Of a stretch of DNA of 64,000 bases, positions 1 through 64,000 are shown one piece after another. How positions within the stretch are numbered: position 1 is the first letter of the stretch; each line of letters begins with the position of its first letter. The notes under the pieces were generated by a model, which made no database searches, was not told the DNA's origin, and worked only from the letters and a program-made list of their open reading frames with translations. Made by a program: the position numbers and the translations under genes. Source of the DNA: Actinocatenispora thailandica (GTDB lineage Bacteria; Actinomycetota; Actinomycetes; Mycobacteriales; Micromonosporaceae); assembly GCF_016865425.1 (NCBI RefSeq), contig NZ_AP023355.1:6198198-6262197 (forward strand), given 5' to 3'.

Positions 1-1
1 C

Positions 2-1030
2 GCCGAGGGCGTCTTCGACGGCACGGGCCCCAAGCTCGCGCTCGGCGTGCTGCGGTACCGGTCCGACGACGTGGTGGCGGTCATCGACAGTGCGCACAGC
101 GGGCGGACCGCCCGGGACCGCACCGCCGATCCACGGGTGCCACCGGTCCCGGTCGTCGACGGCCTGGACGCGGCCCTGCGGTACCGGCCGGACACCTTCG
201 TGGTGGGCATCTCACCGATGCAGTCGACGCTCCCGGCCGGCCTGCGCGGCCGGATCCTCGCCGCGTTCGAGGCGAAGCTCGACGTGGTCTGCGGGCTGCA
301 CCACCAGCTCGGCGACGATCCGGAGCTGGCCGCCGCCGCCGACCGGGCCGGCCGGCGGATCTGGGACCTGCGCCGACCGCCGCAGCAGGACGTCCAGGTC
401 GGTACCGGCGGGCGCACCCACCGGCCGGGCAGCCGTACCGTGCTCGCCGTCGGGTCCGACTGCAACGCGGGCAAGATGACGACGATGGTCGAACTCGACC
501 GCGAGGCGGCCCGCCGCGGCCTGTCGTCGCGGTTCGTCGCGACCGGGCAGACCGGCATCCTGATCGCCGGCGACGGCGTACCCGCCGATCACGTGGTGGC
601 CGACTTCCTGCCGACCCTGCTGCACCAGCACGTGTGCGCGGCGACCGACGAGCACGACCTCGTCTTCGTCGAGGGGCAGGCCGCACTCAACCACCCCTGG
701 TACTCCGGGGTCAGCCTCGGCCTGCTGCACGGCGCCGCGCCGGACGCGCTGGTCCTCTGCCACTGGGCGGGCGCCCGCGAACTGGGCCACCTGCCGCTGC
801 CGATCCCGCCACTGCCGGAGGTGGTGGCGATGAACGAGGCGGCGACGAGGTGGGGTGGTGGCCCCGCCGCCCGGGTGGTCGCCATCGCGCTGGCCACCGG
901 CCACCTGTCCGAGTCCGCGGCGGCCGACGCGCTCGCCGAGGCGTCCGAGGAGACCGGCCTGCCGGCGGTCGACGTGTTCCGCTCCGGCCCCGCTGCCCTG
1001 CTCGACGCGGTGCTCGCGTCCGGACGCTAG
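2..1030 (+). CDS. DUF1611 family P-loop protein, 5' end outside window
   Basis: The frame is open from the first bases of the window and ends at TAG 1028-1030. About 342 residues are visible, so probably only a few N-terminal residues are missing. The opening AEGVFDGTGPKLALGVLRY matches the start of DUF1611 proteins, followed by a Rossmann-like half and then a P-loop-like segment GSDCNAGKMTT near visible residue 150. Family members have an N-terminal NAD-binding-like domain and a C-terminal nucleotide-binding domain and often lie beside dipeptide epimerase genes; that neighbour would be outside the window. A GTG at 47 would make a shorter protein but would cut a conserved strand. The substrate is unknown. 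The gene converges on the response regulator, with only 11 nt between stops. Confidence 0.8.
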   Translation, partial: AEGVFDGTGPKLALGVLRYRSDDVVAVIDSAHSGRTARDRTADPRVPPVPVVDGLDAALRYRPDTFVVGISPMQSTLPAGLRGRILAAFEAKLDVVCGLHHQLGDDPELAAAADRAGRRIWDLRRPPQQDVQVGTGGRTHRPGSRTVLAVGSDCNAGKMTTMVELDREAARRGLSSRFVATGQTGILIAGDGVPADHVVADFLPTLLHQHVCAATDEHDLVFVEGQAALNHPWYSGVSLGLLHGAAPDALVLCHWAGARELGHLPLPIPPLPEVVAMNEAATRWGGGPAARVVAIALATGHLSESAAADALAEASEETGLPAVDVFRSGPAALLDAVLASGR

Positions 1031-1041
1031 GGTCTGCCAGC

Positions 1042-1707
1042 TCAGGTGCCGGGGCGGACCAGGCCGCTTTCGTAGGCGAGGACGACGGCCTGGACGCGGT
1101 CGCGCAGGTCGAGCTTGGTGAGGATGCGGCCGACGTGCGTCTTGACGGTCGCCTCGGCGACCACCAACCGTTCGGCGATCTCGGCGTTGGAGAGCCCCTC
1201 GGCGACGAGCAGCAGCACCTCGCGTTCCCGCTCGGTCAGGGTGCCGAGCCGGGCGTCGGGCCGCGGCGGTGTGGTCAGCTCGCCGGCGAACCGGTCCAGC
1301 AGCCGGCGGGTGACCCGGGGCGCGACCACCGAGTCGCCGGCGGCGACCACCCGGATCGCGCTGAGCAGGTCCTCCGGCGGCACGTTCTTCAGCAGGAACC
1401 CGCTCGCCCCGGCGTGCAGCGCGGCGAACGCGTCCTCGTCGGTGTCGAACGTGGTGAGGGCGAGCACCCGCGGACGGTCCCGACGCGGGTCGGCGAGCAG
1501 CCGGCGGGTGGTCTCGACGCCGTCCAGCAGCGGCATCCGCAGATCCATCACCACGACGTCGGCGGCGACCCGGTCGAGCAGCTCCAGCGCCGCCGCACCG
1601 TCGCCGGCCTCGCCGACGACCTCGATGTCCGACTGGGCGCCGAGCACCATCCGGAACCCGGCCCGGACCAGTTCCTGGTCGTCGACCAACACCACCCGGA
1701 TCGTCAT
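1042..1707 (-). CDS. NarL/FixJ (LuxR-type) response regulator
   Basis: This 221-residue response regulator has a receiver domain (about residues 3-120, phosphoacceptor Asp55 in VVVMDLRMP, acidic pair DD9-10) and a C-terminal LuxR helix-turn-helix (about 155-215, LTEREREVLLLVAEG). The histidine kinase gene upstream on the same strand ends in an ATGA overlap with this start, so the two are translationally coupled and form one two-component system. Domain order and kinase type resemble the DesK/DesR and LiaS/LiaR group, which often sense membrane state. The actual signal cannot be read here, and no target operon is obvious nearby. Confidence 0.93.
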   Translation of the reverse strand: MTIRVVLVDDQELVRAGFRMVLGAQSDIEVVGEAGDGAAALELLDRVAADVVVMDLRMPLLDGVETTRRLLADPRRDRPRVLALTTFDTDEDAFAALHAGASGFLLKNVPPEDLLSAIRVVAAGDSVVAPRVTRRLLDRFAGELTTPPRPDARLGTLTEREREVLLLVAEGLSNAEIAERLVVAEATVKTHVGRILTKLDLRDRVQAVVLAYESGLVRPGT

Positions 1708-3023
1708 CGGTGCCCGTGCCCTTCCGCCGCCGGTCGTGCGCCGACCGTACCGTGCCGGTCCGCCCCGCCGGCCGCGGTACCGGCGTCGTCGGCATCGGCA
1801 TCGGCATCGGCGTCCTCGGTACCGGCGTCCTCGGTGCCGGCCGGCGCCGGGACGTCGGGCGGGACGGGGAGGGTGGCGGCGACCCGCCAGCCGGGTGCAC
1901 CGCGACGCGGACCGGCGGAGAACGTGCCGCCGTAGACCCCGACGCGTTCCCGCATACCGAGCAGGCCGTGGCCACCGGGTACCGGGCCCGGTACCGCCGA
2001 GTCGAGCGAGCCACCGTCGACCACGGTGACGGTGACCGACTCCGTCCGGTACGAGATCTCCACGCCGGTGTCGGTGCCCGCCCCGGCGTGCTTGAGCACG
2101 TTCGTCAGCGCCTCCTGGACGATCCGGTACCCGGCGAGTTCGATGCCGTGCGGCAACGGCCGGGGCTGCCCCGAGGTGGTCACCGCGACCCGCAGCCCGG
2201 CCCGCTGGAACCCGTCGAGCAGCCCGGACAGGTCGGCGAGCCGTTCGGTCCGGCGGTCGGCGGCCGGATCCCCCACGCCGTGCTCGCGCAGCACCGCGAC
2301 CAGCCGGCGCATCTCGGCGAGGGCACCGCGACCGGTGTCGGCGACGGTACGCACCGCGTCCCGGGCGGTGGCCGGGTCGCCGGCGAGCGCGTACGAGGCG
2401 CCGTCGGCCTGGGCGATCATCACGGCGAGGCTGTGCGCCACCACGTCGTGCAGTTCGCGGGCGATGCGGCTGCGCTCGTCGGCGACGGCCAACCGGGCCC
2501 GCTGGTCGCGCTCCTGCTCGGCGGTGCGGGCGCGTTCCTCCAGGCTGTGCACGTAGAGCCGGCGGGTGCGCATCACCAGGCCACTGAGCCAGACCGGAAT
2601 CGCCAAGATCAGCAGCATCCCGCCGCGCCGGTACCAGGCCTCCGGTGGGCCGTCCTGGCCGGTCAGCCCGTAGACCGCGCAGCCCACCACGACCGTCGCC
2701 GCGGCGAGCCAGGCCCACCCCATCCGGTCGGCGTACTTCACCACCGAGTACATCGCGAGCAGCACGGCGAGGTCGTACGCCTGGAGCCGGCCCGCGACGA
2801 TCAGTTGGAGCAGCCCGAACACGCAGGTCACCGCGAACACCGGGACCGACCAGCGACGGCGCGGCAGCAGCGTGACCGCCATACCCAGGCCGATCAGCCC
2901 GCTCCACCAGTGGTGGGTGAGCAGGGCCACCGCGGCGAGCGCGGCCACGATCGCGGCGGCGAACGCGTCGAACGCCACCGACCGCAGCGGCAGCCGAAAT
3001 GCCCGCCTGATCCACCCCAACAC
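1704..3023 (-). CDS. Membrane sensor histidine kinase, HisKA_3 type
   Basis: A sensor kinase of about 439 residues. The N-terminal half carries several hydrophobic segments (for example AAIVAALAAVALL and AWLAAATVVVGCAVYGL), then a short linker and the HisKA_3 H-box ERSRIARELHDVVAHSL. The ATPase domain shows the N-box EALTNVLKHA and a glycine-rich GGHGLLGMRERV. The C-terminus ends in a low-complexity tail rich in Asp, Ala and Gly. No ATG lies near the expected start. GTG 3023 is chosen because TACCGT sits 7 nt before it, as in leaderless genes; GTG 3026 and 3032 are alternatives. It would autophosphorylate and pass phosphate to the regulator encoded immediately downstream. Confidence 0.9.
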   Translation of the reverse strand: MLGWIRRAFRLPLRSVAFDAFAAAIVAALAAVALLTHHWWSGLIGLGMAVTLLPRRRWSVPVFAVTCVFGLLQLIVAGRLQAYDLAVLLAMYSVVKYADRMGWAWLAAATVVVGCAVYGLTGQDGPPEAWYRRGGMLLILAIPVWLSGLVMRTRRLYVHSLEERARTAEQERDQRARLAVADERSRIARELHDVVAHSLAVMIAQADGASYALAGDPATARDAVRTVADTGRGALAEMRRLVAVLREHGVGDPAADRRTERLADLSGLLDGFQRAGLRVAVTTSGQPRPLPHGIELAGYRIVQEALTNVLKHAGAGTDTGVEISYRTESVTVTVVDGGSLDSAVPGPVPGGHGLLGMRERVGVYGGTFSAGPRRGAPGWRVAATLPVPPDVPAPAGTEDAGTEDADADADADDAGTAAGGADRHGTVGARPAAEGHGHR

Positions 3024-3119
3024 CACTGCCACGGTACGTGCCGGTACCGCGACCGTCCCGCCACGACCCCGGCCGAGTCGCCGCCCCGGCGGCAACGGCC
3101 CAGCGCGCGGCACGGCCCG

Positions 3120-3222
3120 GCGCCGAACGCGGCACCCGGGGCGGCGCGGCGCGCGGCGCCCGGGACGGCACGGCGCGCGGCACCCGGGACGGCACGGCGC
3201 GGAACGAAGCACCCGGGGCGGC
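3120..3222. repeat. GC-rich tandem repeat in divergent promoter region
   Basis: About four imperfect units of 24 bp, of the type GGCACCCGGGACGGCACGG, fill the space between the divergent kinase and MidA-like genes. Two adjacent units around 3151-3198 are nearly identical. No start codon with good upstream signals was seen inside. It may be a slippage-generated minisatellite. Confidence 0.6.
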
Positions 3223-3242
3223 GCGGGCGGCAGGATGGCGGG

Positions 3243-4235
3243 ATGGCGGAGACGAACGACCGGGTGCGGTGGCGGACGGCGATGCGCGCGGCGCTGTACG
3301 GCGACGGCGGGTTCTTCACCGCGGGCGCCGGGCCGGCGGGGCACTTCCGGACCAGCGCGCAGACGGTACCGATGGCCCGGGCGATCGGGACCCTGCTGGT
3401 ACGGCTGGATGCCGCGCTGGGCCGGCCGGACCCGCTGGACGTGGTGGATCTCGGCGCCGGCGGCGGCGAGCTGCTGACCGCGCTGGCGGCCGGGACTCCG
3501 GCGCAGCTGGCCGGCAGGGTTCGCTACACCGGGGTCGAACTCGCCGGGCGTCCCCGGCTGCTGCCGTCGACCGTCGAATGGCGGACAGAGCTGCCGGACC
3601 GGGTGACCGGGCTGCTGCTGGCCACCGAGTGGCTGGACAACGTGCCGGTGGACGTGGCCGAGGTCGACGCGGACGGGGTGCCGCGGCTGGTGCTGGTCGA
3701 CCCGTCGACCGGCGCGGAGACGCTCGGCCCGGCGGTGACCGGGCGCGACGCCGGCTGGCTCGACCGGTACTGGCCGTTGACCGAGCCGGGCGCGCGCGCC
3801 GAGATCGGCCATCCGCGCGACGACGCCTGGGCCGACGCCACCGCCCGGCTGGTCCGCGGCGTCGCGGTCGCCGTCGACTACGGGCACCGCGCCGGCGCCC
3901 GCCCGTACCCGGGCACGCTCACCGGCTACCGGCACGGGCGGCAGGTCCCGCCGGTACCGGACGGTTCGACCGACCTGACCGCCCACGTGGCCTGGGACTC
4001 GTTGCTCGTGCCGGGCGACGCGCTGGTACGGCAACGGGAGGCGTTGCGCGCGCTGGGTGTCACCGGGGAGCGGCCGCCGCTCGCGGACGCGGCGGCCGAC
4101 CCGGCCGGGTATCTGCGGGCGCTGGCCGCGGCCACGCACGCCGCCGAGGTGACCGACCCGACCGGCCTGGGCGGCCACGACTGGCTGCTCCATGCCGCCG
4201 GTATCGGCCTGCCGACCCTCGCCATCCCCGGTTGA
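3243..4235 (+). CDS. MidA-like SAM-dependent methyltransferase (DUF185)
   Basis: A 330-residue protein with a class I methyltransferase fold. The SAM motif is VDLGAGGGELL (about residues 62-72), followed by GVELAGRPR and the family-typical ATEWLDNVPVDV. The C-terminal half contains AVDYGHRA, GTLTGYRHGRQVPP and DLTAHVAWDSL, which are hallmarks of the DUF185/MidA (NDUFAF7) family. Mitochondrial members methylate a complex I subunit, while the bacterial targets are unknown. The ATG at 3243 is chosen because CAGGAT lies 6 nt upstream. The stop codon TGA (4233-4235) lies inside a 61-bp palindromic element. The protein is on the short side for the family. Confidence 0.85.
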   Translation: MAETNDRVRWRTAMRAALYGDGGFFTAGAGPAGHFRTSAQTVPMARAIGTLLVRLDAALGRPDPLDVVDLGAGGGELLTALAAGTPAQLAGRVRYTGVELAGRPRLLPSTVEWRTELPDRVTGLLLATEWLDNVPVDVAEVDADGVPRLVLVDPSTGAETLGPAVTGRDAGWLDRYWPLTEPGARAEIGHPRDDAWADATARLVRGVAVAVDYGHRAGARPYPGTLTGYRHGRQVPPVPDGSTDLTAHVAWDSLLVPGDALVRQREALRALGVTGERPPLADAAADPAGYLRALAAATHAAEVTDPTGLGGHDWLLHAAGIGLPTLAIPG

Positions 4236-6223
4236 TCATGGTGTTGTCCGGTGGGGCAAGCGCATTCCGTCCAGACGACACCATGATCAACTCCTCGGTA
4301 ACCGGGGCGGGCGGCGAGGCGGGGTTCAGTGGGGGGTGCGGACGCCGGGGGTTCGGGGCGCGCGTGCGGGCCCGGCTGCGGCGGCGGGGTGTAGGACGGG
4401 GCGTGCTGGGTGGTGGCGGACCGGGCCCGGCCGAGTGCCGGCGGCGTGACCACCGTGCGCAGCCGCAGGTAACGGATGAAGCCCTCGTGGTCGAGGCTGT
4501 GCCGCACCGCGTCGGTGTACTCGGTGAACGCCGGATAGCCGTCGTAGGCCAGCACCGTGTACGCGTTGGTCGCCACCCGGTAGCTGCGGCCGAGGTCCAG
4601 CGGCTGCCCGTCGATCGTCACGGTCGCCGGATCGACCCGCTGCCCGACCGGCTTCGTCACGTCGTAGACGTAGCGGACCTGCTGCGACACCGCGACCGGG
4701 GCGTACTGCACGGTACCGTCGGCCTGGGTCTGCCACTGCTGTTCCAGGCCGCGGTGGAACGCGTCGCCGGTCATCGTCACCGTCACGATCGGGGAGTCGA
4801 ACCCGTACGACTTCCACGCCTCGCCGTAGCAGATCACGCCGTCGTCGTCGCCCGCACCGGTTCCCTTGGCGTACCGGAGATCCCCGGCCAGCGCGCTGCG
4901 TCCCTTCGGCGGCAGGACCGGCAGGAAGCCGAACTCGGCGGTGGCGCGCGGGCCGTCCTGCCTCGCATCCCACACGATGAAGTCGGCGACGAAGTTGCCG
5001 AACGTGCTCTCCCCGTCGTCGTTCGGGGTGCGCACCAGATCGCCGGTCTGCCGGGCGATCCGGGTCGCGGCCAGCCGGTCCGAGGCGGCCGACCAGTAGT
5101 CGGCGATGTCCTGCACCTGCGGGTCGGCCGGCACGTCGCGGGTGACCGCGTGGTTGGTCGCGGTGGTCAGCTCCCGCACGAACCGGCCGGTCGTCGGGTC
5201 GAGCTTGAGGCCCACCTCGGTGATGACCTGGCCGTAGCAGCCGGCCTCGGTCACCGGTCGCGGCACGCCGTCGGGTCCGGGCACCATCATGTTGAACCGG
5301 CAGTGCCAGTGCCCGGTGACGATCGCGGCGATGTCCGGGTCGGCGACCGCGGCCAGGTCGAACGCCGGCCCGGTCGGATTGGTACCGGAATTGAAGTCGG
5401 GGCCGGCGTAGCCGCCCTGGTGCATCACCACGACCAGCGCTCTGACGCCCCGTCGCTGCAACGCGGCGGCGGACCGGTTCGCCGCCGCGATCAGGTCGGT
5501 GGTGGCGAGCGTCGGCTGGTACGAGCAGTTGAAGCCGGGGCCCTCCACGCAGCCCTCGACGGTCAGGTGGATGAACCCGACCGGGATCCGCCGACCGTGC
5601 CCGGCGTCCACGTACTCGATGTTGTACGCCGGGGCGATGAGCCGGTTGCCGTCCCGGTACACCACGTTCCCGGTGTAGTACTTCCAGTCGGCGCCGTGGA
5701 AGCGCCGGCCGGTGGAGTCGACGAAGTCGACGAACGGCTCGTCGTACGGGTAGCGGTGGCCGTCCTGCATGTGCTGGAACAGGAAGTCGGTGCCCTTGTC
5801 CAGCTCGTGGTTGCCGACCGAGGAGAAGCGCAGACCCAGCGCGTTGAGCACCTCGATGGTGGGTTCGTTGTTCTGCGAGTCGACGTAGTAGGGCCAGCCG
5901 GAGAAGTTGTCCCCGGACGAGCAGAGGATCGAGTTGGCGTGGCCCTCCCGGATCCGCTTCAGGTGGGTGGCAAGGTATCCGACGCCACCGACCTGCAGCT
6001 TGACGCCGCCGGCGCCGGTGATGATGCCGCCGTCGTTGTCGGCCGGCGGCTGCAGGTACCCGTGCAGATCGGTGATGTTCACCAGCTGGACATCGATGTA
6101 CCCGTTGGTACTGGCGGGATCCGCGGCGGCGGCCGTGGACAGTGCGGTGGGGCCGACCGCGACACCGGCGGCGAGGCCACCGCTCGCGGCGAGAACGGTA
6201 CGGCGACTGATCGGGGTGTGCAT
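3926..6223 (-). CDS. Tat-exported 5'-nucleotidase family protein, 3' end run-on
   Basis: The frame encodes 765 residues. It starts with a twin-arginine signal (SRRTVLAASGG) ending near an Ala-rich cleavage region. A metallophosphatase domain follows: NITDLHGYL, SSGDNFSG, SVGNHELDKG, VVMHQGG and TGHWHC supply the usual metal ligands. A 5'-nucleotidase C-terminal domain follows (STFGNFVADFIVWDAR, YRVATNAY). It probably releases phosphate from extracellular nucleotides. The recognisable protein ends near residue 630, around base 4330. The frame then continues without a stop through the 61-bp palindrome and about 310 nt antisense to the methyltransferase gene, to TAG 3926. The original stop was probably lost by a small change, so the real 3' boundary is uncertain. 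The ATG 6223 start is supported by the signal peptide. Confidence 0.82.
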   Translation of the reverse strand: MHTPISRRTVLAASGGLAAGVAVGPTALSTAAAADPASTNGYIDVQLVNITDLHGYLQPPADNDGGIITGAGGVKLQVGGVGYLATHLKRIREGHANSILCSSGDNFSGWPYYVDSQNNEPTIEVLNALGLRFSSVGNHELDKGTDFLFQHMQDGHRYPYDEPFVDFVDSTGRRFHGADWKYYTGNVVYRDGNRLIAPAYNIEYVDAGHGRRIPVGFIHLTVEGCVEGPGFNCSYQPTLATTDLIAAANRSAAALQRRGVRALVVVMHQGGYAGPDFNSGTNPTGPAFDLAAVADPDIAAIVTGHWHCRFNMMVPGPDGVPRPVTEAGCYGQVITEVGLKLDPTTGRFVRELTTATNHAVTRDVPADPQVQDIADYWSAASDRLAATRIARQTGDLVRTPNDDGESTFGNFVADFIVWDARQDGPRATAEFGFLPVLPPKGRSALAGDLRYAKGTGAGDDDGVICYGEAWKSYGFDSPIVTVTMTGDAFHRGLEQQWQTQADGTVQYAPVAVSQQVRYVYDVTKPVGQRVDPATVTIDGQPLDLGRSYRVATNAYTVLAYDGYPAFTEYTDAVRHSLDHEGFIRYLRLRTVVTPPALGRARSATTQHAPSYTPPPQPGPHARPEPPASAPPTEPRLAARPGYRGVDHGVVWTECACPTGQHHDQPGMARVGRPIPAAWSSQSWPPRPVGSVTSAACVAAASARRYPAGSAAASASGGRSPVTPSARNASRCRTSASPGTSNESQATWAVRSVEPSGTGGTCRPCR
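4231..4291. repeat. 61-bp palindromic element, copy 1
   Basis: Left arm GTTGATCATGGTGTTGTC (4231-4248) pairs with 4274-4291 at 17 of 18 positions around a 25-nt centre containing GCAAGCGC. It lies where the MidA-like gene and the nucleotidase gene converge. The methyltransferase stop is in the left arm, and the nucleotidase frame reads straight through. The same 61-bp layout recurs at 13316 and 25223. It could act as a bidirectional terminator; no U-tract follows. Confidence 0.85.
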
Positions 6224-6372
6224 GGCTCTCCCGTCGTCCCGGGGCACCCGCGATCCGCATGAGAGTCCACTATGGACATCGAGGGGCCGGGTCGGGGGTG
6301 GTGTGCCGGGGCGGCACACGCCACGACCCTACGAGCGCGCCGCAGCCAGCCCCATACCGTGTCGCGCTACGG

Positions 6373-6391
6373 TTTTGCCCGATACTGCCGC
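6373..6391. promoter_or_regulatory. Putative AraC-type operator, site A
   Basis: TTTTGCCCGATACTGCCGC lies about 150 nt upstream of the nucleotidase start, just past the AraC gene stop. It matches 16 of 19 bases of a site at 12595, which has the same orientation and nearly the same distance (about 172 nt) before the sugar-transport operon. The linkage to the local AraC protein is inference. Confidence 0.45.
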
Positions 6392-6397
6392 GCCGGG

Positions 6398-7273
6398 TCA
6401 CATCGGCTGGTGGCTGCGCACCCGGCTGCGATACGCGGTCGGCGACAGGCCGTACCGGGCGTGGAACTGGCGGCTGAAGTAGTAGGGCGAGCAGAAGCCG
6501 GCGTCGGCGGCGATCCGACCGACCGCCCGGTCGGAGAACTCCAGCAACGAGGCGGCCTTGCGCAACCGCACCGCGAGCACCACGTTCACGATCGAGTCGC
6601 CGACCTCGCGGCGGAACAGGTGGGACAGCCGGGAGGCGGACAGCGACACGTCCCGGGCCAGCTCCGCCACCGTGACCGGCCGCGCCGGGTCGGCCACGAT
6701 CCGGTCCAGCACCTGCTGGATGCGCGGATCCAGCAGCTGCGTCCGGCGCTGTTCGTGCACCACCGCGGCGAGCAGCAGGATCTCCTCGATCGCGTTGAGC
6801 GCCAGCTCGGTGGCGAAGATGCCGGTCCGACTGCGCGGCGTCTCCACCACCCGGCCCTCCGGCGCGTGCACCGTGGCCTGCGTCGCGTTGCGGTGCACCC
6901 GCTCGAACGCGGCGACCGCCTCGCTCAGCCGGTCGCCGGTGCCCAGTCTGGTGAGGCTGAACCCCGGTGCCAGCTCCGGCAGCCGCAGCCAGGAGAACCA
7001 CGCGGTACGCGGCTGGAAGTGCGCCCACCAGTAGCCCCACGGCGGGCCGTCCGGTGCGGCCCGGTAGTGCTGCACCGCGCCGGGTGCGATCACCACCAGG
7101 TCACCCGGCTCGATCGTCAGGTGCCGGCCGTCGGCCCAGTAGTCGGCGCGGTTGGCGACGGTGAGGCTCACCATCCAGTTGCGGGCGCCGTTCTCCCGGT
7201 ACACGGTGAAACCGGGGGTCTCGTCGAACCGGCCGGCGCACAGCAGATCCGGCGCCGGAACCTCCGTGTACAC
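6398..7273 (-). CDS. AraC family transcriptional regulator
   Basis: About 291 residues. An N-terminal cupin-like sensing domain (EPGDLVVIAPGAVQHY, then PPWGYWWAHF) is followed by two AraC helix-turn-helix motifs: VAELARDVSLSASRLSHLFRREVG and the family signature VGRIAADAGFCSPYYFSRQFHARYG. The GTG at 7273 is preferred over GTG 7300 because a GGGAGGGAG ribosome-binding site precedes it. The gene lies 108 nt downstream of the alpha-galactosidase gene on the same strand, so it is probably the last gene of the alpha-galactoside operon and its regulator. The ligand is likely a sugar bound by the cupin domain. Confidence 0.9.
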   Translation of the reverse strand: MYTEVPAPDLLCAGRFDETPGFTVYRENGARNWMVSLTVANRADYWADGRHLTIEPGDLVVIAPGAVQHYRAAPDGPPWGYWWAHFQPRTAWFSWLRLPELAPGFSLTRLGTGDRLSEAVAAFERVHRNATQATVHAPEGRVVETPRSRTGIFATELALNAIEEILLLAAVVHEQRRTQLLDPRIQQVLDRIVADPARPVTVAELARDVSLSASRLSHLFRREVGDSIVNVVLAVRLRKAASLLEFSDRAVGRIAADAGFCSPYYFSRQFHARYGLSPTAYRSRVRSHQPM

Positions 7274-7381
7274 CGCCGCTCCCTCCCGCCACCGCCGCAC
7301 GCCGCGGACACGCCATCACCGCACGGCATCCGCGGCCGTCGGCCGCGGCGCCAGCCCGCTCGGCGCCGACGCCACCGCTGG

Positions 7382-9163
7382 TCAGCCGACCGCGAGCTGC
7401 ACCCACCCCGCCCGGGGCACCGCGATCCGCGCCAGGCCGGGCGACAACGTCGCCGCGGGCACCGGTACCGGATCGCCGCAGTGGTCCCGCACCGCGGTCA
7501 CCCGGACACCACTCGCCGTGGCGATGTCGGCCACCAGGCCGTCCGACCCGGTGGCGTTGACCAGTATCACCGCCGGACCGTCGGTGTCGTCAACGGTGAC
7601 CGGCAGCTCCGCGTACGCGGCGGCGATCGTCTCGCCGTCGCCCCGGGCTCGCACCACCGGGTACGCCAGGTCCGGCCGGGACGGTTCGATCGCCCCGCCG
7701 ACCAGGGTGTCCGAGTGCTCGGTGTGGAAGCCCAGCCAGTGCGTCAGCATCCGCCGGTGCTCGGCCGGCAGCTCGGTCAGCTGCACCGACACCTGCGGCA
7801 CGCTGAACAGCGCGCACAGCAACTGCTCCGCCGCGTACGTGGCCGATCCCGCCGGATTCCACAGGATCGGGTCCGAGTGCACGGTACGTCCGGGCAGCAG
7901 CAGCCGGACGTCGAGTGTCCGGGTCCGGTTGTCGACGATGTCCATCGGGCAGTCCGCGGCCCGGAACAGGTTGCCGAACCGCTGCATCGCCGGCCCGGTG
8001 TAGTTCTGCCGGAACTCCAGCAGCACCGTCGACCGGCGCCGGGTCAGCTCGGCGCGCAGCTCGGTGAGCCAGCGGGCCACCGCGCTCTCCACGTCCGGTA
8101 CGTCGGTGCCGGTACCGGCCGGCGGCGGGTCGGCGACCAGCCAGGCGTCCAGGAAGTCGAGCTTGAAGCCGTCCACGTCGGTACTGTCCAGCAGCCGGGC
8201 GCACACGTCCGTCAGGTGCGCCCGTACCTCCGGGTAGCGCGGGTCGAGGATGTCGGCGTCCTGGGCGGACAGCGAGCCCAGGGTGCGGTCGGCGAACCGG
8301 GCCCGGGCCGGGCTGCGCCGGCCGAGCAGCGGCGGCGCCAGCCACAGCAGGTAGCTCAACCCGGCCGCCCGCACCCGCGCCACGTGCCCGGCCAGGTCGC
8401 CCATCTTGCCGGCGGCCACCTCCCAGTCACCGCAGTACCAGTAGCCGCGGGAGGTGTCGTCGGTCTGCCAGCCGTCGTCCACGATCACCGCACCGAACCC
8501 GAGCGCACCGGCGTCCGCGGCGGCCCGCTCGATCCGGTCCGCGGTCAGTTCCTGATGCATCGAGTACCAGGTGCAGTAGGTCGGTGCGCGACCGGCGGGC
8601 GGGGCCGGCATCGGCGGTTCCGGCAGCAGACCGTCCCACCAGGCCGCCACGTCGGCCAGCGCCGTCCAGTACGGCAGCCGGCGGCGGTCGATGCGCAGCA
8701 CCACCGGCTCCTCGTCCCCGGACAGGGAGATCCGTACCGTGCACCGGAACCGGGCCGACTCCTCCCGGATCCCCTCGCGCCGTACCTGGATCCGGTGCGA
8801 GGTCTCGGACAGCGACCAGCAGGCCACGTTGCGGTCCGCCGCGTCGACCAGCGCGCCGACCGGCGCGGACCGCAGCAGGCTCACCGAACGCCGCGACGCC
8901 CACTCGGCCGGCAGGTGCCGGCGCTGCGCGTAGTCGGGCTGCCAGTACACCGTGGCGTCGCCCACCGGTACGTCCCAGTCGATGTCCAGCGTCCCGGCGC
9001 CCGGCGGCGCGGTCACGTGTATCTCCAGCACGTCCGGCGCGGCCGGGACGACCTTCCCCTCCGGCTTGCCGGAGTCGGCTTCGAGGTGCAGTCGGATTCC
9101 TTGTACGTCAAGCGAATCCGCGGGCGGCGGCGCGGTGGTGAGGGTCACCGGGTCGGTCGGCAT
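7382..9163 (-). CDS. GH36-like alpha-galactosidase
   Basis: A 593-residue glycoside hydrolase without a signal peptide, so intracellular. The N-terminal beta-sandwich (1-190) is followed by a TIM barrel with VIVDDGWQTD, a probable nucleophile Asp in DGFKLDFLDAW and an acid/base region around FRAADCPMDIVDN. The C-terminus has a beta domain. This pattern fits GH36/melibiase-type enzymes, which cleave terminal alpha-galactosyl residues from oligosaccharides such as melibiose or raffinose. The exact specificity is not readable. It follows the binding-protein gene by 12 nt in an operon with two permeases, so it would hydrolyse what the transporter imports. Confidence 0.82.
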   Translation of the reverse strand: MPTDPVTLTTAPPPADSLDVQGIRLHLEADSGKPEGKVVPAAPDVLEIHVTAPPGAGTLDIDWDVPVGDATVYWQPDYAQRRHLPAEWASRRSVSLLRSAPVGALVDAADRNVACWSLSETSHRIQVRREGIREESARFRCTVRISLSGDEEPVVLRIDRRRLPYWTALADVAAWWDGLLPEPPMPAPPAGRAPTYCTWYSMHQELTADRIERAAADAGALGFGAVIVDDGWQTDDTSRGYWYCGDWEVAAGKMGDLAGHVARVRAAGLSYLLWLAPPLLGRRSPARARFADRTLGSLSAQDADILDPRYPEVRAHLTDVCARLLDSTDVDGFKLDFLDAWLVADPPPAGTGTDVPDVESAVARWLTELRAELTRRRSTVLLEFRQNYTGPAMQRFGNLFRAADCPMDIVDNRTRTLDVRLLLPGRTVHSDPILWNPAGSATYAAEQLLCALFSVPQVSVQLTELPAEHRRMLTHWLGFHTEHSDTLVGGAIEPSRPDLAYPVVRARGDGETIAAAYAELPVTVDDTDGPAVILVNATGSDGLVADIATASGVRVTAVRDHCGDPVPVPAATLSPGLARIAVPRAGWVQLAVG

Positions 9164-9175
9164 GCGCGACTACCT

Positions 9176-10501
9176 TTACTTGGTGGCGATCTGCTGGTTG
9201 AGCTTGCTGACGAGGCTGCGGGCGGTCGGCGGGACCGGCTTGCTGCCCTGGAACATCGGCTGGAACGTGTTGTCGATGGTGGTCTCGCAGGCGTTCCACA
9301 CCGGCGTTTCCGGCAGCAGCGTGGTGGGCCCGGTCGCGGCCTGCTGGAACGGAGCGAAGTCCTGCCCCTTGCCCTTCCAGTAGTCGAGGTAGGACTGGCC
9401 CTCGGACTTCAGCGCCGGCCACACGTAGCCGCCCGATCCCATGATGTGCTGGGACTCCGCCGACGCGAACCACTTCACGACCTCCCAGGCCGCCTTCTGG
9501 TTCTTGCCGGTCTTGGCCATCGCGAACGACAGTCCGTTGACGTTGTTGGCCGCGCCCTTCGGCCCGGACGGCAGGTTGGTGACCCCGACGGTGAACTTCA
9601 CCTTCGGCACGATGAACGGCAGGATCGCGTTGACACACGGGTACATCGCGACCTGCCCGCGGTTGAACAGGTCCAGCGCGGCGCCGGCCGACGGCGGGAA
9701 CGCGACGTGCCACTTGTTGATCAGGTCCGACTGCCACTGCAGCGCCTGGACCGCCTTGGACTCGTCGAAGGTGAACTTGCCGAACGGCTTGTCCATGAAG
9801 GTCCCGCCGTTCTGCGGGATCCAGTTCAGGTACTGCGTCTGGTTGTGGTTCTCGGCGCAGAAACCCCACTGCTCGACGTGCTTCGGGTCGAACCCGGCCT
9901 CGTCCGGGTGCTTGCCGTGCCGGTCCACGGTCAGCTTCCGGGCCAGCGCGAGCAGCGTGCCCGAACCGTCCGGCGCCCACGTCAGCTGACCCGGGTGCGG
10001 CAGTCCGGCCGCCTTGAACAGGTCGGCGTTGTACACCATCCCGGTGACGCCGAAGTCCGCCGGCATCCCGTACAGCTTCGACCGGTACTTGTACGACTCG
10101 ACGACCTGCGGGTAGAAGGCGGACGTGTCCACCGAGTCCCGCTTGACCAGGTCGGTCAGGTCGACCAGCACACCCTGGGTCACCAGCTCCGGGAAGTAGG
10201 AGACGGTGTTCCAGAAGATGTCCGGCCCCTTGCCGGCGGCGACCTCGGTGGTCAGCTTCGACCAGTACTGCGGGTAGGGCAGCTGCTCGACCTTGACGGT
10301 GATGTCGGGGTTCTTCTTGTGGAACGCCGCCGCGGACTTCTCGTAGCCCGGCTGCTGGGTCTCGTCCCAGATCCGGAACACGACCGTGCCTTTGCCGCTG
10401 CCCTGGCCGCCGCCGCTGGTGCCGCCGCAGGCGGCGAGTCCGAGTGCGGCGGCGCCGCCGGTCATCGCGGTGAGCACCGAGCGCCTCTGCCATCCGTGCA
10501 T
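9176..10501 (-). CDS. Carbohydrate ABC transporter solute-binding lipoprotein
   Basis: A 441-residue family 1 extracellular binding protein. The N-terminus has a twin-arginine-like stretch (QRRSVLTAMTGG) and a lipobox LAAC with Cys25, so it should be anchored to the outer face of the membrane. The mature part begins VVFRIWDETQQPGYEK and contains GKGPDIFWNTVSYFPELV, typical of CUT1 sugar-binding proteins. A strong ribosome-binding site (GAGGAG) precedes ATG 10501. It delivers sugar, probably an alpha-galactoside given the neighbouring GH36 gene, to the two permeases. No ATPase gene lies in the operon; a shared MsiK-type ATPase elsewhere is likely, as is common in actinomycetes. Confidence 0.92.
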   Translation of the reverse strand: MHGWQRRSVLTAMTGGAAALGLAACGGTSGGGQGSGKGTVVFRIWDETQQPGYEKSAAAFHKKNPDITVKVEQLPYPQYWSKLTTEVAAGKGPDIFWNTVSYFPELVTQGVLVDLTDLVKRDSVDTSAFYPQVVESYKYRSKLYGMPADFGVTGMVYNADLFKAAGLPHPGQLTWAPDGSGTLLALARKLTVDRHGKHPDEAGFDPKHVEQWGFCAENHNQTQYLNWIPQNGGTFMDKPFGKFTFDESKAVQALQWQSDLINKWHVAFPPSAGAALDLFNRGQVAMYPCVNAILPFIVPKVKFTVGVTNLPSGPKGAANNVNGLSFAMAKTGKNQKAAWEVVKWFASAESQHIMGSGGYVWPALKSEGQSYLDYWKGKGQDFAPFQQAATGPTTLLPETPVWNACETTIDNTFQPMFQGSKPVPPTARSLVSKLNQQIATK

Positions 10502-10527
10502 GGTGCAGTCTCCTCGGGTCGTACCAG

Positions 10528-10557
10528 GAGGCCCGACCCGAAGGGTGTCGGCGCCTC
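10528..10557. promoter_or_regulatory. Intercistronic stem-loop before binding-protein gene
   Basis: GAGGC (10528-10532) pairs with GCCTC (10553-10557), and the inner bases CCGAC/GTCGG extend the stem around a TTC loop. It lies in the 79-nt gap between the second permease gene and the binding-protein gene. Such hairpins often raise binding-protein mRNA over permease mRNA; that role here is inference. Confidence 0.5.
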
Positions 10558-10580
10558 TGACGGAAGTTGGTGGTGCGCGG

Positions 10581-11411
10581 TCACTTCAGGCCGGTGAGCG
10601 CGACCGAACGCACGATGGAACGTTGGAACAGCAGGAAAACCACGATCAGCGGCACCAGCGCGACGAAGCTGCCGGCCATCATCAGGTTGTAGTCGGCGCC
10701 GAGGTTCCCCTGCAGGGAGGCGATCCCCACGGTCACCACCCGGGTCGAGTCGGACGAGCTGATGATCAGCGGCCACAGGAAGTTGTGCCAGGAGAAGACG
10801 ATGGTCAGGATCGTCAGGGTGCCGAGGATCGGCTTGCTCAGCGGCAGGATTACCCGCAGCAGGATCGACATGGTGCCGGCGCCGTCGATGCGCGCCGCGT
10901 CCTCCAGGTCGGCCGGCAGCGTCTGGAAGAACTGCCGCATCAGGAAGATGCCGTACGGCGAGCCGAGCAGGTACGGCGCGACCAGCCCCAGCCAGGTGTC
11001 CACCCAGCCGATCTGCCGCATGATCAGGTACAGCGGGATCATCGTGACCACGTTCGGCACCATCAGCGTCGCCACGTACGCCCAGAACAGCAGTTGCCGT
11101 CCGGGGAACCGCATCCGGGCGAACGCGTACGCGGCGAAGGTGGTGAACACCAGCTGCCCGATCGTGAGTACGACGGTCAGCAGCACGGTGTGCCACAGGT
11201 AGGCCAGGAACGACACGTTCGCGATCGAGCCGTCGAACAGCGAGACGAAGTTCGCCAGGGTGCCCGGCACCGCCGGCAGCCACGGCGCCGTCGAGTTCAG
11301 CTGCGGCGCCGTCTTCAGCGACGTGAACACCACCATCAGGTACGGGAAGACCGACACGAACGCGCCGACCACCAGCACCGCGTACACGGCAAGCTTTGCG
11401 CCGCGCTTCAT
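10581..11411 (-). CDS. Carbohydrate ABC transporter permease (MalG type)
   Basis: A 276-residue inner-membrane permease with about six hydrophobic segments. The EAA-loop motif is DLEDAARIDGAGTMSILLRVILPLSKP (about residues 170-196), which docks onto the ATPase. Length and the ending typical of CUT1 family proteins (VRSVALTGLK) match MalG. It starts at ATG 11411, 10 nt after the MalF-type permease gene, and would form the heterodimeric channel with it. Confidence 0.94.
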   Translation of the reverse strand: MKRGAKLAVYAVLVVGAFVSVFPYLMVVFTSLKTAPQLNSTAPWLPAVPGTLANFVSLFDGSIANVSFLAYLWHTVLLTVVLTIGQLVFTTFAAYAFARMRFPGRQLLFWAYVATLMVPNVVTMIPLYLIMRQIGWVDTWLGLVAPYLLGSPYGIFLMRQFFQTLPADLEDAARIDGAGTMSILLRVILPLSKPILGTLTILTIVFSWHNFLWPLIISSSDSTRVVTVGIASLQGNLGADYNLMMAGSFVALVPLIVVFLLFQRSIVRSVALTGLK

Positions 11412-11421
11412 CGTCGATCCC

Positions 11422-12423
11422 CTAGCTGTAGTCGTACGTGGTGCGCTTGCGGAAGTAGAGCACCTGGGCGAGCGTGAGCAGCAGCAACAGGCCGAACAGC
11501 AGCATCGCCAGGGCCGACGCGTACCCGTCGTCGAAGTTCTGGAACGCGGTGGCGTAGATCTTGAAGTTGAGCACCGTGGTCGCGTCGTCCGGCCCGCCCT
11601 TGGTCATCGCGAACACCGTGTCGAACACCTGGAACGACCCGATGATGCTGGTGACCAGGACGAAGAACATGGTCGGGCGCAGCAGCGGCAGGGTGATCGC
11701 GAAGAACTGCTGCACCCGGCCGGCGCCGTCCAGCCGGGACGCCTCGTACAGGTGCTCCGGGATGCCCTGCAACCCGGCCAGGAAGAACAGCATCGTGTAA
11801 CCTGTGCCGCCCCACACCCCGACCGCCGCCACCGCGGGCAGCGCCAGGGCCGGCGAGGCGAGCCAGGCGACCGGGTCGACGCCGAACAGGCCGAGGAAGC
11901 CGTCCAGCGCCCCGTTCTGGGTGGAGAAGATCCACTTCCAGACCTCACCCATCACCACCGGCGTGGCCATCCAGGGGATCACGAAGAACGCCCGCAGGAA
12001 GCGGATCCCGCGCAGCCTGGTGTTCAGCAGGATCGCGAGCAGCAGCGCCAGGATCGTCTGGGCCGGGATCGCGATCAGCACGTACAGTGCGGTCACCGCG
12101 ACCGAGTGCCAGACCGTGCCGTCGCCCGCCATCCGCCGGTAGTTCGCCAGCCCGACGAACTCCGGCGGCGCCAGCATGCTCCACTTGAACAGGCTGACGA
12201 CCGCCACGATCACCACCGGCGCCAGCAGGAACGCCAGCACCCCGAACAGGCTCGGCCCGAGGAACGCGTACGCGGTCGCCGCTTCGCGCAGCCGGCGGGC
12301 GCCGGCGCCCCGGCGGGTCGGTCGCGCCGGCCCGGCCGGTACCGCGGGATCCCGGCGGGCGGCGGTACCCGGGGGTGACGAGGCGCCGCTCGGCGCGCGA
12401 GACGTTGCCGCGGGCCCTGACAT
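11422..12423 (-). CDS. Carbohydrate ABC transporter permease (MalF type)
   Basis: A 333-residue permease with a Pro/Ala/Arg-rich cytoplasmic N-terminus of about 45 residues, then six transmembrane segments beginning TAYAFLGPSLFGVLAFLL. The EAA loop is HLYEASRLDGAGRVQQFFAITLP. The ATG at 12423 is chosen over ATG 12450 because a GGAGGTG ribosome-binding site lies 6 nt upstream of it. It is the first gene of the operon (permease, permease, binding protein, GH36, AraC). The 337 nt upstream would hold the promoter and the putative operator at 12595. Confidence 0.92.
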   Translation of the reverse strand: MSGPAATSRAPSGASSPPGTAARRDPAVPAGPARPTRRGAGARRLREAATAYAFLGPSLFGVLAFLLAPVVIVAVVSLFKWSMLAPPEFVGLANYRRMAGDGTVWHSVAVTALYVLIAIPAQTILALLLAILLNTRLRGIRFLRAFFVIPWMATPVVMGEVWKWIFSTQNGALDGFLGLFGVDPVAWLASPALALPAVAAVGVWGGTGYTMLFFLAGLQGIPEHLYEASRLDGAGRVQQFFAITLPLLRPTMFFVLVTSIIGSFQVFDTVFAMTKGGPDDATTVLNFKIYATAFQNFDDGYASALAMLLFGLLLLLTLAQVLYFRKRTTYDYS

Positions 12424-12594
12424 CGCCGACACCTCCGCTCCGGTACGCATGCATGCGGACGCTGCCGAGCGATCCGGCGTGGCGCCACGGGAAGCGACCG
12501 CCGCGGGCCCGGATCACCCGGTTGTCCAGGGACGTTGTTCGGGATCGAGGCTAGGATCCGGCCCCGGGCAGGGACATGGCCGGTGTTGCCGTGC

Positions 12595-12613
12595 TTTTGT
12601 CCGATCCTGCTGC
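12595..12613. promoter_or_regulatory. Putative AraC-type operator, site B
   Basis: TTTTGTCCGATCCTGCTGC lies about 172 nt before the first gene of the sugar operon and matches site A (6373-6391) at 16 of 19 bases. Conserved orientation and distance at two leftward genes suggest one regulator, most simply the AraC protein encoded in the operon. Confidence 0.5.
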
Positions 12614-12724
12614 CCGCTCACCGGACCACCGGCGCGAGCGACGGTGACCGGTGCCCGTTTCACCCGTTACCCGATGCGATCATCACGAACAGGCATGAGT
12701 TGTGACCGCACGGTGCCCCGCCGG

Positions 12725-12754
12725 TTGGTTACCGACCACGATTTTGTCTACCGT
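12725..12754 (+). promoter_or_regulatory. Promoter of leaderless CGNR gene
   Basis: TTGGTT (12725-12730) and TACCGT (12749-12754) are separated by 18 bp. The GTG start follows 6 nt after the -10 box, so transcription should begin at or near the start codon. Confidence 0.5.
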
Positions 12755-12760
12755 AGGTCC

Positions 12761-13285
12761 GTGGACTTCGACGCGTACGCGCAGACGGCGGTCACACTGG
12801 CGAACCTCCCGGCCGACGACCCGATCGACCCGGCGGTCGTCTTCGGCCCGGACACCCGGGCCGCGCAGGAGGCCGGGGAGCGCGATCTGGCCACCGTGCG
12901 ACGCGCCGGCAGGCGGCTGCGGCGGGTGTTCGAGCTCGGCGCCAGCGGTCGCGACAGCGACGCCGTCGACGAGCTGAACGCGCTGCTGGTCGCCTATCCG
13001 GTGCAGCCGCACATCTCCGGCCACGACGGCAAGTCCTGGCACGTGCACGTCACCGGCCGCGGCTCCACCGCCAGCGCCGAACACATCGCCGGCGCGGTCT
13101 GGGGGCTGTCGGTGTGGCTGTGCGAGCACGGCAGCGACCGGTTCGGCGTGTGCGCCGACGAGCACTGCGGCAACGTCTACCTGGACACCTCGTCGAACAA
13201 CTGCCGCCGGTTCTGCTCGGAGCGCTGCGCCACCCGCTCGCACGTCGCCGCCCACCGCGCCCGCAAGCGCGCCGCCGCCGTCTGA
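12761..13285 (+). CDS. CGNR zinc-finger, ABATE-domain protein
   Basis: A 174-residue protein. The N-terminal ABATE-like domain begins VDFDAYAQTAVTLANLP. The C-terminal CGNR zinc finger (about residues 127-165) has CADEHCGNVYLD, RRFCSERCATR and VAAHRARK, with two Cys pairs for zinc. Such proteins are abundant in actinomycetes and are thought to be transcription regulators acting on metabolites. The GTG start is supported by the -10 box 6 nt upstream. The classical C-x-N-R spacing of the name motif is replaced by C-A-T-R, so the finger is slightly divergent. It converges on a DUF2625 gene. Confidence 0.88.
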   Translation: MDFDAYAQTAVTLANLPADDPIDPAVVFGPDTRAAQEAGERDLATVRRAGRRLRRVFELGASGRDSDAVDELNALLVAYPVQPHISGHDGKSWHVHVTGRGSTASAEHIAGAVWGLSVWLCEHGSDRFGVCADEHCGNVYLDTSSNNCRRFCSERCATRSHVAAHRARKRAAAV

Positions 13286-13315
13286 TCCCGCCCCGCCCCG
13301 CCCCGGCCGGGCCTC

Positions 13316-13376
13316 GTTGATCATGGCGTTATCTGGTGGGTAAGCGCTTGCCGCAGCAGACAACGCCATGATCGAC
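13316..13376. repeat. 61-bp palindromic element, copy 2
   Basis: Left arm GTTGATCATGGCGTTATC (13316-13333) pairs with 13359-13376 at 16 of 18 bases around a 25-nt centre with TAAGCGCTTGCC. Relative to the other copies, a T-to-C change in the left arm (GGCGTT) is matched in the right arm (AACGCC). That keeps the pair intact and argues for selection on structure. It lies between convergent genes. Confidence 0.85.
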
Positions 13377-13403
13377 ACGGACCCGCGCGGGCCGTGCGGG
13401 CGG

Positions 13404-14123
13404 TCAGGCGCGCTTGGCGCGCTCCGCGGTCAGCTCGTCGAGCAGGCCGTACAGCTCGTCGGTGCCGACGGCCTCGCGTTCGGAGCCGGCGATCTGCGCC
13501 CGCCCCTCCTTCGTGTACACCGGCGGGTAGAGCGACAGCAGCCGGTCCGGCGGCACCGCGGACACCTCCGCCTCCCAGCCGGGCCAGCGCAGGTCGTGGT
13601 AGAAGTCGACGATGGCGCCGCCGACCAACAGCGACAGCCAGTCGCGGTAGGCCCAGGACAGCGGTTCCCAGCGCAGCGTGTCCGGCCCCAGGTAACAGAT
13701 CTCGCCGGGCTCGCCGGGCAGCACGACATTGTCCACAGTGGACTCATCGGTGTCCGGGTGGCGACCCCGGATCACGTACCGACCGCCCAGCACGTCGGCA
13801 CCGACGAGCAGGTGACCCGCAGCCTCCGGGTCGGGGTTGACGGCCGCCAGGTCGGGCAGCCGACGCTGCGGGCAACCCCCGCCGTACACCCGGAGCCAGC
13901 CGTTGTCCACCAGCACGCCGCCGGTGTGCATCGCCATCGCGCCGAGCCAGCTGTCCGCGGTGGCACCGATCTGGCGCAGGCACCGCTCGCCCGCCGCCGG
14001 GTCGACCGGTAACACCTCCACCGAGACCGCGCCGTCGGACAGCATGGCCGAGATCTCCGGCCACGCTGGACTGCCCTGCATCACCAGGTCGCGACGCGGC
14101 CTGGCTCGTCCGGTAACCGCCAT
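13404..14123 (-). CDS. DUF2625 family protein
   Basis: A 239-residue protein matching DUF2625 along its length: EVLPVDPAAGERCLRQIGAT, GAMAMHTGGVLVDNGWLRVYGGG, then GADVLGGRYVIRG, LGPDTLRWEPLSWAYRDWL and FYHDLRWPGWEAEV. No signal peptide or membrane segment is visible. The family has no established function. The ATG at 14123 lies 11 nt after the isomerase gene stop, so the two are probably co-transcribed. The C-terminus ends in a short basic helix. Confidence 0.82.
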   Translation of the reverse strand: MAVTGRARPRRDLVMQGSPAWPEISAMLSDGAVSVEVLPVDPAAGERCLRQIGATADSWLGAMAMHTGGVLVDNGWLRVYGGGCPQRRLPDLAAVNPDPEAAGHLLVGADVLGGRYVIRGRHPDTDESTVDNVVLPGEPGEICYLGPDTLRWEPLSWAYRDWLSLLVGGAIVDFYHDLRWPGWEAEVSAVPPDRLLSLYPPVYTKEGRAQIAGSEREAVGTDELYGLLDELTAERAKRA

Positions 14124-14134
14124 GGGGGAAGCCT

Positions 14135-14959
14135 CTAGACGTCGGCAGTGGAGGGAAGAGTCAGATGGGTCCGGGCGAACGCGAGGGTCTCGGCCAGCGC
14201 CGCCTCCCGGCCGGCCCGGTCCATCTTGCGGGTGGCGATCTCGACGCCGACCGACTGCACGTGGCCGTCGGTGGCGAGCTTGCGCAGCACGTCGGCGCAC
14301 GGCATGGTGCCGCGGCCGGGCACCAGGTGCGCATCCCGGCCCGGCGAGTTGCCGTCACCGAGATGCAGATGGGTCAGCGCGGAACCCATCCGGTCGGCGA
14401 GCGCCAGCGGGTCGGCGCCGGCCGCCGCGCAGTGCGAGATGTCCAGCGTGTAGTCGTGGTAGCCGACCACCGTCGGGTCCCAGTCGGGCGAGTACGGCAC
14501 GAAGCGGCGGCCGGCCATCTTCACCCAGTACATGTTCTCCACGGCGAACCGGACACTGCGGTGCGCGGCGCGCAACTTGTCCAGCCCGGCGGAGAACGTG
14601 CGGGCGTACTCCCGCTGCCAGAAGAACGGCGGGTGCACCACGACGGTGCCGGCGTTGAGCTCCTCGGCCATCACCGCGGCGCGGCGCAGCCGCTCCCACG
14701 GGTCCGGACTCCACACCCGCTGGGTCATCAGCAGGCACGGCGCGTGCACGGTGCCGATCGGGATGTTGTAGTGCTCGGCCAGGCCGCGCAGCGCGCCGAT
14801 GTCCTGGCTCACCGCGTCGGTCCACACCATGATCTCGACGCCGTCGTACCCGAGTTTCACAGCCAGCTCGAAGGCCACCGCCGTCGGCTCCGGATACACC
14901 GCCGAGGTGGACAGCAGAACCGGGACCGGGTGCCGACTGTGCTTTGCGTCGGATGTCAC
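14135..14959 (-). CDS. Sugar phosphate isomerase/epimerase-like TIM-barrel protein
   Basis: A 274-residue AP-endonuclease-2/xylose-isomerase-like TIM barrel: LGYDGVEIMVWTD, IGTVHAPCLL, GTVVVHPPF, FAVENMY, LDISHCAAAG and THLHLGDG provide the usual His/Glu/Asp metal ligands. The GTG start at 14959 has TAGGCT 6 nt upstream, suggesting a leaderless mRNA. In many actinomycetes this gene sits between ppx and proC; here ppx is upstream on the same strand and DUF2625 occupies the next place. The substrate is unknown. Confidence 0.85.
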   Translation of the reverse strand: MTSDAKHSRHPVPVLLSTSAVYPEPTAVAFELAVKLGYDGVEIMVWTDAVSQDIGALRGLAEHYNIPIGTVHAPCLLMTQRVWSPDPWERLRRAAVMAEELNAGTVVVHPPFFWQREYARTFSAGLDKLRAAHRSVRFAVENMYWVKMAGRRFVPYSPDWDPTVVGYHDYTLDISHCAAAGADPLALADRMGSALTHLHLGDGNSPGRDAHLVPGRGTMPCADVLRKLATDGHVQSVGVEIATRKMDRAGREAALAETLAFARTHLTLPSTADV

Positions 14960-15067
14960 CGGTACAGCCTAATAGCCAACGCAGCCGCCGGCATCATCAC
15001 CCTCCGTAGACCACCCGGACACGGCGCCTGCCGCCCCGCTGACCTGCGGAATCGTCGCGGGCGTGGG

Positions 15068-15997
15068 TCAGGTGCCGCGGAGCCAGTCCAGCCGCCGCAG
15101 GATCACGCCCTCCCGCAGCGCCCACGGGCACAGGTCGACCGACGGCAGTTCCAGCCGGCCGAGCGCCTGCTCGGCCACCACGCCGCCGGCCAGCAGCTGG
15201 TGCGCCCGCGCCGCGCTCACCCCGTCCAGCTCGGCCAGCCCCGCCGACGGGATCCGGCGGACGAAGCCGAGGACCTGGTGCAGCCCGGTCCGGGTGAGGC
15301 TGCGCGGCACCCGGATGCCCGCGGCCGACGGCGCCGCGCCGGCCAGCCGGGCCAGGCTGCGAAACGTCTTGGAGGTGGCGACCGCGCGGTCCGGCCGCAG
15401 CGACCCGAGTTCGGCGACCACGCCGTCGAGCAGGCCGCCGACGTGATCGGTCAACGCGGTCAGCTCGGCCGCGCACGGCGGGTCGGCGGACAGCCACTCG
15501 CGGGTCAGCCGGCCGGCGCCGAGCGGAACCGACAGGGCGACGTCCGGCGACTCGTCGATGCCGCAGGCGACCTCCAGCGAGCCACCGCCGATGTCCAGCA
15601 CCAGCAGTGTCCCGGCCGACCAGCCGAACCAGCGCCGCACCGCGAAGAACGTCAGCCGCGCCTCGTCCACGCCGGACAGCACCTGCAGATCGACCCCCGC
15701 CTCGGTACGGACCCGGTCGAGCACCGCCGCCGAGTTCGTCGCGTCCCGGACCGCGGAGGTGGCGAACGCGAGCAGGTCGTCGGCGCCGATCCGGTCGGCC
15801 TCGGCGTGCGCTTCGCGTACCGCGGCGACCAGGGTGTCCGCGCCGGTCCTGGTGAGCGTGCCGTCCGGGCCGATCTGCTCGGCCAGCCGCAGCGTCCACT
15901 TCATCGAGGTCACCGGCCACGGGTGGGCACCCGGATGCGCGTCCAGCACCAGCAGATGCACGGTGTTGGACCCGACGTCGATCACTCCGAGCCGCAC
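15068..15997 (-). CDS. Ppx/GppA family phosphatase
   Basis: A 309-residue exopolyphosphatase/pppGpp phosphatase-like protein of the short actinobacterial type. It has the ASKHA-fold motifs [15 protein letters not shown] at the N-terminus, [12 protein letters not shown] near residue 80, and [13 protein letters not shown] near 130. The family removes terminal phosphate from polyphosphate or pppGpp. GTG 15997 is chosen because the conserved sequence begins there; an upstream start would add 18 low-complexity residues. Its position near phoU and regX3 is the usual one and fits phosphate metabolism. Confidence 0.88.
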
Positions 15998-16301
15998 GAA
16001 TCCGAACCCTAGCGGTTCGCCGGGCACCGGGGCGCCCGGCGCGGCCGGCACATCGCGGCGCCATTCGACGCCCGGACCGTTCGGGCGAGGGCGTGCGCCC
16101 GCCGCGCGGTACTGGGTGCGAACGGGGTTGAAACAGGGCGAAGTATCACGAGCCGCGCCCGCGGCCCCGGTGCCCCGGGCTCGGGCGGCAGCACCGCGCG
16201 GTTACGGCCGAGTCCCGCTCGCCGACCGCCTTGCACCCGGCGGCCGGCATTCGTTGCCGGGGACGTCGCCCGACGCCCGGACCACTGCGTACGCTGGTCG
16301 G

Positions 16302-17129
16302 GTGGCGACGAAGCGGGTACAGGTGCAGGTGACGGTCGAGGACCCGGACGAGCCGAGGTCTCGTGAGGTGCCGCTCGACTTTCCGCGCGAGTGGATCGAG
16401 TTCACCGATCCGACCGACGACGAGCACGTGGTGCGCGCCGACCTGACCTGGCTGCTGTCGCGCTGGCAGTGCATCTTCGGCGCCGGCTGCCACGGGATCA
16501 TCGCCGGGCTGGCCGAGAACGGCTGCTGCTCGCACGGCGCGTTCTTCACCGACGGCGACGACGAGAAGCGGGTCCGCGCCGCGGTCAAGAAACTCACCCC
16601 GGAGACCTGGCAGCACTACACCACCGGGTTCAAGAATTGGACCGAGGTGGACAGCACCGACGGCGAGGCGGACGGCCGCAAGACCCGTGTCGTCGACGGC
16701 GCCTGCATCTTCCACAACCGGGCCGGCTTCTCCGGCGGGTACGGCTGCGCGCTGCACGCCCAGGCGCTCCGCGACGGCGTGCACCCGCTGGAGTACAAGC
16801 CGGACGTGTGCTGGCAGCTGCCGATCCGCCGGCTGCAGGAATGGGAGGACCGGCCGGACGGCACCCGGGTGCTGGTCGACACGCTCGGCGAGTACGACCG
16901 GCGCGGCTGGGGCGAGGGCGGCCACGACCTGCACTGGTGGTGCACGTCGTCGCCGGAGGCGCACACCGGCGGTGAGGCCGTCTACCGGTCGTACGAGCCG
17001 GAGCTGACCGAGCTGATCGGCAAGGAGGCGTACGGGCGGCTCGCCGAGCTGTGCGCCGCCCGGGAGAAGCGCGGCCTCGTCGCCGAGCACCCCGCCACCG
17101 CCGCCGCCCCCAAGCGCCGCCGCCGCTGA
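16302..17129 (+). CDS. Conserved Cys-rich protein of unknown function
   Basis: A 275-residue protein without signal peptide or membrane segment. It contains a set of Cys and His residues: [42 protein letters not shown] and [10 protein letters not shown]. The spacing resembles metal-chelating Cys clusters of the YkgJ/DUF3109 kind, so a bound zinc or iron centre is plausible, but no function is established. The body is unusually rich in Trp. The C-terminus ends in a basic AAPKRRRR tail. GTG 16302 is preceded by TACGCT with 6 nt spacing, indicating a leaderless transcript. It converges on regX3. Confidence 0.75.
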
Positions 17130-17224
17130 CCCCGGCCCCGCCCAGTCCCCGCAGACCGAAGCGAAGCGAGGCCCCCCACCTCATTGCCCTGACGGTGATG
17201 TGTGACGACGTGAGCGAGGCGAGT

Positions 17225-17310
17225 CCGATTCGTTCGCTCGCAAGCCGAGCCCGGGCGCCGTGTGCGTCAGCACTCAAGCCCGGGATCGGCACCGCGAGCG
17301 GGCGAATCGG
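17225..17310. terminator. Long inverted repeat between convergent genes
   Basis: CCGATTCGTTCGCTCGC (17225-17241) pairs with 17294-17310 at 15 of 17 bases around a 52-nt loop, which itself contains AGCCCGGG and CCCGGG. It lies between the Cys-rich gene and regX3, which converge, and probably terminates both. Confidence 0.5.
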
Positions 17311-17332
17311 TTCGCCGCAGCGCCACCAACCC

Positions 17333-18013
17333 TCACGACTCGAACTTGTAGCCGAGGCCGCGGACGGTGACGATGTAGCGCGGGCTGGACGGCTCGGGTT
17401 CGATCTTGCCGCGCAGCCGCTTCACGTGCACGTCCAGCGTCTTGGTGTCGCCGACGTAGTCGGCGCCCCAGATCCGGTCGATCAGCTGGCCCCGGGTGAG
17501 CACCCGGCCGGCGTTGCGCAGGAACATCTCCAGCAGCTCGAACTCCTTGAGCGGCAGGGAGACCCCGTCGCCGCCGACGGTGACCACGTGCCGGTCGACG
17601 TCCATCCGGACCGGGCCGGCGGCGAGCGTCGGCGACTCGGCCTCGGTGGGTTCGGACCGGCGCCGCAGCACGGCGCGGATCCGGGCGACGAGCTCGCGCG
17701 GCGAGTACGGCTTGGTCACGTAGTCGTCGGCGCCGATCTCCAGCCCGACCACCTTGTCGATCTCCGCATCGCGGGCGGTGACCATGATGATCGGCACGTT
17801 GGAGCGCTGCCGGATCTGCCGGCACACCTCGCTGCCGGACATCTCCGGCAGCATCAGGTCGAGCAGCACGATGTCGGCGCCGGTGCGCTCGAACGAGGTG
17901 AGCGCCTCGGTGCCGGTGGCCGCGACGGAGACCTCGAAGCCCTCCTTGCGCAGCATGTACGACAGGGCGTCGGAGAACGACTCCTCGTCTTCCACGACCA
18001 GTACGCGGGTCAC
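17333..18013 (-). CDS. regX3: OmpR-family response regulator, RegX3/PhoP type
   Basis: A 226-residue regulator. The receiver domain (1-115) has DEE9-11, phosphoacceptor Asp52 in IVLLDLMLPEMSG, and Lys101 in VTKPYSPREL. The winged helix (about 130-225) has LPLKEFELLEMFLRNAGRVLTR and LDVHVKRLRGKIE. The final GLGYKFE is typical of PhoP/RegX3. It follows the SenX3-like kinase gene by 12 nt, and PhoU is encoded divergently, so this is the phosphate-response regulator (RegX3 in mycobacteria, PhoP in Streptomyces). It probably binds the direct repeats at 19402-19440. Confidence 0.92.
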   Translation of the reverse strand: MTRVLVVEDEESFSDALSYMLRKEGFEVSVAATGTEALTSFERTGADIVLLDLMLPEMSGSEVCRQIRQRSNVPIIMVTARDAEIDKVVGLEIGADDYVTKPYSPRELVARIRAVLRRRSEPTEAESPTLAAGPVRMDVDRHVVTVGGDGVSLPLKEFELLEMFLRNAGRVLTRGQLIDRIWGADYVGDTKTLDVHVKRLRGKIEPEPSSPRYIVTVRGLGYKFES

Positions 18014-18025
18014 GGCGGTCCTTTC

Positions 18026-19270
18026 TTACGGGCGCGGGGCGGGCGCCCCGGGTTGTACCTCTGCTTGTCCGATGTCTTCGGCGATCTCACCCGGGTTGTG
18101 CTCCACCGCGATGTCGGCCGGCGGGCGGCCGGGTAGCCGCAGTGTGAACGTCGAGCCGACTCCGACGGTGCTGGTCACGTCGACGCGGCCGCCGTGGTTG
18201 GTGGCGATGTGCTTGACGATCGCGAGCCCCAGCCCGGTGCCACCGGTGGCCCGGGACCGCGCCTTGTCGGCCCGGTAGAACCGTTCGAAGATGCGGTCCA
18301 GGTCGCGCGGTTCGATGCCGATCCCCTGGTCGATCACCGACATCAGCACGGTGTCGGCCCGGTGGTCGGTGCGCACCGTGACGGTGGTGTGCTCGGAGGA
18401 GTACGCGAGGGCGTTCTCGACCAGGTTCGCCAGCGCGGTGGCGAGCTGCGTCTCGTTGCCGTACACGGTGTGCCCGTGCTCGCCCTCGGCGACCACGGTG
18501 ATCTGCTTGGCCTGGGCGGTGGTCCGGGTCCGGTCCAGGACCTCGGCGACCAGCCGGTCGGCGGCGACGGGTACCGGGTCGGGCAGCGGCTCGGCGCCCT
18601 GCAGCCGGGACAGTTCCAGCAGTTCGGTGACCAGCCGGCCGAGCCGGGACGACTCGTGCGCGATGCGCTCGGCGAACCGGCGCGACGCCTCCGGGTCGTC
18701 GAGCGCGTCCACCAGCGCCTCGCCGAGCAGTTGCAGCGCACCGACGGGGGTCTTCAACTCGTGGCTGACGTTCGCGACGAAGTCGCGACGCACCCGGGCG
18801 ACGCGGTGCGCCTCGGTGACGTCCTCGGCCTCCATCGCCACGTACCCACCGGCCAGGCCGACCAGGTGCACCCGGACGCCGAGCCGGTCCGGGCCGTCGG
18901 CGGCGGCGTCCGGCAGGTCGCGGCGGTTCAGCTCCAGGTCGACGTCGCGCTGCTGGCCGGGCTGGGTGACCCGGCAGCCGAGGGTATGCAGCACCGAGTG
19001 CGGGGTCAGCCCGCCGGCTTCGGCCCGGACCAGCCCGAGTCGCCGCGCGGCCGGGTTGGCCAGCACGACCTCGCCGTCGCAGCCGAGGACCACCAGGCCG
19101 ACCCGCAGTGCGGCGACGCTCTCCTCGATCAACGCGGCCCGCGCGGATCGAACGACTGGTTCCGGCACGGTGGCGGCCTCCTGCTCCGGCGGTGCCGGCT
19201 CCCTCGACGGGGCCTGCCCCGGTTCGGCGGCGCTCGGCCAACCGCGACGACCACGCAGGGTCGCGATCAT
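18026..19270 (-). CDS. senX3: SenX3/PhoR-like sensor histidine kinase
   Basis: A 414-residue kinase as drawn from ATG 19270: PAS-like region (about 45-145), H-box VRRDFVANVSHELKTPVGAL, N-box ALANLVENALAYSS, and G-boxes VIDQGIGIEPRDLDRIFERFYR and TGGTGLGLAI. SenX3 proteins normally begin with membrane segments, but from this ATG none remains. The upstream codons, open back to a TAA, encode a hydrophobic run LAGLLVGGLGMIATL that spans the ATG. The true start is therefore likely upstream, perhaps CTG 19324, since no ATG, GTG or TTG is available. It partners the RegX3 regulator. Confidence 0.88.
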   Translation of the reverse strand: MIATLRGRRGWPSAAEPGQAPSREPAPPEQEAATVPEPVVRSARAALIEESVAALRVGLVVLGCDGEVVLANPAARRLGLVRAEAGGLTPHSVLHTLGCRVTQPGQQRDVDLELNRRDLPDAAADGPDRLGVRVHLVGLAGGYVAMEAEDVTEAHRVARVRRDFVANVSHELKTPVGALQLLGEALVDALDDPEASRRFAERIAHESSRLGRLVTELLELSRLQGAEPLPDPVPVAADRLVAEVLDRTRTTAQAKQITVVAEGEHGHTVYGNETQLATALANLVENALAYSSEHTTVTVRTDHRADTVLMSVIDQGIGIEPRDLDRIFERFYRADKARSRATGGTGLGLAIVKHIATNHGGRVDVTSTVGVGSTFTLRLPGRPPADIAVEHNPGEIAEDIGQAEVQPGAPAPRP

Positions 19271-19401
19271 GCCGAGGCCGCCGACCAGCAGCCCGGCGAG
19301 CCCCCGACGCCGAGTGCTGCCCAGTCCACGCGGCGATCGTAGGCCGGGTTACGTCGAGGTGAAGGCACATTTCGCCACAAACCCGGCGCGGTTCGGGGAA
19401 T

Positions 19402-19440
19402 GTTCACACCCCAGGAAGCGGGCGTTCACCGGCGTTCACC
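19402..19440. promoter_or_regulatory. PHO-box-like direct repeats between senX3 and phoU
   Basis: GTTCAC occurs at 19402, GTTCACC at 19424 and GTTCACC at 19434. The first two are 22 nt apart and the last two 10 nt. Streptomyces PHO boxes are GTTCACC-type repeats of 11 nt in this same phoU-phoRP intergenic position, so this is probably the site through which RegX3/PhoP controls both directions. Confidence 0.65.
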
Positions 19441-19556
19441 GACGGTACGCCGCGGCTGCCTACCGTCGGAGCCGCACACACCGTCAGAGGCCGTCGAGGA
19501 CGCCCGCTCGCGCGAACCGATCGCCAGGGCCGCCCGCAGCCTCGCCAGGGGGAACG

Positions 19557-20201
19557 ATGCGAGACGAGTATCAGGTGCAGCTGGCGCTGGTCGGCGAGCT
19601 GCTGTCGGCGATGGCCGAGGAGGTCGGTACCGCCATGCGCCGCGCGACGAGCGGCCTGCTCGGCGCCGACCGGGCGGCGGCCGAGTCGGTACTCGCCGAC
19701 CACCCGAACCTGGTCGCCGAGCGCGACCAGGTCGAGCAGCGCACCTACGAACTGGTCGCGTTGCAGGCGCCGGTGGCCGCGGACCTGCGCACCCTGCTCA
19801 CCGCGCCGCGGGTGGCGAGCGACCTGGAGCGAATGGGCAACCTGGCCCGGCACGTGGCCCGCGCCGCACTCCGCCGGTACCCGGAACGGGCGGTCGTGGA
19901 CGAGCTCGCCGGCGTGTTCGCCTCGATGGCCGACACCGCGGTACGGATGGCCGACAAGATGCGCGCCGTCGTCGCCGACCACGACGCGGAACTCGCCGCC
20001 CAGCTGGACCGGGACGACGACGAGCTCGACGAGCTGCACCGCCGGATGTTCGGCATCATGTTCGCCGCCGACTGGGCGCACGGTGCCGAGGCGGCGGTCG
20101 ATGCGGCGCTGCTCGGCCGCTACTACGAGCGGTACGCCGACCACGCCGTCAACGCGGCCACCCAGGTCATCTACCTCGTCACCGGCGAACACGCCGGCTG
20201 A
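19557..20201 (+). CDS. phoU: Phosphate signalling protein PhoU
   Basis: A 214-residue all-helical protein with two PhoU repeats: MRDEYQVQLALVGELLSAMAEEV, LVALQAPVAADLRTLL with the following ASDLERMGNLARHVAR (about residues 70-100), and YYERYADHAVNAATQVIYLVTG at the C-terminus. The Asp/Glu clusters bind metal in this family. PhoU couples phosphate uptake to the SenX3/PhoR kinase and dampens the response when phosphate is plentiful. A purine-rich AGGGGGAACG ribosome-binding site precedes the ATG. It is divergent from senX3-regX3, with PHO-box-like repeats between. Confidence 0.94.
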   Translation: MRDEYQVQLALVGELLSAMAEEVGTAMRRATSGLLGADRAAAESVLADHPNLVAERDQVEQRTYELVALQAPVAADLRTLLTAPRVASDLERMGNLARHVARAALRRYPERAVVDELAGVFASMADTAVRMADKMRAVVADHDAELAAQLDRDDDELDELHRRMFGIMFAADWAHGAEAAVDAALLGRYYERYADHAVNAATQVIYLVTGEHAG

Positions 20202-20216
20202 CCACCCCGCTCCGGA

Positions 20217-20298
20217 CGCACGCCGTACCCGGGCGCACGCCGTCCCGGGAGCATGCCTTACCCGGGAGCGCGCCGTGCCGGGCGCACGCCGTGCCGGG
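20217..20298. repeat. GC-rich 16-17 bp tandem repeat
   Basis: About five imperfect units such as GCACGCCGTCCCGGGA lie in the 276-nt gap between phoU and the hydrolase gene. No coding feature was recognised in the rest of the gap. Confidence 0.6.
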
Positions 20299-20477
20299 CG
20301 GCCCGGTTCGCCGCGGTGATCCGGGGCGCGGGCGGCGGCGCGCGGGGTCGGCGGCCGGCCGCCGCGGCACCGCGGCACCGAACCGAGGTCGGGCGGCCGG
20401 TGAACTCCCCGCCGTGGGGCGCTGACCGGCCGCGACGGACGGCAACCGGGTCCGGGGAAGGCCGTATGATCCGCCAC

Positions 20478-21332
20478 ATGGCGATCCCCCCGGCCACCAC
20501 GCCCGACGTCCTCGACCTCACCGACCCGGTACGCCCGGCCTGGCTGGACGACGCGCCGCGCCCGGTGCGTACCTACCTGTGGCGCCCCGCCAGCACACCG
20601 CGCGGCACGGTGCTGCTCTCGCACGGCAGCGGCGGCGCCGCCGTGACGCTGTCCTGGCTGGCGGAGGCGCTGGCCGCGGCCGGGTTCCTCGCCGTCGGCG
20701 TGGATCACCACGGCAACAGCTACCCGACCGGGTACGTCGCGGAGGCGTTCGCGTGCTGGTGGGACCGGCCGCTCGACCTGACCGTCGCGCTGTCCGAGGT
20801 GGCCGCGCGGGAGGAGACCGGCCCGGTCGGCGTCGCCGGGTACTCGGCCGGCGGGTACACCGCGGCGGCGCTGCTCGGCGCCCGGATCGACCGCGGCATC
20901 TACAGCGACGTCGTGCACGAGCGGATCCCCTCGGCACCGAACCCGGAGTACCCGAACATCGTCGAGGAGCTGAAATCCCGGCTCACCGAGGCCGACCTGG
21001 ACCAGTGGATCGACCACTGTGGGCGCAACTACCGGGACGCGCGGGCCCGGGCCGGGTTCCTGATCTGCCCGGGGATGGCTCCGGCCCTGGACACGGAAAG
21101 CCTGCGGCACATCGAGGAACCGGTGTCGATCTGGTCGGCCGGCGCCGACGACCAGACCCCCGCGCCCGAGTACGCCCTCCGGTACGCCTCGCTCATCCCC
21201 GGCGCGACGCACCAGAGCGCCGGCGACTCGGTCGAGCACTACGCCTTCCTCGCCGAGAACGAGGCCGGAGCCCCGGCCCGCGCCATGGTCGCCACGGCCG
21301 CCGTCGACTTCTTCACCCGCACCCTCGCCTGA
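20478..21332 (+). CDS. Alpha/beta hydrolase, dienelactone-hydrolase-like
   Basis: A 284-residue alpha/beta hydrolase. An oxyanion-region motif LLSHGSGGAAV is followed by the nucleophile elbow GVAGYSAGGYTA (Ser near residue 122). A late Asp (SAGADDQTPAPEYA) and His (SVEHYAFL) complete the triad. No signal peptide is visible. A perfect -10 box TATGAT ends 7 nt before ATG 20478, so this start (leaderless) is preferred over the ATG 12 nt earlier, which lies inside the -10 box. The substrate is unknown. Confidence 0.83.
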   Translation: MAIPPATTPDVLDLTDPVRPAWLDDAPRPVRTYLWRPASTPRGTVLLSHGSGGAAVTLSWLAEALAAAGFLAVGVDHHGNSYPTGYVAEAFACWWDRPLDLTVALSEVAAREETGPVGVAGYSAGGYTAAALLGARIDRGIYSDVVHERIPSAPNPEYPNIVEELKSRLTEADLDQWIDHCGRNYRDARARAGFLICPGMAPALDTESLRHIEEPVSIWSAGADDQTPAPEYALRYASLIPGATHQSAGDSVEHYAFLAENEAGAPARAMVATAAVDFFTRTLA

Positions 21333-21404
21333 GCGGCAGTTGGCAACCTCGTAGCTCGCTCGAAGGTCCCCACAGCCTCGAAGCGACGTGAGGCGGCGGC
21401 GAAC

Positions 21405-21806
21405 TCACTCGGCCGGGATGGCGAGCACCCCGGGCAACTCGCCGAAACGAGCCTTCGCATCCCGGCTGAAGACGGGCCGGCCGGTTTCCGCGGCATGCGC
21501 GGCGATGATGAGATCGTGCGCACCTCGCGGGCGTCCGGTTCGACGTGCGTGCGCGATGAGGCGGGCGTGCTGCACCGCCGTTGCATCGGTGTAGTCGAGC
21601 ACCTCGACGGCGGAGGTGATCGCGGCGAGCGCCCGGGCCCGGGCCGCGGCGCGCTCGGCGGTGTCCGCGAGTTCGATGCCGACTCGGTACTCCGCGATCG
21701 TCACCGCCGCGACCGAGAGTTCGTCGTCGTCGAGCGCGGCGCGGTCGATCGTGCCCCGTTCGTAGCCGATGAGAACGTTCGTGTCGAGGATCAGTGTCCG
21801 GCCCAC
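21405..21806 (-). CDS. vapC: VapC-type PIN-domain toxin ribonuclease
   Basis: A 133-residue PIN domain. It has the first acidic site LILDTNVLIGYERG (Asp8), a Glu in VAAVTIAEYRVGI, and a C-terminal acidic site RPRGAHDLIIAAHA. These are the Mg-binding residues of VapC toxins, which cleave tRNA or rRNA. The GTG start overlaps the end of the antitoxin gene by 16 nt, typical of toxin-antitoxin operons. Both proteins are full length, so the module is probably active. Confidence 0.92.
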   Translation of the reverse strand: MGRTLILDTNVLIGYERGTIDRAALDDDELSVAAVTIAEYRVGIELADTAERAAARARALAAITSAVEVLDYTDATAVQHARLIAHARRTGRPRGAHDLIIAAHAAETGRPVFSRDAKARFGELPGVLAIPAE

Positions 21807-22048
21807 GGGTCGTTTCCCTCGTTGTCGACCAAGGCGAGCGCCTCGGCGATGTCGTCGCAGAATCGCTCGTCCGGCGGCTCGGTAGCGGCGAGGGCAGCGC
21901 GCAGGTCGGCGCCGGTGCGCCGGTGCGCCGGGGAGATCTCGGCGATCGGCCGGTGCCCCCGGGTGATCGTCACCGTCTCACCACGCTCGATCGCGTCGAG
22001 CAGGTCGGAGAACCTGCGCGACGCTTCGGTGGCTGTCATCGTGCGCAT
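21791..22048 (-). CDS. vapB: VapB antitoxin, Phd/YefM type
   Basis: An 85-residue antitoxin. The N-terminal Phd/YefM fold (TATEASRRFSDLLDAIERGE, VTITRGHRPIAEISP) binds DNA, and the acidic C-terminal part (ERFCDDIAEALALVDNEG) should wrap the VapC active site. TATCAT lies 6 nt upstream of ATG 22048, indicating leaderless transcription; ATG 22039 is an alternative. A perfect palindrome just upstream is the likely autoregulatory operator. Confidence 0.88.
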   Translation of the reverse strand: MRTMTATEASRRFSDLLDAIERGETVTITRGHRPIAEISPAHRRTGADLRAALAATEPPDERFCDDIAEALALVDNEGNDPWAGH

Positions 22049-22056
22049 GCGTCGAT

Positions 22057-22077
22057 GATATCTGAAAATCAGATATC
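22057..22077. promoter_or_regulatory. vapBC operator palindrome
   Basis: Arms GATATCTGA and TCAGATATC around AAA form a perfect 9-bp inverted repeat. It overlaps the probable -10 box (TATCAT) of vapB, the right place for repression by the VapB-VapC complex. It is strikingly AT-rich for this genome. Confidence 0.8.
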
Positions 22078-22224
22078 CTGCTCGGCAAGGAATCGCCCGA
22101 ATCTCGCCAGCACCGTGACCACGCCCATCAGTACCGCCTGCACCAATGGTGCGGTGATCAGGACGGTCCGGCGCGAGTACCGGTCGGCGATCGCGCCACC
22201 CGCCAGCCGGGTCAGCAGCGAGCC
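22069..22224 (-). pseudogene. Remnant of an MFS transporter gene
   Basis: A frame of about 50 residues reads LLTRLAGGAIADRYSRR and then TVLITAPLVQAVLMGVV, which matches the first loop and second helix of major facilitator exporters of the EntS type. Nothing before or after it continues the family, and the frame ends inside the vapB operator. It is a broken piece of a 400-residue transporter, probably left when the vapBC module or a deletion arrived. Confidence 0.65.
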
Positions 22225-22451
22225 GGCCCGATCCCGCCCCAGGATCGCCGCTACCCGACGGACCCGATCTGCCCTTGCCGGAACGCCAGTGGCGGGCGGA
22301 CGCGCTCGCGTTGCGGGTGCGACTCGGGCTCGGGTGCGATTGGAACACGGGCCGTCGGGCCACGCAGCCCAGGGCGACATCGGGTAACTCGCGCGGGGGT
22401 CGGTAGCGTCGGGCGGCGTGCATCCTCCACGGTTGGCCGACATCGCGGCGG

Positions 22452-22479
22452 CCGGCGCGGCCCGTGCGGGCCGCGCCGG
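22452..22479. terminator. Stem-loop after phosphoglycerate mutase gene
   Basis: A perfect 12-bp stem CCGGCGCGGCCC/GGGCCGCGCCGG with a GTGC loop lies 7 nt beyond the gpmA stop on the minus strand. The rest of the gap from 22225 holds no recognisable gene. Confidence 0.7.
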
Positions 22480-22486
22480 GAGCGGG

Positions 22487-23230
22487 TCAGCGGCCCTGGT
22501 TGGCGACCGCGGCGGCGCCGGCGGCGGCGGCCTCCGGGTCGAGGTACTCCGACTTGACCTTGCGCAGCTGGTCGTCCAGCTCGTACGCGAGCGGGATGCC
22601 GGTGGGGATGTTGAGCGCGGCGATGTCCTCGTCGGAGATCTGGTCGAGGTGCTTGACCAGCGCGCGCAGCGAGTTGCCGTGCGCGGCGACGAGCACCGTG
22701 GCGCCGGTGCGCAGGTCCGGCACGATGGCGTCGTACCAGTAGGGCAGGAAGCGCTCCAGCACGTCCTTGAGGCACTCGGTGCGCGGCATCAGCTCCGGCG
22801 GCAGCGCCGCGTAGCGCGGGTCGCCGGCCTGCGAGTACTCGGCGTCGTCGGCGATCGGCGGCGGCGGCGTGTCGTACGACCGGCGCCAGATCATGAACTG
22901 CTCCTCGCCGAACTCGGCGAGCGTCTCCTTCTTGTTCTTGCCCTGCAGCGCGCCGTAGTGCCGCTCGTTGAGCCGCCAGGACCGGCGGACCGGGATCCAG
23001 TGCCGGCCGACGCCATGCAGCGTGATCTCGGCGGTACGGATGGCACGGCGCAGCACCGACGTGTGCGCCAGGTCGGGGGCGATGCCGTGCTCGCGCAGCA
23101 GTTCGCCGGCCCGGGTGGCCTCGGCCCGGCCCTTGTCGTTCAGGTCGACGTCGACCCAGCCGGAGAACAGGTTCTTCGCGTTCCACTCGCTCTCGCCGTG
23201 CCGAACCAGGACCAGCCTGCCCACGCTCAT
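22487..23230 (-). CDS. gpmA: 2,3-bisphosphoglycerate-dependent phosphoglycerate mutase
   Basis: A 247-residue histidine phosphatase-fold glycolytic enzyme interconverting 3- and 2-phosphoglycerate. It shows the phosphohistidine motif [12 protein letters not shown] (His11), [27 protein letters not shown] with the catalytic Glu, and the second His in [12 protein letters not shown]. Length and motifs match dPGM. A GAGGGGCGC purine stretch precedes the ATG. Its place near mshA and phoU is conserved in actinomycetes. Confidence 0.95.
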
Positions 23231-23412
23231 GCGCCCCTCCTCGCTTCCCGATCGCTCGGTGTCCCATCTTTGCGCGCCGGATCGGGGCGACCGCAGTGGG
23301 GCCCGGCAGGGTCCACTGGGTGACTCCGCCACCGGACACCGTGCGGTACCGGCCGGTCAGGTCCGCGGGGCCGGTTCGGCCGGGCAGCTCCGCCGGCCGT
23401 TTCGGCGTCCGG

Positions 23413-23730
23413 TCAGGTCCACTGGCTCGCGCCGTCCAGCTGGTACGAGGTGCCGCTGCCGCCGACCCGGCGCATCACCACCCCGACGGTGGCGCCGTCC
23501 AGGTCCCACGCGGCCGGCTCCCAGCCCTGCGCCTCCAGCGCCTCCACCGCCCAGAACAGCCGGGCCGCCACCATTCGACTGCGGCTGGTCGGGTCGGTCA
23601 TCTCGTGCGCGCTGTTCGTCACCACGAAGACGTACCGGTGCGGGTAGTCGCCGAGCAGTTGCGGGTTCTGCTCCAGCGCCTCCACCGGTAACCAGCGCTC
23701 CTGGTGGACGGGGTTGGTCTGCGAGTACAT
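23413..23730 (-). CDS. Conserved hypothetical protein
   Basis: About 105 residues beginning MYSQTNPVHQERWLPVEALEQ, then DYPHRYVFVVTNSAHEMTD, a helix rich in Ala and Leu, and a C-terminal VGVVMRRVGGSGTSYQLDG. No signal peptide, membrane segment or catalytic motif is visible. It looks like a small alpha/beta fold known only from relatives of this organism, from memory. A GTG 6 nt further upstream is possible. Upstream reading toward 23874 is lower quality and not included. Confidence 0.6.
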   Translation of the reverse strand: MYSQTNPVHQERWLPVEALEQNPQLLGDYPHRYVFVVTNSAHEMTDPTSRSRMVAARLFWAVEALEAQGWEPAAWDLDGATVGVVMRRVGGSGTSYQLDGASQWT

Positions 23731-23977
23731 GGGCACCTTCGCACGCCGTTGCCGGATCGGGACGGATCGCAGTATGTCGCATCCGGCCAACCAGCCGGGT
23801 CCCAGCGTGATCTGGAAAGCTACCGGCAGCCACCCGAACTGGCGGACGGCATCGACGTGGAGCAATGTAGTCACCGGCGAAACCGCCCCCGGAGACCCGT
23901 CACGAACCGTCCGGCCTTACATCACGGCGGGTTTCCTGACACTATCCGGATTCGGACAACTGCCACCGAAGGACGTC

Positions 23978-25213
23978 ATGACCGACGCGAGCTCCGACTA
24001 CGAGCAGCTGCTCGCGCTGCACCACGCCATGCAGCTGCGTCGGTCCCTGCGCGAGGACGGCCGTGCCGCGCCGGTCGCCGTCCGCCGGCCGACCCGGTAC
24101 CCGGAGCGGGCAGCCGACCAGGAACTGCTGGTGACGAGCCTGGAGACGATCGGTTCGTCCGCCGACGAGGTGGTGCGCTCGTTCTACGCGCAGCTGTTCC
24201 TCGGCCGGCCGTACCTGCGGGGGCTGTTCCCGGCCGGGCTGCGCGCCGACGGTGACCGGCTGTTCAACGCACTGATCGGGCTGGCCGAGGCGCTGTCCGA
24301 CCTGCCCCGGCTGGTCGAGTCGCTGGAGCAGCTCGGCCGCGACCACCGCAAGTACGGGATCCGGCCGGCGCACTACGACGCGGTGCGGCAGGCGCTGGTG
24401 GGCGCCCTGCGCGAGCACGCCGGCGCCGGCTGGCGGCCGGAGTACGAGCAGGCCTGGCTGCGGGCCTACGACTTCGCCGCGGCGGTGATGCAGTCGGCGG
24501 AGGCGGCGTCCACCGACCCGCCGTACTGGCAGGGCACGATCGTCGCGCACCACCGGCCGTACCTGGACATCGCGGTGATGAAGGTGCGCACCGACGTGGC
24601 CTACCGGTACCGCGCCGGGCAGTACACGACGATCGAGGTGCCGGCGGTCCCGCGCGCCTGGCGACCGTACTCGATGGCCACCGCGCCCCGCCCGGACGGC
24701 GTGCTGGAGTTCCACGTCCGGGCGATCGATCTCGGCCCGGTGTCGACCGCGCTGGTGCACGACATGGGGGTCGGGTCGACGTTGCGGCTCGGCCCGCCGA
24801 TGGGTTCCGCGGTGATCGAGACGACCGGCGAGCGCCCGTTGCTGGTGGTGGCCGGCGGTACCGGGCTCGCGCCGTGCCGGGCGATCGTCGAGCAGGTGCT
24901 GACCACCCAGCCGGGTCGGCCGGTGCAGCTGATCTTCGGCGCCCGGCACACCCAGGAGCTGTACAACCTGCCGATCCTGGCGCAGCTGGCCGACCGGTAC
25001 CCGGCGCTGACGCTGGTGCCGGTGGCGACCGACGACCCGGACTTCCCCGGCCCGCGCGGCGCGCTGCCGGAGCTGGTCGCCTCGTCCGGCCCGTGGCACC
25101 GGCACGAGGTGTACCTGTCCGGCCCGCCCGGCCTGGTGCACGCCCTGGACCGGGTGCTGGCCCGCCTCCGGGTCCCGCCCCCGCAGATCCACCACGACCC
25201 GCTCCCGGACTGA
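23978..25213 (+). CDS. Flavohaemoprotein: globin plus FAD/NAD reductase
   Basis: A 411-residue protein in three parts. Residues 1-40 are an extension (YEQLLALHHAMQLRRSLRED). The globin (about 42-165) has SFYAQLFLGRPYLRGLFP and the probable haem-ligating His in GRDHRKYGIRPAHYDAV. A ferredoxin-reductase-type module follows: FAD site WRPYSMATA, NAD site VVAGGTGLAPCRAIV, and YLSGPPGLVHAL near the end. Proteins of this type oxidise nitric oxide to nitrate or reduce oxygen. The C-terminus lacks the usual closing Phe motif of classical Hmp, so it belongs to a variant group. The stop is 10 nt before the third palindromic element. Confidence 0.85.
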   Translation: MTDASSDYEQLLALHHAMQLRRSLREDGRAAPVAVRRPTRYPERAADQELLVTSLETIGSSADEVVRSFYAQLFLGRPYLRGLFPAGLRADGDRLFNALIGLAEALSDLPRLVESLEQLGRDHRKYGIRPAHYDAVRQALVGALREHAGAGWRPEYEQAWLRAYDFAAAVMQSAEAASTDPPYWQGTIVAHHRPYLDIAVMKVRTDVAYRYRAGQYTTIEVPAVPRAWRPYSMATAPRPDGVLEFHVRAIDLGPVSTALVHDMGVGSTLRLGPPMGSAVIETTGERPLLVVAGGTGLAPCRAIVEQVLTTQPGRPVQLIFGARHTQELYNLPILAQLADRYPALTLVPVATDDPDFPGPRGALPELVASSGPWHRHEVYLSGPPGLVHALDRVLARLRVPPPQIHHDPLPD

Positions 25214-25222
25214 CACCAGCAG

Positions 25223-25283
25223 GTCGATCATGGTGTTGTCCTGCCAGCAAGCGCTTGCCCGCCAGGACAACACCATGATCAAC
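25223..25283. repeat. 61-bp palindromic element, copy 3
   Basis: Left arm GTCGATCATGGTGTTGTC (25223-25240) pairs with 25266-25283 at 17 of 18 bases, and pairing extends inward by CTG/CAG. The 25-nt centre contains a second palindrome GCAAGCGCTTGC. The stop codon of the YbjN-like gene (25279-25281, minus strand) lies in the right arm. As with copies 1 and 2, it separates convergent genes. Confidence 0.85.
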
Positions 25284-25800
25284 TTTGCTGCGGGGGGCGG
25301 GGGTCGGCGCGGGTGGGGTCGGCGAAGTGGGCGAAGGCGCGCAGGTTGGCGAGCGACTCACCACGCTTGACCCGCCATGCCCACTCCCGGCGGATCGCCG
25401 AGCCGAAGCCGATCTCCAGCATCTCGTCGAAGCTCTCGTCCGCGTAGGTCAGCACCGAACCGAGCAACCGGTCCAGCTCCTCGGCGGTGACCGCGGCCAG
25501 CGGCACCCGGCCCATCAGGTACACGTCGCCGACGGTGTCGATGGCGAACGACACCGCGTACATCCGCGCGTTGCGGCGCAGCAGGTACGCCCAGAGCTGC
25601 TCCCGGTTCTCGTCCGGCTGACGCATCACGAACGCCTCGACCCGCAGGGTGTGCTGGCCGACGATCAGGTTGCAGGTGGTCTTCAGCTTGTGCGTGCCCG
25701 GCAGCGTCACCGCGAAGCTGGCTTCGCCGGTACGCTCCCAGGCCAGCTCCGCACCGGCCAGGCTCTGCTCGATCAGCTCGGTGATCTCGGCATGCGTCAT
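25279..25800 (-). CDS. YbjN domain-containing protein
   Basis: A 173-residue YbjN-fold protein (type III secretion chaperone-like fold): HKLKTTCNLIVGQHTLRVEAFVMR, ENREQLWAYLLRRNARMYAVSFAID, VYLMGRVPLAAVTAEELDRLLG and a C-terminal helix with ADESFDEMLEIGF. Function is not established; the gene commonly follows mshA in actinomycetes, as here (30 nt gap, same strand). The stop codon falls in the 61-bp palindromic element, so that element may also terminate the mshA-ybjN transcript. Confidence 0.88.
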   Translation of the reverse strand: MTHAEITELIEQSLAGAELAWERTGEASFAVTLPGTHKLKTTCNLIVGQHTLRVEAFVMRQPDENREQLWAYLLRRNARMYAVSFAIDTVGDVYLMGRVPLAAVTAEELDRLLGSVLTYADESFDEMLEIGFGSAIRREWAWRVKRGESLANLRAFAHFADPTRADPRPPQQS

Positions 25801-25830
25801 CTCGCCATCACAACACGGCGCGGCCGGCGG

Positions 25831-27183
25831 TCAGGCGCAGGCCCTGGTGCGGCGGCGGTTCTCCCCGATCGCGTCGGTGTAGACGTCGAGCAGGCCGTCC
25901 GCGGTGCGGTCCCAGGAGAACCGCCTGGCGTGATCGACGCCGGCGGCGGCCAGCGCGGCGCGGCGGTCCGGTGCGGCGAGCAGCTCACCGAGCACCGTCG
26001 CCCACCGCTGCGGGTCGTGCCCGTCGACCAGCACGCCGGTCTCGTCGTGCCGCACCGCCGTGGTCAGCCCGCCGACCGCGGCGGCCACCACCGGGGTACC
26101 GCAGGCCTGCGCCTCCAGCGCGACCAGCCCGAACGACTCGTTGTGGCTCGGCACGCAGACCAGGTCGGCGCACCGGTACAGCTCGGCGAGCCGGGCACCG
26201 GGCTGCGCCGGCAGGAACCGGACCCGGTCGGTGACGCCCAGCTCGGCGGCGAGCCCGCGCAGGTAGTCGGGTCGTGCGGTGGCGGTGCCGCTGGCGCCAC
26301 CGGCGACCACGGCGACGACCGGCCGGCCCAGCGCCGCCTCCCGGTCGCGCAGCCGGGCCAGCGCGCGCAGCAGCACGTCCGGCGCCTTCAGCGGCTGGAT
26401 CCGCCCGACGAACAGCACGATCAGCGCGTCGGTCGGCAGGTCGTGCCGCCGGCGCAGGTCGGCGGTGGTGTTCGGACCGGCCGCGGTGAACCGGTCGCCC
26501 GGCGTGAAGCACTCCAGGTCGACGCCGGGCAGCACGACCGACACCCGGCCCGGCTCCGCGCCGTACTGCCGGATCAGGTCGTCGGCCTCCGCGGCGGTGT
26601 TGGCGACCAGCCGGTCGGACTCGGCGACCACCTGGTCCTCGCCGATGATCCGGGTCGCCGGCTCGGCCCGGTCGCCGTCGGCGAGCTGCGCGTTCTTGAC
26701 CCGGCCAAGGGTGTGCGCGGTGTGCACCATCGGCACCCCCCACCGGTCCGCCACCAGGTAGCCGGCCTGGCCGGACAGCCAGTAGTGCGAGTGGACCAGG
26801 TCGTACCAACCGGCCGGGCGGGCCGCCTCGGCGCGCAGGATGCCGGCGGTGAACGCGCACAGCTGGGCCGGCAGGTCGGTCTTGGTCAGCCCCTCGTACG
26901 GCCCGGCCGGCACGTGCCGCACCCGCACCCCGTCGGCGAGCTGGGCGACCGGCGGCTCGCTGCTCGTGGTGGCCCGGGTGAAGATATCGACCGCGACGCC
27001 GCGGGCGGCGAGCCGCTTCGCCGCCTGCACGATGTACACGTTCATCCCGCCGGAGTCGCCGGTGCCCGGTTGGTGCAGCGGTGAGGTGTGCATGGACAGC
27101 AGCGCGATCCGGTGCGGGCGGTCGGCGTCCGGCCGGCCCGGCCCGGGGCACAGATGCACGTTCGGGGTGCCGCGCAAGACCAT
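25831..27183 (-). CDS. mshA: D-inositol-3-phosphate glycosyltransferase MshA
   Basis: A 450-residue GT-B, GT4-family glycosyltransferase. The N-terminal acceptor domain has the MshA signature [13 protein letters not shown], plus [13 protein letters not shown] and [12 protein letters not shown]. The C-terminal donor domain has [19 protein letters not shown] and the E-x7-E motif [14 protein letters not shown]. It transfers GlcNAc from UDP-GlcNAc to inositol-3-phosphate, the first step of mycothiol synthesis. A GGAGGACTG ribosome-binding site precedes ATG 27183. The other msh genes are not in the window, but a mycothiol-linked dehydrogenase is at 44008. Confidence 0.94.
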
Positions 27184-27287
27184 CAGTCCTCCTTCGATCC
27201 CCCGTACCCATCTTTGCCTGGTGATACGACAATCACCGAACTACCCGGGCCCGTCAGTGACGGATCTCGCATGGCAGGATCGGGATC

Positions 27288-28055
27288 ATGGCCGACACGA
27301 AACGACCGGTGGCCGTGGTCACCGGTGCCTCCAGCGGGATCGGTGCGGCGAGCGCCCGGCAACTGGCCGCCGCCGGCTACCACGTGGTCGCGGCGGCCCG
27401 GCGCGCCGACCGGCTCAGCGCGCTGGCCGCCGACCTCGACGGTACGGCGGTGACCTGCGACATCACCGACGCCGAGCAGGTGGCCTCGCTCGCCGACACG
27501 GTCGCCGGCCTGCCCGGCGAGCTGCGGGTGCTGGTCAACAACGCGGGCGGGGCGTACGGGCTGGAGCCGGTCGAGTCCGCCGACCTGGCCGACTGGGACA
27601 CCATGTGGCGGGTGAACGTGATCGGCACCCAGCGGGTCACCGCGGCACTGCTGCCGCAGCTGGTGGCCAGCCACCGCGGCACCATCGTCATGATCACCTC
27701 GACCGCCGCGTACGGGGTGTACGAGGGTGGCGCCGGCTACACCGCGGCGAAGCACGCCGAGCAGGCGGTGGCCGAGACACTGCGGCTGGAGCTCGCCGGC
27801 CGGCCGGTCCGGGTGGTCGAGATCGCCCCGGGCATGGTGGCGACCGAGGAGTTCTCGCTGACCCGGTTCCACGGCGACGCCGACCGCGCCGCGAAGGTGT
27901 ACGAGGGGGTCGCCGAGCCGCTGACCGCCGACGACGTCGCCGAATGCGTCCGCTGGTCGGTCGAGCTGCCGCAGCACGTCAACATCGACCGGCTGGTGGT
28001 GCGCCCGCTCGCCCAGGCCGGCCAGCACAAGGTCGTCAAGGGCAAGATCGGCTGA
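27288..28055 (+). CDS. SDR family NAD(P)-dependent oxidoreductase
   Basis: A 255-residue classical short-chain dehydrogenase: cofactor motif VTGASSGIGAAS (residues 11-22), NNAGG, catalytic Ser in ITSTAAYG and the YxxxK pair in GYTAAKHAEQ. Arg residues after the second strand (AARRADR) suggest NADP preference. It is close to the YdfG/serine dehydrogenase-like group. Divergent from mshA with 104 nt between; a small inverted repeat GGTGAT/ATCACC (27220-27237) lies in that gap. CAGGAT is 7 nt before the ATG, so the mRNA may be leaderless. Confidence 0.9.
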   Translation: MADTKRPVAVVTGASSGIGAASARQLAAAGYHVVAAARRADRLSALAADLDGTAVTCDITDAEQVASLADTVAGLPGELRVLVNNAGGAYGLEPVESADLADWDTMWRVNVIGTQRVTAALLPQLVASHRGTIVMITSTAAYGVYEGGAGYTAAKHAEQAVAETLRLELAGRPVRVVEIAPGMVATEEFSLTRFHGDADRAAKVYEGVAEPLTADDVAECVRWSVELPQHVNIDRLVVRPLAQAGQHKVVKGKIG

Positions 28056-28099
28056 GATGCTGCCGGGACGGCTCCCGAACCGCCGGCACGGCGGCTGAC

Positions 28100-28912
28100 G
28101 TGCCGGCGCGGCCGTTGGGTGCGATCACCCGGGGCACCACCAACCCGAACCGGCTGCGCCGGGTCGACCGGTACCTCGCGCACCGGTACGGCCGGCTGCT
28201 GCGCGGCGCCGCCGACCCGCTGGTGGTCGACCTCGGCTACGGGGCGTCGCCGGTGACCACCCTCGAACTCGCCGCCCGGCTGCGCGCCGCGGCACCGGCG
28301 GTACGGGTGGTCGGGTTGGAGATCGACCCGGCCCGGGTCGCGGTGGCCGCCGAGGCGGCCGATCCGCCGCGGGTAGAGTTCCGCCGCGGCGGGTTCGAGC
28401 TGGCCGGGCTGCGACCGGTGCTGGTGCGCGCGTTGAACGTGCTCCGGCAGTACGACGAGGCCGAGGTGCCGGCGGCCTGGACGGCACTGCGGCAGGGGCT
28501 GGCGGCCGGCGGCGCCGCGATCGACGGTACCTGCGACGAACTGGGCCGGCTCGCCTGCTGGGTGACGCTGACCGCCGCCGGACCGGTCGCCCTCACCCTC
28601 GCCGCCCGGCTGTCTACTTTGGACCATCCGGCGATGTTCGCGGAACGGCTGCCGAAGGCGCTGATCCACCGCAACGTGCCCGGCGAGCCGGTCCACGACT
28701 TCCTGTCCACACTGGACGCATGCTGGCGGGACGCCGCGCCGTACGCCGCCTTCGGGGCGCGGCAACGGTTCGCGACGGCGGTACGGGCGACCCGGGCCGC
28801 CGGCTGGCCGATCGACCCGGAACCGGACCGCTGGCGCCGCGGCGAGCTCACCGTCGGCTGGCCCGCGGTCGCTCCGGCAGCAGCATCCGACACCCGACAG
28901 AGAGGCAGGTAA
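28100..28912 (+). CDS. Class I SAM-dependent methyltransferase-like protein
   Basis: A 270-residue protein with PLVVDLGYGASPVTTLELAARL (SAM motif I) and VVGLEIDPARVAVA (motif II, acidic residue for ribose). It then has VEFRRGGFELAG and LNVLRQYDEAEVPAAW. It begins RGTTNPNRLRRVDRYLA and ends in a low-complexity tail. The family is conserved in actinomycetes upstream of small yrhK-like genes but the substrate is not known. GTG 28100 follows the SDR stop by 44 nt, so an operon is possible. Confidence 0.8.
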   Translation: MPARPLGAITRGTTNPNRLRRVDRYLAHRYGRLLRGAADPLVVDLGYGASPVTTLELAARLRAAAPAVRVVGLEIDPARVAVAAEAADPPRVEFRRGGFELAGLRPVLVRALNVLRQYDEAEVPAAWTALRQGLAAGGAAIDGTCDELGRLACWVTLTAAGPVALTLAARLSTLDHPAMFAERLPKALIHRNVPGEPVHDFLSTLDACWRDAAPYAAFGARQRFATAVRATRAAGWPIDPEPDRWRRGELTVGWPAVAPAAASDTRQRGR

Positions 28913-28916
28913 GGCC

Positions 28917-29222
28917 GTGTCCACCGACAGTGCGGACCACCACGGCAACACATCGCCGCTGGTGCTCCACGTCGGCCGCGAGGAGCTGATCATCCGGCAG
29001 CGGTACGAGGTGGTCAGCATCCTCAACGACATCCTCGTCGGCGGCTGGTTCCTCGTCGGCAGCGTGCTGTTCTTCTTTCCGGCGCGCAACAACCTGGCGA
29101 TCTGGCTGTTCGTGATCGGCAGCATCGAGATGTTGATCCGCCCGCTGATCCGGCTCGCCCGCCGGATCCACCTGCAACGGCTGCACCCGCGGCTCTCACC
29201 GGAGACGACGCGCGACTTCTAG
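28917..29222 (+). CDS. YrhK-like small membrane protein
   Basis: A 101-residue protein with two hydrophobic segments (about 41-58, ILVGGWFLVGSVLFFF, and 64-80, LAIWLFVIGSIEMLIRPL) matching the YrhK domain. The hydrophilic N-terminus contains VLHVGREELIIRQRYEV, typical of actinobacterial members. The GTG start lies 4 nt after the methyltransferase stop, suggesting translational coupling. Function unknown. Confidence 0.8.
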   Translation: MSTDSADHHGNTSPLVLHVGREELIIRQRYEVVSILNDILVGGWFLVGSVLFFFPARNNLAIWLFVIGSIEMLIRPLIRLARRIHLQRLHPRLSPETTRDF

Positions 29223-29295
29223 GGGCTGTCTCGAAGTCCCCGACCGGCCGGGCCCGGGACACTCGCCACAGCCCGGGTACGGGCATTCGGCCGGG

Positions 29296-29330
29296 CCCTC
29301 CCGCCGGCTAGCCGGCACCCGGCGGGAGGG
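29296..29330. terminator. Bidirectional stem-loop terminator
   Basis: CCCTCCCGCCGG (29296-29307) pairs perfectly with CCGGCGGGAGGG (29319-29330). It lies between convergent genes and overlaps the last codons of the CPT-like gene. Confidence 0.65.
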
Positions 29331-29835
29331 CGGCGACGATCTGGCGGGCGCAGGCGTCCGGGTCGGTGGCCGTGGCGTCGACGACCAGGTCGTAGGCCAT
29401 CCCCTCGTGCACCCGGACGGCCTGGTCCGCGGCCATCCCGGCGATCCGGTCACCGCGCGCGGCCTCCCGGGCCGCCGCGACCACCGGATCGCAGCGCACG
29501 CCCACCCACAGCACGTCGAGGCCGGCCAGGGCCGACCGCCACCGCTGCTGCCCGACCGCCCCGGACAGCAGCACCTCGTCGACGATCAGGTGCGCGCCGG
29601 CCTTCGCCATCGCGGCCAGGCCGGCCATCCAGGTCTCCTCCAGCCGGCGGAACACCGGGCCGACCACGACCGCACCGGACGGGTCGAACTCGATGCCGCC
29701 CCCGGTGGCCGGCAACGCCGCGACGAACGTGTCCACCCCGAACGTCAGCCACGGTTCACTCAGCGCGGCCTGCAGCGCCCGGGCGATGCTCGACTTGCCG
29801 GAGCTGGACCCGCCGTTCAGGAAGATCACGTCCAC
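29308..29835 (-). CDS. Chloramphenicol phosphotransferase-like kinase
   Basis: A 175-residue P-loop kinase: MDVIFLNGGSSSGKSSIARAL (Walker A), VDTFVAALP with the catalytic-base Asp position, LIVDEVLLSG (Walker B) and VLWVGVRCDPVVAAAREAARGDR. The layout matches the CPT family, whose founding member phosphorylates chloramphenicol O-3'. Many members are not resistance enzymes, so resistance is not implied here. The stop overlaps a terminator hairpin. Confidence 0.82.
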   Translation of the reverse strand: MDVIFLNGGSSSGKSSIARALQAALSEPWLTFGVDTFVAALPATGGGIEFDPSGAVVVGPVFRRLEETWMAGLAAMAKAGAHLIVDEVLLSGAVGQQRWRSALAGLDVLWVGVRCDPVVAAAREAARGDRIAGMAADQAVRVHEGMAYDLVVDATATDPDACARQIVAALPPGAG

Positions 29836-30011
29836 GACCGGTCACCGTAGCCGGGACGGCCCGGCGGGACGACCCATATCCGGGTGGTCGCTTCGGCGAG
29901 CGTGTTCGGCGGAGCTTCGCCCCGATGTCATCCGCGGTACATCGGTGCCGGCACAGGATGTTTCTCGGTTGCCGGCGGAGCCCTCCGCCGGGCCCGAACC
30001 AAGGAGGACGC

Positions 30012-31574
30012 GTGCGGAAGACGATGGCCGGGGTCGCCGCGGCGGTGGCCGTGCTCGGCGTGGGTACCAGCGCCTGGGCCGGCCCCGCTGCCGGCCGGAC
30101 GGCGTACCAGGTGCGGGCCGGGCACGCGGTGCGGGTGGCGACGCACGGCCAGCCGGTGCGCTACACCCAGCCGGCGCACGGCACCGTGGACATCGGCGCG
30201 GACGGCCGGCTGCGCTACCACGCGGCGGCCGGGTACACCGGGACGGACAGCTTCACGTACACCGCGAGCGACGCGGTCTCGCTCTACCGGCAGCAGGTCC
30301 CGCCGCTCGGCACCGTCGGCGGCGTGTCGATCAGCGGCGAGGCGTACGGGTCGGCGCTCGCCCCGGCGCCGCGGCACCGGGACGAGTTCTACGGACTGAC
30401 CGACCGCGGGCCGAACGTGGACGGGCCGGACGACAGCAAGGTCGAGCCGCTGCCCGACTTCGCGCCGAGCATCGGGCTGTTCAAGCTGCGTGGCGGCAAG
30501 GCGGTACGGCTGCGCACGATCACGCTGCGCGCCCCGGACGGCACCCCGTACAACGGCCGGGTGAACACCGTGGCCGACACCGGCGAGACCATCACCGACC
30601 TGGCCGGTCACCCGCTCGCTCCCTCGCCGTACGGGTACGACCCGGAGGGTCTCGTCGCCGCGGCCGACGGCACGTTCTGGGTCTCCGACGAGTACGGACC
30701 GTTCGTCACGCACTTCGACGCGCGGGGGCGGCAGCTCGAACGGCTCTCCCCGTACGACGGGAGCCTGCCGGCGGAGCTGAGGCACCGCAAGCCCAACAAG
30801 GGCATGGAGGGGCTGACGATCACGCCGGACGGGCACACCCTGGTCGGCGTGCTGCAGTCGCCGTTGCAGGTGCCCGACCTCACCGAGAAGGTGAAGAACG
30901 TCGCGCTGACCCGCATCGTCACCTACGACCTGCGCACCGGCGTCAGCCACGAGTACCCCTACCTGCTGCACGATCCGGACCAGAACGACACCGCGGTCAG
31001 CGAGATCACCGCCCTGTCGGCGACCCGCTTCCTGGTCGACGAGCGGGACGGTGCGGTCGAGCCGGGCGCGAACAAGAAGCTGTACCAGGTGGACCTGTCC
31101 GGGGCGACCGATGTCGGTCCACATGCGACAGTGCCGGGTGCCCGCTACGACCCCGATCTCGGCCTCACCGTCGACGGGCAGTCGCTGGAGCAGCTGGCCG
31201 GCCGGCACGGCACCGCCGAGACCGCCGCCATCCTCACTGCCCACGGCATCACCTCGGTGGCCAGCACGCTGCGCCTCGACGTCGGCGCGCTGACCACCTC
31301 GCTCGGCCCGAACGGGCAGTTCTTCGGCCACGACAAGGTCGAGGGCGTCGCCACCACGAACGGTGGCCGAACGCTGGCCCTCAGCAACGACAACGACTTC
31401 GGCCTGGACGGCCTGACCAACGACACCCCGCCGTACGCGTTGCGCGTCAAGTCGCTGCCCACCGGCGTTCAGGACACCGGCGAGTACCTCGCCATCGACA
31501 TGTCCAAAGTGGACAGTTCAACCTGGACGGTACCCACCCGCACCGTCACCGTGCAGGTGCGCGTCCACCGCTGA
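30012..31574 (+). CDS. Exported esterase/phytase-like protein with Ig-like domain
   Basis: A 520-residue secreted protein. A signal peptide (VRKTMAGVAAAVAVLGVGTSAWAG) is followed by a small cadherin/Ig-like repeat (about 28-78, GTDSFTYTASD). The large phytase-like beta-propeller domain then carries FYGLTDRGPNVD, YGYDPEGLVAAADGTFWVSDEYGPFV and KPNKGMEGLTITPDG. Such 'esterase-like activity of phytase' proteins are extracellular phosphoesterase candidates. The GTG start has an AGGAGG ribosome-binding site at 7 nt. It may be a phosphate-scavenging enzyme like the nucleotidase at 3926; no PHO box was seen upstream. Confidence 0.86.
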   Translation: MRKTMAGVAAAVAVLGVGTSAWAGPAAGRTAYQVRAGHAVRVATHGQPVRYTQPAHGTVDIGADGRLRYHAAAGYTGTDSFTYTASDAVSLYRQQVPPLGTVGGVSISGEAYGSALAPAPRHRDEFYGLTDRGPNVDGPDDSKVEPLPDFAPSIGLFKLRGGKAVRLRTITLRAPDGTPYNGRVNTVADTGETITDLAGHPLAPSPYGYDPEGLVAAADGTFWVSDEYGPFVTHFDARGRQLERLSPYDGSLPAELRHRKPNKGMEGLTITPDGHTLVGVLQSPLQVPDLTEKVKNVALTRIVTYDLRTGVSHEYPYLLHDPDQNDTAVSEITALSATRFLVDERDGAVEPGANKKLYQVDLSGATDVGPHATVPGARYDPDLGLTVDGQSLEQLAGRHGTAETAAILTAHGITSVASTLRLDVGALTTSLGPNGQFFGHDKVEGVATTNGGRTLALSNDNDFGLDGLTNDTPPYALRVKSLPTGVQDTGEYLAIDMSKVDSSTWTVPTRTVTVQVRVHR

Positions 31575-31589
31575 CCCCGACCGCAGCAC

Positions 31590-31621
31590 CCGGCGCCCCG
31601 GCCGACCAGCCGGGGCGCCGG
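31590..31621. terminator. Stem-loop after phytase-like gene
   Basis: CCGGCGCCCCGGC pairs perfectly with GCCGGGGCGCCGG around a CGACCA loop, 15 nt after the stop. No U-tract follows, as usual at this GC content. Confidence 0.7.
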
Positions 31622-31736
31622 CCCGCTCGCTGCGCAGGCCGGAGGAGCCGACAACCTCGAAGAGTGATCGAAGCCATACGGATCAGCTCGGCCGCTGTCG
31701 CACTTTGCCGTCCCGTTCATCACACCCCGTCGCTAG

Positions 31737-32036
31737 CGTCACGTTCATGCCCTCCATCTACCCGACGACGGCGCCTGCCGGTATCTGGAGGAACTGATGT
31801 CCACGCACACCTTCGAGTACCAGAGCGAGTACGCGCGCCGCCTCCGCGCCGAAGGCGAAGCCCAGGGCGAGGCCAGAGGCGAGGCCAAGGCGTTGTTGCT
31901 GATCCTCGGCGCACGGGAGTGGCAGGTCACCGGCGATCTTCGGCGGCGCGTCGACGGGTGTACGGACTCAGACCAGCTCAACCGCTGGCTGGTGCGAGCG
32001 GCCAACGCGACGTCCCTGGACGAGGTCTTCGACTGA
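31737..32036 (+). pseudogene. 5'-truncated Rpn/PD-(D/E)XK nuclease-family remnant
   Basis: The open frame begins right after TAG 31734-31736 and reads LPDDGACRYLEELMSTHTF, then EYQSEYARRLRAEGEAQGEA and a C-terminal CTDSDQLNRWLVRAANATSL. This is the typical tail of Rpn-like recombination-promoting nuclease/transposase-derived proteins of about 300 residues; the catalytic N-terminus is gone. An internal ATG at 31797, preceded by GGAGGAACTG, could still give a 79-residue protein, so translation of the stub is possible. The frame upstream of the ATG carries family sequence, which is the evidence for truncation. Confidence 0.7.
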
Positions 32037-32046
32037 GAACGACGGC

Positions 32047-32079
32047 AGAGCGGCCCCGGTCATCGACCGGGGCCGCTCT
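32047..32079. terminator. Bidirectional stem-loop terminator
   Basis: AGAGCGGCCCCGGTC pairs perfectly (15 bp) with 32065-32079 around an ATC loop, exactly between the convergent Rpn remnant and DUF397 genes. Confidence 0.8.
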
Positions 32080-32081
32080 CG

Positions 32082-32273
32082 TCACCGGGCCGTTTTGAGC
32101 GCGCTGGTGAAAGCGGACCAGGCCGTCGGGGTCACCAGCAACGCCGGGCCGGACGGGTCCTTGCTGTCGCGTACCGCCACCACACCGGGCAGGTTCCCGG
32201 CCACCTCGACACAGTTACCGCCGCTGCCGCCGGATCGGCTCGACTTCCGCCACCGGGCGTCTCGCAGCTCCAT
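32082..32273 (-). CDS. DUF397 domain protein
   Basis: A 63-residue protein with the DUF397 pattern WRKSSRSGGSGGNCVEVA, VAVRDSKDPSGPALLVTP and a final WSAFTSALK. DUF397 proteins pair with XRE/DUF5753 regulators in actinomycetes (for example the WhiJ group) and may work like antitoxin or co-regulator partners. It starts 3 nt after the XRE gene stop, so the two are one operon. Confidence 0.92.
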   Translation of the reverse strand: MELRDARWRKSSRSGGSGGNCVEVAGNLPGVVAVRDSKDPSGPALLVTPTAWSAFTSALKTAR

Positions 32274-32276
32274 CCG

Positions 32277-33134
32277 CTACCACTCCTTCGCCGTCGCTTC
32301 GATGAAGTCCCGCGACCGCTCCGGGTCGAGGGAGCGCGTGTTGAGATCGCGCATGATGAACTCGTAGCGCGCCAGTTCCTTCGACTTGTCCAGGTACAGC
32401 GCACCAGTGGCGCCTTCGACGTAGACGAGGTCAGGCTCCGCGAACGCCTCCGGGAAGCCCAACAGGACGAAAGTACCTTCGGTACCCGCGTGCGCACCTG
32501 CCGCGAATGGCAGCACCCTGATCGTCACGTTGGGCAGATCGGTCCACCGGATCAGTTGCGCCAACTGCCGACGCATCACCGCTGCGCCGCCAAATGCTGA
32601 CCGCAGCAACGACTCGTTGATGATCACATCGAATCTTGGAACGCTCGGCGACTCCCGCGTCAGGAGCGACTGCCGATCAATTCGTAGCTGTACCCGACGC
32701 TCGATTTCGTCGTCCGAATCATCTGACGCGGCTCGGTAGACAGCCCGCGCATAGTCGGCTGTCTGCAGCAGTCCGGGCAGTGCGTCGGACGCGTAGGTCC
32801 GAATCCGATCGGCGGCCTGCTCGAAGCTGACGTACATTTCGAACCAGTCGGGGATCACGTCGCCGCGGCTGTGCCACCAGCCTTTGTTGCGCGACTCCGC
32901 CGACAGCGCGAGCAGCACCTCGCGCATCTCGTCGGACGCCCTGAGCACCTGGGTCAGGGACAGCACGTCGGAGCGGACCACCGGCGACTGGCCGGTCTCG
33001 ATCCGCCACACCTTGGACCGGTGCCAGCCGAGTTCGGCGGCCAACTCGTCGGCGGTCACTCCGGCGCCGTCACGCAGCGCACGCAACTGCCGGCCCAACT
33101 GCCGCCGGGGAATCGCCGAGCCCACATCCGTCAT
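32277..33134 (-). CDS. XRE helix-turn-helix regulator with DUF5753
   Basis: A 285-residue regulator. The XRE helix-turn-helix is at residues 9-70 (LGRQLRALRDGAGVTADELA, WHRSKVWRIETGQSP). The DUF5753 domain (about 90-275) contains ALPGLLQTADYARAVYR, VIINESLLRSAFGGA, IRVLPFAAGAHAG and LDPERSRDFIEATAKEW. This WhiJ-like architecture is greatly expanded in Streptomyces and relatives and linked with development. A GGAGGTTGCG site precedes ATG 33134. Inverted repeats in the upstream region are candidate binding sites, and the divergent small genes are candidate targets. Confidence 0.93.
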   Translation of the reverse strand: MTDVGSAIPRRQLGRQLRALRDGAGVTADELAAELGWHRSKVWRIETGQSPVVRSDVLSLTQVLRASDEMREVLLALSAESRNKGWWHSRGDVIPDWFEMYVSFEQAADRIRTYASDALPGLLQTADYARAVYRAASDDSDDEIERRVQLRIDRQSLLTRESPSVPRFDVIINESLLRSAFGGAAVMRRQLAQLIRWTDLPNVTIRVLPFAAGAHAGTEGTFVLLGFPEAFAEPDLVYVEGATGALYLDKSKELARYEFIMRDLNTRSLDPERSRDFIEATAKEW

Positions 33135-33156
33135 CGCAACCTCCGCAAGGATGAAG

Positions 33157-33221
33157 TGTCGCATACGGAACCCAGGAGTCACACCATGCAACACCGACTC
33201 TGGATTACGCAACATGCGACA
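33157..33221. promoter_or_regulatory. Spaced inverted repeat upstream of XRE gene
   Basis: TGTCGCAT (33157-33164) and ATGCGACA (33214-33221) are exact inverse copies 49 nt apart, with a near-copy ATGCAACA at 33186. They lie in the AT-richer 372-nt divergent region (33135-33506) between the XRE gene and the small-gene cluster. They are candidate autoregulatory sites. Confidence 0.5.
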
Positions 33222-33251
33222 GAATCTGACACAAAGAATTCCTGACAATGA

Positions 33252-33293
33252 ACAACGTAAAACGTTGTACAAGCCCAGCGGGCACGCTAATGT
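33252..33293 (+). promoter_or_regulatory. Promoter with operator palindrome for small-gene cluster
   Basis: TTGTAC (33265-33270), a 17-bp spacer and TAATGT (33288-33293) form a good sigma-70 promoter pointing right. A perfect inverted repeat, ACAACGT-AAA-ACGTTGT (33252-33268), overlaps the -35 box, so a dimeric repressor bound there would block it. Confidence 0.65.
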
Positions 33294-33506
33294 CCGCTCG
33301 TCGGACGTGACGTTGCGCCGGAGCATCCACTGCGAAGCGTGACGACACTCGACCCGGCCGGACCCGGTGACTCCCCCGTCGCGACGTCCGGCCGGTAGCC
33401 GGTCCCTCTCCGTCGTACCCGGAGAGGGACCGGCCCGGCGGGGCGCGGTGAGCCGCCAAGCATCCACCACGCCCCGGACCCCATCGAGCCGATCGGAGAG
33501 ACCGTG

Positions 33507-33620
33507 ATGGAGTTCGTTCACCGTACCGTTTGCGCGTTGCGAACGGTAGCCGACCGATACCGCACCGCACTGGAACGGTTGCGCCGCAACGACTACGACC
33601 CAGCCGGGTGGTGGCGATGA
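33507..33620 (+). CDS. 37-residue small protein
   Basis: ATG GAG TTC to TGA 33620 encodes a basic, Arg-rich 37-mer (VCALRTVADRYRTALERLRR, ending DPAGWWR). A GGAGAG ribosome-binding site lies 6-9 nt upstream, and the stop overlaps the next ATG in an ATGA. The helix looks amphipathic. No family recognised. Position and overlap, not homology, support it. Confidence 0.5.
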   Translation: MEFVHRTVCALRTVADRYRTALERLRRNDYDPAGWWR

Positions 33621-33895
33621 GCCCGCTGACCGCCGCGGCCGTGGCCACCCTCGCCGTACTGCTCGTGCTGCTCGCCGCCGCGGCCGCAGTCGTGACCGCC
33701 GTCGAGGCGCTGTCCCGCGCGCTGCGCCGCCGGCGAGCACGCATCGCCGCGCTGCCCGCGGTGCGCCCGACCGATCCGTACCGGCCGGCGCACACGAACG
33801 TGCCACCGCCGGAACGTCAGGCCGACCCGTATCGACAGGCGCTCCGGCTGGCCAGCCACCGCGCGCCGACCGGAGCCCCGTCATGGCCGCGGTGA
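33617..33895 (+). CDS. Small single-span membrane protein
   Basis: A 92-residue protein with an N-terminal membrane segment (AAAVATLAVLLVLLAAAAAVV, about residues 6-26), a basic cytoplasmic stretch (RALRRRRARIAALP) and a Pro/Arg-rich tail with two similar DPYR motifs (TDPYRPAH, ADPYRQAL). It overlaps the genes on both sides (4 nt and 13 nt). No family recognised. Confidence 0.6.
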   Translation: MSPLTAAAVATLAVLLVLLAAAAAVVTAVEALSRALRRRRARIAALPAVRPTDPYRPAHTNVPPPERQADPYRQALRLASHRAPTGAPSWPR

Positions 33896-34152
33896 CCGGC
33901 CGGCTGCCGGCCGTCGGCGATCTGGTCTGGATCACCGAACGGGCCCTGCTACGCCCCGGCGACCAACCGGTACGGCACTGGCGGGTGATCGCCGTCGAAC
34001 TCGACCCGGACCGACCCGGCTGCTGCCGCCTCCTCGGCTGGGACGCCGATCGGCATGGCCGACCCGGCTACGAGGGCGAGACCTGGCGCACGGTTCGCGT
34101 CGACGGACTCACCATCCAACCCGGCGCAACTGCTGGGCCCGGTCCCGGATGA
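33883..34152 (+). CDS. Small protein of unknown function
   Basis: An 89-residue protein: LPAVGDLVWITERALLRPGD, HWRVIAVELDPDRPGCCRLLGW and a C-terminal ETWRTVRVDGLTI. It reads like an SH3-like beta barrel. It resembles in layout the 79-residue protein at 62337 (GDQVWISPAAG, SWWALVVSTTP). It overlaps the preceding gene by 13 nt. Such small proteins accompany XRE-DUF397 loci in relatives, from memory. Function unknown. Confidence 0.6.
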   Translation: MAAVTGRLPAVGDLVWITERALLRPGDQPVRHWRVIAVELDPDRPGCCRLLGWDADRHGRPGYEGETWRTVRVDGLTIQPGATAGPGPG

Positions 34153-34156
34153 CGAC

Positions 34157-34185
34157 GAAGGCCCGGCCCTCGGGGCCGGGCCTTC
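34157..34185. terminator. Bidirectional stem-loop terminator
   Basis: GAAGGCCCGGCCC pairs perfectly with GGGCCGGGCCTTC around TCG, 5 nt after the small gene stop and 15 nt before the ccsB stop. Flanking GACGAC/GTCGTC can extend it past a bulge. Confidence 0.85.
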
Positions 34186-34199
34186 GGAGTCGTCCCGGG

Positions 34200-35249
34200 T
34201 CAGCCGACGCCGGCGTAGGAGTGCAGGCCGGTGACGACGAAGTTGACCCCGAACAGGTTGACCATCATGGTCGCCCAGCCGACGATCGCGATCCAGCCGG
34301 ACCACCGGCCGCGCAGGCTCGGGGTGGCGCGGGCGTGCAGGAACGCCGCGTACACCACCCAGGCGATGAACGACCAGGTCTCCTTCGGGTCCCAGTTCCA
34401 GTAGGTACCCCAGGCGTGCTCGGCCCAGATCGCGCCGCACATGATGGCGAACGTCCAGATCGGGAACGCGAGCGCGTGCAACCGGAAGCCGAGCCGTTCG
34501 ATGCTCTCCGCGGACGGCAGCCGTTCGCCGAGCGTCAGCGGGAACCGCAGCGGCCGCTCCACGTAGTCGTCGCCCTCGATCCGCTGCGCCCCGGCCTCCA
34601 CGGCGAGCGCGTGCTCCCGGCGCTCCTGGATCAGGTAGAGCGACATCGTCACGAATCCGACCATGAACAGTCCGGACGCCACGGTCATCGCGCTGACGTG
34701 GATGACCAGCCAGTACGAGTTGAGCGCCGGCACCAGCGGCCCGGCAGTGGCGTACAGCTTCGCGGCGTCCAGGCAGAGCAGGATCGCCACCACCAGCGAC
34801 ACGAACAGCCCCAGGTGCCGCACCGACGGCCGCTTGTACGCCACGACCAGCCAGGCCACCGTCGCGATGAAGCACGCGGTGAGCACGTACTCGTACATGT
34901 TGCCCCACGGCACCCGGTGCGCCGCGAGCGAACGGAACACCAGGCAGGCGGCGTGCGTCGCGGCCGCGACCGTCTGTACGCCCAGCGCGATCCTGCCGAT
35001 CGTCGCGGCCCGCCCGGCGTCCACCGGCGGCCGGTGCGTCGACTCGACGTCCTCGCCGTCGTCGACCACCGGTATCTCGGTGCCGTCCGTGGCGACCAGT
35101 ACCTTCGTCGCCTGGCGCGGCTTGCGGGCGGCGATGCGGGCGACCACGCCCTGCCGGCCGAAGGCGTACTCGATGGCGTAGCCGACCATGGCCACGATGT
35201 AGCCGAGGACCGCCGCCACCATCAGGCCATCGGAGATCGAGGAGTACAC
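34200..35249 (-). CDS. ccsB: Cytochrome c biogenesis protein CcsB/CcsA
   Basis: A 349-residue polytopic membrane protein of the haem-handling family. It has about eight membrane segments, the Trp-rich WWD region AEHAWGTYWNWDPKETWSF, and conserved His residues in VIHVSAMTVASG and in the loop before AFPIWTFAIMCG. With ResB it forms the System II complex that exports haem and ligates it to CXXCH of apocytochromes. GTG 35249 is preceded by AGGA and lies 5 nt after the resB stop. A family-atypical hydrophilic insert follows the first segment (residues 30-70). It is the last gene of the operon. Confidence 0.92.
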   Translation of the reverse strand: MYSSISDGLMVAAVLGYIVAMVGYAIEYAFGRQGVVARIAARKPRQATKVLVATDGTEIPVVDDGEDVESTHRPPVDAGRAATIGRIALGVQTVAAATHAACLVFRSLAAHRVPWGNMYEYVLTACFIATVAWLVVAYKRPSVRHLGLFVSLVVAILLCLDAAKLYATAGPLVPALNSYWLVIHVSAMTVASGLFMVGFVTMSLYLIQERREHALAVEAGAQRIEGDDYVERPLRFPLTLGERLPSAESIERLGFRLHALAFPIWTFAIMCGAIWAEHAWGTYWNWDPKETWSFIAWVVYAAFLHARATPSLRGRWSGWIAIVGWATMMVNLFGVNFVVTGLHSYAGVG

Positions 35250-35254
35250 GACCG

Positions 35255-37039
35255 TCAGTCCTTTCCTCGTGCCCGCGCGCCGCCTTCGGCGCCTGTCTGT
35301 GCCCGCGCGCCGCCTTCGGCGCCTGTCTGTGCCCGCGCGCCGCCCTCGGCGCCGGCCTGTTCCGGAGTCGCGCCGTCGGCGTCCGGCGGTGTTCGGGGCG
35401 GCCCGCCGGCGGCGGCCACCAGCCTGTCGAACTCGTCGGAGAAGCCGGCGTACTCGTTGCGGGCCAGCCCGCCGGCGCTGACCGCGCTGCCGGCACCGTC
35501 CGGGGCGAACCGGAACCACACCCGGCGACGCCGGATGGTCAGCGAGCCGAGCAGGCCGGCGAGCATCGCGATGCCGGCGATCAGCATGATCCGGGACGCC
35601 GGATCGCGCCGGATCTGCAGCGTCGCCCACCGTTTCACGCCGACGAACTCGACCTTCGTCCCGTCGTCCAGCGTCCAGCTCTGCCCCGGCCGCAGCAGCT
35701 TCGGGTTCTTGCCGATCTGCTTCAGCTGGCCGTTGGCGATCTGGCTGTGGTCCAGGGTGTACACCGAGTGCGGGATGCCGGCGTCGGTGCCGGTGTTGCC
35801 GCGGTAGGCGAACAGCAGCAGCCCCGGATCACGCAGCCCCGGGTAGGTGGACGCCTGGCCACCCCGCTTCGCGGTGGTCGGGAAGAAGACCCCCTGGAAT
35901 GCCATCTGCAGGTCGACGTTGCGCTTGCCGGTCTTCGGGTCGACGTTGGCGTCCGGGAACAGCGCCACCCCGTTGCTGGTGAAGTTGCCGTCCTGCGGGA
36001 TGAACGGGGCGGTCGTCGTCTGCGTCCGGCCGTACCGGTCGGTGTAGCGGATGACCGGCGAGTAGCCGTTGCCGACCAGGTAGACCGAGGCACCGTTGAT
36101 CCGCAGCGGATGGTTCACCGACAGGTCGTACTTGTGGCTGCCGCCCTGCCCCGGCACGTCGTAGGTCATGTCGGCGGAGTAGTGCAGCGGCTGCCCGTTG
36201 GGCAGGAAGCTGGCGTGGAAGTCGGTCATCGTCAGGCAGAACGGCGGCAGGTCGCCGCCCTTGATCCGGGACCCGAGGCTGTACTCGTCGTACTGCTGCA
36301 GGGTGTTGCAGAAGCCGTTGTCGGCGCCCTGCATGATCAGCCGGCCGCCGTGCCAGCCGTAACCGGCGCCGTACGCGACCCCGACCAGCACCGCCACCAG
36401 CGAGAAGTGGAACAGCAGGTTACCGGTCTCGCGCAGGAAGCCCTTCTCCGCGCTGACCGTCACGCTGCCGTCGTCGTGCCGGCGCAGCGCCGAGCGGAAC
36501 CGGGCGCCGCGCAGCTTCTTCTGCGCCTGCCGGGCCGCCTGCACCGGCTCCGACTCGGCGCGGTACTCCCGGTGCACCCGCAGCCGGGACAGCTGCCGCG
36601 GCGCGTCCGGCGGGGTGCGCCGCAGTGCCCGGACGTGTACCCGGATCCGCGGCGTGAGGCAGCCGACCAGCGACACGAACAGCAGCAGGTAGATCGCGGC
36701 GAACCAGGGCGACGAGAACACGTCGAACATCCCGGCCTTGTCCAGGATCGGCGCCAGCGTCGGATGCTGCGTGTAGTAGGTGTCGACCTTGTCGGAGTTC
36801 AGGCTGTACTGCGGCAGCAGCGAGCCGGGCGCCGCCGCCACCGCGAGCAGGAACAGCAGCAGCAGCGCGGTACGCATGCTGGTCAGCTGGCGCCACCAGC
36901 GCCGCGCGGTGGCCAGCACGCCGTGGCCGGCGACCCGCCGCGCCGAGTCGGCCGCGGGCCGGCTGGACAGCGCGTTCTCGTCCTCGCGGCCGGCCTCCGC
37001 CAGCTCCGGCGCGCGGTTCTTCTCCTCGGTCGTGGCCAT
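35255..37039 (-). CDS. resB: Cytochrome c biogenesis protein ResB
   Basis: A 594-residue System II component. An acidic cytoplasmic N-terminus is followed by membrane segments (RTALLLLFLLAVAAAPGSLLPQ, AAIYLLLFVSLVGCLTPR, LLFHFSLVAVLVGVAYG). A large extracytoplasmic domain comes next, then a last segment near residue 490 (IMLIAGIAMLAGLLGSL). The C-terminus ends in three copies of a 10-residue repeat (EGGARAQTGA). Start ATG 37039 abuts the ccdA stop without a gap. It works with CcsB in haem attachment. Confidence 0.93.
   Translation of the reverse strand: MATTEEKNRAPELAEAGREDENALSSRPAADSARRVAGHGVLATARRWWRQLTSMRTALLLLFLLAVAAAPGSLLPQYSLNSDKVDTYYTQHPTLAPILDKAGMFDVFSSPWFAAIYLLLFVSLVGCLTPRIRVHVRALRRTPPDAPRQLSRLRVHREYRAESEPVQAARQAQKKLRGARFRSALRRHDDGSVTVSAEKGFLRETGNLLFHFSLVAVLVGVAYGAGYGWHGGRLIMQGADNGFCNTLQQYDEYSLGSRIKGGDLPPFCLTMTDFHASFLPNGQPLHYSADMTYDVPGQGGSHKYDLSVNHPLRINGASVYLVGNGYSPVIRYTDRYGRTQTTTAPFIPQDGNFTSNGVALFPDANVDPKTGKRNVDLQMAFQGVFFPTTAKRGGQASTYPGLRDPGLLLFAYRGNTGTDAGIPHSVYTLDHSQIANGQLKQIGKNPKLLRPGQSWTLDDGTKVEFVGVKRWATLQIRRDPASRIMLIAGIAMLAGLLGSLTIRRRRVWFRFAPDGAGSAVSAGGLARNEYAGFSDEFDRLVAAAGGPPRTPPDADGATPEQAGAEGGARAQTGAEGGARAQTGAEGGARARGKD
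35269..35358. repeat. Three 30-bp direct repeats inside resB
   Basis: Two identical 30-bp units (35269-35298 and 35299-35328) and a third with about three changes (35329-35358) encode the 10-residue repeats at the ResB C-terminus. The length is a multiple of three, so copy number can change without a frameshift. Confidence 0.85.
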
Positions 37040-37894
37040 CTACACGTTCACCTTTCCGGCGCCGACCTCGGCCTGCAGCCAGATCGTGAAGGCGTCCCAG
37101 GCGCCGGTCAGCAACGCCACGCCGACCAGGATCAGCAGCACCCCGCCGATCCGGGTCACCCAGACGCTGTGCCGCCGGATCACCCCGAACACCTGCAACA
37201 ACCGACGGAACCCCAGCCCGAACGCCAGGAACGGGATGCCCAGCCCCAGGCAGTACGCCACCGCCAGCAACACGCCGCGGCCCACCGAACCCTGCACGGC
37301 GGCCAGGCTGAGCACCGCGCCGAGCGTCGGGCCGACGCACGGCGTCCAGCCGAGCGCGAACACCGCGCCCAGCACCGGCGCACCGACCAGGCCCGCCGCC
37401 GGTACCCGGTGCACCCGGGCCTCCCGCTGCATACCCGGAATCACGCCGAGAAACGCCAGCCCGAGCACGATCACCAGCGCGCCGATCACCCGTTCCACCG
37501 CGACCCGGTGTTCCAGCAGCGCGCCGCCGAGGCTGGCCACCACCACGCCGGACAGCACGAACACGACGGTGAAGCCGGCGACGAACAGCAGCCCGCCGGC
37601 CAGGATCCGGCCGCGCACCCGAGCCCGGGTGCGCGCCTGGGTGCGGGTGGTCACCGCGACGCCACCGGCCGGGGCCGCGTCACCGTCGGCCGCGGACACC
37701 GCCCGGCCGTGCGGGTCGGTACCCAGTGCCGCGTCCAGGTCCGCGCCGGCCAGGCCGGTCACGTAGGAGAGGTAGCCCGGGACCAGCGGCAGCACGCACG
37801 GCGACAGGAAGCTGACCAGGCCGGCGACCAGGCTCACCGCCAGGGCCAGCAGCAGCGGCCCGGACGCGGCGACGTGCGCGAAGCTGGCACCCAT
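37040..37894 (-). CDS. ccdA: Cytochrome c biogenesis protein CcdA
   Basis: A 284-residue membrane thiol-disulfide carrier. The two redox Cys lie in membrane segments: SFLSPCVLPLVPGYLSYV (Cys33) and ALGWTPCVGPTLGAVLSL (about residue 186). A hydrophilic insert rich in Arg, Thr and Ala (about 65-95) separates them. It passes electrons from cytoplasmic thioredoxin to the extracellular ResA-like protein. Start and stop abut both neighbours. Confidence 0.94.
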   Translation of the reverse strand: MGASFAHVAASGPLLLALAVSLVAGLVSFLSPCVLPLVPGYLSYVTGLAGADLDAALGTDPHGRAVSAADGDAAPAGGVAVTTRTQARTRARVRGRILAGGLLFVAGFTVVFVLSGVVVASLGGALLEHRVAVERVIGALVIVLGLAFLGVIPGMQREARVHRVPAAGLVGAPVLGAVFALGWTPCVGPTLGAVLSLAAVQGSVGRGVLLAVAYCLGLGIPFLAFGLGFRRLLQVFGVIRRHSVWVTRIGGVLLILVGVALLTGAWDAFTIWLQAEVGAGKVNV

Positions 37895-38500
37895 CTAGTC
37901 GCCCCGTGCGACCTTCTCGACCATCGGCCGAAGCTTGTCGGCGAGGATCGCGCCCCGCTGTACGGCGGCGATCCGGCCCTTGGCGTCCACGATGATGGTG
38001 GCCGGGATCGTGTTCGGCGGCACCACCCGGAAGGCCAGCGCGACCTTGCCCGCCGGGTCGAAGTAGGTCGGGTAGGTCATCCCGCGGCCCTGCACGAACG
38101 CCGCCGCGGCGTCGTGCTGGTCGCGGATGTTGACCCCGACGAAACGGACACCCTGCCCCTTCGTCGCCCGGTACACCTGCTCCAGGTCGGGTGCCTCGGC
38201 CGCGCACGGGTTGCACCAGGACGCCCAGTAGTTGATCACGACCACGTGACCGCGCAGCGAACCCAGCGACAGCGTCTTGCCGCTGCCCAGCAGGGTGCCG
38301 GAAACGGCCGGCGCCTGCTTCCGGTCGCCCGGGGCGAACTGCTGCGACTTCCCGTCGCCCGCGACGTACCGGTTGTCCCCGCCGTTCTGCTGGTTCACCG
38401 CACCGCTGCCGGTCGAGCAGCCGGCCGCGAGCAGCGCGCAGGCCGCCAGTACGGCCGTCACGACGCCCAGCCGCCTGCTCCGTCGACGCAGTGACCGCAT
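37895..38500 (-). CDS. resA: ResA/TlpA-like thioredoxin lipoprotein
   Basis: A 201-residue lipoprotein: signal peptide with lipobox LLAAGC (Cys28), linker, then a thioredoxin fold with the redox motif WASWCNPC (about residues 94-101) and the cis-Pro region VVPPNTIPATIIVD. It keeps apocytochrome haem-binding Cys residues reduced outside the membrane, using electrons from CcdA. It lies 3 nt after the phosphatase gene. Confidence 0.93.
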   Translation of the reverse strand: MRSLRRRSRRLGVVTAVLAACALLAAGCSTGSGAVNQQNGGDNRYVAGDGKSQQFAPGDRKQAPAVSGTLLGSGKTLSLGSLRGHVVVINYWASWCNPCAAEAPDLEQVYRATKGQGVRFVGVNIRDQHDAAAAFVQGRGMTYPTYFDPAGKVALAFRVVPPNTIPATIIVDAKGRIAAVQRGAILADKLRPMVEKVARGD

Positions 38501-38503
38501 GGC

Positions 38504-39151
38504 TCAGGCCCCGTGCTCGGCGGCGACCGGCGAGGACGCCACCAGGTCGGCGGCGGGCTCCGAGTAGGAGATGCCGGTCAGCCGGTCACCCTCGAAGTGG
38601 AAGGAGGTGAGGCTGGCCAGGCCGCACTGCCGCTTCCGCGGGTCGTGCCACAGCTTGCGGCCCTCCGCGTACCGGCGGAGCAGCCAGATCGGCGACTGGT
38701 GCGAGACGCACACCGCCTCGTGGCCGGCCGCCCGGTCCCGCGCGTCGTGCAGTGCAGCGGTCATCCGGCGGGCGATCTCGACGTACGGTTCGCCCCAGGA
38801 CGGCCGGAACGGGTTGCGCAGCTTCGGCCACACCGACGGGTTCTTCAGCGCGCCGTCGCCGACCCCGAACCGCTTGCCCTCGAACCAGTTGCCGGACTCG
38901 ATCAACCGCGGGTCGGTGTCGATCGACAGTTCCAGCGCCGCCGCGATCGGTGCCGCGGTCTGCTGCGCCCGCTCCAGCGGGCTCGCCACCAGGTAGGTCA
39001 CGTCCCGGCCGGCCAGCACCGCGGCGGCGGCCTCGGCCATCCGCTCGCCGCGCTCGGACAGCCGGTAGCCGGGCAGCCGACCGTAGAGGATCTTCTCCGG
39101 GTTGTGCACCTCGCCGTGCCGCAGCAGGTGCACGGTGGTGGTCAGCGGCAT
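38504..39151 (-). CDS. Histidine phosphatase family protein
   Basis: A 215-residue phosphoglycerate-mutase-like protein. It has HLLRHGEVHNPEKILYGRLPG with the phosphohistidine, VASPLERAQQTA, a catalytic acid in RLIESGNWFEGK and the second His in VCVSHQSPIWLL. The gene is a constant member of the hemL-resA operon in actinomycetes, but its substrate is unknown. ATG 39151 has a GGAG site 6 nt upstream; GTG 39175, overlapping the hemL stop as GTGA, is an alternative. Confidence 0.9.
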   Translation of the reverse strand: MPLTTTVHLLRHGEVHNPEKILYGRLPGYRLSERGERMAEAAAAVLAGRDVTYLVASPLERAQQTAAPIAAALELSIDTDPRLIESGNWFEGKRFGVGDGALKNPSVWPKLRNPFRPSWGEPYVEIARRMTAALHDARDRAAGHEAVCVSHQSPIWLLRRYAEGRKLWHDPRKRQCGLASLTSFHFEGDRLTGISYSEPAADLVASSPVAAEHGA

Positions 39152-39171
39152 CGTCGGCTCCGGTCCGGTGG

Positions 39172-40536
39172 TCACGGGGTGTCCAGGGCGGCCGCCGCGG
39201 CGCGGGCCGCGTCCGGCAGTGCGGCGGCGATCTGCTCCACCGCGGCGGCGTCGTGCGCGCCCGAGACGAACCACACCTCGAACGCGCTCGGCGGCAGGTA
39301 GACGCCGCGGTTCAGCATCGCGTGGAAGAACGCCGCGTACGCGGCGGTGTGCTGGCGCTTCGCGCCGGCGAAGTCGCGCACCTCGGCGTCGGTGAAGAAC
39401 ACCGAGAACATGGTGCCGGCGAACGACACCCGGTGCGGCACGCCCGCCTCGGTCAGCGCCTTGTCGGCCAGCTCGGCGATGGTGTGCGCGGTGGCGTCGA
39501 GCTGGGCGTACAGCTCGGGGGTGCAGCCGCGCAGGGTGGCCAGCCCGGCGGCGCAGGCCAGCGGGTTACCGGACAGGGTGCCGGCCTGGTAGACCGGGCC
39601 GTTCGGGGCCAGCTGGGCCATGATGTCGCGCCGGCCGCCGAACGCCGCCGCCGGCAGCCCGCCGCCCATCACCTTGCCGAACGTGTACAGGTCGGCGTCG
39701 GCGGGATCCAGCTCGCTCCAGCCACCGCGGGCGGCCCGGAACCCGGTCATCACCTCGTCGACGATCAGCAGCGCGCCGTGCCGGTGGGCCAGCTCGGCGA
39801 GCCTGCCGTTGAAGCCGTCGCGCGGCGCGACGACACCCATGTTGCCGGCCGCCGCCTCGGTGATCACCGCCGCGACCGTGTCCGGGTTCGCCGCGAACGC
39901 GGCCTCGACCGCCGCGAGGTCGTTGTACGGGAGCACGATCGTGTCGGCGGTCTCGGCCCCGGTCACCCCGGGCGAATCGGGCACCGCGGACCCGGCCCGC
40001 TCGGCCGCCTCGGCCAGCGTGGCGACGCCGGAACCGGCCGCGGCGAGCAGCGCGTCCACGTGCCCGTGGTAGCAGCCGGCGAACTTGATCACCTTGGTCC
40101 GGCCGGTCGCGCCCCGGGCCAGCCGGATCGCACTCATCGTCGCCTCGGTACCGGAGTTGACCAGCCGCACCTGCTCGACCGGGGTCCGGGCGACGATCTC
40201 CTCGGCCAGCGTCACCTCGCCGGGCGTCGGGGTGCCGAAGCTGGTACCGGCGGTCGCGGCAGCGGTCACCGCCTCGATCACGCCCGGGTGCGCGTGCCCG
40301 AGGATCAGCGGCCCCCACGAACAGACCAGGTCGACGTAGCGGCGACCGTCCGCGTCGAACAGGTACGGGCCGCTGCCGCGCACCATGAACCGGGGCGTGC
40401 CGCCGACCGCCTGGAACGCGCGGACGGGTGAGTTGACCCCGCCCGGCACCACGGTGCGGGCGCGATCGAACAGGTCCTGGGAAACGGGGGCGTCGCTCGG
40501 GTACCCGGCGCCGGCCGTCGAATCAGCTGAGGTCAC
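39172..40536 (-). CDS. hemL: Glutamate-1-semialdehyde 2,1-aminomutase
   Basis: A 454-residue PLP enzyme converting glutamate-1-semialdehyde to 5-aminolevulinate in haem synthesis. It has [13 protein letters not shown] near the start, [28 protein letters not shown], the PLP-contacting VDEVMTGFR and the Schiff-base Lys in [18 protein letters not shown]. Length is standard. The GTG start is preceded by GGAG. It is the first gene of a six-gene operon that continues through the c-type cytochrome genes, coupling haem supply to its use. Confidence 0.96.
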
Positions 40537-40637
40537 AACTCCGCCATTGTGGCAGGTCCTTCTACGCGCTGTCGGAGACCCCCGGATCCGGACCGCTACC
40601 TCACATCGGTCGGCGCCGCAACCCGCCCCGCCGTACC

Positions 40638-40667
40638 TGTGGACAACCCGGCCGGGGCTGTGGACAA
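40638..40667. promoter_or_regulatory. Pair of DnaA-box-like sequences
   Basis: TGTGGACAA (the reverse of the high-GC DnaA box TTGTCCACA) occurs at 40638-40646 and 40659-40667, 21 nt apart start to start, two helical turns. It lies between hemL and the Uma2 gene. Confidence 0.4.
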
Positions 40668-40742
40668 CCAGGTGGTCGCCGGGTCAAGCCGTCATCATTG
40701 CCGCATGACCACCTGCCGACCGACCCGAAACGGAGGATCATG

Positions 40743-41330
40743 ATGGCCATGCCGGTGCCGCGCGACGAAGGCGACCTCAAGGCAGCTGGCCTGGTGCTGC
40801 CGACGACCGGCCCGTGGACCGTCGACGACCTCGCCAGGCTGCCCGACGACGGCCTGCAGTACGAACTGTTCGACGGGATGCTCGTGGTGAGCCCGGCGCC
40901 GCTGCCGGCGCACCAGAGCGCGGTGAGCGAGCTGCACGTTCTCCTGCACGCGGGATGCCCGCCGGACCTGCAGGTCTTCGTGGCGCCGCTGAACTACCAG
41001 CCCGACCGGTTCACCTCGGCGCAACCCGATCTGCTCGTGGCGCAGCGCGAGCACGGCGAGGAGCACGACGTCCGACGGCCGCTGCAACTCGCCGTCGAGG
41101 TGCTGTCGCCGTCGACGAGGCGCAAGGATCTGACCGTCAAGCGGGAGACCTACGCCCGCACCGGCGTCGCCGCCTACTGGATCGTGGATCCGGACAAGGA
41201 GTCGATCCGGGTCCTGGAACTGACCGACGGGGCGTACGAGCAGGTCGGCGAGGTCACCGGGGACGAGCGGCTCACCGTCGAGCATCCGTTCCCGGTCACC
41301 CTCCACCCGGCCAGCCTGCTGCGGAGCTGA
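40743..41330 (+). CDS. Uma2 family endonuclease-like protein
   Basis: A 195-residue Uma2/DUF820 protein of the PD-(D/E)XK superfamily. It has WTVDDLARLPDDGLQYELFDGMLVV at the N-terminus, QPDLLVAQR (Asp), and LAVEVLSPSTRRKDLTVKRETYA (Glu and Lys of the active site), then YWIVDPDKESIRVLEL. The family is very numerous in cyanobacteria and actinobacteria and its role is unclear. The second of two adjacent ATGs is chosen because it lies 6 nt from a GGAGG site. Confidence 0.9.
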   Translation: MAMPVPRDEGDLKAAGLVLPTTGPWTVDDLARLPDDGLQYELFDGMLVVSPAPLPAHQSAVSELHVLLHAGCPPDLQVFVAPLNYQPDRFTSAQPDLLVAQREHGEEHDVRRPLQLAVEVLSPSTRRKDLTVKRETYARTGVAAYWIVDPDKESIRVLELTDGAYEQVGEVTGDERLTVEHPFPVTLHPASLLRS

Positions 41331-41528
41331 CCGCGGCCGGCGATCCGGCGGTCGCCGGACCGGCGATCGGGGCGGAACCCGCATCGGGCGAGGGGCGGAG
41401 CCCGGGCCTGCGAGCGGGGCGGAACCCGCGTCGGCGAGGGGGCGGAGCCCGCGTCGGCCACCACCTGGGACAGCCGAGCCTGACTCAGCCGGCGACCGGG
41501 TCTGCCGGCGACGGGGTGGAGCCCACGG
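41331..41528. repeat. Gap with imperfect GGGGCGGA(A/G)CCCG repeats
   Basis: Several imperfect copies of GGGGCGGAACCCGC and GGGGCGGAGCCCG lie between the convergent Uma2 and cyclase genes, mixed with GCCGGCGACCGG units. No gene is seen. Confidence 0.5.
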
Positions 41529-43628
41529 TCAGCCGGCGACCGGCTCGCCGAGCGGCTGCAACGTCGGCACCCAGGCAACCTGACGCTGCCACAGCTGGTA
41601 GCGCGCCCTGGCCCGGCCGGCTTCGCCGTGCGCCACCGCCAGCCGGCGGGCCGGCCACCGCACCGGGTCGAGCAGCCGGTAGGTCGCGCTGGTCGCGCCC
41701 AGGTCCACCTCGACCAACGCCGCGTCCACCAGGTCGGCGATCGCGATGCAGGCCGTGCTGCGATCCAGCCAGTCTGCGGTCAGCCACTCCACCGCGGCGA
41801 GGTCCACCGCGCCGGGCCACGCCGCGAGCCACCGCAGCAGCCGGGCCGCCGGCGGCGACAGCAGCCGGTACGACCAGGCGAGGTTGGCGTCCAGGCTGGC
41901 CTGCCGGGCCGGCGCCACACCGTGCTGCTCGGCGGGTTGCCGGTGCGCCGGCGGCTCACCGCCCGCCGACCATCCGGCATCCAGCGGCCAGTCGGGTGCC
42001 CCCGCCCGTTCCGGCACCGCCGGCCGGGAACCCGCCGCCCGCTCGGCCAGGGCCGCCCCCGGGCCGGCCGGTCGCTCGCCGACGGCCGGTTCGAACCCGA
42101 CCGACCACCCGGCGCCGGCCTGGCCGAGATCGCGCGGCCAGCCCGGATCGAACGGGCCCGGAGCGTTCGAGTCGAGATCGCGCGACCGGTCCGGATCGAA
42201 CGGAGCCGGAGCGCTCGACCCGCCGTCCGGGCCGGGATCGCGCGGCCGGTCCGGATCGAACGGGCCCGGAGCGTTCAACACGGCGTCCGGATCGACATCC
42301 GGGCCGCTCAGCAGGTCGGTGATCACCGCGGCCGGCAGCGCCCGCAGCCGGGGCACCGCGAGTTCCAGCGCCGCGGGCAGCCCGGCCAGCCGCCCGGCCA
42401 GCCGGGCCAGGCCGCCGGACCGCCCATCGCCGGGCGGGCCCGCCCGACCGTCCCCCGCGATGCCCGCCCGGCCGTCACCTCCGTCCCGGGCGGCGCCCAG
42501 GCGGTCGGCCAGCAGCTCGGTCGCCTCGACCCGGCCGAGCGGGTCGAGGTGCCAGACCGTCTCGCCGGGCACCCCGAGCGGCGTGCGGCCGGTCGCCAGT
42601 ACCCGCAGGGTCGGGCAGCTGGCGATCAGCCGGGTCACCAGCGCGCGGACCGCGCCGCGGGCCACCTCGCAGGTGTCCAGCAGCAGCAGGCACCGGCGCG
42701 GCTGGAGGTGCTCGACGAGCACGTCCACGGCGCGCTGGCCCGGGCCCGGCCGCAACCCCAGCGCCGCCGCCAGCAGCCCGGCGACCGACCGGTCGCCGCC
42801 GCGCCGCGTCCCGTCCGCGAGTTCGGCCAGGTCGACCAGCCAGGCACCGTCGGCGAGGCGGTCCGCAGCCGGGTCGGCGTCCCCGCGCGGCGGCACCGGC
42901 TGTACCGGCCGGAGCAGATCCCGGGCCACCTCGACGGCCAGCCGGGTCTTGCCGACGCCGCCAGGGCCCCAGATGGTGACGAGCCGGTGCCGGCGGAGGT
43001 GCCCGGCCAGCTCAGCTCGGTCCCGGGCGCGGCCGACGAACCGGGTCAACGGTTCCGGCAGGTTGTGGCAGCGGCCGTCCACGGTCTTCGGGCGGGGGAA
43101 GTCACGGGCCAGCCCCGGCGCGACGATCTGGTACAGCCTGGTCCGGTCGTCGAAGCCGCGCAGCCGGTGCAGGCCCAGGTCGGTCAGCGCTACGTCGCCG
43201 GCCCGCGCCGCGGTCGCGGCGGTGCACAGCACCTGGTCGCCGGCGGCGGCCGCGGCGACCCGGGCGGCCCGGTGCACCTCCAGGCTCGCGTACTCGCCGT
43301 TCGCGGCGACGGCGTACCCGGTGTGCAGCCCCATCCGTACCCGGGGGCGCAGGTCCGGGGCCGGCCACGGGTGCGCGGCGAGGGCGCGCTGGGCCCGGAT
43401 GCAGGCGCGTACCGCGTCGGCGGCGTCGGCGAAGGCGGCGAAGAACGAGTCGCCTTCGGTGAGCAGTTCGGCCCCGCCGAACTCGCCGAGGCACCGCCGC
43501 AGCAGCAGCCGATGCTCGCCGAGTACCGCCCGGTAGCCGGGCCCCAACGCGTGTGCGAGTCTGGTGGAGCCTTCGATGTCGGTGAACAGGAAGGTGACCA
43601 GACCGCTGGGCAGGCTGTCGTGCCTCAT
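41529..43628 (-). CDS. Class III nucleotidyl cyclase domain fused to AAA/NB-ARC ATPase
   Basis: A 699-residue protein. The N-terminal cyclase homology domain (about 8-165) has [18 protein letters not shown] with the first metal Asp, [18 protein letters not shown] with the second, and [10 protein letters not shown]. An ATPase of the NB-ARC/signal-transduction type follows: Walker [18 protein letters not shown], Walker [11 protein letters not shown] low-complexity region with FDPDRPRD-type repeats (about 445-500) precedes a helical C-terminus that would normally continue into TPR repeats. These are missing, so the protein is shorter than LuxR-like or AfsR-like relatives of 900 residues or more. 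Predicted cytoplasmic regulator; the signal is unknown. Confidence 0.85.
42128..42293. repeat. Imperfect in-frame repeats inside cyclase-ATPase gene
   Basis: Three copies of a unit starting GATCGCGCGGCC lie at about 42128, 42176 and 42236. They share CCGGATCGAACGG and CCCGGAGCG. Spacings of 48 and 60 nt keep the frame and encode [12 protein letters not shown]-like repeats. Confidence 0.7.
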
Positions 43629-44007
43629 CGTCTTCTCCGCTGCTCGGCAATGGCCGTGCTGGTCGGGGGCCGCCCGATGGCCGGCGCCGTCGTCGGATCC
43701 GCCACGAAGGTACGGCGCCCGCGGCGCGACGATCGCCGGCACGGCCACCGGCACTCGGCTCACCGGCAAGCGCGGTACCTCCTGCCCAACAGTTGATCTC
43801 ACGGCGGCTCGGTGTACGCAACGAGGGCCCCCAACACCGGTTGCGTACCCGTTCCCGGGCGGCCATCCTCCTCCACCGGCCTGCTGCGGCACAGCCTGCC
43901 GGAGTCGCGGCGCCACCGCGCGCCATCCCGGCACCGGTGCCGTTCGCCCCCGCAAGTACCGGCGGGGGTCGTTGCGCGGAGCGGCCGGACGGGCCACGAT
44001 CGCAGTC
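43629..44007. other. Divergent intergenic region with 9-bp inverted repeat
   Basis: The 379 bp between the cyclase and dehydrogenase genes hold no supported gene. GTACGCAAC (43814-43822) and GTTGCGTAC (43840-43848) are a perfect inverted repeat with 17 nt between, a candidate regulator site for one or both genes. Confidence 0.55.
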
Positions 44008-45093
44008 ATGCCGCACGAGGTACGCGCAGTCCTGGCCACCGCCCGGGACACACCGGTCAGCGTCGAGACGATCACGGTGCCCGACCCGGGCCCGGGCGAG
44101 GCCCTGGTACGGGTGGCCGCCTGCGGGGTCTGCCACACCGACCTGCACTATCGCGACGGCGGGATCGGGGACGAGTTCCCCTACCTGCTCGGGCACGAGG
44201 CGGCCGGCACGGTCGAGGCGGTCGGCCCGGACGTCACCGAGGTGGCGCCGGGCGACTTCGTCATCCTCAACTGGCGGGCGGTGTGCGGCGTCTGCCGGGC
44301 GTGCCGGCGGGGCCGGCCGTGGCTGTGTTTCGACACCCGCAACGCGACGCAGCGGATGACCCGCGCGGACGGTACGCCGCTGACCGCCGCGCTCGGCATC
44401 GGCGCGTTCGCCGAGCTGACCCTGGTCGCGGCCGGCCAGTGTACGAAGGTGTCGGCGGAGACGCCCGCGACGGTGGCCGGGCTGCTCGGCTGCGGGGTGA
44501 TGGCCGGGCTGGGTGCGGCGATCAACACCGGCCAGGTCGGCCGCGGCGACTCGGTCGCGGTGTTCGGCTGCGGCGGGGTCGGGGACGCGGCGATCGCGGG
44601 CGCGGCGCTGGCCGGCGCGACCACGGTGGTGGCGGTGGACGTGGACGACCGCAAGCTCGACTGGGCCCGCGGATTCGGCGCCACCCACACGGTGAACTCG
44701 CGCAGCGCCGACCCGGTGGCCGAGATCAGGGCGCTGACCGGCGGCAACGGCGTGGATGTCGCGATCGAGGCGGTGGGCCGGCCGGAGACGTACCGGCAGG
44801 CGTTCTACGCCCGTGATCTCGCCGGCACGGTGGTGCTCGTCGGGGTGCCGACCCCGGAGATGACGCTGCAGCTGCCGCTGCTGGACGTGTTCAGCCGCGG
44901 CGGCGCGCTCAAGTCCTCCTGGTACGGCGACTGCCTGCCGAGCCGGGACTTCCCGACGCTGATCGAGCTGTACCGGCAGGGCCGGCTGCCACTGGATTCG
45001 TTCGTGTCCGAGACGATCGGCATCGACGACGTGGAGGCGGCGTTCGGTGCGATGCAGCGCGGCGAGGTGCTGCGCAGCGTCGTGGTGCTGTGA
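44008..45093 (+). CDS. mscR: S-(hydroxymethyl)mycothiol dehydrogenase-like enzyme
   Basis: A 361-residue zinc alcohol dehydrogenase. The catalytic zinc ligands are in [15 protein letters not shown] and [12 protein letters not shown], the structural zinc Cys in [16 protein letters not shown], and the NAD site in [15 protein letters not shown]. This matches MscR (AdhE2), which oxidises the mycothiol adduct of formaldehyde and also reduces S-nitrosomycothiol. The stop overlaps the metallo-beta-lactamase gene as GTGA, a pairing known for mscR. mshA in this window shows that mycothiol is made. Confidence 0.88.
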
Positions 45094-45728
45094 GCGCGGC
45101 GATGACGACGAGGATCGAGCAGATCGTCACCGCCGGCGTGTTCGAGCTGGACGGTGGCCGCTGGGACGTGCAGAACAACGTCTGGCTGGTGGGTGACGCA
45201 CGCGAGTGCCTGCTGATCGACGCGCCGCACGATGCGGCGGCGATCGCCGAGCTGGCCGCCGGCCGGGACGTCGTGGCGATCGCCTGCACGCACGCGCATT
45301 CCGATCATGTGGACGCCGCGCTGGCGCTGTCCGAGCTGGTCGACGCGCCGGTACTGCTGCATCCCGACGACCGGGTGCTGTGGGATCTGGTGCACCCGGA
45401 CCGGGCCCCGCACGCCGAACTGGCGGACGGCGAGACGCTCACGGTGGCCGGCGTCGACCTGCGGGTGCTGCACACGCCGGGGCACTCGCCGGGCTCGTGC
45501 TGCTTCCACGCGCCGGCGCTGGGCGCCGTGTTCACCGGCGACACGCTGTTCGAGGGCGGGCCGGGCGCGACCGGCCGGTCGTACTCGGACTACGACACGA
45601 TCGTCGCGTCGATCACCGACCGGCTGCTGACGCTGCCGGGTTCGACGACGGTGCACACCGGGCACGGGTCGCGGACCACCATCGCGGCCGAGGCGGCGAA
45701 CGCGGCGGAGTGGCGCCGCCCCGAGTAG
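45090..45728 (+). CDS. MBL-fold hydrolase, partner of mycothiol dehydrogenase
   Basis: A 212-residue metallo-beta-lactamase-fold protein with the HxHxDH motif THAHSDHVD (His68, His70, Asp72, His73), later metal His in [18 protein letters not shown] and HTGHGSRTT. By analogy with glyoxalase II-like partners it probably hydrolyses the mycothiol thioester (formyl- or acyl-mycothiol) made by the dehydrogenase. The GTG start overlaps the mscR stop by 4 nt, so both are made together. Confidence 0.88.
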
Positions 45729-45827
45729 GCGACCCGGGCCGGCGCACTCGCCGCAGCGGCGGTCATATCGGCGCGCGGTTTCCCGGAAAGCGCCGCAGGC
45801 CGCCGCACCGGCTGGTAACCACATGTC

Positions 45828-46871
45828 ATGTTCAGCAAACGATCCGTGCTCGTGGTCGTACCGGTGCTGCTGACCGCCGCGGTCCTCGCCGGATGCACCA
45901 ACGGCGGCAAGAAGGGCGGCTCCGGCACCCCGAGCAGCACGACCGCGGCGGGCTCGGACAGCCAGAGCAGCTCGTACGAGAAGGTCGTGTCGAACGTGCT
46001 GCGCTCGGTGGTGCAGATCAACACCTCGCAGGGCCTCGGCTCGGGTGTCGTCTACGACGACAAGGGCGACATCGTGACCAACGCGCACGTCGTCGGCAGC
46101 GCCACGAGCTTCCAGGTCACCACGGCGACCAGTCAGAAGCCGCTGTCGGCGACGCTGGTGGCGAGCTACCCGCCGAACGACATCGCGGTGATCAGGGTGT
46201 CCGGCGACCTGAACGTACCGGCGGCCAAGTTCGGCGACTCCGGCAAGCTGAAGGTCGGCCAGCAGGTACTGGCGATGGGCAGCCCGCTGGGGCTGTCCGG
46301 TTCGGTGACCAACGGCATCGTCTCCGCGGTCGGCCGTACCGTGCAGGAGCCGCGCAGCCAGGACGCCCCGGCGACCACGATCAGCGACATGGTGCAGACC
46401 TCCGCCGCGATCAACCCGGGCAACAGCGGTGGCGCCCTGGTCGACCTGAACTCGCAGGTCGTCGGGGTACCGACGCTGGCCGCGACCGATCAGCAGGAGG
46501 GCGGCGCGGCGCCCGGGATCGGGTTCGCGCTGTCCAGCAACACGGTCACCCGGATCGCCGACCAGATCATCAAGAACGGCTCGGTCGGCAAGTCGGGGCG
46601 TGCCGCGCTCGGGGTGACGGTCCGGCCGGTGCTGAACCAGGACTACCAGCCGGCGGGTGCCGCGGTGGTGTCGGTGACGAAGAACGGGCCGGCGGACAAG
46701 GCGGGCATCCGGGCCGGCGACGTGATCACCGCGGTCGACGGTACCCAGGTGACCGATGTCGGGCAGCTGACCACGATCCTCGCCGGGCACCAGCCGGGCG
46801 ACACCGTCGAGGTGACCGTCGACCGGGACGGCAACCAGCAGCAGATCAAGGTCAAGCTCGGCGAGCAGTGA
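45828..46871 (+). CDS. HtrA/DegP-like serine protease lipoprotein with PDZ domain
   Basis: A 347-residue surface protease. The lipobox LAGC (Cys23) is followed by a Ser/Thr/Gly linker and a trypsin-like domain with His87 (TNAHVVG), Asp118 (PPNDIAV) and Ser200 (NPGNSGGAL). A PDZ domain lies at about 255-340 (AGIRAGDVITAVDGTQV). It would degrade or refold damaged proteins outside the membrane. Unlike mycobacterial HtrA it has no membrane span; a lipid anchor replaces it. Confidence 0.94.
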   Translation: MFSKRSVLVVVPVLLTAAVLAGCTNGGKKGGSGTPSSTTAAGSDSQSSSYEKVVSNVLRSVVQINTSQGLGSGVVYDDKGDIVTNAHVVGSATSFQVTTATSQKPLSATLVASYPPNDIAVIRVSGDLNVPAAKFGDSGKLKVGQQVLAMGSPLGLSGSVTNGIVSAVGRTVQEPRSQDAPATTISDMVQTSAAINPGNSGGALVDLNSQVVGVPTLAATDQQEGGAAPGIGFALSSNTVTRIADQIIKNGSVGKSGRAALGVTVRPVLNQDYQPAGAAVVSVTKNGPADKAGIRAGDVITAVDGTQVTDVGQLTTILAGHQPGDTVEVTVDRDGNQQQIKVKLGEQ

Positions 46872-46916
46872 CGGCCGCCGGCGCCGCCGCTGCCGGCGCC
46901 GGCCGCCACCCGCCCG

Positions 46917-48851
46917 TCACCCGCGGGTACGGAGCTGGCGCAGGGTCCGGCCGCCGCTGGCGCGCTTGAACAGGTACTCGGCGCGCTCGTAGGACAGCCG
47001 GCGCCGGCCGGTCTCCGGGCACAGGTCGGCGGCGGCGGTCCGGCGGGCCGGTGCCGGCCGGCGGTCGCTGCGGAACAGCGGCCCGCAGCGCCGGCCGGCG
47101 ACCAGCTCCGGCAGCACCTCGGCGGTGCCGGTACCCCAGGTCAGCCAGCCGGTGCCGACCCGCGCCCGGCGGCGCGGCAGGTCCAGGTCGGCCACGTCGA
47201 GGGCGAGCGCCGCGCTGACCGCGGCGCCGGACTCGGCAAGCAGCAGCCACAGCGCCCGCTCCCGCACCGCGACGCCGGGCCGGGCGCAGAGCGCGGCGAG
47301 CTCGGCCGCCGGCATCGGCGCGGTACGGCCGGCCGGCTCGGCCCGCCGTGCCAGCCCGGCGTCGAGTCCGGCGCGGCCGGCCCAGCCGCCGAACGACCGG
47401 ACCGCCGCGCGGTGCCGGTTCCAGGTACGGGAGGCGGCGCCGCCCCAGGCCGAGTCGAAGACCCGGGCGACGGCGTCCGCGGTGACGTCGGCGAGCGGGA
47501 TGCTCGGGCCGAGGTCGAGGCAGAGCCGGCGCAGCGTCTGCCGGTACGAGCGGAGCGTGCCGGCCCGGTGCCGGTCCCGGTCGAGGAACTCGCGTACCGC
47601 GGCGTCCAGGGTGCGGGCGGACGGCGGCGCGGCGGGCAGTGCGGCGGCCCGGCGGCGCAGGAAGGTCCGTTCGGCGGCGGTGCCGGCCAGCGCCGCCGCC
47701 CGGTCGTACTCGCGGCGGGCCTCGCCGGTGCGGCCGACCCGGGCCAGCAGGTCGGCCCGCACCCCGGGCAGCAGGTGGTAGTCGCGCAGCGCGGGGTCGC
47801 CGGCCAGCTCGTCGACCGCGGCGAGGCCGGCGGCCGGGCCGCGCGCCGCGCCGACGGCGACCGCCCGGTTGAGCCGCACCACCGGCGTCGGCAGCAGCCG
47901 GATCAGCGCGTCGTACAGCGCGGCGATCTCGGCCCAGTCGGTCTCCTCGGCGCGGCGGGCGCGGGCGTGGCAGGCGGCGATCGCGGCCTGCAGCACGTAC
48001 CGCCCGGGCGGCTCGCCGGTGTCCCGGGCGCGCAGCAGGGCGGTGAACCCGCGGCGGATCAGCAGCGGGTCCCAGCGACCGCGGTCCTGCTCGGCCAGCG
48101 GTACCGGGGTGCCGTCGGCGGCGGCGCGCGTGGCGGACCGGGACGCCTGGATCTCCAGCAGCGCGACCAGCCCGTGCACCTCGGCGGTGCCGGGTGCGAG
48201 CCCGGCGAGCAGCCGGGCCAGCCGCAGCGCCTCCAGGCACAGTCCGGGCCGGATCAGGTCGTCGCCGGCGCTGGCCGTGTACCCCTCGTTGAAGATCAGG
48301 TACAGCACGTCGAGGACGGCGGCGATCCGGTCGGCCAGCTCGCCCGCCGGCGGCAGTTCGAACCGCACCCCCGCCTCGGCGAGGGCCTGCCGGGCCGCCG
48401 CGACCCGGCGCACCACGGTGCGCTCGTCGAGCAGGAACGCGCGCCCGATCTCGGCCGCGGTCAGCCCGCCGACCAGCCGCAAGGTCAACGCCACCCGGTA
48501 CGGCGGGGGCAGCACCGGGTGGCAGGTCAGAAGCATCAGCCGCAGCACGTCGTCCGGCGGCTCGTCGCTCGACCGGCGCGCCTGCTCGCGCCCGGCGCGC
48601 TCGGTCGCCCGATCGGCGCGGGCCGAGCGGCGCAGCTGGTCGACGGCCCGCCGCTTCGCCACCGTGGTCAGCCAGCCGGCCGGATTGTCCGGTACGCCGT
48701 CTGCGCGCCATTGTTCCAGCGCGGCGACGAGCGCGTCCTGGGCCAGCTCCTCGGCCAGCCCGACGTCGTGAACCAGCCGGGTCAGCGCGGCGATGATCCG
48801 CGCCGACTCCAGCTTCCACACCGCGTCGAGCGTGGCCTCGACGTCCCTCAT
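46917..48851 (-). CDS. ECF42-like sigma factor fused to tyrosine-recombinase-like domain
   Basis: A 644-residue protein, far longer than ECF42 sigma factors of about 400. Residues 1-160 are sigma region 2 (VHDVGLAEELAQDALVAALEQW) and region 4 (ALTLRLVGGLTAAEIGRAFL, RTVVRRVAAARQAL). Residues 165-405 are the SnoaL-free, TPR-like ECF42 extension (YLIFNEGYTAS, LNRAVAVG, FLRRR). Residues 412-644 match a tyrosine recombinase: core-binding SARTLDAAVREFLDR to SFGGWAG, then a catalytic-like domain ending RLSYERAEYLFKRASGG, TLRQLRTRG. The Arg usually in the ESAAR box is absent (ESGAAVSAALAL), HQLRH reads RQLRT, and no catalytic Tyr follows, so it cannot recombine DNA. It is paired with a YCII gene. Confidence 0.88.
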   Translation of the reverse strand: MRDVEATLDAVWKLESARIIAALTRLVHDVGLAEELAQDALVAALEQWRADGVPDNPAGWLTTVAKRRAVDQLRRSARADRATERAGREQARRSSDEPPDDVLRLMLLTCHPVLPPPYRVALTLRLVGGLTAAEIGRAFLLDERTVVRRVAAARQALAEAGVRFELPPAGELADRIAAVLDVLYLIFNEGYTASAGDDLIRPGLCLEALRLARLLAGLAPGTAEVHGLVALLEIQASRSATRAAADGTPVPLAEQDRGRWDPLLIRRGFTALLRARDTGEPPGRYVLQAAIAACHARARRAEETDWAEIAALYDALIRLLPTPVVRLNRAVAVGAARGPAAGLAAVDELAGDPALRDYHLLPGVRADLLARVGRTGEARREYDRAAALAGTAAERTFLRRRAAALPAAPPSARTLDAAVREFLDRDRHRAGTLRSYRQTLRRLCLDLGPSIPLADVTADAVARVFDSAWGGAASRTWNRHRAAVRSFGGWAGRAGLDAGLARRAEPAGRTAPMPAAELAALCARPGVAVRERALWLLLAESGAAVSAALALDVADLDLPRRRARVGTGWLTWGTGTAEVLPELVAGRRCGPLFRSDRRPAPARRTAAADLCPETGRRRLSYERAEYLFKRASGGRTLRQLRTRG

Positions 48852-48927
48852 CGAGCCGCGCCACCCGGCACGCCCGGCCCGGGACCAGCTCCACCGGAGT
48901 CCTCCGCACGGCGCCGGAAGTACCGGC

Positions 48928-49251
48928 TCATGCCGAGTAGACCTGCCGGAGGGTGCTCTCGCCGTCGCCCACGATCCGGCGGAACCGGCGGCTCAGCTCG
49001 ATCGCTTCCTCCTTGGAGCTCACCTCGACCAGCGCGAAGCTGGCGATCGCCTCCTTGGCCTCGGTGAACGGGCCGTCGGTGACGGTGATCTCGGCGCCGT
49101 CCGAACTGATCCGGGTACCGCCCGGCTCCAGGCCGCCGGTGGCGAGCAGCACGCCGGACGCGGTCAGTTCCCGGACGAACTCGCCCATCTCGGCGAACAG
49201 CTTCTCGTCCGGCGCGGTGTCGGACGGCCCGGTGGTCATCAGGTATCGCAT
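48928..49251 (-). CDS. YCII (DGPF-motif) protein
   Basis: A 107-residue YCII-fold protein with the DGPF motif in EITVTDGPFTEAKEAIASF, the usual partner of ECF42 sigma factors, and a C-terminal ELSRRFRRIVGDG. The sigma gene starts 76 nt downstream on the same strand, so the pair is one unit. In known pairs the sigma factor drives expression of the DGPF gene. The enzymatic role is unclear. Confidence 0.92.
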   Translation of the reverse strand: MRYLMTTGPSDTAPDEKLFAEMGEFVRELTASGVLLATGGLEPGGTRISSDGAEITVTDGPFTEAKEAIASFALVEVSSKEEAIELSRRFRRIVGDGESTLRQVYSA

Positions 49252-49315
49252 GTCGTGCTCCTCGTTCGGTTCGCGCCCCCGGTGCGGCGGCGCCACACCC
49301 GAACGTCGCCCCAGC

Positions 49316-49756
49316 CTATGTGACAGGGAACGTTTCGCACCGACGTCGCGCAGGAAGCTCGTCCGGGCACCGGCTGGGCCGGCGGCGAGTGCCGTGGCCG
49401 CTCGCGGGCACCGGACCGGGTGGCCCCGTACCGTCGCACGAGGTGGAAGTCGGCGCCGCCCATCGTGTGGTGGTGAACGAGATCTGCCCGGACGTCGGCG
49501 AACTCGCCTCGCCGAACGCGAGGTCGAGCACGTCCCGGGAGCCGGACACCTGGCTGATCGGGACGTACCCGGAGCCGTTGGCGAAGCTGGCATGCAGGTA
49601 GCCGACCGGCGCATGCGCCGGCAGCCCCGCCGTCGTCGCGGCCGTACGACCGTGCGCCGATGCCTGGTTCGGTTGCCCCGCAACCGAACTGGCCACCGCC
49701 AGCAGCGTCGCCGCGAGCACGCCGACGATGCGCCGCCGTACCGCCGAGGGGGTCAT
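49316..49756 (-). pseudogene. Truncated GH18 chitinase gene fragment
   Basis: The frame encodes a signal peptide (RRRIVGVLAATLLAVASSVAG) followed by VGYLHASFANGSGYVPISQV and DVLDLAFGEA, the first two strands of a GH18 barrel. Family similarity stops near residue 96. The rest is low-complexity, and the catalytic DxxDxDxE motif is missing. The ATG overlaps the stop of the complete chitinase as ATGA, so it may still be translated as a 146-residue secreted stub. Confidence 0.65.
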
Positions 49757-51249
49757 GGCAGCGTGTCCAGGTGCGGGCCGACGGTGTTCGCGAACGCGTA
49801 CCCGTTGCTCGCGTCCCAGTTGATCGACCAGGTCATCGCGCCGCGCACGGACCAGTGCGTGTCCGGCACGTACGAGCCGCAGTTGGTGCCGGTGGCCAGG
49901 CAGTCCAGCGCATCGTTCACTGTGGACGGTGGCAGATAGCCGCCGCCGGCGGCGGAGCCGGACGCCGGCAGCCCGAGCCCGACCTGGCCGGGTGCCAGGC
50001 CGCCCTGCAACTGGATGCAGGCCAGCGCGGTGAGGAAGTCCTCGGTGCCCTGGCCGTACACCTTGCCGTCGCAGCCGAGCATGGTGCCGGAGTTGTAGTA
50101 CTGCATGTTGTCGATGGTCAGCACGTCCTTCGCGGCGAGCGCGAGCTTGAAGTACGCCATCCCGGTGGACTGCATGTCGATGGTCTGCGGTGCCATCGTG
50201 ATGATGGTGTCGCTGCCGCCGGCGGACGCGATCCGGTGCAGTGCCTGCGACATGTACGTGGCGTCGACGCCGTTCTCCAGGTCGATGTCCACACCGTCGA
50301 AGCCGTACTGCTGCATCAGCGCGGTGATGCTGCTGGCGAAGTTGTTCGCGGCGGTGGAGTCGGCGACGCTGATCGTGCCGTTCTGCCCGCCGACCGACAG
50401 GATCACCTTCTGGCCGCGGGCGTGCACGGTCGCCACGTCCGCCTTGAAGTCCTCGTCGGTGTAGCCGCCCAGCTGGCCGGACAGCCCCGAGTCGACGGAG
50501 AAGGTGACCGCACCCGGCGTGCTCGGGTCGGCGTTCGCGAACGCCACCGCGATCAGGTCGTAGCTGGTCGGTACGTCGGACAGCCGCAACGCCGTGGCAC
50601 CGTTGTAGAAGTCCTGCCAGTACCCGGTGAGCACGTGCGCGGGCAGCTCGCCGGCCGGTGGGGTACCCCCGCCGGACGTGGTGGTCACCGACACCGCGGC
50701 CGACCGCGGCGACTCGCCGGCCGCGTTGTACGCGCTGACCGTGAAGCCGTACGCGGTGCTCGGGGCGAGGCCGGTGACCGTCACCGAGGTGCCGGTCACG
50801 GTGGCGACCGAGGTGCCGTCCCGGTAGACGTGGTAGCCCTGGACGTCCCCGCCCGGCGCGGTCCAGGACAGCGTCACGGTGGAATCGGTGACGCTACCGG
50901 CGGACAGGCCGGTCGGTGCGGCCGGCGCGGTGGGGCTGCCGCCGCCGTCGCACGCGCCGTCGTCCTGCCACGGGCCCCATTCGGCGGCTCCGGGCGTCTC
51001 GCCCTGGGTCCACCACTTCGCGGTCCACTCGTGGTTCTGGTAGCTGACCTGGTCGCCGCCGACGTAGACGGCGGTGCTGCTCCAGGCGTCCGCGGTGCAG
51101 GTGACCGCGGGTGCGGCGGCTGCCGGGGATGCGGCGCCGAGCAGGCCGGCGGCGAGCACCGCGCCCGCCGCGACGGCGAGAACTCGGCGCGCGACCGCGG
51201 TGGGCCGGACGGCCGCACCCCCGGTCGGGAGGATTCTGGTTCGTCTCAT
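49753..51249 (-). CDS. GH18 chitinase with CBM5/12 and FN3 domains
   Basis: A 498-residue secreted chitinase. Signal peptide 1-46 (AVAAGAVLAAGLLGAASPAAAA). Residues 52-100 are a CBM5/12 chitin-binding module (AWSSTAVYVGGDQVSY, WWTQGETPGAAEWGPW). Residues 108-190 are a fibronectin type III domain. Residues 204-495 are a GH18 barrel with the catalytic DGVDIDLE (318-325, acid Glu325). It cleaves chitin extracellularly. ATG 51249 precedes a clear signal peptide; earlier codons in the same frame run through tandem repeats and are not included. Downstream of the large chitinase on the same strand. Confidence 0.94.
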   Translation of the reverse strand: MRRTRILPTGGAAVRPTAVARRVLAVAAGAVLAAGLLGAASPAAAAPAVTCTADAWSSTAVYVGGDQVSYQNHEWTAKWWTQGETPGAAEWGPWQDDGACDGGGSPTAPAAPTGLSAGSVTDSTVTLSWTAPGGDVQGYHVYRDGTSVATVTGTSVTVTGLAPSTAYGFTVSAYNAAGESPRSAAVSVTTTSGGGTPPAGELPAHVLTGYWQDFYNGATALRLSDVPTSYDLIAVAFANADPSTPGAVTFSVDSGLSGQLGGYTDEDFKADVATVHARGQKVILSVGGQNGTISVADSTAANNFASSITALMQQYGFDGVDIDLENGVDATYMSQALHRIASAGGSDTIITMAPQTIDMQSTGMAYFKLALAAKDVLTIDNMQYYNSGTMLGCDGKVYGQGTEDFLTALACIQLQGGLAPGQVGLGLPASGSAAGGGYLPPSTVNDALDCLATGTNCGSYVPDTHWSVRGAMTWSINWDASNGYAFANTVGPHLDTLP

Positions 51250-51383
51250 CGTGGCCTCGGGTCTTCTCGTCCGCACCGGCGGTGCGGCGGCGTCCCGCCC
51301 CGGAGGGGGGACGAGGGCGGGACGCCGTGGGGGGAGCGTGCGCAACGTGGGTCGGTGGTGCCGGGCCGCCATGCCCGGCCCGG

Positions 51384-51511
51384 CACCACCGGGTCCTGGT
51401 GCCCGCGATGTCGGGCACCACCGGGTCCTGGTGCCCGCGATGTCGGGCGCCACCGGGTCCTGGTGCCCGCGATGTCGGGCACCACCGGGTCCCGGTGCCC
51501 GACGTCGGCGG
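51384..51511. repeat. Four tandem copies of a 32-bp hairpin-forming unit
   Basis: Units at 51384-51415 and 51416-51447 are identical. The third (51448-51479) differs at one base, and the fourth (51480-51511) is degraded. Each unit can form the stem GGTGCCCG/CGGGCACC around CGATGT. The array lies in the 309-nt gap between the two chitinase genes, which holds no gene. It may act as a multi-hairpin terminator or mRNA spacer. Confidence 0.85.
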
Positions 51512-51558
51512 GTCGGTCGGCGCGGCGCACCGGCGGTCACCGGCACGCCGCGCGGCCG

Positions 51559-54500
51559 TCAGTGCTTGCGTGGGGTGATCGCGGCCGGCGGCGCGTACGG
51601 CGCGGCACCGGTCCGGTCGCCGGGCGCCGGCGACGCCTGGACCGAGTTCGTGGTGGCGGCGCTCGACGGCGGCCCGAACACGCCCCAGGTGTCGGTGGCG
51701 TACTTCGAGCAGTCGGCCGGCTTGCCCTTCGCGGACTCGGACAGGATCTTCTCCAGCAGCGGCTGGCTGGTGGCCGTCTCGTCGTACGCCGAGAAGATCA
51801 TCATGCCGCCGAGCCCGTTGCACTTCGCGTACGCGACATGGTCCACGATGGACTGTGGCGTGCTACCGGCGTAGAACGTGCTGCCGTCGTAGTACCAGCC
51901 GGCCATCCGCACCGGGTCGTAGTACGCGGTGCCGGAGATCTCCTTCTGCAACGCGACCCCGGGTACGTTGCCGGACAGCGGATGCGGCGCGCTCGGACCG
52001 GTCGCCGTGCCGTACTCGCCGTTGCTGCCGCCGGCCGGCACGCCGGTCCAGCCCCGGTAGTACATCGGGAGCCCGATCGTCAGCTTGTCGGCCGGGAACC
52101 CGCCGGGGATGGAGTACATCGGGTCGCCGACCGTGTACGCCTTCAGCACCGTGTCCGAGTCGTACTGCTGGGTACCGCCCGGCACCTGCGGCGACGGGTC
52201 GTCCGCGGACGGGAACAGCGGGTCCTGCAGGTTGGTCGGGCCGGTGGCGTCCCAGGCACCGTGCATGTCGTAGGTCATCACGTTGCCGTAGTCCAGGTAC
52301 TGACCGATCTTGTCGGTCTGCACCTTGTCGATCTTGTCCTGGCCGCCCGGCAGCGCCGCGGTCAGCAGGTAGTGCTGGCCGCCAAGCGCGTCCAGCTGGG
52401 ACCGGAACTCGGCCAGCAGCGCGGTGTAGTTCGCGGTGTCGTCCGGGCTGTAGTGGTTGCCGACGTGGCCGGCGTCCGACGCCGGGTACTCCCAGTCGAT
52501 GTCGAAGCCGTCGAAGATGCCGGCCGCCGTGCCCGGACCGCCGTAGCCACCGGCGGACGGGATGTTGCCCTTGATGAACATGTCGATGCAGGAGCTGACG
52601 AACTTCTGCCGGGACGCGCTCGTCGCCGCCGCGTCGGAGAAGTACTTCGAGTAGGTCCAGCCGCCGATCGACATGACGACCTTCAGGTTGGGGTGCCGCG
52701 CCTTCAGCTCCTTCAACTGGTTGAAGTTGCCGACGATCGGCTGGTTGTACGTGTCGGCCGTACCGTCGACGCTGATGTCCGCGCCGAACGACTTCTGGTA
52801 GTCCGCGAACGCGTCACCGGCCCCGTCGCCGGCGTTCGGGTCGGTCTCGCCGCCCGGGTCGGGGGTCGACGCCTTCGTCGCCTCGAAGCAGGTCTTGCTG
52901 TTCGGGTCGATGTTCGCGAAGTCGTAGTTGATCACGTCGATGTCGTCCGCGTACCGGTCCAGGTCCTTGAGGTAGTACGCGTTCTGGTAGATCGACCACT
53001 GGTCGAAGTAGATGATGTTCTTGTCGCCGGCGCCGGATCCGTTGATGTAGCCGGACTTCCCGCCGTCGCCGCCACCACCGCCCGCTGCCGGGGTGCTCAC
53101 CGACACCGCGTCGGTCTTCGGGCTCTCCCCGGCCGTGTTCACCGCGGTGACCTGGAACTGGTAGGTGGTCTGCGCGGTCAGGCCGGACACGGTGGCGCTG
53201 GTGCCGCTCGCCGAGGAGACCTTCGTCCCGTCCTGGTAGACGTTGTAGCTGTCCACCGTCCCGGAGGGTGCGGTCCAGGCCAGCGCCACGGTGCTGGCGC
53301 CGGTGGCCATCGCGGAGAGCCCGGTCGGCGCCGCCGGTACGGTGCTGCCGCCGCCACCGCCGCAGGCGCCGTCGTCCTGCCAGGGTCCCCACTCGGCGGC
53401 ACCGGGCGTCTCACCCTGCGTCCACCACTTCGCGGTCCAGGCGTGCCCGTCGTAGCTGGCCTTGTCGCCGCCGACGTACACGGCGGTCGAGTCCCACGGG
53501 TCCGGGCACGCGTCGGCCGGGGACACGTCCTTGCGGGACACCTGCTGGTACGCCAGCGACGGCGTCGCCGTGCCGCTCGCCGCGGACGCCGTGCTGCCGC
53601 TCGCCGCGGACGCGGCGGTGCAGGCGCCCTCGTCGACCCATGGCCCCCACTCGCTCGCGCCGGGCTGCTCGTTCTGCGTCCACCACTTGGCCTTCCAGGT
53701 GTGGCCGTCGTAGGTCACCTCGGACCCACCGGTGTACGCGGTGTTCGCGTCCCACGCCGCCGCGGTGCAGGTACCCGGGTCGGTACCGCCACCGCCCGGC
53801 GGGGTGGTCGGCGGGTCGACGACCGTGGTCTGGTTGGCGAACGCGGTGGTGTAGGTGGTGAACTCCCACTTCTGCTGCGTCACGCTGGAGCACTCACCGG
53901 ACAGCTTCTGGTTCTCCGGCGGGTCGCATTCCCGGTCCCGGTTGGCCGACCAGAACGTGTACCGCCCGAGCTTGTGCGACAGCGCGTAGTTCAGCACGGT
54001 CTGGAAGTCGGCCTGCCGGAAGTACTCGGCCGCGTCGGTGCGGCCGTTCATCCCGGAGACGCCCTCGTGCTGGTAGGCGAAGTCGGAGTCCCAGCCGAGG
54101 TGGCTCGTCAGCAGCCCGTGGAACGCCTCCAGCGCCGCGGTCTGGCTCGCGCCGCCGCCGCTGAAGCCGTTGTCGAACGGCATGATGGAGTAGTTGGACG
54201 GGATGAAGCCGATCGACTTCGCCTGGTCCAGCAGTTGGGTGCCGAACCAGCCGGTGCCGGCGCTGGTGCCCGGCATGGTGACCGACACGTACAGCCCGGG
54301 GTTGTCCGCCTGGAGCTGCTTCGCGGCGCCGAGTTCACGCCCGATCGCGGCGGTGTTCTCGTACTCCGGCTCCTCCAGGTCGAAGTCGATCGCGTGCAGG
54401 CCGTACGCGTCGATGACCTTCTGGTACGCGGCGGCGGTCGACGCCACGTCCGAGCAGGCCTGGCCGAGCTTGGTGCCGTTGTAACCGCCGACCGAGACGG

Positions 54501-54846
54501 ACACGTCGCCGCCCTTGCCGCGAATGGTGTCGATGGCCGCGGTGATGTCCGGCGCCGAGCCGATCGGCGTCTTGCCGTCCCAGGCCGGGTTGCAGCCGCC
54601 GTCGGAGAGGATGAACGCGAGCTGGAACGCCTTCTGCCCGGTCGCGTCCATGATCTCGGCCGGGTCCGGCGGGTTGTTGTCCGCCGGCATCAGGTACGGC
54701 GCCGCCGCGTACCAGTTCGTCGACAGCGCGGCGCTCGGCGCCACCTGTCTCGTTGCGGGTGCGGCGGCTCCGGCGGTCGCGGCGGCGCCGGCGAAGAGCA
54801 CGCCCACCGAGACGGCGCAGAGCACCTTGCTGATCGGTCTGTGCAC
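51559..54846 (-). CDS. Chitinase with two GH18 catalytic domains
   Basis: A 1095-residue secreted enzyme. Signal peptide 1-29. First GH18-like barrel at about 40-340 with IDFDLEE (154-159, acid Glu158). Two CBM5/12 modules follow (about 360-410, WWTQNEQPGASEWGPW, and 450-495, WWTQGETPGAAEWGPW), then an FN3 domain (505-588). The second GH18 barrel (about 605-1045) has DGFDIDWE (779-786, Glu786) and SIGGWTYSKYF. The two barrels belong to different GH18 subgroups, so the enzyme may combine endo- and processive action on chitin. ATG 54846 has an AGGAGG-like site. The promoter at 54958-54986 and a palindrome at 54933 precede it. Confidence 0.93.
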   Translation of the reverse strand: MHRPISKVLCAVSVGVLFAGAAATAGAAAPATRQVAPSAALSTNWYAAAPYLMPADNNPPDPAEIMDATGQKAFQLAFILSDGGCNPAWDGKTPIGSAPDITAAIDTIRGKGGDVSVSVGGYNGTKLGQACSDVASTAAAYQKVIDAYGLHAIDFDLEEPEYENTAAIGRELGAAKQLQADNPGLYVSVTMPGTSAGTGWFGTQLLDQAKSIGFIPSNYSIMPFDNGFSGGGASQTAALEAFHGLLTSHLGWDSDFAYQHEGVSGMNGRTDAAEYFRQADFQTVLNYALSHKLGRYTFWSANRDRECDPPENQKLSGECSSVTQQKWEFTTYTTAFANQTTVVDPPTTPPGGGGTDPGTCTAAAWDANTAYTGGSEVTYDGHTWKAKWWTQNEQPGASEWGPWVDEGACTAASAASGSTASAASGTATPSLAYQQVSRKDVSPADACPDPWDSTAVYVGGDKASYDGHAWTAKWWTQGETPGAAEWGPWQDDGACGGGGGSTVPAAPTGLSAMATGASTVALAWTAPSGTVDSYNVYQDGTKVSSASGTSATVSGLTAQTTYQFQVTAVNTAGESPKTDAVSVSTPAAGGGGGDGGKSGYINGSGAGDKNIIYFDQWSIYQNAYYLKDLDRYADDIDVINYDFANIDPNSKTCFEATKASTPDPGGETDPNAGDGAGDAFADYQKSFGADISVDGTADTYNQPIVGNFNQLKELKARHPNLKVVMSIGGWTYSKYFSDAAATSASRQKFVSSCIDMFIKGNIPSAGGYGGPGTAAGIFDGFDIDWEYPASDAGHVGNHYSPDDTANYTALLAEFRSQLDALGGQHYLLTAALPGGQDKIDKVQTDKIGQYLDYGNVMTYDMHGAWDATGPTNLQDPLFPSADDPSPQVPGGTQQYDSDTVLKAYTVGDPMYSIPGGFPADKLTIGLPMYYRGWTGVPAGGSNGEYGTATGPSAPHPLSGNVPGVALQKEISGTAYYDPVRMAGWYYDGSTFYAGSTPQSIVDHVAYAKCNGLGGMMIFSAYDETATSQPLLEKILSESAKGKPADCSKYATDTWGVFGPPSSAATTNSVQASPAPGDRTGAAPYAPPAAITPRKH

Positions 54847-54932
54847 AGATCCTCCTCGGGGAGTGGGCCACGCGGCCGGGGGTAGCCGCGCGGATCTGTC
54901 GCAACGGGATGAACCTTCGATGCCGACCTTTT

Positions 54933-54986
54933 AGGAAACTTTCCTTATAGTTTTCGGACCTTAATGTATTCGCCCTACCCCGTCAA
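54933..54986 (-). promoter_or_regulatory. Chitinase promoter with operator palindrome
   Basis: On the minus strand TTGACG (54981-54986), a 17-bp spacer and TAAGGT (54958-54963) form a promoter. Just downstream lies AGGAAA-G-TTTCCT (54933-54945), a perfect 6-bp palindrome in an AT-rich stretch. It resembles the AGGAAAGTTTCCT-type sites of ROK-family repressors of chitosan/chitin genes in Streptomyces, recalled from memory. No DasR-type site was found. Confidence 0.6.
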
Positions 54987-55107
54987 TCGCCGATTTCGGG
55001 CATCGTGCCCTAACGGGTGATCAGTCCCGAACGCGACGAACCCGGGCCACCGGCGATCCACGCCGGTGGCCCAGCCCCGAGACGTTCACCACCCAAAGAC
55101 AACAAAA

Positions 55108-55134
55108 CGGCCACACCCGCAACGGGTGTGGCCG
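55108..55134 (-). terminator. Intrinsic terminator after fmdB-like gene
   Basis: A perfect 12-bp stem CGGCCACACCCG/CGGGTGTGGCCG with a 3-nt loop is followed, on the minus strand, by TTTTGTTGTCTTT. This is one of the few hairpins in the window with a real U-rich tail. Confidence 0.88.
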
Positions 55135-55180
55135 TCGAGCCCGGCACGTCGGGCGTGCCGGCGCCGGGCCGCGCGGCCGA

Positions 55181-55387
55181 TCAGTTGGCGCAACCGCAGG
55201 CCCCGCCGCAGCAGCCGCCGGCTGCCGGCGCCGACCCACCGACACCGCCCAAAGCCACCGTGGACAGCAGTTTCACCGTGTCGGTGTGCCCCTCCGGGCA
55301 CACCGCCGGATCCGCCGAGGCGGCCATCGGGCGGTCCAGCTCGAACGTGCGCGTACAGGCGCGACAGCGGTACTCGTACCGAGGCAT
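55181..55387 (-). CDS. FmdB-type zinc ribbon protein
   Basis: A 68-residue protein beginning MPRYEYRCRACTRTFELDRP, with the ribbon Cys pair C8/C11 and a second half CPEGH in place of the usual CxxC. A Gly/Cys-rich tail (GGCCGGACGC) may provide further metal ligands. The family is widespread and probably regulatory; its role is unknown. It is divergent from the transglycosylase gene. Confidence 0.88.
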   Translation of the reverse strand: MPRYEYRCRACTRTFELDRPMAASADPAVCPEGHTDTVKLLSTVALGGVGGSAPAAGGCCGGACGCAN

Positions 55388-55501
55388 GGCGGGCACATCC
55401 TTCCGGGCCACCAGAGGTCGGTCCATTCTGACCCGACTTCTCAGGCAAACAATCGACTGTACCGGTTGAGCGTGCCGGAAGGACCCGACATACTCGACGT
55501 C

Positions 55502-56362
55502 GTGGTACGGCTTGCACTCCCCTCGCTGCACATCCTGCGCTGGTCCGGCTGGCGCCGGCCGGCGGTACGACTCGGCCTCACCGGCCTGGCCGCCGTCGCC
55601 GTCGTCGGCGCCGTCGGCACCGTGGGCGGGTACGTCGTGCCCACCCTGACCGCGCACGACGGGCCGGCCAAGAAGGTCGCCGGCCCCGCCACCTCGACCA
55701 GCCCGGCGCCCGCCGGCGGGCTGCCCGGCGGGGGTCCGCTCGGGCAGCCCAGCGGTTCGCCCTCGCCGTCCGGCAGCGCCGCGCCGTCCACCGGGCCGGC
55801 CACCGTGTCGTCCTGGGCGCACAACCTGACCCGGCTGGGCATCTCGCAGGTCGCGCTGCAGGCCTACGGGTACGCCCAGGTGGTCACCCAGCAGACCACC
55901 CCGGGCTGCCACCTGAGCTGGACCACGCTGGCCGGCATCGGCAAGATCGAATCGAACCACGGTACGCACGGCAACTCCCAGCTGCAGCCGGACGGCAAGG
56001 CGGAGCCGGGGATCTACGGCCCGCCGTTGAACGGCGCCCGCGGCGACAAGCTGATCCGGGACACCGACCACGGCCTGCTCGACCACGACACGGTGTACGA
56101 CCGGGCCGTCGGGCCGATGCAGTTCCTGCCGGGCACCTGGACCAAGTGGGGCACCGACGCGGACGGCGACGGCGACGCCGACCCGCAGGACATCAACGAC
56201 GCGGCCCTGTCCGCAGCCCGCTACCTGTGTGCGGACGGTCACGACCTGGCCACCGGGTCCGGTTGGTGGCAGGCCATCCACTCCTACAACAACCTCGACA
56301 AGTACGCCTCGGACGTCTACGCGGCGGCCGACGCCTACGGAGTGGCCAGCCAGCAGGGCTGA
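55502..56362 (+). CDS. Lytic transglycosylase-like exported protein
   Basis: A 286-residue protein with an N-terminal membrane anchor or signal (GLAAVAVVGAVGTVGGYVVP, about 19-38) and a Pro/Ser/Gly linker. A transglycosylase domain (about 115-286) has the catalytic Glu in LAGIGKIESNHGTHG and the family motif DRAVGPMQFLPGTWTKWG, then DADGDGDADPQDINDAA, a calcium-like loop, and AIHSYNNLDKYASDVYA. It would cut peptidoglycan glycan strands. GTG 55502 is chosen because CATACT lies 7 nt upstream (leaderless); GTG 55472 is possible. Confidence 0.88.
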   Translation: MVRLALPSLHILRWSGWRRPAVRLGLTGLAAVAVVGAVGTVGGYVVPTLTAHDGPAKKVAGPATSTSPAPAGGLPGGGPLGQPSGSPSPSGSAAPSTGPATVSSWAHNLTRLGISQVALQAYGYAQVVTQQTTPGCHLSWTTLAGIGKIESNHGTHGNSQLQPDGKAEPGIYGPPLNGARGDKLIRDTDHGLLDHDTVYDRAVGPMQFLPGTWTKWGTDADGDGDADPQDINDAALSAARYLCADGHDLATGSGWWQAIHSYNNLDKYASDVYAAADAYGVASQQG

Positions 56363-56437
56363 GCCGCCGCCCCCGGGGCCGCGGCCCACCTGGCGGTACC
56401 GGGCACCGGCGGTACCGGCCATCGATGCAGCTCACTT

Positions 56438-56443
56438 ATGCTT
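56438..56443 (+). promoter_or_regulatory. -10 box of leaderless ABC-transporter operon
   Basis: TATGCT ends 6 nt before ATG 56449, so the transcript should start at the initiation codon. No clear -35 hexamer was seen. Confidence 0.45.
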
Positions 56444-56448
56444 CCGGC

Positions 56449-57321
56449 ATGTCTTCACGCTCGCGCCGTGCCCTCCTCGTCGCCGGTGCCGTCACGCTGG
56501 TCGCCGCCGGCGCCGGCTGCGCACCGCAGAGTTCGGACGCCGGTTCGTCGACGTCCACGGCCAAGGCGGCGTCCTGCGCGCCCGGCAAGCTGGCCACCCG
56601 GACCAAGGGCACGCTGACCGTCGCCACCGACAGCCCGGCGTACCCGCCGTGGTTCGTCGACAACAAGCCGGCCAACGGCAAGGGCTACGAGTCGGCCGTC
56701 GCGTACGCGGTGGCCGACAAGCTCGGTTACGCCAAGGACCAGGTGAAGTGGACGGTGGTGTCGTTCAACACGGCGATCGCGCCGGGCCCCAAGCAGTACG
56801 ACATCGACGTGAACGAGTTCTCCATCTCGCCGGAACGGCGCAAGGCGGTCGACTTCTCCTCGCCGTACTACGACGTGCGGCAGACGGTCGTCGCGCTGTC
56901 CTCGTCCACGATCGCCAAGGCGACCTCGGTGGCGGCGCTGAAGCGCGCCAAGCTCGGTGCACAGGTCGGGACCACCAGCTACCAGGCGATCACCGACTCG
57001 GTCCGGCCCAGCGTCCAGCCGCAGGTGTTCAACAACAACGACGACGCGAAGAAGGCGCTGCAGAACGGCCAGATCGACGGCCTGGTCGTCGACCTGCCCA
57101 CCGCGTTCGAGGTCACCTCGGAGATCAAGGGCAGCACGATCGTCGGCCAGCTGCCGAAACTGTCCGGCAAGGCCGAGCAGTTCGGCATCGTGCTGGACAA
57201 GGGCTCCCCGCTGACCGCGTGCGTGTCGAAGGCGGTCGACGGGTTGCAGTCCGACGGGACGCTCGCCGCGCTGCAGCAGAAGTGGCTGGCCGACACCGCG
57301 GGCGCGCCGGAGCTGCAGTGA
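56449..57321 (+). CDS. Amino-acid ABC transporter substrate-binding lipoprotein
   Basis: A 290-residue family 3 binding protein with a lipobox VAAGAGC. The mature part has LTVATDSPAYPPWFV, YDIDVNEFSISPERRKAVDFSSPYYD (the signature of polar amino-acid binding proteins) and LKRAKLGAQVGTTSYQ. The stop overlaps the permease start as GTGA. It delivers a polar amino acid or related compound to the permease; which one cannot be read. Confidence 0.92.
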   Translation: MSSRSRRALLVAGAVTLVAAGAGCAPQSSDAGSSTSTAKAASCAPGKLATRTKGTLTVATDSPAYPPWFVDNKPANGKGYESAVAYAVADKLGYAKDQVKWTVVSFNTAIAPGPKQYDIDVNEFSISPERRKAVDFSSPYYDVRQTVVALSSSTIAKATSVAALKRAKLGAQVGTTSYQAITDSVRPSVQPQVFNNNDDAKKALQNGQIDGLVVDLPTAFEVTSEIKGSTIVGQLPKLSGKAEQFGIVLDKGSPLTACVSKAVDGLQSDGTLAALQQKWLADTAGAPELQ

Positions 57322-58178
57322 CGGCCACCGCGGCCGCGCCGGCGCCGAGCGAGGTCCAGCTGGGCCGGATCGCGTACCGGCGGCGGCAGACCGTCCGATC
57401 GGTGCTGGTCGCGGCCGGATCCACGGTGGCACTCGGGCTGGTCCTGGTCGTCGCGATCACCGGTGCGCCGGGTTTCGACCGGGTGCGGGAGTCGTTCCTC
57501 GACCCGAAGGTGGCGTGGCAGACGCTGCCGGACATCCTGGTCGGCCTGTGGCTCAACATCCGGCTGCTGGTCTGCTGCACGATCGGGGCACTGCTGCTGG
57601 GCCTCGCGATCGCGGTGCTGCGTACCCTGCGCGGGCCGGTGTTCTTCCCGTTCCGGGCGCTCGCGATCGGCTACACCTACTCGTTCCGTGGCGCGCCGCT
57701 GATCATCGTGCTGTACGTGCTGACGCTCGGCGTGCCGGGGCTGCGCCTCGCCGGTACGCCCTCGGTCGTCGTGCTGGGCGGCGTGGCGCTGGTGATCACC
57801 TACGGCGCCTACATGGCGGAGGTGTTCCGGGCCGGCATCGAGTCGGTACACCCGTCGCAGCGCGCGGCGGCCCGGTCGCTCGGGCTCTCGTACCGGCAGA
57901 CGATGCGGTTCGTGGTGCTGCCGCAGGCGGTCCGGCGGGTGATGCCGCCGCTGCTCAACGACGTGGTGTCGATGCAGAAGGACGTCGGGCTGATCTCGCT
58001 GGCCGGGCCGATCGACGCGATCCGGGCCGCCCAGATCGGCGTCGCCGAGCACTACAACTTCACCCCGTACATCGTGGCCGGGGCGCTGTTCGTGCTGCTG
58101 GCGATACCGCTGATCGCGGTGACCGACTGGGTGACGCTGCGCTCCGCGCGGCGGCAGAACGCGGACGGTGCGGCATGA
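57318..58178 (+). CDS. Amino-acid ABC transporter permease
   Basis: A 286-residue permease of the HisMQ type. After a cytoplasmic N-terminus and a first membrane segment (about 34-54), a hydrophilic stretch precedes the conserved core: ILVGLWLNIRLLVCCTIGALLLGL, YTYSFRGAPLIIVLYVL, and the EAA loop SQRAAARSLGLSYRQTMRFVVLPQA. GTG start overlaps the upstream stop by 4 nt, and the stop overlaps the ATPase ATG. It would form a homodimeric channel. Confidence 0.93.
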   Translation: MTATAAAPAPSEVQLGRIAYRRRQTVRSVLVAAGSTVALGLVLVVAITGAPGFDRVRESFLDPKVAWQTLPDILVGLWLNIRLLVCCTIGALLLGLAIAVLRTLRGPVFFPFRALAIGYTYSFRGAPLIIVLYVLTLGVPGLRLAGTPSVVVLGGVALVITYGAYMAEVFRAGIESVHPSQRAAARSLGLSYRQTMRFVVLPQAVRRVMPPLLNDVVSMQKDVGLISLAGPIDAIRAAQIGVAEHYNFTPYIVAGALFVLLAIPLIAVTDWVTLRSARRQNADGAA

Positions 58179-58924
58179 CCGACGCGGTGCTCTCCTGCGT
58201 GAACGTACGGAAGCGGTTCGGGACCGCCGACGTGCTGGCCGGGCTCGACCTCGACGTCACCGAGCACGAGGTGGTGGTGCTGATCGGCGCGTCCGGATCG
58301 GGCAAGTCGACGCTGCTGCGCTGCGTCAACCTGCTGGAGGAGGTGGACGACGGCACCATCCACCTGGACGGCGACCACATCACCGACCCGCGGGTCGATC
58401 CGGACCGGGTGCGCCAGCGGATCGGCCTGGTCTTCCAGTCGTACAACCTGTTCCCGCACCTGAGCGTGCTGGACAACGTGACGCTGGCGCCGCGGCGGGT
58501 GCACCGGGTGGCCCGGGCGCGGGCCGAGGAGCGGGCGCTGACCTGGCTGTCCCGGGTCGGGCTCGCGGACAAGGCGAAGGAGTACCCGGACCGGTTGTCC
58601 GGCGGGCAGCAGCAGCGGGTGGCGATCGTCCGGGCGCTGGTCAACTCGCCGCGGTTGCTGCTGCTCGACGAGGTGACCTCGGCGCTCGACCCGGAACTGG
58701 TCGGCGAGGTGCTCGCGATGGTGCGCGATCTGAAGTCGGACGGGATGACGATGCTGCTGGCCACGCACGAGATGGGGTTCGCGAAGCAGGTGGCCGATCG
58801 GGTGTGCTTCCTGTCCGAGGGGCGGATCCTGGAGCAGGGCACGCCGGCCGAGGTGCTCGGTGACCCGCGGCAGCCGCGTACCCGGCAGTTCCTGCAGCGG
58901 ATCATCGAGTCCGGCCGGCTGTGA
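58175..58924 (+). CDS. Amino-acid ABC transporter ATP-binding protein
   Basis: A 249-residue GlnQ/HisP-type ATPase. Walker A LIGASGSGKSTLLRC, Q-loop LVFQSYNLFPHL, signature LSGGQQQRVAIVRAL, Walker B LLLLDEVTSALDPE and H-loop LLATHEMGF are all intact. It powers the permease encoded 4 nt upstream (ATGA overlap). The gene ends the three-gene operon. Confidence 0.95.
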   Translation: MTDAVLSCVNVRKRFGTADVLAGLDLDVTEHEVVVLIGASGSGKSTLLRCVNLLEEVDDGTIHLDGDHITDPRVDPDRVRQRIGLVFQSYNLFPHLSVLDNVTLAPRRVHRVARARAEERALTWLSRVGLADKAKEYPDRLSGGQQQRVAIVRALVNSPRLLLLDEVTSALDPELVGEVLAMVRDLKSDGMTMLLATHEMGFAKQVADRVCFLSEGRILEQGTPAEVLGDPRQPRTRQFLQRIIESGRL

Positions 58925-59037
58925 TCCGACCACCAAACACGCATTTCGCGTACTATGTCCGAATGATTGACTTCGATGATCGGAAAATAACCCGCCGCAC
59001 ACACTCGCGCACGGACTCCCCCATCGGGTAGGCAGGA

Positions 59038-60051
59038 GTGGTGCGGATCAGAGAGTGGGAGCCAGCCACCGCGTCGGACGCGGAGATCGACGCCTGGCTG
59101 CGGGTCTACAACGCGGCCATCGCGGCCGACGTGCCCGGCGAACCGCCGTGGCGGCGCGACCGGCTACGCGACTACCTGTCCGCCGCGATGCCGATCGAAC
59201 GGCGCGCCGCCTGGATCGCCGAGGACCACGGCGAGCTGATCGGCTACGTCGGCGAGAACCTGCTCGGCTACGACATGGCCGGCACCGCCGTCATCGAGCT
59301 GTTCACCGAACCGGCCCACCGCCGCCGCGGCGTCGGCGGCGAGCTGCTCGTCGCCGCGGCCCGGCACGCCGCGGCACACGACCGCGACCTGATCAGTACC
59401 GAGATCGTCGAGGGCACCCCGACCGTCGACTTCTACGCCGCGCACGGGTTCCGGCCGACCGTGGTCGAGGAGAGCAGCCTGCTCTCGCTGTCCACAGTGG
59501 ACTGGGAGCAGGTGGCGGCGAAGTCGAACCGGATCGGCGCGGGTTACCACATCGAGCACTTCCCGGACGGGCCACCCGAAACGCTGCTCGCGTCGTACGC
59601 GGACGCCAAGCTGATCCTCCGGCACACCCCCGTCGCCGACGTGGAATGGCACGCCGGCTTCGAGGCCAGCCGGATCCGGGACAGCCTGCGTACCCTGCGG
59701 GCCCGCGGACTGCGGCCCTACGTCACCGTCGCCATCCACACCGCCAGCGGCGAGGTCGCCGGGCTCACCGAACTCGTCGTGCCGGCGCACCGCCCGGACC
59801 GCGCCGACCAGTACGACACGATCGTGGTCCCGGAGCACCGCGGCTACGGCCTCGGGCTGACCATGAAGGCACGGCTGCTGCTCGCGCTGCGCACCGCCGA
59901 ACCGCAGGTCGAGACGGTGCAGACCTGGCAGCCGGTGGGCGACGAGCAGATGCTGCGGGTCAACGCCGAACTCGGCTTCCGGCCGCACCGCCGGTGGTAC
60001 GACTACGAGGCCCCGGTCTCCGCCGTCATCGAGTCCCGCCGCACCGCCTGA
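59038..60051 (+). CDS. Double-domain GNAT N-acetyltransferase
   Basis: About 337 residues with two GNAT folds. The N-terminal one (1-165) has the acetyl-CoA-binding TEPAHRRRGVGGELLVAAA, and the C-terminal one (190-335) has VVPEHRGYGLGLTMKARLLLAL. The actinobacterial relatives include mycothiol synthase (MshD)-like and unassigned proteins; this sequence lacks clear MshD identifiers, so no gene name is given. Two adjacent GTGs (59038, 59041) follow an AGGAG, with short spacing. Upstream 113 nt is AT-richer than average. Confidence 0.85.
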   Translation: MVRIREWEPATASDAEIDAWLRVYNAAIAADVPGEPPWRRDRLRDYLSAAMPIERRAAWIAEDHGELIGYVGENLLGYDMAGTAVIELFTEPAHRRRGVGGELLVAAARHAAAHDRDLISTEIVEGTPTVDFYAAHGFRPTVVEESSLLSLSTVDWEQVAAKSNRIGAGYHIEHFPDGPPETLLASYADAKLILRHTPVADVEWHAGFEASRIRDSLRTLRARGLRPYVTVAIHTASGEVAGLTELVVPAHRPDRADQYDTIVVPEHRGYGLGLTMKARLLLALRTAEPQVETVQTWQPVGDEQMLRVNAELGFRPHRRWYDYEAPVSAVIESRRTA

Positions 60052-60062
60052 CCGGTCGCTGG

Positions 60063-60645
60063 TCACGCGGTGCGCCGCCAGGCCGACCGGCGTCGCCAGT
60101 CCGGGTCGTGCAGCGGATCGGGCGGCGGCGGGTCCCGCCGATGCTGCGCGACCCGCACCTCCCACTGGCTCCGCCGCCGCTGCGCCGCTCGTCGCTCCGG
60201 GTCGCGGTGGAACGTCTCCGGTGGGCGCGCCAGCCCGTAAACGTCGCCCCACCATTCGCCCGGCAGCGGGTCGAGGATCGTGTCGAGATGAGCCGGGTAG
60301 CGGCGGCCCGCGCCGTCGCGGGTGTCGTCCCAGTCCTGCATGGGCAGCACCATCCGTCCGTAGGGGTCGATCACAGTCAGCTGCAGCCCCGCTGCGCGGA
60401 GAATCCGGTCGAGCACGTCGAGACTCGGCTGGCTGGCACCGGTCTCGATCCGGCTGATCAGCGAGTGGCTGGTCCCCACCAGCTGCAGCGAGATCGCGTT
60501 GGCTGGCACCGAGAATGCGCCGTACCCGCCGTACGACCTTGCCCGCCTCGAGCCGGGATGGGCGGCGTCTCAGCGCGTCGAGTACGCGCCGCCGTCGCGG
60601 TGCGCTGACCACGTCGACGGCGGTGTCGGGGACGGATTCACTCAT
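60063..60645 (-). pseudogene. XRE-type regulator gene with a frameshift
   Basis: From ATG 60645 one frame reads RRRVLDALRRRPSRLEAGK and RILGASQRDLAAA, the first part of a helix-turn-helix. The next frame continues VGTSHSLISRIETGASQPSL, DVLDRILRAAGLQL and a long Trp/Arg-rich tail to 60063. Removing one base between about 60478 and 60488 joins them into a continuous XRE protein of about 193 residues. As read, the gene is broken in the middle of the helix-turn-helix. A sequencing error is possible. Confidence 0.75.
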
Positions 60646-60684
60646 GCGTCGATGGTTCCGCACGCCAGGCTCGGCGGCCATGCA

Positions 60685-60704
60685 TGTGGACAACCTGTGG
60701 ACAG
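60685..60704. promoter_or_regulatory. Two DnaA-box-like sequences one helical turn apart
   Basis: TGTGGACAA (60685-60693) and TGTGGACAG (60696-60704) are direct repeats 11 nt apart upstream of the broken XRE gene. The first matches the high-GC DnaA box exactly (reverse strand). Confidence 0.4.
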
Positions 60705-60797
60705 CCCTCCCCGCGCGGGCCCGGCACCGACAGGTTCCGCATCGGCCGCGAGCCGATCTCGCCCACGTCCGCCGAGGTGTGCACCCCTTCCGAGCGG

Positions 60798-60909
60798 CCT
60801 TTGCTCTGCATACCCAGATGCACCACCAGCGGTGCACCTGGGTGTCCAGAGCCGGCTCTGGACACCCAAATGCACCGTTGTTGGTGCGCTCAGGTGTGCA
60901 GAGCAAAGG
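60798..60909. repeat. 112-bp inverted repeat built of two 50-nt palindromes
   Basis: Arms 60798-60853 and 60854-60909 match inversely at 46 of 56 bases. Each half is itself a hairpin of exactly 50 nt: GCTCTG-N3-ACCCA..., TGCACC-N6-GGTGC..., -N3-CAGAGC (60803-60852 and 60855-60904), bounded by CCTTT and AAAGG. It looks like a REP doublet. It sits in a 457-bp gene-free stretch (60646-61102) with no other recognised feature apart from the DnaA-like boxes. Confidence 0.85.
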
Positions 60910-61102
60910 GTGTTGGAAGGGAGGGGTGGCCGGGGAACGGGTGCCAGGTCGGATGTTCGGGGCGGGGTCATCGCGACCGGGCAAGGATGCCGGGCAGCGC
61001 TGGCGGTCCTGGCAGGCTGACGCCGGCGTACCGCCCAGCCCGCCGGCCGGGCGCGGTTGCGCCCGTGGCCGTGGCGCGGACCGGCCGGGCCGGCCGCGAG
61101 GG

Positions 61103-61549
61103 TCAGCTGGGGAGGCCGAGGTTGGTGGCGACCTGGGCGAGCGCGGTACGGAAGGCGGCGCGGTCCGGCGCGCTCAGCCCGGCGAGCAGTTCGTCCTCCA
61201 TCTCCCGGGACGCCCGGGTGCATTCGGCGAGCAGCGCGCTGCCGTGCGCGGTGAGCCGGAGCGCCTGCCGCCGACGGTCGACGGGGTCGCGGACGCGCTC
61301 GACCGCACCGAGCCGTTCGAGGTGGTCGGCGATCCGGACGATCAGGCTCGGCGCGACGCCCATCACCCGGGCCAGGTCGAGCTGCGAGGTGGCCGGCGCG
61401 GAGCCGAGCAGGGCCAGCACGCCGACGTGCTTCGGCTTGAGGTCGTGGGCGGCGATCTCGGCGGCGAATCGCTCGGTCACCACGGCGCCGACGACACCGA
61501 GCCGGAACGCGGAGGTACCGAGCAGGGGCGCGGCCTTGACGTCGGTCAT
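61103..61549 (-). CDS. MarR family transcriptional regulator
   Basis: A 148-residue winged-helix regulator. It has HDLKPKHVGVLALLGSAPATSQLDLARVMGVAPSLIVRIADHLERLGAVERVRDPVDRRRQALRLT in segments typical of MarR, with the wing residues VRDPVDRRRQ. ATG 61549 is chosen because TAGCAT lies 7 nt upstream (leaderless). The divergent isochorismatase-like gene and the inverted repeats between the two suggest it represses both. Confidence 0.9.
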   Translation of the reverse strand: MTDVKAAPLLGTSAFRLGVVGAVVTERFAAEIAAHDLKPKHVGVLALLGSAPATSQLDLARVMGVAPSLIVRIADHLERLGAVERVRDPVDRRRQALRLTAHGSALLAECTRASREMEDELLAGLSAPDRAAFRTALAQVATNLGLPS

Positions 61550-61571
61550 GGCCTGCATGCTAGCGTGGCGA

Positions 61572-61597
61572 AATCATTCACATCGTGAACGATTCAC
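61572..61597. promoter_or_regulatory. MarR operator candidate
   Basis: AATCATTCAC (61572-61581) and GTGAACGATT (61585-61594) pair at 9 of 10 bases around ATC, and GTGAA-CGA-TTCAC (61585-61597) is a second, overlapping palindrome. It lies within the MarR promoter and just before the isochorismatase ribosome-binding site. Confidence 0.7.
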
Positions 61598-61608
61598 GGA
61601 GGCAACAG

Positions 61609-62148
61609 ATGCTCGACCCGACCACCGTGCAGGTCCTGCTCGCCGACCTGCAGACACACATCGTCCCGCTCGGCCGGACGAACGAACCGACCGCGCTGCG
61701 CCGGGCCGCCGGCAGCCTGGCGACGATCTGCGAACTGCTCGACCTCCCGGTCACGCTGTCCACCGCGCCCGGCCCGGACGTCATCGCCGAACTCGACCGC
61801 TTCGGCGCTCCGCTCGTCCGCACCGGCCCGGCCTGCTGGGACGACCCGGCCACCCGCGCGGCGATCACCGACCAGCACCGCCGGACCCTCGTCCTCGGCG
61901 GAGTGACCAGCGAGATCGTCGTTCTGCACACCGCACTGGACGCGCTCGCCGCCGGTTTCGACGTGCAGGTCGTCGCCGACGTCTGCGGCGGGCTGTCGGA
62001 CCGCACCGAGCAGGCCGCGTACCGGCAGATCGAGGCGGCCGGCGGCCGGATCACCTCGGTACCCAGCCTGGCCAGCGACATGGTCCGCGACTTCACCACC
62101 CCCACCGGCCGGACCACGATCGAGACGCTCGTCGCCGCGGCGCACTGA
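61609..62148 (+). CDS. Isochorismatase-family protein lacking the catalytic Cys
   Basis: A 179-residue cysteine-hydrolase-fold protein. The N-terminal Asp is present (LADLQTHIV, Asp13), and the fold continues with PVTLSTAPG and LVLGGVTSEIVVLHTALDALAAGF. In active relatives a Cys occupies the place of Val104 in TSEIVV, so this protein probably cannot hydrolyse as usual. The catalytic Lys region also reads Arg (LVRTGPA). ATG 61609 has a GGAGG site at 6 nt. It may be a ligand-binding relative regulated by the divergent MarR. Confidence 0.85.
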   Translation: MLDPTTVQVLLADLQTHIVPLGRTNEPTALRRAAGSLATICELLDLPVTLSTAPGPDVIAELDRFGAPLVRTGPACWDDPATRAAITDQHRRTLVLGGVTSEIVVLHTALDALAAGFDVQVVADVCGGLSDRTEQAAYRQIEAAGGRITSVPSLASDMVRDFTTPTGRTTIETLVAAAH

Positions 62149-62250
62149 CCGGCCCCGCCACAGCACGACCCGAGCGGCCCAGCCGCAGCACGACCCGAGC
62201 GGCCCCGCCGGCCCGGGGCGGCGCCGGCGGCGAGCACCGCCTGCGGAGTG

Positions 62251-62306
62251 CATCTGGTTCGTGACAGTTCCGTCATGAACCCGGGGTGTCGACGTCGAAC
62301 CAGATG
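62251..62306. promoter_or_regulatory. 11-bp inverted repeat upstream of small gene
   Basis: CATCTGGTTCG (62251-62261) and CGAACCAGATG (62296-62306) are exact inverse copies 34 nt apart, with an inner TGAC/GTCA pair (62262-62275). It lies 30 nt before the 79-residue gene. The 188-nt gap also holds a direct repeat CAGCACGACCCGAGCGGCCC (about 62160-62205). Confidence 0.55.
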
Positions 62307-62336
62307 TCAGCCCCCCGGCCCGGAAGGTGATCGAGC

Positions 62337-62576
62337 ATGAGCCACTCCGCGATCCACTACGGCACCCCGCACGCCGGCGACCAGGTCTGGATCTCCCCGG
62401 CCGCCGGAATCCACGGCCAGGGCTCCTGGTGGGCGCTGGTCGTGTCGACCACGCCAGCGCTCATCAAGGGCGCCGTCTACCTGCGGGTGGTGCCGCTCGA
62501 CGACGTGGACGGTGACGCCCGGGTACGCGAGTTCTACGCGCGCACCGAGGGCCTGCTGATCCGCCGCTGCGGGTGA
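62337..62576 (+). CDS. Small protein of unknown function
   Basis: A 79-residue protein: HAGDQVWISPAAGIHGQGSW, WALVVSTTPALIKGAVYLRV and a C-terminal YARTEGLLIRRCG. A GGAAGG ribosome-binding site precedes ATG 62337. Layout resembles the 89-residue protein at 33883 (GDLVWI near the start, a W-rich strand, similar length), suggesting an SH3-like small fold. No family name is recognised. Confidence 0.6.
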   Translation: MSHSAIHYGTPHAGDQVWISPAAGIHGQGSWWALVVSTTPALIKGAVYLRVVPLDDVDGDARVREFYARTEGLLIRRCG

Positions 62577-62664
62577 CCGCCGCGACCGGCCGGCCCCGAC
62601 GGCGAGCCGGGCGCCCGCGAACGGTGCCCGGCGCGGCCCGACCCGCCGGAACGCGCCGCGTCCC

Positions 62665-62757
62665 CGCGCGCGTCGGAGCCCAGCGCGAGCGTCGGAGCCC
62701 AGCGCGACGCGCCGGAACCCGGCACGAGCGTCGGAGCCCGGCGCGACGCGGCGGGAG
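62665..62757. repeat. GC-rich 19-20 bp tandem repeat
   Basis: About five imperfect units such as GCGCGAGCGTCGGAGCCC lie between the small gene and the convergent hemB stop. Nothing else is seen in this 183-nt gap. Confidence 0.6.
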
Positions 62758-62759
62758 GG

Positions 62760-63740
62760 TCAGTACCCGGCGCGGAGCAGGCCGGCGGCCTCGACCGCCC
62801 AGTACGTGAGGATCTGCTGGGCCCCGGCCCGGCGGATCGAGGTCAGCATCTCCAGGATGGTGCGATCCCGGTCGAGCCAGCCGTTCGCGAACGCCGCCTC
62901 GGCCATCGCGTACTCGCCGGAAACCTGGTAGGCGGCGACGGGTACGTCGACGGCGGCGCGCACCGCGGCCACCACGTCCAGGTAGGGCAGCGCCGGCTTG
63001 ACCATCACCAGGTCGGCGCCCTCGGCGACGTCCAGCGCGACCTCGCGCAGCGCCTCCCGGCCGTTGCCCGGGTCCTGCTGGTAGGCGCGGCGGTCGCCCT
63101 GCAGGGCCGACTCCACCGCCTCCCGGAACGGGCCGAAGAACGCCGACGCGTACTTCGCCGCGTAGGCCAGGATGCCGACGTCGGTGTGCCCGGCCGCGTC
63201 CAGCGCCTCGCGCGCCACCCCGACCTGGCCATCCATCATGCCGCTGGTCCCGACCAGGTGCACCCCGGCCTCGGCCTGGCAGACCGCCATGTCCGCGTAC
63301 CGGGCGAGCGTCGCGTCGTTGTCCACCCGGCCCTGGGCGTCGAGTACCCCGCAGTGCCCGTGCGAGGTGAACTCGTCCAGGCACAGGTCGGACATCACCA
63401 CGGTGGCGTCGCCGACCTCGGCGGCCACGTCCCGGATCGCCACGTTGAGCACGCCGTTCGGGTCGGTCCCGGCGGAGCCCACTTCGTCCCGGGTCAGCGG
63501 CACGCCGTACAGCATGATGCCGCCGACCCCGGCCTCGACCGCCTCGACGACCGTCTTGCGCAGCGAGTCGCGGGTGTGCTGGAGCACGCCGGGCATCGAC
63601 GCCACCGGCTTCGGCTCGGCGATCCCCTCCCGGACGAACAGCGGCAGGATCAGGTCGGCCGGCCGCACCACCGTCTCGGCCACCAACCGGCGCATCGCCG
63701 GGGTGGTCCGCAACCGGCGCGGCCTTACGTCCGGGTACAT
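62760..63740 (-). CDS. hemB: Delta-aminolevulinic acid dehydratase
   Basis: A 326-residue porphobilinogen synthase that joins two 5-aminolevulinates. The Schiff-base Lys residues are in [18 protein letters not shown] and [12 protein letters not shown]. The metal site reads [14 protein letters not shown], with Cys at the first and third zinc positions but Asp at the second, a mixed site between zinc and magnesium types. Length is standard. It follows the probable hemD gene by 68 nt on the same strand. The stop lies at the edge of a tandem repeat. Confidence 0.96.
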
Positions 63741-63808
63741 CAGCTTCTCCTAGAGGTCGGAAGGCGACCCGTCGGTCGGTGCTGGTACCGCCGGCCGGGG
63801 GCCGACGA

Positions 63809-64000
63809 TCAGCGGAACCGCAGCGCCGACGGGCCCTGCACCTTCGAGCCGCGGCGCTGCTTGGGCGGCATCTGGGCGAGCTTCTCCTTCAGCTCGACCG
63901 CGTACTCGGCGAGCGCCTCGACCTCGTCGGTGATCGACGCGTGCTCCGGCTGCACGTCGACCCGCAGCCCGAACTCGACGGCGGTCTCCGCGGTCTTCGG
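63809..64000 (-). CDS. hemD: Probable uroporphyrinogen-III synthase/methyltransferase, C-terminus
   Basis: The last 63 codons of a gene entering from the right end of the window read PKTAETAVEFGLRVDVQPEH, ASITDEVEALAEYAVELKE and a basic tail ending QRRGSKVQGPSALRFR. The first part matches the C-terminal strand and helix of HemD (TA-ET-A-GL-V). Position directly upstream of hemB and the typical tail support the fused CobA-HemD of actinomycetes, but only this end is visible. Confidence 0.7.
   Translation of the reverse strand, partial: PKTAETAVEFGLRVDVQPEHASITDEVEALAEYAVELKEKLAQMPPKQRRGSKVQGPSALRFR

Follow-up and report, generated by a model that had tools for sequence, protein, structure and literature searches.

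The gene at positions 46917-48851 of the window (the whole 64,000-nucleotide stretch of Actinocatenispora thailandica DNA analysed here) probably encodes an ECF42-type sigma factor that has domesticated a tyrosine recombinase as a second DNA-recognition domain, with the recombinase-derived tail and its own binding site replacing recognition of the -35 element by sigma region 4. ECF sigma factors have two DNA-reading parts, region 2, which reads the -10 element, and region 4, which reads the -35 element. Comparison of fused and unfused genes suggests as a likely course of events that -35 recognition passed from the region 4 helix to the fused integrase, that a recombination half-site became a -35 element and the full inverted site a divergent promoter between the YCII-sigma operon and a DUF998 gene, and that early-branching relatives represent the intermediate, one of them (L098) still carrying the full R/H/R/H/Y catalytic set.

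Domain organization of the fused protein

The reading frame of the window gene runs through 644 aa on the minus strand with no internal stops. The features of the gene and of its upstream region are as follows.

46917..48851, minus strand: ECF42 sigma factor with degenerate tyrosine-recombinase tail, 644 aa (open reading frame, Pfam)
48618..48800, minus strand: sigma region 2, residues 18-78 (Pfam PF04542, Sigma70_r2)
48381..48539, minus strand: sigma region 4, residues 105-157 (Pfam PF08281, Sigma70_r4_2)
48396..48398, minus strand: codon of residue 152, Ala in the window (alignment of fused with unfused ECF42)
47637..48329, minus strand: DUF6596 and mostly helical ECF42 C-terminal extension, residues 175-405 (PF20239 at 175-275; helices from the model)
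46920..47621, minus strand: recombinase-derived tail, residues 411-644 (Pfam, alignment, AlphaFold, Foldseek)
47370..47582, minus strand: core-binding (SAM-like) domain, residues 424-494 (PF02899 and conservation)
46932..47309, minus strand: truncated catalytic domain, residues 515-640 (alignment and model)
48928..49251, minus strand: YCII/YciI family gene, first in the operon (upstream of the sigma gene)
49318..49330, minus strand: 13-mer TTCCCTGTCACAT, proposed tail-binding site at the -35 position (motif scan)
49304..49308, minus strand: CGACG, proposed -10 element, starting 22 nt past the start of the 13-mer (promoter geometry)

Sigma70_r2, Sigma70_r4_2 and DUF6596 (PF04542, PF08281 and PF20239) all scored above the Pfam cut-off in the window protein and the YCII gene lies at 49251-48928, which confirms the proposal of the initial annotation that residues 1-405 constitute an ECF42 sigma factor with a YCII gene upstream; the coordinates 46917-48851 given there are correct, and the strand is minus. 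The same annotation had the frame continue into core-binding and catalytic-like recombinase domains, and this also holds: no stop interrupts the frame, Pfam places Phage_int_SAM_1 (PF02899) at residues 424-494 above the cut-off (27.6 against 22.3 bits), and the best structural matches of the tail are recombinases. PF00589 (Phage_integrase) stayed below threshold, at 11.3 against a cut-off of 27.1, and appeared only with the tail as the sole query. The AlphaFold model of the tail is compact (mean pLDDT 95.5), and its top PDB matches in Foldseek are the tyrosine recombinases XerA, Tn1549 Int, integron integrase and lambda Int, with E-values from 6e-6 to 1e-3 and TM-scores by query of 0.41-0.70; MrpR (8a0a) and YopR (8bj6) are weak fold matches (E 0.03 and 0.07).

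Alignment with relatives that retain both the catalytic set and the C-terminus revealed the loss of key catalytic positions and the C-terminal cut that had been read from the window sequence. In the window protein the Arg-I position and the Lys hairpin are lost, and the chain stops just short of the HxLRH motif. The full R/H/R/H-W/Y set is present in none of the 84 derived fused rows, in 1 of the 13 early-branching rows (L098) and in 26 of the 32 headless tail rows, and single catalytic positions survive in some fused rows. Non-catalytic residues stay invariant while the catalytic set disappears: W477, N478, R479 and H480 do not vary in the 72 rows of alignment A2, and the TWNRH and RLSYERAEYLFK blocks are conserved. 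As judged from sequence and model, the tail is an integrase fold with an incomplete catalytic domain that lacks the catalytic set, and its sequence gives no reason to expect recombination activity.

Distribution and conservation of the fusion

The fusion is old and real, the product neither of chance nor of a sequencing accident. A search of related genomes for the same fusion recovered a full-length orthologue in the congener G003 (86% identity) and, altogether, 97 distinct fused sequences from actinomycetes of the families Streptomycetaceae, Streptosporangiaceae, Pseudonocardiaceae and Micromonosporaceae, found in independent assemblies of which one is a complete RefSeq plasmid. The head of the window protein shares 43-60% identity with unfused paralogues of the genus matched over most of its length. 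In the tail tree, computed without seven poor rows (six standalone recombinases and one frame-split piece), the fused tails form one side of a branch with a support of 89. The head tree, unlike the tail tree, makes L052 look early-branching, and it places the tail-less congener gene L011 close to the base of the fused group. Of the 74 fused loci within L054-L133, 68 have YCII directly upstream of the sigma gene.

Estimates of omega for the tail ranged from 0.15 to 0.57 in 21 pairs and were below 1 in all 21, indicative of purifying selection. The head is the more constrained part: tail omega was the higher in 19 of the 21 pairs, and in the window pair the values were 0.57 for the tail and 0.33 for the head. 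The suggestion that the fusion might be a recent accident, which the initial annotation had also entertained, is contradicted by the tail-tree branch, by the spread over several families and by purifying selection on the tail. Two genomes, G062 and G036, carry a frame-split copy of the fused gene, and G096 carries a broken one.

No match to the tail was found in phages, and a search of viral contigs for the standalone recombinase L106 gave two pattern-matching stretches, none of which was confirmed; a phage or viral carrier of the tail or of L106 was therefore rejected.

Sequence sets

Identical sequences and the frame-split loci L039 and L171 (the 2 of 42 rows without the tail in the same frame) were dropped before counting, and the motif-centred loci L203-L250 were left out because they would have biased the motif count. 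Promoter counts exclude loci without a detected YCII gene or with less than 150-200 bp of upstream sequence. The 97 fused sequences of the tail comparison are not the same set as the 97 loci whose upstream DNA was scanned; 74 locus ids are common to both. In the comparison of residue 152 and promoters, 84 of the 121 fused rows have upstream DNA, the difference stemming partly from a duplicate that was kept without it. The early-branching set comprises 13 rows in the trees and the catalytic-set count, and 19 rows for residue 152, after more genomes had been added. One locus scan took in 80 of at least 90 confirmed loci.

A 13-nt sequence upstream of fused operons

A first promoter scan with TGTCG[AG] found this motif absent from most fused loci, and a new motif was therefore searched for. 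Of the 97 fused loci, 94 have the 13-mer TTCCCTGTCACAT in the 400 bp preceding the YCII-sigma operon when both strands are considered and one mismatch is tolerated, and 78 have it on the operon's own strand at the same tolerance. A control with 200 permuted motifs in the fused loci gave a mean of 0.03 and a maximum of 1, and none of 35 unfused ECF42-YCII operons carries the 13-mer upstream, even when two mismatches are allowed. The good copy faces away from the operon at L074, L079 and L105, and a degraded proximal arm is seen at L062, L064, L094, L173 and L252.

Within the 64-kb window the 13-mer is the sole match at up to two mismatches, with 33 of 100 shuffles also yielding at least one. 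The exact sequence occurs once in the 7.43-Mb window genome (G000) and once in G003, at the fused locus in both, and not in two tail-less congeners. It is present in 29 of 354 family genomes: 22 have the fused gene (broken in one, G096), and the other seven have a single exact copy each and no fused gene. The reversed pattern was found in none of the 354. The 10 dispersed copies in G096 were rejected as a regulon, as none is followed by CGACG.

The promoter pattern TTMCCTGTCRCAT-(8-9 nt)-CGACG yielded 59 sites in 40 of 58 hand-chosen genomes, doubtful ones included (G096 with its broken and G062 with its split gene). All 59 lie on the contig of the fused gene, within about 5.4 kb of the tail, and the reversed control gave 0. 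Five of the 18 scanned genomes devoid of such a site are of the early-branching type. With up to three mismatches and a 9-nt gap, the window genome yields 10 sites (its own at 0 mismatches, one at 2 and eight at 3) against 2 for the reversed control, G003 yields 7 against 6, and the tail-less G001 and G002 yield 7 and 12 against 3 and 6, respectively. Because the sites show no excess over tail-less genomes, no further target is claimed in the window genome, where still looser sites may exist; a wider regulon there was rejected on this ground and on that of the single exact 13-mer, and the regulon would apparently consist of a single locus.

Promoter geometry and sigma region 4

The published ECF42 promoter combines a TGTCGA-like -35 element with a CGA -10 element. 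The -35/-10 motif used here was derived from unfused operons, where TGTC and CG[AT] are 23 nt apart in 19 of 35. The pattern GTCGA-N16-18-CGAC is present in 14 of 35 unfused, 10 of 12 early-branching fused and 1 of 72 derived fused operons; for the looser TGTC[GA][AT]-N15-18-CG[AT] the counts are 23 of 35, 4 of 12 and 4 of 72. The unfused operons themselves match only in part, so that they offer an imperfect yardstick for the loss of the -35 element at derived loci.

In derived loci the 13-mer occupies the former -35 position, its start preceding that of CGACG by 22 nt (51 operons) or 21 nt (13 operons) in 64 of 72 fused operons. The window promoter has the same arrangement, with a CGACG -10 element and TTCCCTGTCACAT in place of the canonical -35. 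Ten of the 12 early-branching fused loci have a GTCGA -35 element downstream of the 13-mer, the nearest copy of which starts 41-42 (six loci), 53-54 (three loci) or 65 nt (one locus) before the -35.

In E. coli sigmaE, R176 is the residue that reads the -35 element. Residue 152 of the ECF42 proteins is Arg in all 40 unfused and all 19 early-branching fused sequences and in 6 of 102 derived ones, in which the replacements are scattered (A 38, D 14, G 14, E 10, S 8; Lys in 3). The recognition helix of the window protein reads Ala151-Ala152 where unfused ECF42 mostly have V, T or S followed by Arg, and A152 aligns with the Arg of TVRSRIFRAREA in PDB chain 6in7_B.

The inverted repeat and standalone recombinases

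A 13+8+13 inverted repeat, with arms 21 nt apart, is found in 40 of 97 fused loci; a second arm at 21-23 nt is missing in 48 of the 97, the window locus with its one arm being among these. The repeat often also faces a divergent DUF998 gene, and in its two-armed form spans both divergent promoters. Base 3 of the arms is C/C in 45, A/A in 11 and mixed in 3 of 59 arm pairs; its association with tail residues 435 and 481 was suggestive and, with 5 independent pairs left after correction for ancestry, not significant.

Core sites of tyrosine recombinases have two inverted arms of 11-13 bp on either side of a 6-8-bp spacer; the 13+8+13 repeat resembles such a site and may be a crossover site. Actinobacterial standalone recombinases (L102, L106, L107, L110 and L130; L134-L152) are direct homologues of the tail (34-53% identity, alignment A1), and many of them lie close to this inverted repeat or a related one. 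In the nearest standalone group the same repeat with a 7-bp spacer accompanies 6 of 6 loci (five from Thermomonosporaceae, one from a MAG), and a scan of 10 loci from a more distant clade showed a related repeat at about -153 in 7. In the flanks examined, standalone loci showed no ECF42 head, and L134-L153, which take in the related-repeat loci, showed neither head nor YCII. These recombinases differ from the fused tails in that most keep the catalytic residues and none has a sigma domain.

Discussion

The initial annotation had offered, as one reading, that the tail was kept as a sequence-specific DNA-binding arm. Co-distribution of the fusion with a 13-mer in the operon promoter, the occurrence of this 13-mer near standalone recombinases and the loss of the region 4 arginine where it replaces the -35 element all point in this direction.

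We propose that a recombinase gene and a core site with 13-bp arms arrived at an ECF42-YCII locus, where the recombinase would have become fused onto the C-terminus of the sigma factor. At a first stage, kept in early-branching Streptosporangiaceae, the tail may have bound 13-mers upstream of a normal -35 element and aided recruitment of the holoenzyme. At a later stage one 13-mer would have come onto the -35 position, with loss of the GTCGA -35 and of the base-reading arginine of region 4; the catalytic residues and the C-terminus of the recombinase would also have been lost. In the window protein, region 2 would read CGACG as the -10 element and the tail would read TTCCCTGTCACAT instead of region 4. 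The predicted targets are the operon that encodes YCII and the protein itself and, at loci with two inverted arms, the divergent DUF998 membrane-protein gene. This scheme implies that the tail binds the 13-mer, that this contact replaces the one between region 4 and the -35 element, and that the complex activates rather than represses, each of which the sequence patterns suggest.

Binding of the 13-mer by the tail might alternatively serve autorepression or an activity switch, shutting off the operon or holding the sigma factor inactive until released by a signal, with the tail remaining outside promoter recognition by the holoenzyme. Such a role would suit a site that overlaps the -35 position, the classic place for a repressor, and a two-armed repeat that covers both divergent promoters, and the inactive tyrosine-recombinase fold of MrpR does act as a repressor according to the available part of PMC10516654. 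We nevertheless regard it as unlikely: with the -35 pattern absent in 71 of 72 derived loci and R152 lost in 96 of 102 derived sequences, something must replace the -35 contact, the fixed 21-22-nt spacing to CGACG (64 of 72) would be needless for a repressor, and the 13-mers of early-branching loci stand at activator-like distances from the -35, in steps of about one helical turn.

It is quite improbable that region 4 itself was respecified, recognizing the 5' portion of the 13-mer as its new -35, and that the tail is a passenger with a structural or regulatory role. The 13-bp site exceeds a -35 element in length, lies near standalone recombinases with no ECF42 head in the flanks examined and, in early-branching loci, sits apart from the -35; residue 152, moreover, is scattered as in a lost contact rather than changed to one new residue. 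These observations outweigh the position of TTCCCT over the -35 hexamer and the conservation of most of region 4 save a few positions, 151 and 152 included. The 13-mer could also be the site of an unrelated regulator that accompanies these loci by chance, given that binding by the tail is deduced from comparison and that the 13-mer occurs in seven genomes lacking the fused gene, but we think this very unlikely, as the repeat is also found at standalone recombinase loci without a detected ECF42 head, has the geometry of a recombinase core site and is represented by no 13-mer in tail-less congeners. A recent accident or an assembly artefact with a decaying tail is virtually discounted, since a catalytically dead, truncated tail that evolves faster than the head, and genes split in G062 and G036 and broken in G096, weigh little against 97 distinct fused sequences on one side of a tail-tree branch with omega below 1, conserved TWNRH and RLSYERAEYLFK blocks, a compact and confident model and independent assemblies that include a complete RefSeq plasmid.

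The preferred reading, that of a sigma factor with a recombinase-derived DNA-recognition domain, sets the window protein apart from known systems. With ECF42 sigma factors such as Sven_0747, Sven_7131 and Sven_4377 it has in common region 2, region 4, the DUF6596 extension and the YCII operon order; it adds a recombinase domain of 230 aa and has the 13-mer instead of a -35 element, and the fused group has lost R152 in most derived members and often has a divergent DUF998 gene. The ECF42 C-terminal extension is described as TPR-type (PMC8999054), the only extension mentioned for ECF42 in the available parts of the reviews PMC8999054 and PMC8103513. In ECF41 and ECF56 the ECF sigma factor is likewise modulated by a domain fused to its C-terminus, the SnoaL_2 extension; this is described as a ligand-binding or regulatory domain, for which the available part of PMC8103513 mentions neither a recombinase fold nor a long DNA site of its own. 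MrpR/YopR, the SPbeta prophage repressor, likewise has a non-catalytic recombinase fold and, as stated in the part of PMC10516654 at hand, has lost catalysis and is a sequence-specific DNA-binding regulator, the role proposed here for the tail. It differs in that its C-terminal domain is complete and that it works as a phage repressor on its own, with no sigma fusion and outside promoter recognition by RNA polymerase. In the literature searched, whose partial coverage makes an earlier mention possible, no description of a sigma-integrase fusion was found, nor does promoter recognition via an old recombination site appear to be described there.

The combination of a 13-bp site with an apparent single-locus regulon makes the hypothesis directly testable, and suggests that sigma factors might be programmed with long, highly specific sites. 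If true, it would represent a new route by which RNA polymerase gains promoter specificity and a clear co-option of a mobile-element enzyme together with its DNA site, with the evolutionary series of region 4 replacement seemingly still visible among living genomes.

The fused gene and its distribution

The initial annotation described an in-frame fusion of an ECF42 sigma factor (residues 1-405) and a recombinase-like tail (412-644), with a YCII partner gene upstream and a core-binding domain in the tail. All three elements were borne out:

46917-48851, minus strand: fused sigma-recombinase gene, 644 stop-free codons
49251-48928, same strand: YCII gene, directly upstream of the fused gene

Pfam assigned sigma region 2, region 4, DUF6596 and then, above cut-off, a recombinase core-binding domain at residues 424-494. 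The recombinase catalytic-domain model scored below its cut-off, and NCBIfam tied the tail weakly to XerC/XerD-type recombinases, with scores far under the cut-offs of those models.

The same fusion, sought in related genomes, was found in the congener G003 with 86% identity across all 644 residues; a tail match was absent from the remaining two congeners. A tail scan of public genomes confirmed at least 90 loci (80 of 90 kept), and among the loci collected head and tail share a single frame in at least 97 distinct sequences, with carriers named in the Streptomycetaceae, Streptosporangiaceae, Pseudonocardiaceae and Micromonosporaceae. Among 394 genomes sampled across the class, the window's genome and 13 others gave tail matches of at least 55% identity in open frames longer than 630 aa; in G369, also of this sample, the match was split into two pieces. 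Of the 74 fused loci among L054-L133, 68 have the YCII gene immediately upstream.

A single branch of the tail tree (support 89, not starred) separates the 97 fused rows from the rest; their neighbours there are standalone recombinases of Thermomonosporaceae, which have no sigma head. The head tree also groups the fused rows, the exceptions being the unfused L011, placed near the base, and the frame-split copies L039 and L171. A Streptosporangiaceae group of 13 rows is identical in both trees and branches early in both (early-branching members; the remaining fused members are termed derived), and the fused row L052 changes position between them.

Fold, catalytic residues and selection

AlphaFold modelled the tail alone with a mean pLDDT of 95.5 and the whole protein with a pLDDT of 90.6 and a pTM of 0.69. 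Foldseek matched the predicted tail best to XerA, Tn1549 integrase, integron integrase, XerD and lambda integrase. Across 93 fused tails, and in the numbering of their alignment, the TWNRH block, R125, W130, R182, R192 and most of RLSYERAEYLFK show little or no variation, the T of TWNRH being variable in some loci added later.

The complete R/H/R/H-W/Y set occurs in 26 of 32 rows without a head, in L098 alone of the 13 early-branching fused rows, and in none of the 84 other fused rows, 83 of which are gapped at the Lys column. Most fused proteins end just ahead of or at the HxLRH motif; set beside relatives that still have both, the window protein shows the catalytic loss and C-terminal truncation noted initially. 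Microbispora-type fused proteins retain the C-terminal part and mostly lack the Tyr, and the loss was therefore stepwise. The Sphaerisporangium MAG of L098, whose fused sigma factor has the full R/H/R/H/Y set and C-terminus, also encodes a truncated-type fusion (L055).

In 19 of 21 pairs omega, compared between tail and head as the initial annotation had proposed, was greater for the tail (0.57 against 0.33 in the window pair), yet it stayed below 1 in all 21 for both parts. On these values below 1, the number of distinct fused sequences, their spread over four families and their place on one side of a tail-tree branch, a recent accidental fusion is rejected.

A conserved 13-mer upstream of fused operons

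Since most fused loci lacked a promoter pattern resembling that of unfused ECF42 operons, a k-mer search of fused upstream regions followed, and yielded TTCCCTGTCACAT (the 13-mer). With at most one mismatch it occurs on either strand in 94 of 97 fused upstreams and on the operon's strand in 78 (200 permuted motifs: mean 0.03, maximum 1); it was absent from all 35 unfused operons, also with two mismatches allowed. This distribution supports the suggestion that the tail may serve as a DNA-binding arm guiding the sigma factor.

The exact 13-mer is single-copy in the window's genome, at the fused operon, and likewise single-copy in G003; the two tail-less congeners have none. Family-wide, 29 of 354 genomes contain it: 22 also carry the fused gene, in one case broken, and seven have an orphan 13-mer; the reversed pattern was found in none of the 354. 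The longer pattern of 13-mer, 8-9 nt and CGACG matched 59 sites, spread over 40 of the 58 genomes chosen as fused-gene carriers (reversed control, 0). All share a contig with the fused gene, and the farthest, in G073, is some 5.4 kb away from the tail. G096, in which the sigma gene (L053) is seemingly broken (ORF of 375 aa), has ten dispersed exact copies (L271-L279); several share similar flanks, and CGACG follows none of them.

The -35 position and sigma-4

In the window the elements are:

49330-49318: 13-mer, starting 22 nt before CGACG
49308-49304: CGACG

The corresponding distance is 21 or 22 nt in 64 of 72 derived loci. In 35 unfused operons, a -35 TGTC starts 23 nt ahead of the -10 in 19, at another distance in four, and 12 were unmatched. 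GTCGA-N16-18-CGAC was found in 14/35 unfused, 10/12 early-branching and 1/72 derived loci, and the looser TGTC[GA][AT]-N15-18-CG[AT] in 23/35, 4/12 and 4/72. Where a -35 was found in early-branching loci (n=10), the nearest 13-mer starts 41-42 (six), 53-54 (three) or 65 nt (one) upstream of it, distances that differ by roughly a helical turn; the promoter scan of L098 contains TGTCGA, though outside the pattern used for this count.

Residue 152, in the sigma-4 recognition helix, is Arg in 40/40 unfused and 19/19 early-branching fused proteins and in 6/102 derived ones (A 38, D 14, G 14, E 10, others). At residue 151, 92 of these 102 have Ala, and the window protein has Ala-Ala at 151-152. Residue 152 aligns with the Arg of TVRSRIFRAREA in a sigma-H factor (PDB chain 6in7_B). 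In models of Corynebacterium sigmaH and sigmaD, R175 touches the first -35 base (PMC11588781); from the helix pattern we infer that R175 is the same position. In derived operons the 13-mer appears to have displaced the -35, with sigma-4 altered in step.

The inverted repeat and standalone relatives

Inverted 13-bp arms lie 21 nt apart (8-bp spacer) in 40 of 97 fused loci and 22-23 nt apart in nine; 48, the window included, have no such pair. Base 3 of the paired arms (n=59) is C/C in 45, A/A in 11 and mixed in three. A Streptomyces anulatus plasmid locus, labelled in RefSeq/PLSDB as DUF998, YciI and 'sigma-70 family RNA polymerase sigma factor' with no mention of a tail, carries the 13+8+13 repeat in its intergenic region.

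In the nearest standalone group (five Thermomonosporaceae and one MAG) 6/6 loci have the same inverted repeat, here spaced by 7 bp and situated 170 to 1650 bp ahead of the gene, with one or both arms mismatched in most; the catalytic set is complete in four of the six. Of 10 loci scanned in a more distant standalone clade, seven have a related repeat about 153 bp upstream. The repeat of fused operons looks like a recombination site.

In several of the standalone loci L134-L148 and L167 an inverted repeat, in at least two sequence versions, sits at a near-constant position of about -142 to -158, which may be an autoregulatory or attachment site. At L106 (about 5434-5800) a frame resembling, by eye, a degenerate ParA start is flanked by the inverted repeat on one side and the standalone recombinase on the other, and suggests a plasmid or integrated-element origin.

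Neighbouring genes

An outward-pointing pattern is present in 61 of 97 fused loci, and the upstream arm often has its own outward CGACG, so that the repeat can be read as a divergent promoter. Two long-pattern sites occur in 19 of the 40 genomes with sites, four of these pairs being wider apart. The divergent gene encodes a DUF998 protein (116 bits at the fused locus L054), found within 600 bp of 56/107 fused and 0/38 unfused loci. The window locus lacks both a second arm and a DUF998 match, and looser sites in its genome show no excess over the tail-less congeners.

Further ORFs of the window were read by eye:

49316-49756, minus strand: ORF beside the promoter and extending into the 13-mer, its start resembling the N terminus of a secreted chitinase-type protein
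49753-54846, minus strand: two adjacent large ORFs whose translations resemble secreted GH18-type chitinases, with a short repeated sequence near 51.3-51.5 kb
45828-46871, plus strand: ORF like an HtrA-type serine protease with a PDZ domain, convergent with the fused gene, the ends 45 bp apart

The first is probably a truncated gene where many relatives have the divergent DUF998 gene.

Discussion

On the evidence of sequence, structure prediction and co-distribution, the simplest account has the tail binding the 13-mer and, in the window protein as in other derived members, taking over -35 recognition from sigma-4; both binding and activation are what we infer from these data. Early-branching members would represent a prior stage, with the tail on a 13-mer upstream of a normal promoter, and in derived members the tail at the 13-mer would stand in for sigma-4 at the -35.

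Several observations weigh against this reading: constraint on the tail is weaker than on the head, a covariation test of base 3 of the site against tail residues was not significant, six derived proteins retain R152, some loci have the site reversed or degraded, the -35 baseline in unfused operons is imperfect, and seven genomes carry an orphan 13-mer.

According to reviews, ECF42 factors have a TPR-type extension that is presumed to bind other proteins (PMC8999054; PMC8103513); the fused genes described here have a recombinase tail in addition. MrpR is a recombinase fold turned DNA-binding regulator (PMC10516654); the tail has a predicted recombinase fold and would bind DNA as well. No description of a sigma-integrase fusion was found in the literature searched, a search that key ECF papers lay outside. 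By descent the fused protein is a variant of the ECF42 sigma factors, and the mode of promoter recognition proposed for it would be, as far as could be found, a previously undescribed one.
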